A stretch of 26,937 bases of DNA from a virus, in IMG/VR virus record IMGVR_UViG_3300008110_000461, positions 1-26,937 of that record; one strand, written 5' to 3'. Below the pieces are notes generated by a model. The model had not been told where the DNA came from. It made no database searches and saw only the letters and a list, made by a program, of their open reading frames with translations. Made by a program: the position numbers and the translations under genes. This document shows, in pieces, positions 1-26,937 of the stretch (position 1 is the stretch's first letter; each line of letters begins with the position of its first letter).

Positions 1-444
1 AGTTCCACGTCCAAATGGTTGGAAGACTACAACTTTTTCTTTCTTTGTTTTTTGCTTAACTTCCTCTACTACAAATTTACCATTAATCATTTCTTGTCTA
101 GAAAGTTTAATGGTCGGTTTTTGAAGTTCTCGAACGCCTTTACCATTGATTTGAATATCAAAAGCCTGAGATAGATTACACTTTTGATTATAGTATTCCC
201 AGATACGATATGGTTCTGTTGTAACGATGTCCATATCCTTCAGTTTATCTCTGAAGAGATTTTTGTGCCAATGGTCGTAAACTTTTTGGAAAAGAGTTGG
301 GTGTCCTTTGAAGAAATCTGTGCCTCCTTCGCAGACAATCAAAAAGTCTTTATCTGGGTTTTCTTCTTGGTATTTTTCAAATGCTGGTATCGAGCAAATC
401 ACTCTGCCTGCCCCACCATTTACAAAAAATGCTTTTGATCTCAT
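1..444 (-). CDS. Conserved phage protein, N-terminal part, possibly glycosyltransferase-like (partial at window edge)
   Basis: An open frame of 148 codons starts at the ATG at 444-442 and runs off the left edge without a stop. The protein begins MRSKAFFVNGGAGRVICSIP and goes on with a block containing FLIVCEGGTDFFKGHPTLF. The opening beta-strand, Gly-rich turn (NGGAGR) and CSIPAFEKY helix resemble the N-terminal Rossmann half of family-9-like glycosyltransferases, and VVVFQPFGRGT near the edge resembles the start of their second domain. That reading is by eye and uncertain. Proteins with this opening are familiar to me from T4-like cyanophages as unnamed conserved proteins. A GAGG Shine-Dalgarno sits about 8 nt before the ATG. 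The gene follows a terminator and has its own candidate late promoter at 488-495, so it is probably a separate unit from the fibre genes. The coding call is firm; the function is not. Confidence 0.75.
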   Translation of the reverse strand, partial: MRSKAFFVNGGAGRVICSIPAFEKYQEENPDKDFLIVCEGGTDFFKGHPTLFQKVYDHWHKNLFRDKLKDMDIVTTEPYRIWEYYNQKCNLSQAFDIQINGKGVRELQKPTIKLSRQEMINGKFVVEEVKQKTKKEKVVVFQPFGRGT

Positions 445-487
445 TTTATCGCCTCAAACAAATGATGATGTTTTAATTATACAATTT

Positions 488-495
488 TATTTATT
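488..495 (-). promoter_or_regulatory. Candidate T4-type late promoter (AATAAATA)
   Basis: The minus strand reads AATAAATA, one base off the T4 late consensus TATAAATA. It lies 44 nt before the start codon at 444 and just downstream of the terminator hairpin at 504-527, where a new unit would be expected to begin. The surroundings are AT-rich, so a chance match is possible. Confidence 0.4.
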
Positions 496-499
496 ATAT

Positions 500-527
500 A
501 AAAAAAGGAGGGTTTTCCCCCTCCTTT
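500..527 (-). terminator. Intrinsic terminator after the 561-1439 gene
   Basis: On the minus strand a 9-bp stem AAAGGAGGG/CCCTCCTTT (positions 527-519 and 512-504) closes a 6-nt loop and runs into a T tract of seven (506-500, the first three within the stem). This is a textbook rho-independent terminator, 34 nt after the stop codon of the preceding gene. It ends the fibre and adhesin block. Confidence 0.88.
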
Positions 528-560
528 ATTCTAGCAGTTCAAAATTAAAACAGTCAATTA

Positions 561-1439
561 TTAGTTTTCTGATTCTTCTGTATTTTCTTCTTCTTCTGCT
601 GAATCACTAATTTGTGGTGGTTCTATAGTCGAGATATCAATTTCTTTTCCGTCTCTATACGGTTTACCATCAACATATTCAACTGGACCTTCTGGTTTTG
701 GAGGTGCTTCTGTTCCTGTTTTGTTATCAATACCAAATGCATTTCCATTTGATGCACTCCAATTATCCAATCCCATTGGATTCGATGGGAATGGAACCAT
801 CCAAGGAGTATCTAAATAGTCTGCATATTTAACTGTAACATTATCAAGTGCAGTTAAATATGCTGCCCATTTTGTCTTTTGTGTGGAAGTAAATCCAGTT
901 GTTTCTACTTGTTTTTCTAGTTCTTTGATTGACTCTAAGGCATACAAAAGTTCTTCTTTTGTAATATGTGGTTTTTTCCATGGGAATGGTTTTTTCCATT
1001 CTTTAGTTTCGAAATCAAATTCAACCTCTCCCACTTCAATTGTTTTATTTGGATATGGTGGATTTGGTCTAGTATAAAATGGTTCTGTCTCTCCATCCAA
1101 AGTATACGTCTTATGTGGTACTTCGTCTATAGATGGACCTATTGAATTACCAACAACTGCTGCTAAAAGTAAGGGTTCTTCTTCTACGTCAATCAAGGCA
1201 TAATCATATGCTAAACCAGAGAAAGTATCTGCAGCTGCGTCATTTTCTTCTCTAGTTCTATCATCCTCATATAACATCCAACCCAACATGCTATTAATTT
1301 TTTTGGTATCTTTAAGTATCATAACATAAACTTTGTCTGGACCTTCATAAGTCCATTCAGCAGTCAAACCAAGTTTATTTGTTTGCAGCAAATAATCGTC
1401 TGGTATATTATATGTGAATTTTTTAGTCGTTTTTGCCAT
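561..1439 (-). CDS. Acidic conserved phage protein with a tail-fibre-assembly-like segment
   Basis: 292 aa, soluble, without signal peptide or membrane segment. The N-terminal half (to about residue 150) is not recognised. Residues about 155-215 form a helical stretch, EELLYALESIKELEKQ, followed by TQKTKWAAYLTALDNV and WMVPFPSNP. The pattern of a charged helix, then KWAAYxxAL, then WPxxP-like is seen at the C-terminus of phage tail-fibre assembly chaperones (Tfa and DUF4376 types), so a role in folding or attaching the neighbouring fibres is a reasonable inference, not shown. The last 20 residues are strongly acidic (SAEEEENTEESEN). It is the last gene before a strong terminator and directly follows the three Cys-rich adhesin genes. 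CAGGAG and AAGG motifs precede the ATG at 1439. Confidence 0.9.
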   Translation of the reverse strand: MAKTTKKFTYNIPDDYLLQTNKLGLTAEWTYEGPDKVYVMILKDTKKINSMLGWMLYEDDRTREENDAAADTFSGLAYDYALIDVEEEPLLLAAVVGNSIGPSIDEVPHKTYTLDGETEPFYTRPNPPYPNKTIEVGEVEFDFETKEWKKPFPWKKPHITKEELLYALESIKELEKQVETTGFTSTQKTKWAAYLTALDNVTVKYADYLDTPWMVPFPSNPMGLDNWSASNGNAFGIDNKTGTEAPPKPEGPVEYVDGKPYRDGKEIDISTIEPPQISDSAEEEENTEESEN

Positions 1440-1464
1440 AATACTTAACCTTTCTCCTGTTTTT

Positions 1465-1472
1465 TATTTATT
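1465..1472 (-). promoter_or_regulatory. Candidate T4-type late promoter (AATAAATA)
   Basis: AATAAATA on the minus strand lies in the 42-nt gap before the 292-aa gene, 26 nt from its ATG at 1439. Transcription would begin at or just before the CAGGAG ribosome binding site (1459-1454). One mismatch to TATAAATA. Confidence 0.45.
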
Positions 1473-1481
1473 TAAATCTAA

Positions 1482-2441
1482 TTAAACATACCTTACGGTT
1501 ACACGTACTGCACCTGCCCAACCAGGGTTTCCACAGCAGCAACCACCCGCACATACAGTTGCAGAAGCACCACCTAAACCAGGAACATAATTATGTTCAA
1601 TATAACCACCAAAACCTAAATTACCTGCTGCCCATGTTTGATTCCAGTTTCCGCAAGTAGAATTTTCACATTGGTGTGATGAGACCCAACCACCTTTTTG
1701 GTTTACTAATCCTCCTGGATAAGCAATGTGGTACAAGTTCCAGCAACGGTTTTGGTGGCAGAACAGACCATAAGCACCAGGAAGACCAAATGCCCCACCA
1801 TCCGCACCAAAATAACGAGCACAACATCCAACACACGAAGTATTAAGACCTACAATATTGTCAGTTCCACCAAATCCTTCAGAAGCACCTATTGCAGTTT
1901 TCCAATAACATTTCTTACCACAAAACTGAGTAATACAGAATGAGCAACCACCCCATCCACCTTCAGCATAAAATCCAGTAAGTCCAGTTCCAGTTACTGT
2001 AGTGCATTCACCTCTTAAACCAGTAACATCAGGAACTTTACATGTTGGTGAACCAATTCTAAAGACATATGGTGTTCCAGATGCTACACCAACAACGGTT
2101 TTGAATGCATATGCACCAGCACCTCCAGGAATTCCGTAAGCACAGCAGCAAGCACCTGCTCCACCGCCACCAGCACCCCAAATTTCAAAGGTAATTGCAG
2201 TTGTACCTGCTCCAGGATATGAAGGAACTTTCCAGCAACAATATACAAAATTGTTAAAACCCATCGTATAGTCACCTGCTGGTGCTTGACAACAAGTGGT
2301 TTCATAACTACCATCGGTATTACCGCACATGTGTGCCATGAAATAAGTTACTTGACCCTCTCTGAGTCTTCCAATACCACCTGAATGAATTCCTGTGAAA
2401 TTTGGTTCTGCTGAACCCAACAGAGTTCTAAGATTTGCCAT
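1482..2441 (-). CDS. Glycine- and cysteine-rich adhesin-like virion protein, paralogue 3
   Basis: 319 aa with about 25 cysteines. It starts MANLRTLLGS and carries the family signature FEIWGAGGGGAGACCCAYG near residues 85-103, followed by PGGAGAYAFK. Later blocks are YFGADGGAFGLPG, FPGG-like AYPGGL and a C-terminal VCAGGCCCGNPGWAGAVRV. Glycine-rich stretches between short beta strands recall the polyglycine loops of T-even receptor-binding adhesins such as gp38, but this comparison is by pattern only. It is one of three tandem relatives (with 2467-3429 and 3443-4582) sharing the start, signature and end. The ribosome site is AGAGGA. Its own late promoter at 2464-2471 overlaps the end of the gene before it. 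The likely role is surface recognition on a fibre; not proven. Confidence 0.9.
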   Translation of the reverse strand: MANLRTLLGSAEPNFTGIHSGGIGRLREGQVTYFMAHMCGNTDGSYETTCCQAPAGDYTMGFNNFVYCCWKVPSYPGAGTTAITFEIWGAGGGGAGACCCAYGIPGGAGAYAFKTVVGVASGTPYVFRIGSPTCKVPDVTGLRGECTTVTGTGLTGFYAEGGWGGCSFCITQFCGKKCYWKTAIGASEGFGGTDNIVGLNTSCVGCCARYFGADGGAFGLPGAYGLFCHQNRCWNLYHIAYPGGLVNQKGGWVSSHQCENSTCGNWNQTWAAGNLGFGGYIEHNYVPGLGGASATVCAGGCCCGNPGWAGAVRVTVRYV

Positions 2442-2463
2442 TTTTAATATTTCCTCTTAAAGG

Positions 2464-2471
2464 TATTTATC
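2464..2471 (-). promoter_or_regulatory. Candidate T4-type late promoter (GATAAATA)
   Basis: GATAAATA on the minus strand overlaps the stop codon of the 320-aa gene and lies 23 nt before the ATG at 2441. This is the same spacing as the candidate at 9779-9786. Confidence 0.5.
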
Positions 2472-3429
2472 TATAGGTGATTCTAATTAGACCAGCTGTT
2501 CCAGGTGCAGCAACGCAGCAACCACCAGCACATACAGTTACGGAGGGGTGACCTGCTCCTCTCATTCCCATACTACAGTTACCATTTCCAGGCCATTCAC
2601 CCAACCAACATTGTGCTCTTTCATTGCAGCAAGCATTTCCTGGATTTCTATTAATAACATATCTTGTTTCTCTGTCACGGACTCCGCCTGGTTGAGGAAT
2701 TCCAAGTCTTACAAAGCAATTATTTCCACAAATACAATCTACACGGAACCATCCCATTCTTCCAGGAACACCGAAATCTGCTCCATAAAAACAAGCACAA
2801 TCACAAGCTCTGCAAGTACCAGGAACTGGATCTAGTGAATAGCAACCTAATGAGTTTCTTGGTGTTGTTCCAGTTGTTCCTCCAGGACCATATGTTCCAG
2901 TTATATTAGAACCATGGGCATCATGGTAAATGAAACAACATGTTCTGCCTGGCATTCCACCTTCAGCACAGAAGTTAGTAAGTCCACATCCAGTAATCCA
3001 TGTTTTGCATCCAGTACTACCTAAGCAGGCTGCTGAGCAAGTTGATGGTGGACTAAGGCACCATAGATAACAAAGACCCCCTAAGGAATTTAGTCCCATG
3101 TCACTTGCACAAAGAGTCTTCATTGCATATGCACCAGAACCACTTGGAGTTCCTTGCATACAGCAACATCCTCCTGCACCACCTCCTCCACCACCCCAAA
3201 TGTGGAATTGGACGGTAGTTACTCCAGGATAGACACAAAATCCACCACACCACTGCCTGTAATTGGTATCACAGGGAGTAAGCCAACAGTGTCCACCAAA
3301 AAACATATCAAAACCCTCTACAAGAGTATTGCCCCATCCATTTCCCCATTGGGTGGAACGAAATCCGCACACTCTTTGTTGGAGTTCAACTTGATTTTCT
3401 GTATTTAATAATTCTCTTAATCTAGCCAT
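2467..3429 (-). CDS. Glycine- and cysteine-rich adhesin-like virion protein, paralogue 2
   Basis: 320 aa with about 33 cysteines (roughly one residue in ten), the richest of the three relatives. It begins MARLRELLNT, has the signature FHIWGGGGGGAGGCCCMQG at about residues 80-98, then PSGSGAYAMK, GCGLTNFCAEGG, FYGADFGVPGRMG and a C-terminal VTVCAGGCCVAAPGTAGLI. Cysteines occur as CCC, CC and CxC clusters, mostly next to glycines, which would fit dense disulfide cross-linking or metal binding. The sequence alone cannot tell which. No signal peptide is present, as expected for a virion protein assembled in the cytoplasm. AGGAG lies 8 nt before the ATG, and the gap to the preceding gene is only 13 nt, so it is co-transcribed with it. 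Confidence 0.9.
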   Translation of the reverse strand: MARLRELLNTENQVELQQRVCGFRSTQWGNGWGNTLVEGFDMFFGGHCWLTPCDTNYRQWCGGFCVYPGVTTVQFHIWGGGGGGAGGCCCMQGTPSGSGAYAMKTLCASDMGLNSLGGLCYLWCLSPPSTCSAACLGSTGCKTWITGCGLTNFCAEGGMPGRTCCFIYHDAHGSNITGTYGPGGTTGTTPRNSLGCYSLDPVPGTCRACDCACFYGADFGVPGRMGWFRVDCICGNNCFVRLGIPQPGGVRDRETRYVINRNPGNACCNERAQCWLGEWPGNGNCSMGMRGAGHPSVTVCAGGCCVAAPGTAGLIRITYR

Positions 3430-3442
3430 TTAAAATCTCCTA

Positions 3443-4582
3443 TTAACCGTAAGTGATACGAACCATTCCAGAATGTCCTGGACCACCACAATAGCAGTTT
3501 CCACTTTCTGAAGAAGCTGATCTTCCACCCAACCCAACAATACCTTCTTCTGCACGTAGAGAACTATGTCCAAAGTAATCTGAGAATCTATATTGGGCAC
3601 CATCTGCACCAGCAAGATTCATAGATGCATGTCTATATGGAAGATAACCACCTCTAGTATTAATTAGTCCACCAGGGAATGGATGATACTGAAGAACCAT
3701 ACACCAGTCCATTGCTTGATTGCATGGTGAACCTAACAGTCCAGGAAGACCTCTTGCTCCACCATCAGCACCATAGAATGGAGCACAATAAGCACATTGA
3801 TTGGTGCATAGACCACCGTAGCAAGGATTGAGTCCATGACCATAATAAACTCTACGTCCATTTGAACCGAATGTAGTTCCAGCACCAATTAAATCATATT
3901 GGAGTTCTGTTACGTCTTGATACTCAAGTGGATAATTTCCAATACCACCACCAGGAGTAAAGCAAGAATGTCCACAATTTCCCCAGTGAGGACCACAAGC
4001 TTCACACATGTGTCCACCATATGGCATTGCTTGGCTTTCATTACATGAGTGACAATAATCACATATGCAATACATTTCAAAAGTGCTTTCTCTGTTCATG
4101 CAGTTTGAACAGAATGATGCACCACCAAAACCACCTTCCGCACAGAAGTTGTTCAATCCGCATCCAACTACAAATGACTTACATCCACGAGACCCCCACT
4201 GGACTGGTGTGCAGCAAGAAGCAGATGCAACACATATTTCGTATGGCTGTCCACCTAAATCAAATCCAGTGCAAATACACTTAAAAGCATATGCACCAGA
4301 TCCACCAGGAGTTCCCCACATGCAGCAACATGTACCAGGTCCTCCACCACCTCCACCCCAAATTTCGAACTTGATAAAGGTAGTTCCCGCTGGTGGTCTC
4401 CAAACATAGCATTCAAAATACCTAAATCTATTTACAGCGCAATGGGTTCTGAATTGTACTTGATGATACTCAGAACCAGGAAAACTAATAGGTGTTGATG
4501 GAACCGTACTAATTCCTGTTGTTTGGAATGACGCAATTTGTTGTTGGTCGGTATAACTAATTAAATCTCTTAAATTTGCCAT
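3443..4582 (-). CDS. Glycine- and cysteine-rich adhesin-like virion protein, paralogue 1
   Basis: 379 aa with about 31 cysteines. It starts MANLRDLISY, with the signature FEIWGGGGGGPGTCCCMWG near residues 72-90, then PGGSGAYAFK, GCGLNNFCAEGGFGG, FYGADGGARGLPG, PFPGGL and a C-terminal YCGGPGHSGMVRITYG. Compared with its two relatives it has an extra segment of about 60 residues in the middle (about 165-225), itself packed with Cys and His (MYCICDYCHSC, HMCEACGPHWGNCGHSC). A strong GGGGAG ribosome site lies 7 nt before the ATG. It is the first of the three paralogues in transcription order and probably comes from the unit starting at the promoter at 5345-5352. The role is inferred as a distal fibre or adhesin protein. 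Confidence 0.9.
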   Translation of the reverse strand: MANLRDLISYTDQQQIASFQTTGISTVPSTPISFPGSEYHQVQFRTHCAVNRFRYFECYVWRPPAGTTFIKFEIWGGGGGGPGTCCCMWGTPGGSGAYAFKCICTGFDLGGQPYEICVASASCCTPVQWGSRGCKSFVVGCGLNNFCAEGGFGGASFCSNCMNRESTFEMYCICDYCHSCNESQAMPYGGHMCEACGPHWGNCGHSCFTPGGGIGNYPLEYQDVTELQYDLIGAGTTFGSNGRRVYYGHGLNPCYGGLCTNQCAYCAPFYGADGGARGLPGLLGSPCNQAMDWCMVLQYHPFPGGLINTRGGYLPYRHASMNLAGADGAQYRFSDYFGHSSLRAEEGIVGLGGRSASSESGNCYCGGPGHSGMVRITYG

Positions 4583-4613
4583 TTTATATCTCCCCTAATT
4601 TTTTTGGCAATTA

Positions 4614-4952
4614 TCATGCGTTCAGAAGAACCCATCCATATTGTGAGCCAGAATAAAGAAGATCTACAGCATTATTAGGAATATTTAATATTAGGGGCTC
4701 ATTCAAGTTAGCAATTTTTGTAGTTGTTGTATTGACTCCTACAGTGCAGAAATTTGTTCTCCAGTTCCCTGTTGGGTCAACGATGGAAACTCTATCTCCA
4801 ATATTTGCTGTATCAGCACTTGGAATATTAATTGTAATAGCAGTGCTTGTTGTATCAACAAGATAAGTTCTGCCAGATATTGCAGTAAATGGTGTAGTAC
4901 TTACAGTTACAACTTCTGTCGTAAATGTTGGTGCAGAAATGAAACGTCCCAT
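4614..4952 (-). CDS. Small virion-type protein with fibre C-terminal-like beta domain
   Basis: 112 aa, beta-rich, no membrane segment. From about residue 30 the order TYLVDTTSTAITINIP, GDRVSIVDPTGNW, LILNIPNNAVDLLYSG, YGWVLLNA matches the layout of the C-terminal domain found on many marine phage fibres (ordered strands, a GDxVxxxD turn, and a final YSGxxYGW). The 149-aa protein at 9307-9756 ends in a recognisably related domain. It sits between a 106-aa beta protein and the Cys-rich adhesins, with AGGAG upstream, so it is probably a small fibre-associated or decorating protein. The exact role is unknown. Confidence 0.85.
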   Translation of the reverse strand: MGRFISAPTFTTEVVTVSTTPFTAISGRTYLVDTTSTAITINIPSADTANIGDRVSIVDPTGNWRTNFCTVGVNTTTTKIANLNEPLILNIPNNAVDLLYSGSQYGWVLLNA

Positions 4953-4982
4953 TGTTCTAAATTACTCCTATATGGTTGTTAA

Positions 4983-5303
4983 TTAAAGTGTGGATTGCTC
5001 AACACCGTAAACGTTAACGCTTACATTGCTGGAATTAGAGAAAGCAATTACTCTTTTGCCAGCATCCAAAACTAATCCAGTTCTCTCCAGAACACCATTG
5101 GGTGCAATAAAAGAATTAAATTCAATAAATTCAGCATTTGTTGGTGTTGCGGTTGCTGCAATTGCTACACGAACAGCAATGTCAGTAGCATTTCTATTTG
5201 CCACGTTAACATTAACGTATGCAAGTGTGTTAGTAGGAACAGTATAAACTGTTGTGAAAGTTGTAGAAGCAAGTGCTACTTGTCCTAGTACTCCAGATGC
5301 CAT
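4983..5303 (-). CDS. Small beta-rich virion protein
   Basis: 106 aa, starting MASGVLGQVALASTTFTTVY. It reads as a single small beta sandwich: strands LAYVNVNVANRN, AVRVAIAA, FIEFNSFIAPNGVLERTG, and a closing GKRVIAFSNSSNVSVNVYG. Similar small proteins are common in cyanophage structural blocks, with no firm function. It has the best initiation signals in the window: an exact TATAAATA late promoter 42 nt before the ATG and a GGGAG ribosome site with 6-nt spacing, which suggests strong expression. This is the first gene of the unit that runs on to the Cys-rich paralogues. Confidence 0.87.
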   Translation of the reverse strand: MASGVLGQVALASTTFTTVYTVPTNTLAYVNVNVANRNATDIAVRVAIAATATPTNAEFIEFNSFIAPNGVLERTGLVLDAGKRVIAFSNSSNVSVNVYGVEQSTL

Positions 5304-5344
5304 TTAAATCTCCCAATCTTTGTTTATTCAATCTTATATGCAAA

Positions 5345-5352
5345 TATTTATA
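5345..5352 (-). promoter_or_regulatory. T4-type late promoter (exact TATAAATA)
   Basis: An exact match to the T4 late octamer lies in the 60-nt gap between the 1177-aa fibre gene and the 106-aa gene, 42 nt from the ATG at 5303, with a GGGAG ribosome site in the leader. The T4 late sigma system (gp55 with gp33 and gp45) is known to use this octamer. Use here is inferred. Confidence 0.65.
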
Positions 5353-5363
5353 ATGCACAACAA

Positions 5364-8300
5364 TCAAGAAGTTGCAACCCAATAAGTAAATGGTCTTGAT
5401 TTAATAATTGTATTGTCAACGTATGCCTTCACTGCCGCTTGAGTGGAAACTTTTTCATTACTATTTTGAGAGAGTGTAATATCAGTAGAGAATTCATTAA
5501 TTTGAGCTCCCAACTGAGCACCGATAGAACCCAATCTCAATGAGGTTAGACCAGAAAGGTCGAACGCAGAAGCATTCAATGTTGCTGCACCAGTTGCCTG
5601 GTTAACACGGAAATACTTACCTACACGGAAGTTACCATTTTGGTCGGTGGATACGTAGTAAACACGACCAGGATAATCTTCTGTAACTTCTCTTGATGGG
5701 ATTGGATCTACTGTTGGTACACCAGGCCAATTGGTTGTTGATGTTCCACCAGTACCAATCTGCAAGAAGTCATGACCAGTCAATCTAACTTGTGAATACA
5801 AGTATCTGATTCTAAATACTTGCTCATCGTAAGTTTTATTTGCTTTTTCTTCTGCGAGAATCAATGTAGTTCTTCCTGTGGTATCGATACCAATAGAAGT
5901 AACTTTCATGAATTCACTATCAATCTTAATAAAGTTATCTGTACTAAAACCAGTTACATTATTTACTCTCACGAAAGATTGTACAGGAGTCTGGTCCTTA
6001 ATGATTTGAGTTCCAGAAATAGTATTTGCGACTCCAATTGCTCTGAATGATGTTCCATTTGAATAACCAGTTGCAATTCCTGCTCCTTCTTGTGCTCTCA
6101 ATACAGTCATTGCAATGGATGAATCCAAACTCACAATCTTCATTAATTCATTTGTTGGTGTTAGCACAAATCCATTTTGGAAGAATCCTGCAGTTGAACT
6201 TACAACAATTTGAGTATCATTAGTACCAATTGGAGCCGCAACTGTTGCAATAACGTTTGTCCAAGGATAATTTCTAATATTATTATTAGTACCAAAATGC
6301 TTTGCTGCAGTTGTGGTGAGTTGTGCTCTATTTACACCAATATTTCCTCTGCCATCTGGAGCAACATAGCTTACGTTCTGGATAACATAGGTAAATGGAT
6401 CTGCACCAGTAATTGTAGTTGCCGCAGTTCCAATAACACCACCGTTTCCACTACCAGTTACGAACTCGACACTTCCACCTGTTTGAAGATTATTCTGAAG
6501 ACCTCTTACAACAATAGTGAAACCACTTTGTCCAACGTTTGCATCAGTATTATTTGTTAAAAATGCTTGAGTTCCAGAAGTTTGTCCAGTAATCAGTTCG
6601 TTCTGTCTAAATCCAGAACCATTTGGTCCAGATGTAACTACACTATAATAAAGTGCGGCAATAGAAGTCTGGACGGAGGTTAATTCCCCAACTGCTCCTG
6701 AAGTTGCACCAATAATTCTTTCTCCTTGAGTAAATCCAGGAGCAGTGATTGTTTCAACATTATACTTTAATTGAAGACCTTCTACTGTTCCAGATAAGAA
6801 TGATTCATCAGTGTTATATCCAGAGCTGACAATAGCATAGTTGCCCCATGAGCTGTTTCCTGCGAGAGAACGAATTCTTCCTCCACGAGTTGAACAGTAA
6901 CTAACATGTGCATAATAAGTAAAGCAGGAAACCATTTCTGCTGCAGCATTATTGGTAATCCAGAATCCAACACCATTGTCATGGATATTTGTCCAAGAGT
7001 CAAAAACGATAGACTTATTAGATCTTTGTGGAGTATTATCGTATTGTTTGTGTACTTTTCCATCGACTACTGCTCCAACACCACCAGTTGAAAACGCAGA
7101 GCAGTTAGAAACGTATGGTGATTTTGTAATTGGTGAATTTGGATTCAGTTTTACAAATACACCACGAACTGTTGCATTATTTAAATCTCTATCACTAGCA
7201 GTAAATGTTATAGGTGTGGATGAAACTGTTTGTGCAGTATCTACTTCTACCTGTGTTGTACTTAGATATGTTACTACTTTGGTTCCAACTGCAATTCCAG
7301 TTCCACTAATGACAGTTCCAACCAAATCTGGTTCCATTTCTGCGGTTGAATTGGTTAAAATTGTCCCAGAAATTGAAGCAGTTGCAGTTTTGAGAACACC
7401 AGCAGGAACAAAACCAGTCATTCCGTCCATAACAATGTCCTTAAGCATAGTTCTGTCACTAAGCATAAACATTGTTGATTGAGCATTAGTCAAGGTAACT
7501 GCATTATCTACAGTAATATCAGAGGCGCCATTTTCCCAAGTATCAACACCTGATACCCATACACCACCAGTAAGTGGTTCAATTTCTACCTTTGTCTGTG
7601 AAAAGTTGAAATCTAAAATTCTAGCAGTTTTAGTTCCAGCACCATTAGCAATAGTTGCACCATACTGCATAGCAGTTGATGGAGCAGAGTTTAAAGTTAA
7701 AACTTGATGATTTGAATTTCCTGCTGCTGGTACTATCTTTGTTGTTCTTAGGTTATCACCTACAATTGTTACATTGGGTGGAACTGTAATAGGAAGTTGC
7801 TCTTCATAAGTTCCTGCTTTTACATAAATTGTTGCTGGACCAGTTACGATTCCACATGCATGTTTAATTGTGGCATATGCACGATTAATGTTCTTACCGT
7901 CATTGGAATCACTTCCTTCTTCTGCTACATAGAAAACTGGATAAGTTACATTATTTGTTTCCCAAACTGGCACTCCTGATGGAGAAACAGTTAATACTTT
8001 TCCATTAGTTCCAATTGGGAGAGATGCTGGACCTGCACCAGATTGGTAAATAATATCACCAGTTGCAGAAAGAACATTAGTTGCAGAACCCTGAGTTAAT
8101 GGATTCCAATATGTGCCGAGAGAATCTGTGGCAGGGTCATTATTAAAGTTAGTTGATGCAATACTAACATAACTGTTTGAATTTCTATAAATTGTGTCAC
8201 CTTGTTGATATGTGGTGACTGATGACCATGCACCTTTCCACTCAAATCCCTTAACAATTAAATCCCACTTGTTAGGAACTTGAACTGGATTGCTGGTCAT

Positions 8301-8897
8301 TCCAGCACCAACTTCTTCCTTAGCAACGTAAGAATAACCACCAAAACGAATTACTTCACCTGGAAGGTATGAAGTAGTGGTTGAATATGCTCCAATAAAA
8401 TCAAAACCAGTTGATAGTGTATCCCAATCGGATGTATTAGAACTTGGTGCTTTATTGGTGTTTAATGTTTTGGAAACATAGTTGTTTCCACCGTATAGAA
8501 CAACATCCCCTACTTGATATGCTGTTCCTGAGTTCCAAGCTCCTTCATAATTGAAACCTCCAAAATATGGAGTTAGATTAGAAGAATTGAAATTGGAGGT
8601 TGAAGCAAAAGAAGTAACTACTCTATATTGAGTATTACCAAATTTTACTAAATCATTAATCTTGTAAAAAGTTGATGGTGCCCAATCACCTCTATTTGCA
8701 ATACCCTCAACGTGCAAAGACCACTTTGCTAGATCCGTTGAGTACCAGTTTGTTTCTGATGATACAGAAGTGTGATTCTGGGTACAGACATAAGTATTCG
8801 CACCGAACTTAACGATATCATCAATAACATAGTCTGTACTTGCTGTCCAAGCACCTCTCCAGTTAAATTTTAGTCTTCCTAATCTAAAATCAGCCAT
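5364..8897 (-). CDS. Large fibre protein: five carbohydrate-binding-like repeats, beta-helix, fibre C-terminus
   Basis: 1177 aa. Residues about 10-270 hold five repeats of roughly 50 aa with the pattern W(x)GAW..tsYxxGDvVxfggnxYVs, for example NWRGAWTASTDYVIDDIV and EWKGAWSSVTTYQQGDTI. This is the aromatic layout of small chitin- or cellulose-binding modules (ChtBD3/CBM5-12-like). Around residue 320 comes FYVAEEGSDSNDGKNINRAY followed by TIYVKAGTYEE and VTIVGD, typical of the start of a right-handed beta-helix (pectate-lyase-like). Around 725-780 are GERIIGATSGA-type motifs. The C-terminus has GHDFLQIGTGG, PGRVYYVSTDQNGNFRVGKY and KVSTQAAVKAYVD, motifs I know from cyanophage fibre ends. It is probably a tail-fibre or tailspike protein that binds, and perhaps cleaves, host surface polysaccharide; no catalytic residues could be assigned. 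The start at 8897 has AAGGA about 13 nt upstream. Confidence 0.92.
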   Translation of the reverse strand: MADFRLGRLKFNWRGAWTASTDYVIDDIVKFGANTYVCTQNHTSVSSETNWYSTDLAKWSLHVEGIANRGDWAPSTFYKINDLVKFGNTQYRVVTSFASTSNFNSSNLTPYFGGFNYEGAWNSGTAYQVGDVVLYGGNNYVSKTLNTNKAPSSNTSDWDTLSTGFDFIGAYSTTTSYLPGEVIRFGGYSYVAKEEVGAGMTSNPVQVPNKWDLIVKGFEWKGAWSSVTTYQQGDTIYRNSNSYVSIASTNFNNDPATDSLGTYWNPLTQGSATNVLSATGDIIYQSGAGPASLPIGTNGKVLTVSPSGVPVWETNNVTYPVFYVAEEGSDSNDGKNINRAYATIKHACGIVTGPATIYVKAGTYEEQLPITVPPNVTIVGDNLRTTKIVPAAGNSNHQVLTLNSAPSTAMQYGATIANGAGTKTARILDFNFSQTKVEIEPLTGGVWVSGVDTWENGASDITVDNAVTLTNAQSTMFMLSDRTMLKDIVMDGMTGFVPAGVLKTATASISGTILTNSTAEMEPDLVGTVISGTGIAVGTKVVTYLSTTQVEVDTAQTVSSTPITFTASDRDLNNATVRGVFVKLNPNSPITKSPYVSNCSAFSTGGVGAVVDGKVHKQYDNTPQRSNKSIVFDSWTNIHDNGVGFWITNNAAAEMVSCFTYYAHVSYCSTRGGRIRSLAGNSSWGNYAIVSSGYNTDESFLSGTVEGLQLKYNVETITAPGFTQGERIIGATSGAVGELTSVQTSIAALYYSVVTSGPNGSGFRQNELITGQTSGTQAFLTNNTDANVGQSGFTIVVRGLQNNLQTGGSVEFVTGSGNGGVIGTAATTITGADPFTYVIQNVSYVAPDGRGNIGVNRAQLTTTAAKHFGTNNNIRNYPWTNVIATVAAPIGTNDTQIVVSSTAGFFQNGFVLTPTNELMKIVSLDSSIAMTVLRAQEGAGIATGYSNGTSFRAIGVANTISGTQIIKDQTPVQSFVRVNNVTGFSTDNFIKIDSEFMKVTSIGIDTTGRTTLILAEEKANKTYDEQVFRIRYLYSQVRLTGHDFLQIGTGGTSTTNWPGVPTVDPIPSREVTEDYPGRVYYVSTDQNGNFRVGKYFRVNQATGAATLNASAFDLSGLTSLRLGSIGAQLGAQINEFSTDITLSQNSNEKVSTQAAVKAYVDNTIIKSRPFTYWVATS

Positions 8898-8911
8898 TTT
8901 TGTTTAATTCC

Positions 8912-9310
8912 TTACTTAGGTCCTGCGGTATTGTAATCGTATGTGCCACCAACTCTGGCAACAAAGTATCCATCATCATCGATGAAATAAGAAATTCTTC
9001 GAAAATCAAACCTGAACTGTTGATATTTATCAGCAGGGTGATTGGTATATGTTTTTTCTTCTGTAGTTTCTTCGACGTAATCAATTCCCTCCAAAAAGTC
9101 GGGATACTGACTGCCATCTGTTCTATAAAAATCACCAACTACATTGGAATCAGTTGATCTTACTTGTGTATAATAAAGCATTCCACTAGAATCTCTGCGA
9201 AGAGCGTGAATATACCAATCATTTTCTTTTTTTAGAGTAGAAGTATCATTGAATGAATTACTTCCACTCGAAGAAGAAGATGTCATACTTCCGCTTAAGA
9301 ACATTGTCAT
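8912..9310 (-). CDS. Conserved phage protein of unknown function (132 aa)
   Basis: 132 aa. The N-terminus is Ser-rich (MTMFLSGSMTSSSSSGSNSF). The body reads WYIHALRRDSSGMLYYTQVR, then SQYPDFLEGIDYVEE and a final YFIDDDGYFVARVGGTYDYN. The pattern is soluble, mixed beta and acidic. I recall similar short proteins next to fibre genes in cyanophages, but I cannot name a domain. The ATG overlaps the TGA of the gene before it (ATGA, 9310-9307), so the two are translationally coupled. A second ATG two codons later (9304) is the alternative start. It lies 14 nt before the 1177-aa fibre gene and is probably a minor virion component or assembly factor of that fibre. Confidence 0.82.
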   Translation of the reverse strand: MTMFLSGSMTSSSSSGSNSFNDTSTLKKENDWYIHALRRDSSGMLYYTQVRSTDSNVVGDFYRTDGSQYPDFLEGIDYVEETTEEKTYTNHPADKYQQFRFDFRRISYFIDDDGYFVARVGGTYDYNTAGPK

Positions 9311-9756
9311 ACAGAGACCCTCCAGTAAGTACCTTCCCAGATCAATTCGACACTAGCACCAGAAACATCACATACAAGTGGGGCATCAATTAACCCAGAA
9401 GCATTTTTAAATTTCTGATTATTTTGAGTGACTACTATAAGATTATTTATGCTCCAGAAAGATTTTGAATCAAACAGACTAATATAGTCACCTGTGTTGA
9501 TAAGAGTTGGTAAAGTTACTGAATATTCGGCATTAGTAGTATCTGCATGATATTTTGTATTTGCCTTTAATGTTGTTGCTGATGAAATAAGTGTATATCT
9601 TGCTTTTGATACTTCAAAACCACCAGTTGTCAAACCATCATGGACTCTTATTACACTTTTATCCGTATCAACGGTAACTTCAGCCAAAGCACCAGTAAAC
9701 GAAGCATGTTCTTGCTCAGTACCTTTTCTGAGTTGAACTCGTTTTGTATTTGACAT
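9307..9756 (-). CDS. Small fibre-like protein with Mtd-N-like head and beta tail domain
   Basis: 149 aa. Residues 5-50 (RVQLRKGTEQEHASFTGALA, then EVTVDTDK, VHDGLTTGG) fit the short N-terminal domain first named in the Bordetella phage major tropism determinant and found on many phage fibres, where it anchors or trimerises the protein. Residues about 65-149 form a beta domain with YSVTLPT, TGDYISLFDSKSFW, VCDVSGASVELIWEGTYWRV, related in layout to the 112-aa protein at 4614-4952. No C-type lectin variable domain or reverse transcriptase is present, so the Mtd resemblance is limited to the head. The leader has a late promoter (9779-9786) but no Shine-Dalgarno. The stop overlaps the next gene's start. 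Confidence 0.88.
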   Translation of the reverse strand: MSNTKRVQLRKGTEQEHASFTGALAEVTVDTDKSVIRVHDGLTTGGFEVSKARYTLISSATTLKANTKYHADTTNAEYSVTLPTLINTGDYISLFDSKSFWSINNLIVVTQNNQKFKNASGLIDAPLVCDVSGASVELIWEGTYWRVSV

Positions 9757-9778
9757 TGATATAAAGATTGTATATCTT

Positions 9779-9786
9779 TATTTATC
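9779..9786 (-). promoter_or_regulatory. Candidate T4-type late promoter (GATAAATA)
   Basis: GATAAATA overlaps the stop codon of the 1437-aa fibre gene and is 23 nt before the ATG at 9756. Between promoter and start lies a short inverted repeat AAAGAT-5 nt-ATCTTT (9763-9779), and no Shine-Dalgarno is visible. Confidence 0.5.
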
Positions 9787-12700
9787 AAATTATGTATATT
9801 CTTATTGGTTTTGGTGAATCAAATTCAACATATCTATTTGTTGATATTCCATTAAATTGTGCTTGAGTAATTCCAACATAACCAGCACGTCCAAATGTTT
9901 CTTTAGATACACCAGATAGTCTAAAGAGTATTTGTGTTCTATCATAAGGAACAACTCTTGCGATACCTGCAGACTGGAATCCAAATATTCTTCCTGTTCC
10001 AAAATATGCTTCGGTATTCTTCTCGACAGCATTTCCTGTGAACTTGAATAGATTTGTTGTTGGTGGTGAGAATGTAACTGATTCCGTCTTGCTGACAAAT
10101 GCAAATAGTGAACCAGTACCAACATAAGTTGCTGGAAGTACGGATTCTTTTGCAGAACCAGTAATTTTGAATAGTCCACCAGTTGTACTGACAACTGCAG
10201 AAGATTCTGCAGCACCAATAAATCCGAATATACTTCCAGATCCAGCATAACTCTTACTCTTTCTTTCTTCGGCAGTTCCAACAAAGTCAAATAGTGTTGT
10301 TGAAATTGCTGGAGTGAAGGATACTCTTTCTGCACCACCACCAAAACCAAATAATGTTCCAGTAGTAGTCCAGTTTGTATTTCTTTCTGTTTTTGCTGCT
10401 CCACCAAACTTGAACAATGTAGTTGAAGTTGGGGGTACAACAGTAGAAGACTCCTGAGCACTGACAAAGATGACTTTGCCATTGATATCGAGAATTGAAT
10501 CCCTGGTACGGAATCGAACAAGACCAGAACCAATATAAGATTCTGTATTCTTTTCTGCCGCAGATCCAGTAAACTTGAATAGTGTTGTTTTTGTCTCTGC
10601 AGAACTGGTTGTTTCTGTCTTGCTGACAAACGTAAAGAGAGAACCAGTACCAATGTGAGTATAAAGATTGCGTACTATACCAGAACCAGTGATTCTGAAT
10701 AGAGTCTTGAATTCTGGTAGTTTTCTGCCAATAGACTCTGCACCACCAGTAAATCCAAAGATGCGTCCAGAACCAACATAAGATTCTGTATTCTTCTCGA
10801 TTGCAGAACCAAATATAGTTGTTTTTCCAGATCCAATATGCTTCAGTCTTGCAATTATATTTGCATTTCCAGAGAGTTTTGTCTCTGTTGAACCAGTATA
10901 AGATTCTACATTCTTCTCTACTGCAGATCCAGTAAATCTGAATAGTGTTCCACTTACTGGTGGTCTGCTTGCCGCAACAGTTACTGAAGAATTTAAACCA
11001 AAGAGTGAACCAGTTCCGATATATGGTCTTGCTCTTGGTGTTTCAGCACTACCATTAATCGAAAGTTGTCCTTGACCAACGTGAACTGGTTTTGTTTGCG
11101 TTCTTGCATTTCCAGAAAGGGTAATGAAACCAGAACCAACTTCTCCGTAGATAAAGAATAGTGTGACAACACCAGTTGCTCTGAATAACGCACCATCAGT
11201 TTTTGGAACAACTGTGTTCCTTTCAATTCCAGAGATATAACGTTGTTTTTCACGAGCATCAAGACCAGAAACTCTTTGTCTGAGATTGAATGTTCCTCCT
11301 CCAACTTCTGTTAGAGTGAATCCAATTGCGGAAGAACCACCAAATCTGAATAGTGCTCCCTGTGGGAGCAGTGAACCAGAAACAACAGAAGTTGAACTGT
11401 CGAATGTAAAGAGTGAACCAGAACCAACATAAGATTCTGTATTTCTCTCGTCTGCAGATCCAGTAAACTTGAAGAGACCTGTTGAAACCTTGGTTGCTGC
11501 AGAAGACTCGGTAGAACTGATGAAGGTAAAGAGTGAACCAGTACCAACATAAGATTCTGTATTCTTCTCAATTGCATTTCCTGCAAACTTGAAGAGACCT
11601 GTTGTTGATGGAGCATTTGATTTGACTTCTGATGCACCAGTGAATGCAAAGATGCGTCCAGTACCAACATAAGATTCTGTATTCTTCTCAATTGCATTTC
11701 CTGCAAACTTGAAGAGTACTGTTGCAACAAGAGAACTTGAGGTAGATTCTGCTGCTCCAGTAAACGCAAAGATACGACCAGAACCAATATGTGGTGCGGG
11801 AGTAATTGCTTGCGGAGAAGATCCAAAGAACTTGAAGAGACCTGTTGCTGATGGAGCATTGGACTTGACTTCTGTTTTGGTTCCAAATGCGAAGAGTGAA
11901 CCAGAACCAACATAGGATTCTGTATTCTTGATATTTGTTGCTGCACCAAATAAGGTAATAGTACCAGAACCAATATGTGGTTCTTGAGTAATAGATTCTT
12001 GACCACCAACAATTGCAAAGAGAGATCCAGAACCAACATGAACTAAACCAAAACCTATAGTTGCAGAACTAATTCTGGTTATTTGTAGGTTTCCACTACC
12101 ATTATATCCAAATGATCTATATGCAGGTATTGGTGTCGAGAATACTTTTACTCGACCAGTACCAAAGTAGGATTCTGTATTTCTTTCTGTTGCAGTTCCA
12201 AATAATGTAATTCCACCAGAACCAATATGTGGTTCTTGAGTAATAGATTCTTGACCACCAACAATTGCAAACAGTGAACCAGAACCAACATGAGATAGAG
12301 ATGCTTTTAACTGGGAAGAACCAAGGAACTTGAATAGTCCAGTTGTTTCTTGTGCAGATAGTCTTGTCTCTGAAGCACCAGTAAATGCATATAATGTTCC
12401 AGAACCAACATGAGATAGTGCTGCTTGTACTGATGCCTTATTATCACTAAATCTAAATCTTCCATATGGGAAGATATTTTCATTGTCAGTAATATAACCA
12501 TAATTAACTTTTTGTTGACCATAATTAGTTGGTTCACTTATGAATCCATAATCATCTTCAGAAGTATAATTATCAGCAACAAATCCATAATCAAGTCCAT
12601 CAATAGTTACTACAGAAGATTCGTTGTAGTCATAAGTGACTTTTTCTGCATGACCAACAAATCCAAATAGTGAACCAGAACCAATATAGGATTCTGCATT

Positions 12701-14098
12701 CTTCTGGACTGCAGAACCAAAGAATTTAAATAGACCTGTTGTTGATTTTACTAGTGCTCTTGCTTCTCCAGAACCAGTAAATGCATATAATGTTCCAGAA
12801 CCAATATGTGGTGCAGGAACGATAGATTGACCAGCAGAACCAGAAATCTTAATATCCGATTTTTTGATTTCTGTTTTTTCTGCAGTTGCTTTTGATATTG
12901 CTGTCCCAACAAATCCAAATAGTGAACCAGAACCAATTTGTGATAAAGATGCTTTTGGTTCTGAGTTTCCAAATATAGTGAATTTTCCAACACCAATGTG
13001 TTTTGGTAAAATGAATAAACGAGCATTTCCAAATATGGAAATTGTTCCAGTGGTAGTTTGATTTGGTGAGAATACAATTCCAGTATCGGAACTTAATTTT
13101 AACTTACCAAATGGTAATCTTGTATCATTATCGGTAATATAACCATAATCAATCTTATTCCATGGTTTTTGTGGACTTGGTTCTTCACTTATTAGTCCAA
13201 AGTCATCTTCAGAAGTGTAATTATCGGTAACAAATCCATAATCAAGTCCTTCTGGTCTTATTACTGATGATTCATTATAGTCATAAGTTACTCTTTCTGC
13301 ATGTCCAACGAATCCAAATAGGGAACCAGAACCAACATAAGATTCTCCATTCTTTTCTGTAGCAGAACCAGAGAATCTAAAGATATTTGTTTCTGACTTC
13401 GTAATGATAACTCTTGATAGTCCAGCACCAGTAAATGCAGAGAATAGTCCAGTGCTGGAATAATTTCCTCTTGAGAATGCATCAAAAGCACCACCAAAAA
13501 CACGAATGCGGAGTTTTGCTTCTGGTGGTGTATTTGTTGTAGATTTTGCTGCTCCATTGAATCCAAACAAAGCACCAGAACCATACTGATACGCAGTTCT
13601 GGTGCTTTGAGAATATCCAAATGGTCGAATTCTTCCTGAACCAATATGTATTGGTAATACGTAAATTTTTGCCTTTCCACTGACAAGGAAAGTTAAACCA
13701 CCAACACTATTCCTTACCAGACTTACATCTGCAAACTCTGTAGAAATAGATAATTTTCCAAATGGTGTCGATGCCGATATAATTGTAATTGTACCGTAAT
13801 CGAAAATTTGAGAACGACTTACTATGGAATCAGTTACGTCACCAAAATCATCATAATATGAAACTAAATCCGAAATTAGACCATAATCTTCACTCTCAAA
13901 TGAAACAATGGCAGATTCATTATATGAATATGCTCTTTGTTCTTCTAGTTCTTCTGAATGGGAAGAAATTTTAAAGTCTGGATCTCCTATAAAAGTAAAA
14001 TCCGACAACAAAACTGAGGAGTAGTTGCTAATGATTTCATTAGCATAACGACTAATCCTATGGCTGTCAGATCCAGTTGTATAGGAGAATATGGCCAT
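9785..14098 (-). CDS. Large internally repetitive fibre-like virion protein
   Basis: 1437 aa, almost entirely made of short repeats. The common unit of about 20-42 aa alternates TTGLFKFxGSAxEKN, TESYVGSGSLF and (G/A)FxGxAE. About ten ESYxGxG copies and many more GSGxLFxF copies are present, along with PHIGSG variants. A different module of about 60 aa, YNESSV...DYGF..DNYTSEDDYG...YGYITDN...FPYGRFRFS, occurs at roughly residues 270-335 and 486-552, with a divergent third copy at 55-115. Such regular Gly-Ser-aromatic repeats suggest a long beta-structured shaft. The coding DNA also keeps near-identical repeats (11538-11716, 11963-12271). The A of the preceding gene's TGA stop is the first base of the ATG, so translation is coupled to the 323-aa fibre gene. 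GGAGGTG lies 15 nt upstream. A virion fibre role is inferred from context and architecture; no catalytic domain is seen. Confidence 0.88.
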   Translation of the reverse strand: MAIFSYTTGSDSHRISRYANEIISNYSSVLLSDFTFIGDPDFKISSHSEELEEQRAYSYNESAIVSFESEDYGLISDLVSYYDDFGDVTDSIVSRSQIFDYGTITIISASTPFGKLSISTEFADVSLVRNSVGGLTFLVSGKAKIYVLPIHIGSGRIRPFGYSQSTRTAYQYGSGALFGFNGAAKSTTNTPPEAKLRIRVFGGAFDAFSRGNYSSTGLFSAFTGAGLSRVIITKSETNIFRFSGSATEKNGESYVGSGSLFGFVGHAERVTYDYNESSVIRPEGLDYGFVTDNYTSEDDFGLISEEPSPQKPWNKIDYGYITDNDTRLPFGKLKLSSDTGIVFSPNQTTTGTISIFGNARLFILPKHIGVGKFTIFGNSEPKASLSQIGSGSLFGFVGTAISKATAEKTEIKKSDIKISGSAGQSIVPAPHIGSGTLYAFTGSGEARALVKSTTGLFKFFGSAVQKNAESYIGSGSLFGFVGHAEKVTYDYNESSVVTIDGLDYGFVADNYTSEDDYGFISEPTNYGQQKVNYGYITDNENIFPYGRFRFSDNKASVQAALSHVGSGTLYAFTGASETRLSAQETTGLFKFLGSSQLKASLSHVGSGSLFAIVGGQESITQEPHIGSGGITLFGTATERNTESYFGTGRVKVFSTPIPAYRSFGYNGSGNLQITRISSATIGFGLVHVGSGSLFAIVGGQESITQEPHIGSGTITLFGAATNIKNTESYVGSGSLFAFGTKTEVKSNAPSATGLFKFFGSSPQAITPAPHIGSGRIFAFTGAAESTSSSLVATVLFKFAGNAIEKNTESYVGTGRIFAFTGASEVKSNAPSTTGLFKFAGNAIEKNTESYVGTGSLFTFISSTESSAATKVSTGLFKFTGSADERNTESYVGSGSLFTFDSSTSVVSGSLLPQGALFRFGGSSAIGFTLTEVGGGTFNLRQRVSGLDAREKQRYISGIERNTVVPKTDGALFRATGVVTLFFIYGEVGSGFITLSGNARTQTKPVHVGQGQLSINGSAETPRARPYIGTGSLFGLNSSVTVAASRPPVSGTLFRFTGSAVEKNVESYTGSTETKLSGNANIIARLKHIGSGKTTIFGSAIEKNTESYVGSGRIFGFTGGAESIGRKLPEFKTLFRITGSGIVRNLYTHIGTGSLFTFVSKTETTSSAETKTTLFKFTGSAAEKNTESYIGSGLVRFRTRDSILDINGKVIFVSAQESSTVVPPTSTTLFKFGGAAKTERNTNWTTTGTLFGFGGGAERVSFTPAISTTLFDFVGTAEERKSKSYAGSGSIFGFIGAAESSAVVSTTGGLFKITGSAKESVLPATYVGTGSLFAFVSKTESVTFSPPTTNLFKFTGNAVEKNTEAYFGTGRIFGFQSAGIARVVPYDRTQILFRLSGVSKETFGRAGYVGITQAQFNGISTNRYVEFDSPKPIRIYII
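11538..11716 (-). repeat. Pair of exact 59-bp direct repeats, 120 bp apart, inside the fibre gene
   Basis: Positions 11538-11596 and 11658-11716 are identical base for base. The offset of 120 bp equals 40 codons, so gain or loss of one unit would keep the frame. They encode the segment FAGNAIEKNTESYVGTG. Confidence 0.9.
11963..12271 (-). repeat. Pair of exact 57-bp direct repeats, 252 bp apart, inside the fibre gene
   Basis: Positions 11963-12019 and 12215-12271 are identical. The offset of 252 bp equals 84 codons. Both encode FAIVGGQESITQEPHIGSG. Confidence 0.9.
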
Positions 14099-15069
14099 CA
14101 GTTAATTTTAAACACCTCCATCTTCGTCCATGAACCATCAACAGTTCCTCTAACAGTTTGACTGGTTGGATTTGAAGTATAAACTGTAAAATCAATATAA
14201 TCTGTTGTTCCGTTCATTGTGACAATTCCACAGACAGTTTGACTATATGAAAAAGTTGTTATCCCAACTTGATGTAATGCAAATGTAGTTCCATTTTTTC
14301 TTAGTTGAATATTTGATTGATTATTTGTTACAGTTCCTGCTTGCCAGTTCATCATTGCATCAACACGATAAGTTCCTGCAACGGTTGGTGTGGTACGAGT
14401 TGTAATTCCACTGTACCAACCATTACTATCACTTGTTGCAGTAAAAACAATTAAAGTGTCAACACCTGTAGTAACAGTTTGATCTGTTGTTCTTGCAAGT
14501 TTTACATAATAATTTCCAGGTGCATTGAGATTACCAGTGATTGTTGTGGCACCAGAAACACTTAACTGATTTGTAAAAGTAGTTCCAGTGACTGTTACAC
14601 CAGTGCCAAGAGTTTCAAACTTTTTAGAGTTATCAAAATAAAGTTCTACAGAACCATTAGTATTAAATTTTGCTTTATTCTCAGTATATGAAAGATCGGT
14701 GATAATTAAACTATTATCACCAGCAATATAAAGATCACCAGTTCCAGAATCTGCAATAGCACTTATGGATCCATTGTGTCCAATATACAAATCACCACTA
14801 TTACCAAAATATCCAAACACATTGTCTGCAAAGTAAGCAGAAGTCCCAAAACTTACGGACCCAGTGAATGTAGAAAAACCAGTGACTTGCAGTTGAGTGA
14901 CTGAACTGATACCACCTATGACACTTGTAGATACTCCAGAGGTTGCTGCATAACCAGCAGTAATAACATAAGTAGGAGTTCCCAACCCAACAACGTCTAG
15001 TGCAAGATTATTAATCTCAACACGTTGCTGTTCGAAGGTATAATTTGGACCGACATAACGTAATGTCAT
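14098..15069 (-). CDS. Tail-fibre-like protein with C1q-like C-terminal head
   Basis: 323 aa. The N-terminus MTLRYVGPNYTFEQQRVEIN is a common fibre start in T4-like cyanophages. The middle (residues 75-175) is a shaft region with SVSFGTSAYFADN, GDLYIGHNGS, GTGDLYIAGDN and NGSVELYFDNSKKFETLGTG, typical of trimeric fibre shafts that carry grid-like GDLxIxHxG motifs. The last 130 residues (DTLIVFTATSDSNGWYSGIT, GTYRVDAMMNW, IQLRKNGT, YIDFTVYTSN, SWTKMEVFKIN) have the strand order of a C1q/TNF-like jelly roll, a frequent receptor-binding tip. The gene starts right after a strong terminator-like hairpin and has AGGAG 6 nt before the ATG. Its stop overlaps the next gene's start, so the two fibre proteins are made together. 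Confidence 0.9.
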   Translation of the reverse strand: MTLRYVGPNYTFEQQRVEINNLALDVVGLGTPTYVITAGYAATSGVSTSVIGGISSVTQLQVTGFSTFTGSVSFGTSAYFADNVFGYFGNSGDLYIGHNGSISAIADSGTGDLYIAGDNSLIITDLSYTENKAKFNTNGSVELYFDNSKKFETLGTGVTVTGTTFTNQLSVSGATTITGNLNAPGNYYVKLARTTDQTVTTGVDTLIVFTATSDSNGWYSGITTRTTPTVAGTYRVDAMMNWQAGTVTNNQSNIQLRKNGTTFALHQVGITTFSYSQTVCGIVTMNGTTDYIDFTVYTSNPTSQTVRGTVDGSWTKMEVFKIN

Positions 15070-15085
15070 ATTAATCTCCTACCTT

Positions 15086-15120
15086 AAAAAAATAGGAGGG
15101 ATTACTTTTGCAACCCCTCC
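15086..15120 (-). terminator. Strong intrinsic terminator-like hairpin between two structural genes
   Basis: The minus-strand RNA would form GGAGGG-G-UUGC / GUAA-U-CCCUCC, an 11-bp stem (two G-U pairs) with an AAAA loop at 15120-15095, followed by UAUUUUUUU (15094-15086). It comes 26 nt after the stop of the 459-aa gene and only 17 nt before the ATG of the 323-aa gene. The next gene has no visible promoter between, so it may act as a partial terminator or attenuator. Confidence 0.8.
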
Positions 15121-15145
15121 ATAATAAAGATATAATTTTGAAAAA

Positions 15146-16525
15146 TCAGTCGAGGCTGATATTTAGAGTAACCTTAATTTGGTCTCCGTTGTTCTGAATG
15201 TTGTAAGGACCGTTTGTAAATCTTTCAGCAAACATGATGCTACTGTAAAGAGTAGCACTTCCAACACCAGCAAGTGCTGGAGTCGTTCTGAATACGTCTG
15301 TTCCAACAGTCTCAAAGATTGTATATGTTGATGAAGCAGTTGTTGTATTTCCTGTTCCTGCTGCGATATAAATTACATCTCCAGGAACTAGTCCGTGACT
15401 TGGTGCAGTTACTTGGCTGCAGTTGAAGAATACAGTAGCACCAGTAGCAGCCTGAATGTTATTTACCAGGTTGTTGCTTAGGTAAACAATTCTTTCACGT
15501 TCATCAAAACCAGTTACTAAAGTTCCTTCTGGGAGTGCATTAACTTCCCCAACAACGTTTCCATGAGTGACTGCCATACCTACAGTGATGTTTTCTCCAA
15601 CATTTTCTGTAAATGTAACGATTCCAGCTACTGTTGTTGTATTTCCTTTATCTAATACAATAGTATTTGTGCCAGCAACACCAACAACTCTTGCGTTTGG
15701 TGCGATTCCAGTACCAACTACTCTTTGGTTAGTGGTGATTCCAGTTGGAGCATCAACTTCAACTACAAATGAACCAGTTGAACCAACACCAGTTGGACTA
15801 TATTTCTTATCAAATAAGGTAATATAGTTTCTACCAATGGTTCCTGTTGTTTGGGTTTTTGCTACTGCTACAGCAGTTGAAACAGTTGCAGCATCTTGAA
15901 CCCCATGAATTTCAACAGGCATATTATTTGCTCTTACCAAGTAGTAACCATACTGGTTATTGGCAGCAGAGCTGAATGTAAATGTTTGCTCTGGGTATGA
16001 AGCAGTAGTTGTTCCTCTACCAAATTCCAATGATTGGTTTAGGAAAGTTCCTGTATTTGGAACAGTAAGAACGATTGTATTTCCATCAATAGCAGCAACT
16101 GTAGCACGAGTTCCAACACCACCACCAGAAACGTAGTGACCAACTGCAATATTTGTTGTTGATGATACAGTAATTGTGTACTGGTTTACAGTTCCAGAAC
16201 CGTTTGTGGTAACAATTGGAGTGGTGATTGTTCTAACATTCCACAAGTTTCCATTTAGCAGAATGCCAAATTGTTCTGTATAGTCTTGATCAAATCTATT
16301 ATTGATTACTCTTGGATATCCATTGGATGGGTCAGTTCCATAACCAATGTTGCCAGAAGCATCATATGGTTCATAAAACTTATTTTGAGCAGGAACATCA
16401 GATTCCGCTGGGGTTGTGTCACTTGAATATAATTTAAGAATTAAATTCCTTGGAATTTCGTGACTACTATTTACAAGATATCTTAGGGATTGAAGTTCGC
16501 CACAATCTGGAACTAATAGTGCCAT
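15146..16525 (-). CDS. Virion structural protein (459 aa)
   Basis: 459 aa, beta-rich, soluble. The N-terminus MALLVPDCGELQSLRYLVNS followed by NLILKLYSSDTTPAESD is a recurring opening in marine phage structural proteins. From about residue 105 the protein has two copies of a small domain: TITVSSTTNIAVGHYVSGGG with TIVLTVPNTG, and VEVDAPTGITTNQRVVGTGI with NTIVLDKGNTT. A related GTGIAVGTKVV segment occurs in the 1177-aa fibre. The C-terminus (HGLVPGDVIYIAAGTGN, YNIQNNGDQIKVTLNISLD) looks like a further beta domain. The gene has an exact TATAAATA promoter 42 nt upstream and AGGAG about 10 nt before the ATG, and ends in a strong hairpin, so it may form a transcription unit of its own. The virion role is inferred from family memory and context. 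Confidence 0.87.
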   Translation of the reverse strand: MALLVPDCGELQSLRYLVNSSHEIPRNLILKLYSSDTTPAESDVPAQNKFYEPYDASGNIGYGTDPSNGYPRVINNRFDQDYTEQFGILLNGNLWNVRTITTPIVTTNGSGTVNQYTITVSSTTNIAVGHYVSGGGVGTRATVAAIDGNTIVLTVPNTGTFLNQSLEFGRGTTTASYPEQTFTFSSAANNQYGYYLVRANNMPVEIHGVQDAATVSTAVAVAKTQTTGTIGRNYITLFDKKYSPTGVGSTGSFVVEVDAPTGITTNQRVVGTGIAPNARVVGVAGTNTIVLDKGNTTTVAGIVTFTENVGENITVGMAVTHGNVVGEVNALPEGTLVTGFDERERIVYLSNNLVNNIQAATGATVFFNCSQVTAPSHGLVPGDVIYIAAGTGNTTTASSTYTIFETVGTDVFRTTPALAGVGSATLYSSIMFAERFTNGPYNIQNNGDQIKVTLNISLD

Positions 16526-16566
16526 TGATAATGTCTCCTGACTCGTTATAAATTACTTTATATTCT

Positions 16567-16574
16567 TATTTATA
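16567..16574 (-). promoter_or_regulatory. T4-type late promoter (exact TATAAATA)
   Basis: An exact TATAAATA lies in the 61-nt gap before the 459-aa gene, 42 nt from its ATG at 16525. The spacing is identical to that of the promoter at 5345-5352. Confidence 0.65.
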
Positions 16575-16586
16575 TATTACTAAAAA

Positions 16587-17294
16587 TCAAATTTTTAGTT
16601 TCAAAAATACGGAACACCTTTGTATTCCGACACAACTCAATACTTCAAATCTTAAAACATCACCAAGTTCTAATGTTTTTGACCATGTTGTAAGATTATC
16701 GTCTTTATTTTTATTTTGATTATTTAGGATGGGGTATTCATTTCCCACAATAGAAGAAAAATTATTCGGAAAATTAGTATAAGATGATTTTTCAATGTCA
16801 AATGCTATTGTTCCTGTTGTTTCTGATAATATTGTCCATGATTCTAAAGTCCCAGTCACATCTAAAGTTAAATATCCTTTATTTCCTGGAGCAATGTCCT
16901 GAGACCCATTATCAACCATAAAAACAATGGTTCTTGTTAAATCTGCCGTTGTTTGTAGAGCTATTCCAGAAAAATTTGATCCAGATACTGGTGGATTTGT
17001 AAAATATAAAGTATTTCCAGATACTTGATAATCAACGATTGGTCTTAAAACTATTCCATTAATTGAAATTACTAATTGTTGCTCATTCGCTGGTGTATAT
17101 GGTTGACCATTTACTGTCAATAAAAAAGATGTAGTAGACCCATTAAATTGTAATGATATATTATCCAATATCAAATTAGTATATTGAATACTTCTTAGAG
17201 GTGCCTCATAATTTACACCAATGTTATATTGGTCCTCTTGGACCAAATTGACATTAAAATTAGGAGACGATACTACTACATCGTAGTTGCTCAT
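16587..17294 (-). CDS. Virion structural protein (235 aa)
   Basis: 235 aa. Residues about 50-115 contain FNGSTTSFLLTVNGQPYTP, LVISINGIVLRPIVDYQVSG and TLYFTNPPVSGSNFSGIAL. This arrangement (yLv.ING....P..DY.vsG.tl.Ft.pP.sGs.f.g) is a small beta domain I recognise from many marine phage structural and fibre proteins. The C-terminal half (YLTLDVTGTLESWTILSETT, IAFDIEKSSYTNFPN, RCSVFLKLKI) is also beta-rich and not assigned. The ATG overlaps the TGA of the gene before it (ATGA, 17294-17291), indicating coupled translation. The likely role is a minor tail or baseplate component. Confidence 0.87.
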   Translation of the reverse strand: MSNYDVVVSSPNFNVNLVQEDQYNIGVNYEAPLRSIQYTNLILDNISLQFNGSTTSFLLTVNGQPYTPANEQQLVISINGIVLRPIVDYQVSGNTLYFTNPPVSGSNFSGIALQTTADLTRTIVFMVDNGSQDIAPGNKGYLTLDVTGTLESWTILSETTGTIAFDIEKSSYTNFPNNFSSIVGNEYPILNNQNKNKDDNLTTWSKTLELGDVLRFEVLSCVGIQRCSVFLKLKI

Positions 17295-17626
17295 ATACTA
17301 ACTCCAGGAGTAACTAAAAGACTTCCTTGAACAACTCTTGTATTATAATTTGATGGAGATGTAATTACAACATCATAAACATATCTTCCACCTTCCATTA
17401 GTGAAGTTTCCGTTTTTGCCATTGAAACCATTATTTTTCCCTGTGTTCTATCGGGAAAAGAAATAGTAAATGGATATGTTTTTGATGAATAAGGGCTCTT
17501 TTTGATATAACTTATTGCAGTATAGTTGAATAAGTTCAATCTTGAACCATTTTCATTATAAATCGTAAAGGTACTTTGAAAATCTGCACCTTGCTCTAAA
17601 ACGAGATTTATAATCTTAGCAGACAT
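17291..17626 (-). CDS. Small Ig-like/BppU-N-like virion protein (111 aa)
   Basis: 111 aa. It starts MSAKIINLVLEQGADFQSTF and continues with SRLNLFNYTAISYIKKSPYS, MVSMAKTETSLMEGGRYVYD and a closing VVQGSLLVTPGVSI. The order (EQGxdFxxtfxl, nLxgYtaxxxikk, GxYxYdvxi, GxlxVxPgVs) matches the immunoglobulin-like fold of baseplate upper-protein N-terminal domains (BppU/DUF2479-like) and of small T4-like cyanophage structural proteins. It is probably a baseplate or tail decoration protein. A late promoter lies at 17648-17655, 22 nt before the ATG; no Shine-Dalgarno is visible in the leader. Confidence 0.87.
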   Translation of the reverse strand: MSAKIINLVLEQGADFQSTFTIYNENGSRLNLFNYTAISYIKKSPYSSKTYPFTISFPDRTQGKIMVSMAKTETSLMEGGRYVYDVVITSPSNYNTRVVQGSLLVTPGVSI

Positions 17627-17642
17627 TGCAAGAAGTTACTTT

Positions 17643-17846
17643 TTAGTTATTTATCCTTTCTACCAATAATTTTAGGCAATCTTTTATTTCTTGGATATCT
17701 GATTTTATGTTATCCAATTCTTCCCGTTCTTGTATTTTTCTATTTTTTATTTTCATATACTCATTGTATTCGTGTTCATTGCAATTCAAAACTGCATTGG
17801 TCTCTTCATCTCTAAAGAGACCATTACTATCTTTTATGGGTATCAT
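17643..17846 (-). CDS. Small coiled-coil protein (67 aa)
   Basis: 67 aa. The first half (MIPIKDSNGLFRDEETNAVL, then NCNEHEYNEYMKIK) is followed by a charged helix, KIQEREELDNIKSDIQEIKD, with heptad-like spacing of I and L to the end, suggesting a coiled coil. Proteins with the same opening sit near baseplate genes in T4-like cyanophages. Their function is unknown to me; a scaffold or adaptor role is only a guess. The ATG overlaps the stop of the DUF4815 gene (ATGA, 17846-17843), so its translation depends on ribosomes finishing that long gene. Confidence 0.85.
   Translation of the reverse strand: MIPIKDSNGLFRDEETNAVLNCNEHEYNEYMKIKNRKIQEREELDNIKSDIQEIKDCLKLLVERINN
17648..17655 (-). promoter_or_regulatory. 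Candidate T4-type late promoter (GATAAATA)
   Basis: GATAAATA lies over the last codons of the 67-aa gene, 22 nt before the ATG at 17626. Its short leader has no visible Shine-Dalgarno. Confidence 0.45.
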
Positions 17847-20800
17847 AATACTGCGATTGCTCTTAGATCTTTAATTTTTGGTACAACTGATTGATTTTTT
17901 CCTGCCATGATAATTTTTATTTGGAACCCATTGAATAATGGTAGGTCTTTAGCAGTATATTCATAACTTCTATATTCCGATTCGGAAGAAGAAGGTAAAA
18001 CATTAATATCTGGAGTACCATCATTATTTTTTGGATCAATCACATTGCCATTTAAATCTACATTTCTGAAACCAGGGAACAATTCAAATAGTTGTTGGTC
18101 ATCTGGAGTGTCAGATCTCAACAATCGATACATTACTATAATTTCATTTGAAACATCTCTATAAGCATCAAAGTAAACTTTGAGACTATCTGCACCTTTT
18201 TGCAATCTAATTACTTTGGAGATATAAATTGCAGAAGTTGGATCATCATAAAGACTATTAACTCTAGGATCAGTTACATAATTTGCAACTGGTCTATCAA
18301 GTCTATTCATTGTTGTAATAATATTAACTCTATCCAAGTCTATAATTGGTGAAACTTTAGTATCACTAGTGGAAAGAGTCATTTCCATAACAAAGGACTT
18401 ATATCCAAGATAGCTCTGAAGATTTGCAACTTCGTTGACCCTTGATGCAATAATTCTTGGATTATCAAAGTAATTATTTGAATTCAATGATATTGATTCA
18501 AATTCTCTGGCACTAAATGGTAGTTCAGTCCCATTTACACTCTTTCCAGTCACTGTTCTAATTTTTGCATCAAGTGATGTTGTTTCTGGAAGAAGTGATT
18601 GAATATTTGGTCTTAAACTATCAAATTGTATATTTTGAGATGCCTTTGGTCCAGAAATAGTATTTGCTCCAGATGAACCAACATTTAAATCATATGTTCC
18701 ACCTGTCTTTGTTTCACTAAAGAATAATTGTGGTGGACCAAATCTTCTATCTTTTCCTTTCTCATCAGTTTTTACTTTAATATGATAACTATCTAGAGTG
18801 ATTGGATATTTATTGGTATCTACATCCGCAAATGAGTGTGTTCGATTTATTCTTCTCAAAGAAATACCATTAAACTCATATTTAAATACTGGGGAGCCAG
18901 AGAAGTGGTACGGTATAACTGTGACATTAAAAACACCAGGATTGTCGATATCAATTCCTCTAGTTATACCAGTAAGAGTATTTGCATCAGAGTCATATCC
19001 AGTGTATCTGATTATTTCATTATTTACCTTGATATATCCTGGATTGTCCGATGATATCCCAATATTTTCAAAACTAGTAAAGATTCCAACAGAAGATACT
19101 TGGATACTTCCAGTTGCAGCCTGATTGAAGTCACTTACTAATTTTTGTGGAGGTACATCTGATTCAATTCCATAAAGAGTAACCAGGTTAGTATCAGAAT
19201 ACATTCCATGATTGTTGTGATTTACTTTGAAATGTAATCCATCAGTTAAAAGTTCAGAGTAATTTACGAGTCCATTTGAAATCGTTGATATTCCATTGCT
19301 TGGATTTACATAAGAAATCTCATTAGCAACGTTCGATGTATTGATTTCATCTTGAACTTGATCTATAATCAATGAATTGAATGATGAAATGATTCCAACT
19401 AAATTCGGAATTGTCAATACCAAATTTCTACCAAATCCACCAGTTTGACTGCTTGGAACAGTTAATGTATCACCAATAGCATAACCTGTTCCACCAATAG
19501 ATACTGTTGCTGCAATTGCAACTCCAGATTGGATAGTTAAATTAACTTTAGCACCAGAACCTCTACCCGATAATGTGGTTAATGGAAGATTATTGTATAC
19601 TGTATTTTCGGTATATCCAACTCCAGGATTCGTTATGCTGAGGTTTGAGTTAATTCCTACAGCACCTACAATACTTGACAACTTTCCAGAGAAATTAGGA
19701 TAGTTGGATTGCAATATTGTTGTTCCAGGTACTAAATTGGTAATATCGTAAGTAGATAATGTTCCCGAAAGACCGACTAGAATTTTCTTAGAATATGCAA
19801 CTATTGGATTTGGTCTTAGAGAAGCAATTTGTCTATTTCCTACACCTAAATCGGGGTTGTAGAATCGGAAACTTCCAGTGGTTGAAGTAAATTCTGCTCT
19901 ATGTAGAATGAATTTTAGATCTTCCAATTGCGATGGTTCCCATGTAGCACCATTTTGCGATTTAAACAATGAACCAAGAGTTGGTTGTTGGGAAACGATG
20001 ATTTTTTCTGCTTCTGGTTTATTGATTGTCGATACATCAACTTCAGTCATTCTTGAAATCCAAACATTATATGAGTTTGAATTGGAAATCAATACGATAG
20101 CATAATCATTGCCACTTTCTAAGAATACGGGAGCAGGGAAAGTAAATGTTGTTGAGACAGAAGCATCTTCAGAAATTGTAATTTGATCTGGATTTAAAAC
20201 AACTTCACCAAATGGAAGAATTTCCTGTGATGGTAAACCAAGATATGATGTTCTTAATTGTAAAGTTATAGGAATATTTGCTTCATCTTTAGTTCTGAAG
20301 AAAATTTCACATTTGGTTATGAATACACCATTGTTATCATTTACTTCAAATGTTTGGGCAAGTGGGTCTACCCATCTTCTCTGAATTACTCTAGTTGATA
20401 TTACTGATCTATTTGTAAGAGTTGTATTTGCAACAAGTCTGTCTTCAGTTTCTGTTAAAGTTCTAGAATCTGTTCTAATATTTCTTTCAATATCAGCATT
20501 TCTTACTCTTAAAGTCAAACTTTCTACATTATCTACTGTTCCACTAGAAGTAAAGTTTGCTTCAGCAATACTATCAACGGAACCACCAATAGTGGAATTG
20601 GTTGAACTTGTGGTCAATGATAATGTTTTTGTTCCAGATTCAAATGTTGGATTTGATGGAATGGTTGGATCTGGAATGAATAAAGCTCCAATAAATGTTC
20701 CAGAGGAATCGGTAACAAGTCTAATGTCTGTTACTGTTGCAATCGCATTGCTCAATGCTCCAACTAGTTGCATTGAAGGTGCAACAGATCCAAAGAATCT

Positions 20801-22555
20801 TGAATCTGCTTGGTTTTCCAAACTAGCAGTATCAACATTTAAAATAGTTGTTGTTGATGAATATGAACCAGACAATGAACTTGTTGGATTATATGGATTT
20901 TCCTTATAGAATTCTGTTGGTTGATTGTAAGGTCCATATTTGTGATTTTGCTTAGCAAGTCTAAATGTAATTGCACGATTTACTCCAGTGACTGGCATAA
21001 ATCCAGTTATAGTTTCACCTTCAATAAAGGTTCCGCTAGTCATTCTAACTTCAAGAAGTTTAGGGACCATGAATGTGGTCATGTCCCTATTGTCAAAGAA
21101 TGCGTAGAATCTTGTTGATGGTTTTAATCTTCTTGCTAAAATTTCAATATTTCTAGACCTCATTAAGGTTAGGATTGCTCTAGATACAACTCTGTCCCCA
21201 AGACTAGTTGTATCAAATCTTTCACTGACTCCAAATTGTATACCCTGCCTAGTTTGTTCTGTTCTTGTTGTTACTGTATTATTTCTAAATTGAGTTAAGG
21301 AATCTTGGAAAATATCAGTAGTTGTAATTACATCCCCAGAAGATACTGTTGTTGAAGATAATAAAGTTGATGGATTTTGTATCTGTGTGATTACAGGACC
21401 TTCAACGGTTGAAGTTCCTGTCCAGTTTGTTTCCCATGCATTCCAATTAATTGGAGATAGACCAGTATTGGTATCAACTCCAAGCATTTGAATTGCTGTA
21501 TTATAATTTCCCTCTACATCCTGAGTTCTTTCAGTTTTTCTTGTTTCTATCCAAGTGTCTGTAGATGGATTCAATTCAATAGTTCCAATCCAACTTGGGG
21601 TATTAAATGGATTTACATTTTCTGTTCTAGTTGCAAATCTATTTTCTGTATAAACTACATCAGTATAATCTAAACAAACAATATCACCGATACGTTTTAC
21701 ATTTTTGGAACCAAGATCATTAGCAAATCTTAAATCCACATTTGGATTAGATGTTGTTCCAATACCAATGACTGCCTCAGACCCAAGTATTAAATCAACG
21801 GAAGTTGTATAATGTTGGGGTCTTAGAACACCGAGTGCTGTGTCTACACTTGCTTTATATGATTGATTTGCAATGTCTCCACCATTATATGATTTAAAAT
21901 TATCTACAAAAAATCCAGATTTGAATTTATCAAGACCAGTTTGTGGGTCTCTGATAGAAAGATTTTTAGTATCTGTTTCTAGTAGAGACAGTGAACTATA
22001 ATATTCTACGTTTGATAATCTATTTTCAAGTCTTGAGATATCTTTCATTGTATATCTCTTGTGACTGGAAAGAGAAACTCTAACATCTTTCATATCATAA
22101 AGATATGGTGGATAGTAGAAAGTTGCAATCTCTAATGCAGAATCTAAATTGTTTGGTGCCTTTGGGGAATTTGATGGAACACCATTATTAATAATAAATG
22201 TTCCTTCTTTAGTTAGGAACAGTTTATCTATTCTTGGTAGATAATAATTGTAAGAAAGATTTATTGTCTTATCTTTAGTGAAAATATGATTTGATGCATT
22301 TGCATTTAATGAGAATCTTCTAGATGAATATTCAAAAGGAGATTTTGTAGCAGTTGAAGCATCAAATTGCGAAACTCTTGGTCTTAAATCAATAATATCA
22401 GTGTTTCTGTATCCATCGATAATTGGTACGTCTTTACTGTATCTATCTTTATCAAATGAATCTGCAGAAACAAAATCACCAGGGTCAGAAGAATTAATTG
22501 TATAGTTATTAAATATAACTTTTATTAATATTTTTATCACCAATGGAAACAGCAT
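17843..22555 (-). CDS. DUF4815-family structural protein, C-terminal part (separated by frame break)
   Basis: A 1570-codon frame. The first dozen residues (MLFPLVIKILIK) are a frame-shadow of the gene before it; real homology seems to begin at VIFNNYTINSSDPGDFVSAD, followed by VPIIDGYRNTDIIDLRPRVS, blocks that in this family belong to the middle of one long polypeptide. Residues about 725-880 hold WVDPLAQTFEVNDNNGVF and FRTKDEANIPITLQLR, a jelly-roll-like domain. About 1000-1060 contain GVGY/GTGY-type glycine motifs. The end (LPLFNGFQIKIIMAG, VPKIKDLRAIAVL) is typical of the family. The ATG at 22555 has no Shine-Dalgarno, so independent translation is doubtful. With frame repair at the junction, 25298-17843 would encode about 2484 aa. 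It is probably a large baseplate-associated or peripheral tail protein. Confidence 0.85.
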   Translation of the reverse strand: MLFPLVIKILIKVIFNNYTINSSDPGDFVSADSFDKDRYSKDVPIIDGYRNTDIIDLRPRVSQFDASTATKSPFEYSSRRFSLNANASNHIFTKDKTINLSYNYYLPRIDKLFLTKEGTFIINNGVPSNSPKAPNNLDSALEIATFYYPPYLYDMKDVRVSLSSHKRYTMKDISRLENRLSNVEYYSSLSLLETDTKNLSIRDPQTGLDKFKSGFFVDNFKSYNGGDIANQSYKASVDTALGVLRPQHYTTSVDLILGSEAVIGIGTTSNPNVDLRFANDLGSKNVKRIGDIVCLDYTDVVYTENRFATRTENVNPFNTPSWIGTIELNPSTDTWIETRKTERTQDVEGNYNTAIQMLGVDTNTGLSPINWNAWETNWTGTSTVEGPVITQIQNPSTLLSSTTVSSGDVITTTDIFQDSLTQFRNNTVTTRTEQTRQGIQFGVSERFDTTSLGDRVVSRAILTLMRSRNIEILARRLKPSTRFYAFFDNRDMTTFMVPKLLEVRMTSGTFIEGETITGFMPVTGVNRAITFRLAKQNHKYGPYNQPTEFYKENPYNPTSSLSGSYSSTTTILNVDTASLENQADSRFFGSVAPSMQLVGALSNAIATVTDIRLVTDSSGTFIGALFIPDPTIPSNPTFESGTKTLSLTTSSTNSTIGGSVDSIAEANFTSSGTVDNVESLTLRVRNADIERNIRTDSRTLTETEDRLVANTTLTNRSVISTRVIQRRWVDPLAQTFEVNDNNGVFITKCEIFFRTKDEANIPITLQLRTSYLGLPSQEILPFGEVVLNPDQITISEDASVSTTFTFPAPVFLESGNDYAIVLISNSNSYNVWISRMTEVDVSTINKPEAEKIIVSQQPTLGSLFKSQNGATWEPSQLEDLKFILHRAEFTSTTGSFRFYNPDLGVGNRQIASLRPNPIVAYSKKILVGLSGTLSTYDITNLVPGTTILQSNYPNFSGKLSSIVGAVGINSNLSITNPGVGYTENTVYNNLPLTTLSGRGSGAKVNLTIQSGVAIAATVSIGGTGYAIGDTLTVPSSQTGGFGRNLVLTIPNLVGIISSFNSLIIDQVQDEINTSNVANEISYVNPSNGISTISNGLVNYSELLTDGLHFKVNHNNHGMYSDTNLVTLYGIESDVPPQKLVSDFNQAATGSIQVSSVGIFTSFENIGISSDNPGYIKVNNEIIRYTGYDSDANTLTGITRGIDIDNPGVFNVTVIPYHFSGSPVFKYEFNGISLRRINRTHSFADVDTNKYPITLDSYHIKVKTDEKGKDRRFGPPQLFFSETKTGGTYDLNVGSSGANTISGPKASQNIQFDSLRPNIQSLLPETTSLDAKIRTVTGKSVNGTELPFSAREFESISLNSNNYFDNPRIIASRVNEVANLQSYLGYKSFVMEMTLSTSDTKVSPIIDLDRVNIITTMNRLDRPVANYVTDPRVNSLYDDPTSAIYISKVIRLQKGADSLKVYFDAYRDVSNEIIVMYRLLRSDTPDDQQLFELFPGFRNVDLNGNVIDPKNNDGTPDINVLPSSSESEYRSYEYTAKDLPLFNGFQIKIIMAGKNQSVVPKIKDLRAIAVL
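22509..22525 (-). other. Frame break and probable deletion junction in the DUF4815 gene
   Basis: The minus strand reads AATAAAAGTTATATTTAAT. In the upstream frame it is N K S Y I stop; in the downstream frame it is K V I F N. The 11-mer AAAGTTATATT fits both the natural continuation of the left part and the natural beginning of the right part, as expected if two copies recombined and the stretch between them was lost. The alternative is one extra A in the A4 run (22523-22520) or the A5 run (22535-22531). Confidence 0.6.
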
Positions 22556-25298
22556 TAATAGTACCAGAGATATTGGTCTCTGAAGATGTTACTCTTTCAC
22601 CTAATGAAAATCTATTTTCATTTAAGTAAACAATCTCAATGCTGTTTACTCCATCATTTCCAACATAAGCAGCAACAGCACCACTGGTACTTCCAATTAT
22701 TCTTTCACCTTTTATGAAGTTATTTAAACTTGAATTTAAAGATGTGAAATAGATTCTTGGAAGTGATGGTTCTGATGTTGTTGAAGATTCATAAATTCCA
22801 AGAATGTTAACAACATCTGGAACATTTAAAGATATTGCTTTATCTTGAACTCTAAGACCATATGGTTTTCTGTAAGTAAGACCATCATTTAATGTAGTTT
22901 TTCCAATTCCAGACGAAATTAACGATGAACCATCAATAATTATGCTTGAGCATCTGTTGAATAGTTTTTTCTTTAGTTTTGTATTTACTTTTTTATATGT
23001 TACGGTTAATATTGCTTGTCCATTTTGACTTAGATTAACTAAGCTAACAGTTCTTCCAGAAACATAGACTTTTTGATTATCCAGAGATTCTATATTTCCA
23101 TTTGAAACATATGAAAGACTGTAATCTTCTTCGTCAAATGGTTCTAAAGTTAGGTCAACGTTTGTTTCCAGATTACCATTAAATGAATTGCTGACTACTG
23201 TAATGACATATGATTTTCTTATAGAAATATCTGATGAACTTAAGTCTAAATTGGAAATATTATTATTGCCAAGTTTAGCATACAAGAATGCATTAGATGT
23301 ATTTAAAACATCTAATGTCACTTTTTTGAAGTCATTGGCAGTAATTACAGTAGAAGGTAATGTTCCATCAGAAACACCAGGAACTGTATTGGTTGGTACT
23401 AAAATTAGTTTTTTCTCTGAAGTATCAATACTTACAACTTCATTGTAGGTTGGTACAACATTTCCTTGCTTTGTATAAGAAACAATATCACCAGTTTTTA
23501 TACCAACATAAAAATTGTTAGTTGAAGTTGTTACTGTACTGATTCCTGATGCCCCACTAGTGATAGTATATTGAACACCAGATTCTGTTAGGGATATTTT
23601 TTTGTTTAAAATTGGATCAGCAGTAAAAGAACCAATTCCAGCAGCAGTGTTTATACCAACAATTTGATGAACATCTGTTAGATTATAATCCCTAACTCTT
23701 GTTATGACTCTTCCATCTTCTATGCCGTCAATTATTAAACCTTCATCTTGCTTGAAAGAACCAGAAACTTGATATAATTTAACTATATTTGAATTGATTA
23801 CATCAGAAACAACATATCCACTAGAAGAGCTATACTTTCCTTCAATAAATGTGGATGCACTTAAAGTTATTGAAGCACTTAATTCTATAACTGTATATGT
23901 TTGAATATCATAAAGTGAACAATCAAATTCACTTAATGTATTTGCATATCCAGCATTTCTTAGTTTTAAATCATAAACTCTTGCTACACCAATTTTTTCT
24001 CCAGACGCAAGACCAGGAGTTTGTGTTCTTCCAGAATAAAGAGAAATTTGAGATGTAGACCCAAAACCAACAGGAAGAGAACCAAAAACATTATTTACTA
24101 AAATTTGTCTACCAACACTGAATGGTATGGATTGATTGACTACTTTTTCTGTAGTTCTTGGTTTTTGAAAATCTACAATAGTAGTATCAATAGTTTCAAT
24201 GTCGTATCCTCTTACAACTGCCTTTCCTGGTGAAACTAATATACAACCTACAGAATCATTTGGTACATTGCCTTGCTTTGTTTGTTGATTTTCTACAAAC
24301 AAACCGTTGTTGCCAATTTGATCATTTAAAGATTCTTTTAGTGAAATATTAAATGGTCTTACATAATAATCACCAGACTCATCATAAGTTCTTCTTGCCA
24401 GTTCATCCTTAATTAAATCATAATTAGTAGTTTTGACAAATTTTTGTAGGACACCTTTTTCTGCACGTAGTAATTCTACAAAATTTTCATCATTAAAATC
24501 ACTTAACTCTTTCTTAATTAAAGTTACATCAAACTTTAATCTATCTGCACCAGGTGCAGAAAAGTTAGAAAATCCTTGAGCATTATCAAACAAATCATTA
24601 TACGAGTTTGATGCTACTGCTAATTCTTCATTAATAAGTAATCCAACTCTATACGAAGGTGAGTTTGAGTATTGGTCTAATATTACAGTTTGTGGTTCTA
24701 CAGTCACAAAGAAACCACGAATAAAATATACACCAGATGCTATTTTTGCTGCGGAACCAATAGCAGTTGAATTTGAGATAATTGAAGTAGCAAAAGAAGA
24801 ACCACCTCTAATAGCAGAAATTCCATAAGTTATATCATTAACTGCTAGTAAATTTTCACCATCAATAAATGTATTGGTTGAAAAATTAGTGTCACTTGAA
24901 CTTTGGTACTTAATATAAAGAGTATAGTTTTTTCTATCTGAAGTTGAATTTGAAATATAATTTTCTACTTTTGCAGTTACACCACTAGATTCACCTTTAA
25001 TTAATTTTCCAACTAAACTACTAATGTACAAAGATACTGGTATCCCAAGATGAGTTTCGTCAATCTGGACGCAAGTATAATTTGAATCATAAGAAATTTG
25101 TCCAGGAATAACCATTGCACCTTCTTTGAAGAAGTGCTGTCCAAACTTCTCAATTTGATTTTGGAGAATTGTCTGTAGTGTAGTTAATTCTCTTGCTTGT
25201 ATTGGAGTTGCTGGTTTAAATAGAACTCTTTGATAATTTTTCTTTGGATCAAAATCATCAAAGTATGGAGATACATTTAAATTAGTATTCTGAGGCAT
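22509..25298 (-). CDS. DUF4815-family structural protein, N-terminal part (ends at frame break)
   Basis: 929 aa. The start MPQNTNLNVSPYFDDFDPKK followed by YQRVLFKPATPIQARELTTL, QNQIEKFGQHFFKEGAMVIP is the hallmark of DUF4815 phage structural proteins. Beta-rich segments follow, including RPFNISLKESLNDQIGNNGL, KAVVRGYDIETIDT, TYRKPYGLRVQDKAISLNVP and FIKGERIIGSTSGAVAAYV. The frame stops just after DKNINKSYI at 22509, overlapping the next frame by 47 bp. In the homologues I recall, a conserved DNGQRDxYYDxSR-type motif comes at about this point; it is in neither frame here, so a piece seems lost. The gene begins 6 nt after the gp8 stop, with GGAG 12 nt upstream inside gp8, so it is co-transcribed with gp8. 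Confidence 0.88.
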   Translation of the reverse strand: MPQNTNLNVSPYFDDFDPKKNYQRVLFKPATPIQARELTTLQTILQNQIEKFGQHFFKEGAMVIPGQISYDSNYTCVQIDETHLGIPVSLYISSLVGKLIKGESSGVTAKVENYISNSTSDRKNYTLYIKYQSSSDTNFSTNTFIDGENLLAVNDITYGISAIRGGSSFATSIISNSTAIGSAAKIASGVYFIRGFFVTVEPQTVILDQYSNSPSYRVGLLINEELAVASNSYNDLFDNAQGFSNFSAPGADRLKFDVTLIKKELSDFNDENFVELLRAEKGVLQKFVKTTNYDLIKDELARRTYDESGDYYVRPFNISLKESLNDQIGNNGLFVENQQTKQGNVPNDSVGCILVSPGKAVVRGYDIETIDTTIVDFQKPRTTEKVVNQSIPFSVGRQILVNNVFGSLPVGFGSTSQISLYSGRTQTPGLASGEKIGVARVYDLKLRNAGYANTLSEFDCSLYDIQTYTVIELSASITLSASTFIEGKYSSSSGYVVSDVINSNIVKLYQVSGSFKQDEGLIIDGIEDGRVITRVRDYNLTDVHQIVGINTAAGIGSFTADPILNKKISLTESGVQYTITSGASGISTVTTSTNNFYVGIKTGDIVSYTKQGNVVPTYNEVVSIDTSEKKLILVPTNTVPGVSDGTLPSTVITANDFKKVTLDVLNTSNAFLYAKLGNNNISNLDLSSSDISIRKSYVITVVSNSFNGNLETNVDLTLEPFDEEDYSLSYVSNGNIESLDNQKVYVSGRTVSLVNLSQNGQAILTVTYKKVNTKLKKKLFNRCSSIIIDGSSLISSGIGKTTLNDGLTYRKPYGLRVQDKAISLNVPDVVNILGIYESSTTSEPSLPRIYFTSLNSSLNNFIKGERIIGSTSGAVAAYVGNDGVNSIEIVYLNENRFSLGERVTSSETNISGTINAVSIGDKNINKSYI

Positions 25299-25304
25299 TT
25301 TTCT

Positions 25305-26870
25305 TTAGAACTCCAATACGATTTTAATATCTTCTTTTTGGCTTGCTGATCTTGGAATTGCCTTTCTGTTATCGATATAAATTATATCACCAGATTTTTT
25401 GTTATATTCTGCCGATGATATTCCAGCAACAAAATTGCTTCCCAACTGGTATGTCCTACTATTTATTACTGTACTAATACCCGTAAAGTTTCTATCAATT
25501 GATAATGCTGGACCAACAATATTAGGACAATTTATTGTATACGAACCACCAGCAATAGCAGATGAGGTAAATCCATAAATTCTGTATCCAACACCAACTG
25601 TAGCAAGACCAACTGGTTGATAATATTTTAAAACACCAGTTACATTATCCCAAGAAGCAACAAATCCAATTGCTGTCATACCTGTACCAATTGTTTGCCT
25701 AATTACAGAGTCTACTGGATATGTAGTTTGAGTTGTTAATCCAGAAAGTTTTATAGAATTTAAAGCACTTACCTGCCCTAAACTCAATCTTTCTGTATCA
25801 CTACCAAAAATTGTTGGATTTTTTATAATTCCGATTCTGGCAAAATCGTTTCCAAGAATAATATCTGGATTTTGTTCATCGGTTAGATATCTGGAATAAA
25901 CCAACACTCGATATGCACCAAGTTCTCTGTAAATATTATATCCATGTCCTCCTTTTGGTGGAATAATAACATCAAATGTCGCAATTCTTCCATCATTTGA
26001 CAATTCTGATGGAATTCCAGGAGCACCAGGTTGGAATTTGATAATACCTTTTGTGTAACCAGATCCACCATCTGTAACAAAGACTTCAGACACTTTTCCA
26101 AAAGAATCTACTGTTATTGTTGCCTTTCCTCCAACTCCATCACCAAGAATTGGAATATTTGTAAATGATTTTGAAATGGGTTGATAATTTATTCCTCTAT
26201 CTGTGATAGTAACAATCTCAACTTTACCATTAACTGCATTATTTTTTGTTGCAATAGTCTCACCAACTTCTCCCCAACTTTCTGGGACTGGAATGAATTC
26301 AATAGAATCAAATTTCACAATTTCAGATGGTTTAATTGTGAATAGATATTTCCAAATATACCCATCACCACTTGTTCCTGCTGGTCTTGCCTCTAAGTCA
26401 ATAAATGTTGGTTGGTCAAATGATGGTCTTCCATTTGGGTTTTCTGGATCAGTTCCATTTTGAAGACAAATATAAACTCTAAAATCTTCATTAATTACAT
26501 AAAAATTTGATTCGTATAAACTTGGTTGATTCGTTACTGGAGTTTTCTTATAAATTGAATAATCATGTCTGTACATTTCATAAGTTGTTCCAGAAGTCCA
26601 CTGGACTTTTCTAATCATCCTCCTTACATCTTCATTTGTAATTTTTTTCATAGCAATGATGGTTTCTTTGACCTGATTTTCTTCGTCAAATCCGTCCAAT
26701 GGAGTCAATCCATCACCCCAAATAGCAGATCCACCTGCCTGTGGATTTAAACTATTTGGTTGACCAATAAAGGTATAATAATTATTTGCAGTATTACCAA
26801 CTGAAACTAGACTTTTTACAAAGGTTTCAGCATTCATCACCCTAAATTGTTCAGTTATGATAGCAGGCAT
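25305..26870 (-). CDS. gp8: Baseplate wedge subunit gp8
   Basis: 521 aa from the ATG at 26870; a TTG three codons upstream is possible but less likely. T4 gp8 is 334 aa. It resembles T4 gp8 at the N-terminus (IITEQFRVMNAETFVKSL), at GTSGDGYIWKYLFTIKPSEI (about residue 165-182, T4 GDGYVWEYLF) and at the C-terminus (SGDIIYIDNRKAI, then EDIKIVLEF, T4 SGEMIYMENRPPI and EINILFTF). In T4, gp8 dimers sit in the upper part of the baseplate wedge and link gp6, gp7 and gp10. The extra length includes a region around residues 240-300 with ITVDSFGKVSEVFVTDGGSG, a GGxGY repeat also found in the DUF4815 protein. No strong Shine-Dalgarno is visible; a promoter-like ACTAAATA is 22 nt upstream. Confidence 0.93.
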   Translation of the reverse strand: MPAIITEQFRVMNAETFVKSLVSVGNTANNYYTFIGQPNSLNPQAGGSAIWGDGLTPLDGFDEENQVKETIIAMKKITNEDVRRMIRKVQWTSGTTYEMYRHDYSIYKKTPVTNQPSLYESNFYVINEDFRVYICLQNGTDPENPNGRPSFDQPTFIDLEARPAGTSGDGYIWKYLFTIKPSEIVKFDSIEFIPVPESWGEVGETIATKNNAVNGKVEIVTITDRGINYQPISKSFTNIPILGDGVGGKATITVDSFGKVSEVFVTDGGSGYTKGIIKFQPGAPGIPSELSNDGRIATFDVIIPPKGGHGYNIYRELGAYRVLVYSRYLTDEQNPDIILGNDFARIGIIKNPTIFGSDTERLSLGQVSALNSIKLSGLTTQTTYPVDSVIRQTIGTGMTAIGFVASWDNVTGVLKYYQPVGLATVGVGYRIYGFTSSAIAGGSYTINCPNIVGPALSIDRNFTGISTVINSRTYQLGSNFVAGISSAEYNKKSGDIIYIDNRKAIPRSASQKEDIKIVLEF

Positions 26871-26891
26871 TTTATACAACCGTTTTTTCTT

Positions 26892-26899
26892 TATTTAGT
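26892..26899 (-). promoter_or_regulatory. Possible late promoter (ACTAAATA) before gp8
   Basis: ACTAAATA has two mismatches to TATAAATA but lies 22 nt before the gp8 ATG, the same distance as the better matches at 17648, 9779 and 2464. The position argues for it more than the sequence does. Confidence 0.3.
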
Positions 26900-26900
26900 T

Positions 26901-26936
26901 CTATTTTAGACCACGAGTTCTATATACGTCTGGAGC
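26901..26936 (-). CDS. Possible C-terminal end of an upstream gene (partial)
   Basis: Reading from the right edge, one of the three minus-strand frames gives APDVYRTRGLK and then TAG, ending 30 nt before the gp8 start. The composition is protein-like and the position fits the end of an upstream baseplate gene (in T4, genes 6 and 7 precede 8). All three frames meet a stop here, so the choice rests on plausibility only. Confidence 0.35.
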   Translation of the reverse strand, partial: APDVYRTRGLK

Positions 26937-26937
26937 A

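Follow-up and report, generated by a model that had tools for sequence, protein, structure and literature searches.

Disruption of the DUF4815/VrlC gene in the viral record

The window, a whole virus record of 26,937 bases, carries a DUF4815/VrlC gene that is split into two frames by a 95-bp deletion, and sequence comparison indicates that these 95 bp were very probably lost in the joining of short-read contigs, with the gene whole in the phage. The split is a true property of the record, but most likely not of the phage. Three other IMG/VR assemblies contain the same phage (phage A) and are identical to the window in their overlap apart from the 95 bp: L001 (3300042691), L002 (3300008267_000040), whose record G002 spans the whole window, and L003 (3300008261), whose record is referred to as G003. 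The relevant features of the window are the following.

17843-22555 (-), C-terminal piece of the DUF4815/VrlC gene: a 1570-aa ORF, comprising 10 non-native residues from a chance ATG and 1560 native residues
22509-25298 (-), N-terminal piece of the same gene (DUF4815, PHROG 358, VrlC): 929 aa, comprising 924 native and 5 out-of-frame residues, followed by a stop
22524-22527 (-), deletion junction: 95 bp of G002, L001 and L003 missing, with bases 22525-22526 assignable to either side
25305-26879 (-), adjoining gp8-like baseplate wedge gene: undamaged in the window (PHROG 438, E 1.7e-154; Phage-Gp8, E 4e-09)
26824-26937 (-), terminal 114 bp of the window record: an exact match to L004 (3300008261_000171), a related but different phage

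The ORF listing of the window contains a 929-codon frame that terminates at 22509, and the C-terminal remainder of the gene in another phase, as a frame of 1570 codons; 47 bases belong to both long open frames. Profile searches assigned both pieces to the same family. The first piece matched positions 1-759 and the second positions 801-2054 of the 2056 positions of PHROG 358, with E values of 5e-223 and 0, respectively, and the corresponding DUF4815 matches (E 4.8e-27 and 6.1e-31) were both over the curated cut-off. The ORFs and the profile matches thus confirmed the two-frame split reported in an initial annotation of this DNA, which had also described the ATG of the second frame as lacking a ribosome site; by eye, none was seen before the ATG at 22555.

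VrlC/DUF4815 proteins (PHROG 358, PF16075) occur in T4-like cyanophages and pelagimyophages, and both pieces of the window gene resemble them. The gp8-like gene lies next upstream of the split gene, and in Cyanophage S-SSM6a the gene also follows a gp8-like gene, but there it is one CDS of 7518 nt, whereas the window gene is not a single continuous frame, being broken by the 95-bp gap. Both pieces are also similar to ORF65 (E 8e-11 and 7e-33), a DUF4815 domain-containing protein in 9EUF, 9EUI and other solved structures, which are of a Staphylococcus phage baseplate. ORF65 has 1152 residues compared with 2516 for the intact protein here, and the alignments shown leave the lost block uncovered. 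The gp8-like neighbour and PMC7029224 suggest that the protein may be part of the baseplate in the virion.

Comparison with identical unbroken records

Exact comparison of the window with G002 29441-56472 revealed identity from position 1 to 22526 and again from 22525 to the end, with a net 95 bp missing, and comparison with L001 gave the same 95-bp result. An otherwise identical sequence without the deletion is therefore available from other assemblies. The clean junction contains no N, and the window differs from G002 nowhere else over 26.9 kb; not one N occurs in the 104 loci compared. In G002, the intact gene (47283-54833) is one frame of 2516 codons. The encoded protein has 924 N-terminal and 1560 C-terminal residues in common with the window frames, and exactly 32 residues that are in neither of them, containing the DNGQRPEYYDYSR motif. 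This DNGQR-like block is present in relatives. The initial annotation had described a missing block of 30-40 residues with such a motif, and had proposed that a deletion, and not a single-base indel, took it out and shifted the frame. Both points agree with the intact record, and with 95 bp missing a single-base indel is ruled out.

The proposal that two copies of an 11-mer had recombined to produce the deletion did not hold. The 11-mer, AAAGTTATATT, is visible in both frames at the junction, but the intact record has a single copy around the site and the window likewise has one, indicating that the reader had seen one stretch read in two frames. No pair of repeat copies flanks the lost segment. 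The true junction overlap is 2 bp, and when 95-bp deletions were placed along the phage sequence, an overlap of at least 2 bp arose by chance in a fraction of 0.17. With one copy in the intact sequence, the repeat-mediated deletion is refuted, and we assign it next to no probability. Of the original interpretation, the deletion with its frame shift stands and the repeat mechanism falls.

Properties of the lost block itself were also examined. Structure prediction with AlphaFold for 560 residues spanning the site gave a mean pLDDT of 49, with mostly moderate to good confidence in the part corresponding to the lost block (about residues 145-176), which is predicted to form two short strands closing a strand-rich stretch. 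The block was only averagely conserved (0.755 compared with 0.744), and 47% of 32-residue stretches were at least as conserved; its shared exact words were not unusually long. The idea that the block was lost through unusual conservation, and hence as sequence common to co-assembled phages, is unsupported by these results.

Continuity of the gene in relatives

The best 80 of 451 loci from an IMG/VR protein search were kept. Both sides of the site are present in 77 of these best 80 loci, and the frame is continuous, with no stop between, in all 77. The gap between the matched parts was 81 nt in 67 loci, 84 nt in nine and 111 nt in one, in which the downstream match begins 10 residues later. A strict motif pattern matched 23 of these 77 loci. 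Variants such as DEGQRSEYLDFSR are found in most of the remainder, and a few loci are more divergent still. Alignment to homologues had been set beforehand as a test that could refute a deletion, and the relatives do carry extra residues at this point; in none of the 77 comparable loci is the homologue encoded as two genes with the same boundary. The 200 aa around the site match 419 records of isolate phages, and in 415 of these records one place covers at least 80% of the residues; the 30 isolate rows shown are each a single piece.

These data bear on a further explanation, in which two proteins or a frameshifted fusion would be made from a naturally split gene. The 47-base overlap of the long frames would fit such an arrangement. 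However, no frameshift restores the 32 deleted residues, the frame is unbroken in every comparable locus, a single place covers at least 80% of the surrounding residues in almost all matching isolate records, and the records that are identical elsewhere are unsplit. Gene fission or programmed frameshifting is thus ruled out by the relatives and the lost block, and its probability is negligible.

Three further copies of the gene were noted. In Synechococcus phage S-SKS1 (L255, NC_020851.1; 5453-12812), the DUF4815/VrlC gene is unannotated and appears as one ORF of 272 aa and another of 2104 aa, with the break at a different site, between 6271 and 6498, and no N there. The gene matched in Synechococcus phage DSL-LC02 (L256, OR032571.1) is not annotated in its own right; the record is circular, and the match falls close to its start, which the gene may cross. 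In L062 (3300020190_000261), a small indel near locus position 7700 changes the frame of the DUF4815/VrlC gene, with protein identities of 98% and 97% on its flanks.

Concentration of deletions in one assembly series

Comparison of G003 with G002 over their full overlap revealed 64,608 common bases and zero substitutions, and G003 lacks five stretches of G002, of 117, 24, 301, 123 and 89 bp, with junction overlaps of 0, 1, 5, 0 and 0 bp, respectively. In the same comparison, no stretch was missing from G002 relative to G003. The 301-bp deletion interrupts a frame of 814 codons.

The 80 loci were then surveyed for deletions of at least 18 nt by comparison with relatives that are 78% or more identical, a design that would miss deleted stretches replaced by at least 25 bases, such as the L045 replacement described below. 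Deletions were found in three loci: L003 (117 nt), L004 (184 nt, or 67 more than L003) and L032 (172-174 nt). All three belong to series 3300008261/3300008267, giving three of six loci in this series and none of the 74 others. At least half of the length was covered by relatives in 78 of the 80 loci, including 72 of the 74 outside the series. If the loci are treated as independent, which is not fully true, the probability that the six would include all three is about 2 in 10,000. In 61 near-identical pairs (560 kb aligned), breaks were seen only in two L003 pairs and four L045 pairs; in two pairs, small gaps add up to 21 and 12 bases.

L032 (3300008267_011301), from another phage of the series, has a deletion of ~172 nt with a frame change at position 4862, in a gp8-like gene. 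At positions 9999-10060 of L045, inside the DUF4815 gene, ~60 bases stand in place of ~75 in L036, L038, L040 and L041; this replacement could be real variation.

Deletion edges and 114-bp stretches shared between phages

Maximal exact matches between G002 and the compared contigs of other phages were listed from a length of 40 bp upward. Within the series, the longest matches were exactly 114 bp, at three separate sites, with none longer, whereas contigs of other projects gave matches of up to 158 bp and none of 114. A graph built with k = 115 leaves overlaps of k-1, exactly this length, between neighbouring contigs.

G003 lacks 117 bp and L004, a different phage of about 87% identity, lacks 184 bp; both deletions end at the same base, and exactly 114 identical bases begin there. 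The window record stops at this same base. L116 shares a 114-bp stretch at the 24-bp site, where the match to L109 reaches 115 bp if the 1-bp overlap is counted. The 114-bp stretch at the 301-bp site is shared with L110, whose contig ends with it. The edges of the 117-, 184- and 24-bp deletions thus abut 114-bp stretches, and the 301-bp edge lies inside one. For comparison, 3.3% of 150 random places abutted a match of at least 100 bp. No 114-bp stretch was found at the 123-bp, 89-bp or L032 172-bp deletions.

Further gaps were observed around the 24-bp site. Relative to the five spanning relatives (L106-L109 and L116), G002 lacks about 190 bp at 63485, equivalent to ~63 residues of protein, and this gap sits at the edge of the 114-bp inter-phage stretch. 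G002, the longest record of phage A, is probably itself damaged. Right at the other end of the same 114-bp stretch, L116 is without about 42 bp relative to L109.

At the 95-bp junction of the window, no 114-bp stretch was found in the loci compared, the longest abutting match being 15 bp on the right and 18-20 bp on the left. A search of viral contigs with the 33 bp downstream of the junction matched only the three phage-A records. If a deletion edge at a 114-bp identity is taken as the mark of an artefact, it is seen at the right end of the window and not at the 95-bp junction, so that a verdict of artefact at the junction rests on membership of a class. The basis for this membership is that the 95-bp loss affects the same phage, is a deletion of the same kind and size, and occurs in a record ending at a shared stretch.

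Origin of the 95-bp deletion

The initial annotation had kept an assembly artefact as a fallback, and this emerged as the better-supported reading, given the unbroken identical records in three other IMG/VR assemblies and the concentration of deletions in one series. The chance-level junction overlaps, and the absence of the new junction from the other viral contigs searched, point the same way. In the proposed sequence of events, a cyanophage-like T4-type phage would carry its DUF4815/VrlC baseplate gene as one frame of 2516 codons. In assembly, contigs may have been joined at 114-bp shared places, with the short intervening pieces dropped. The window may come from series 3300008261/3300008267 or its pipeline, and its 95-bp deletion would then have arisen like the others of the series. 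The loss would remove 32 residues and shift the frame, giving a 929-aa protein with five foreign terminal residues. Deletion edges and contig ends at 114-bp identities resemble known short-read assembly errors at sequences common to co-occurring genomes, whereas the 95-bp junction differs from these in having no detected shared stretch. Further points count against an assembly error. A plain de Bruijn assembler can form a join with an overlap of 0-2 bp only if reads or a scaffold link provide for it. In addition, the end of the window at the edge of the 117-bp deletion of G003 could reflect real deletion-bearing molecules in both samples.

We also considered a real deletion, in which a subpopulation would lack the 95 bp and persist as defective genomes through co-infection with whole genomes, and the assembler would have chosen that path. 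The clean junction is consistent with this, and the coincidence of the record end with the site of the 117-bp variant would fit several segregating deletion variants. However, three otherwise identical records hold the block, and the new junction was found in none of the other viral contigs searched. Five deletions with zero substitutions over 64.6 kb are unlike natural divergence, the deletion length does not keep the frame in three of the six phage-A cases (95, 301 and 89 bp), and the clustering follows the assembly series and not the phage. A real deletion is accordingly judged unlikely. More generally, a population with many short real deletions in structural genes, unchanged elsewhere, in which defective genomes are common enough to reach the assemblies of several samples and multiply with the help of whole genomes during co-infection, appears quite improbable. 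PMC11443906 describes strain diversity as giving rise to complex assembly graphs. No papers on these deletions were found in the literature searched, which covered DUF4815/VrlC, baseplates and false assembly deletions.

Implications

Taken at face value, the record would encode a protein cut short at residue 924 of the 2516, together with an orphan C-terminal frame without a visible ribosome site. An assembly error, the preferred explanation, makes this a caution and not a discovery: in this series, contig joining can yield split genes and missing motifs with no N and with perfect flanks. This class of defect is worth knowing for readers of other contigs in the series, and the fixed 114-bp ceiling of shared sequence may help in recognising it. 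If the deletions are real, they would instead mean that defective genomes are abundant in a phage population in nature.
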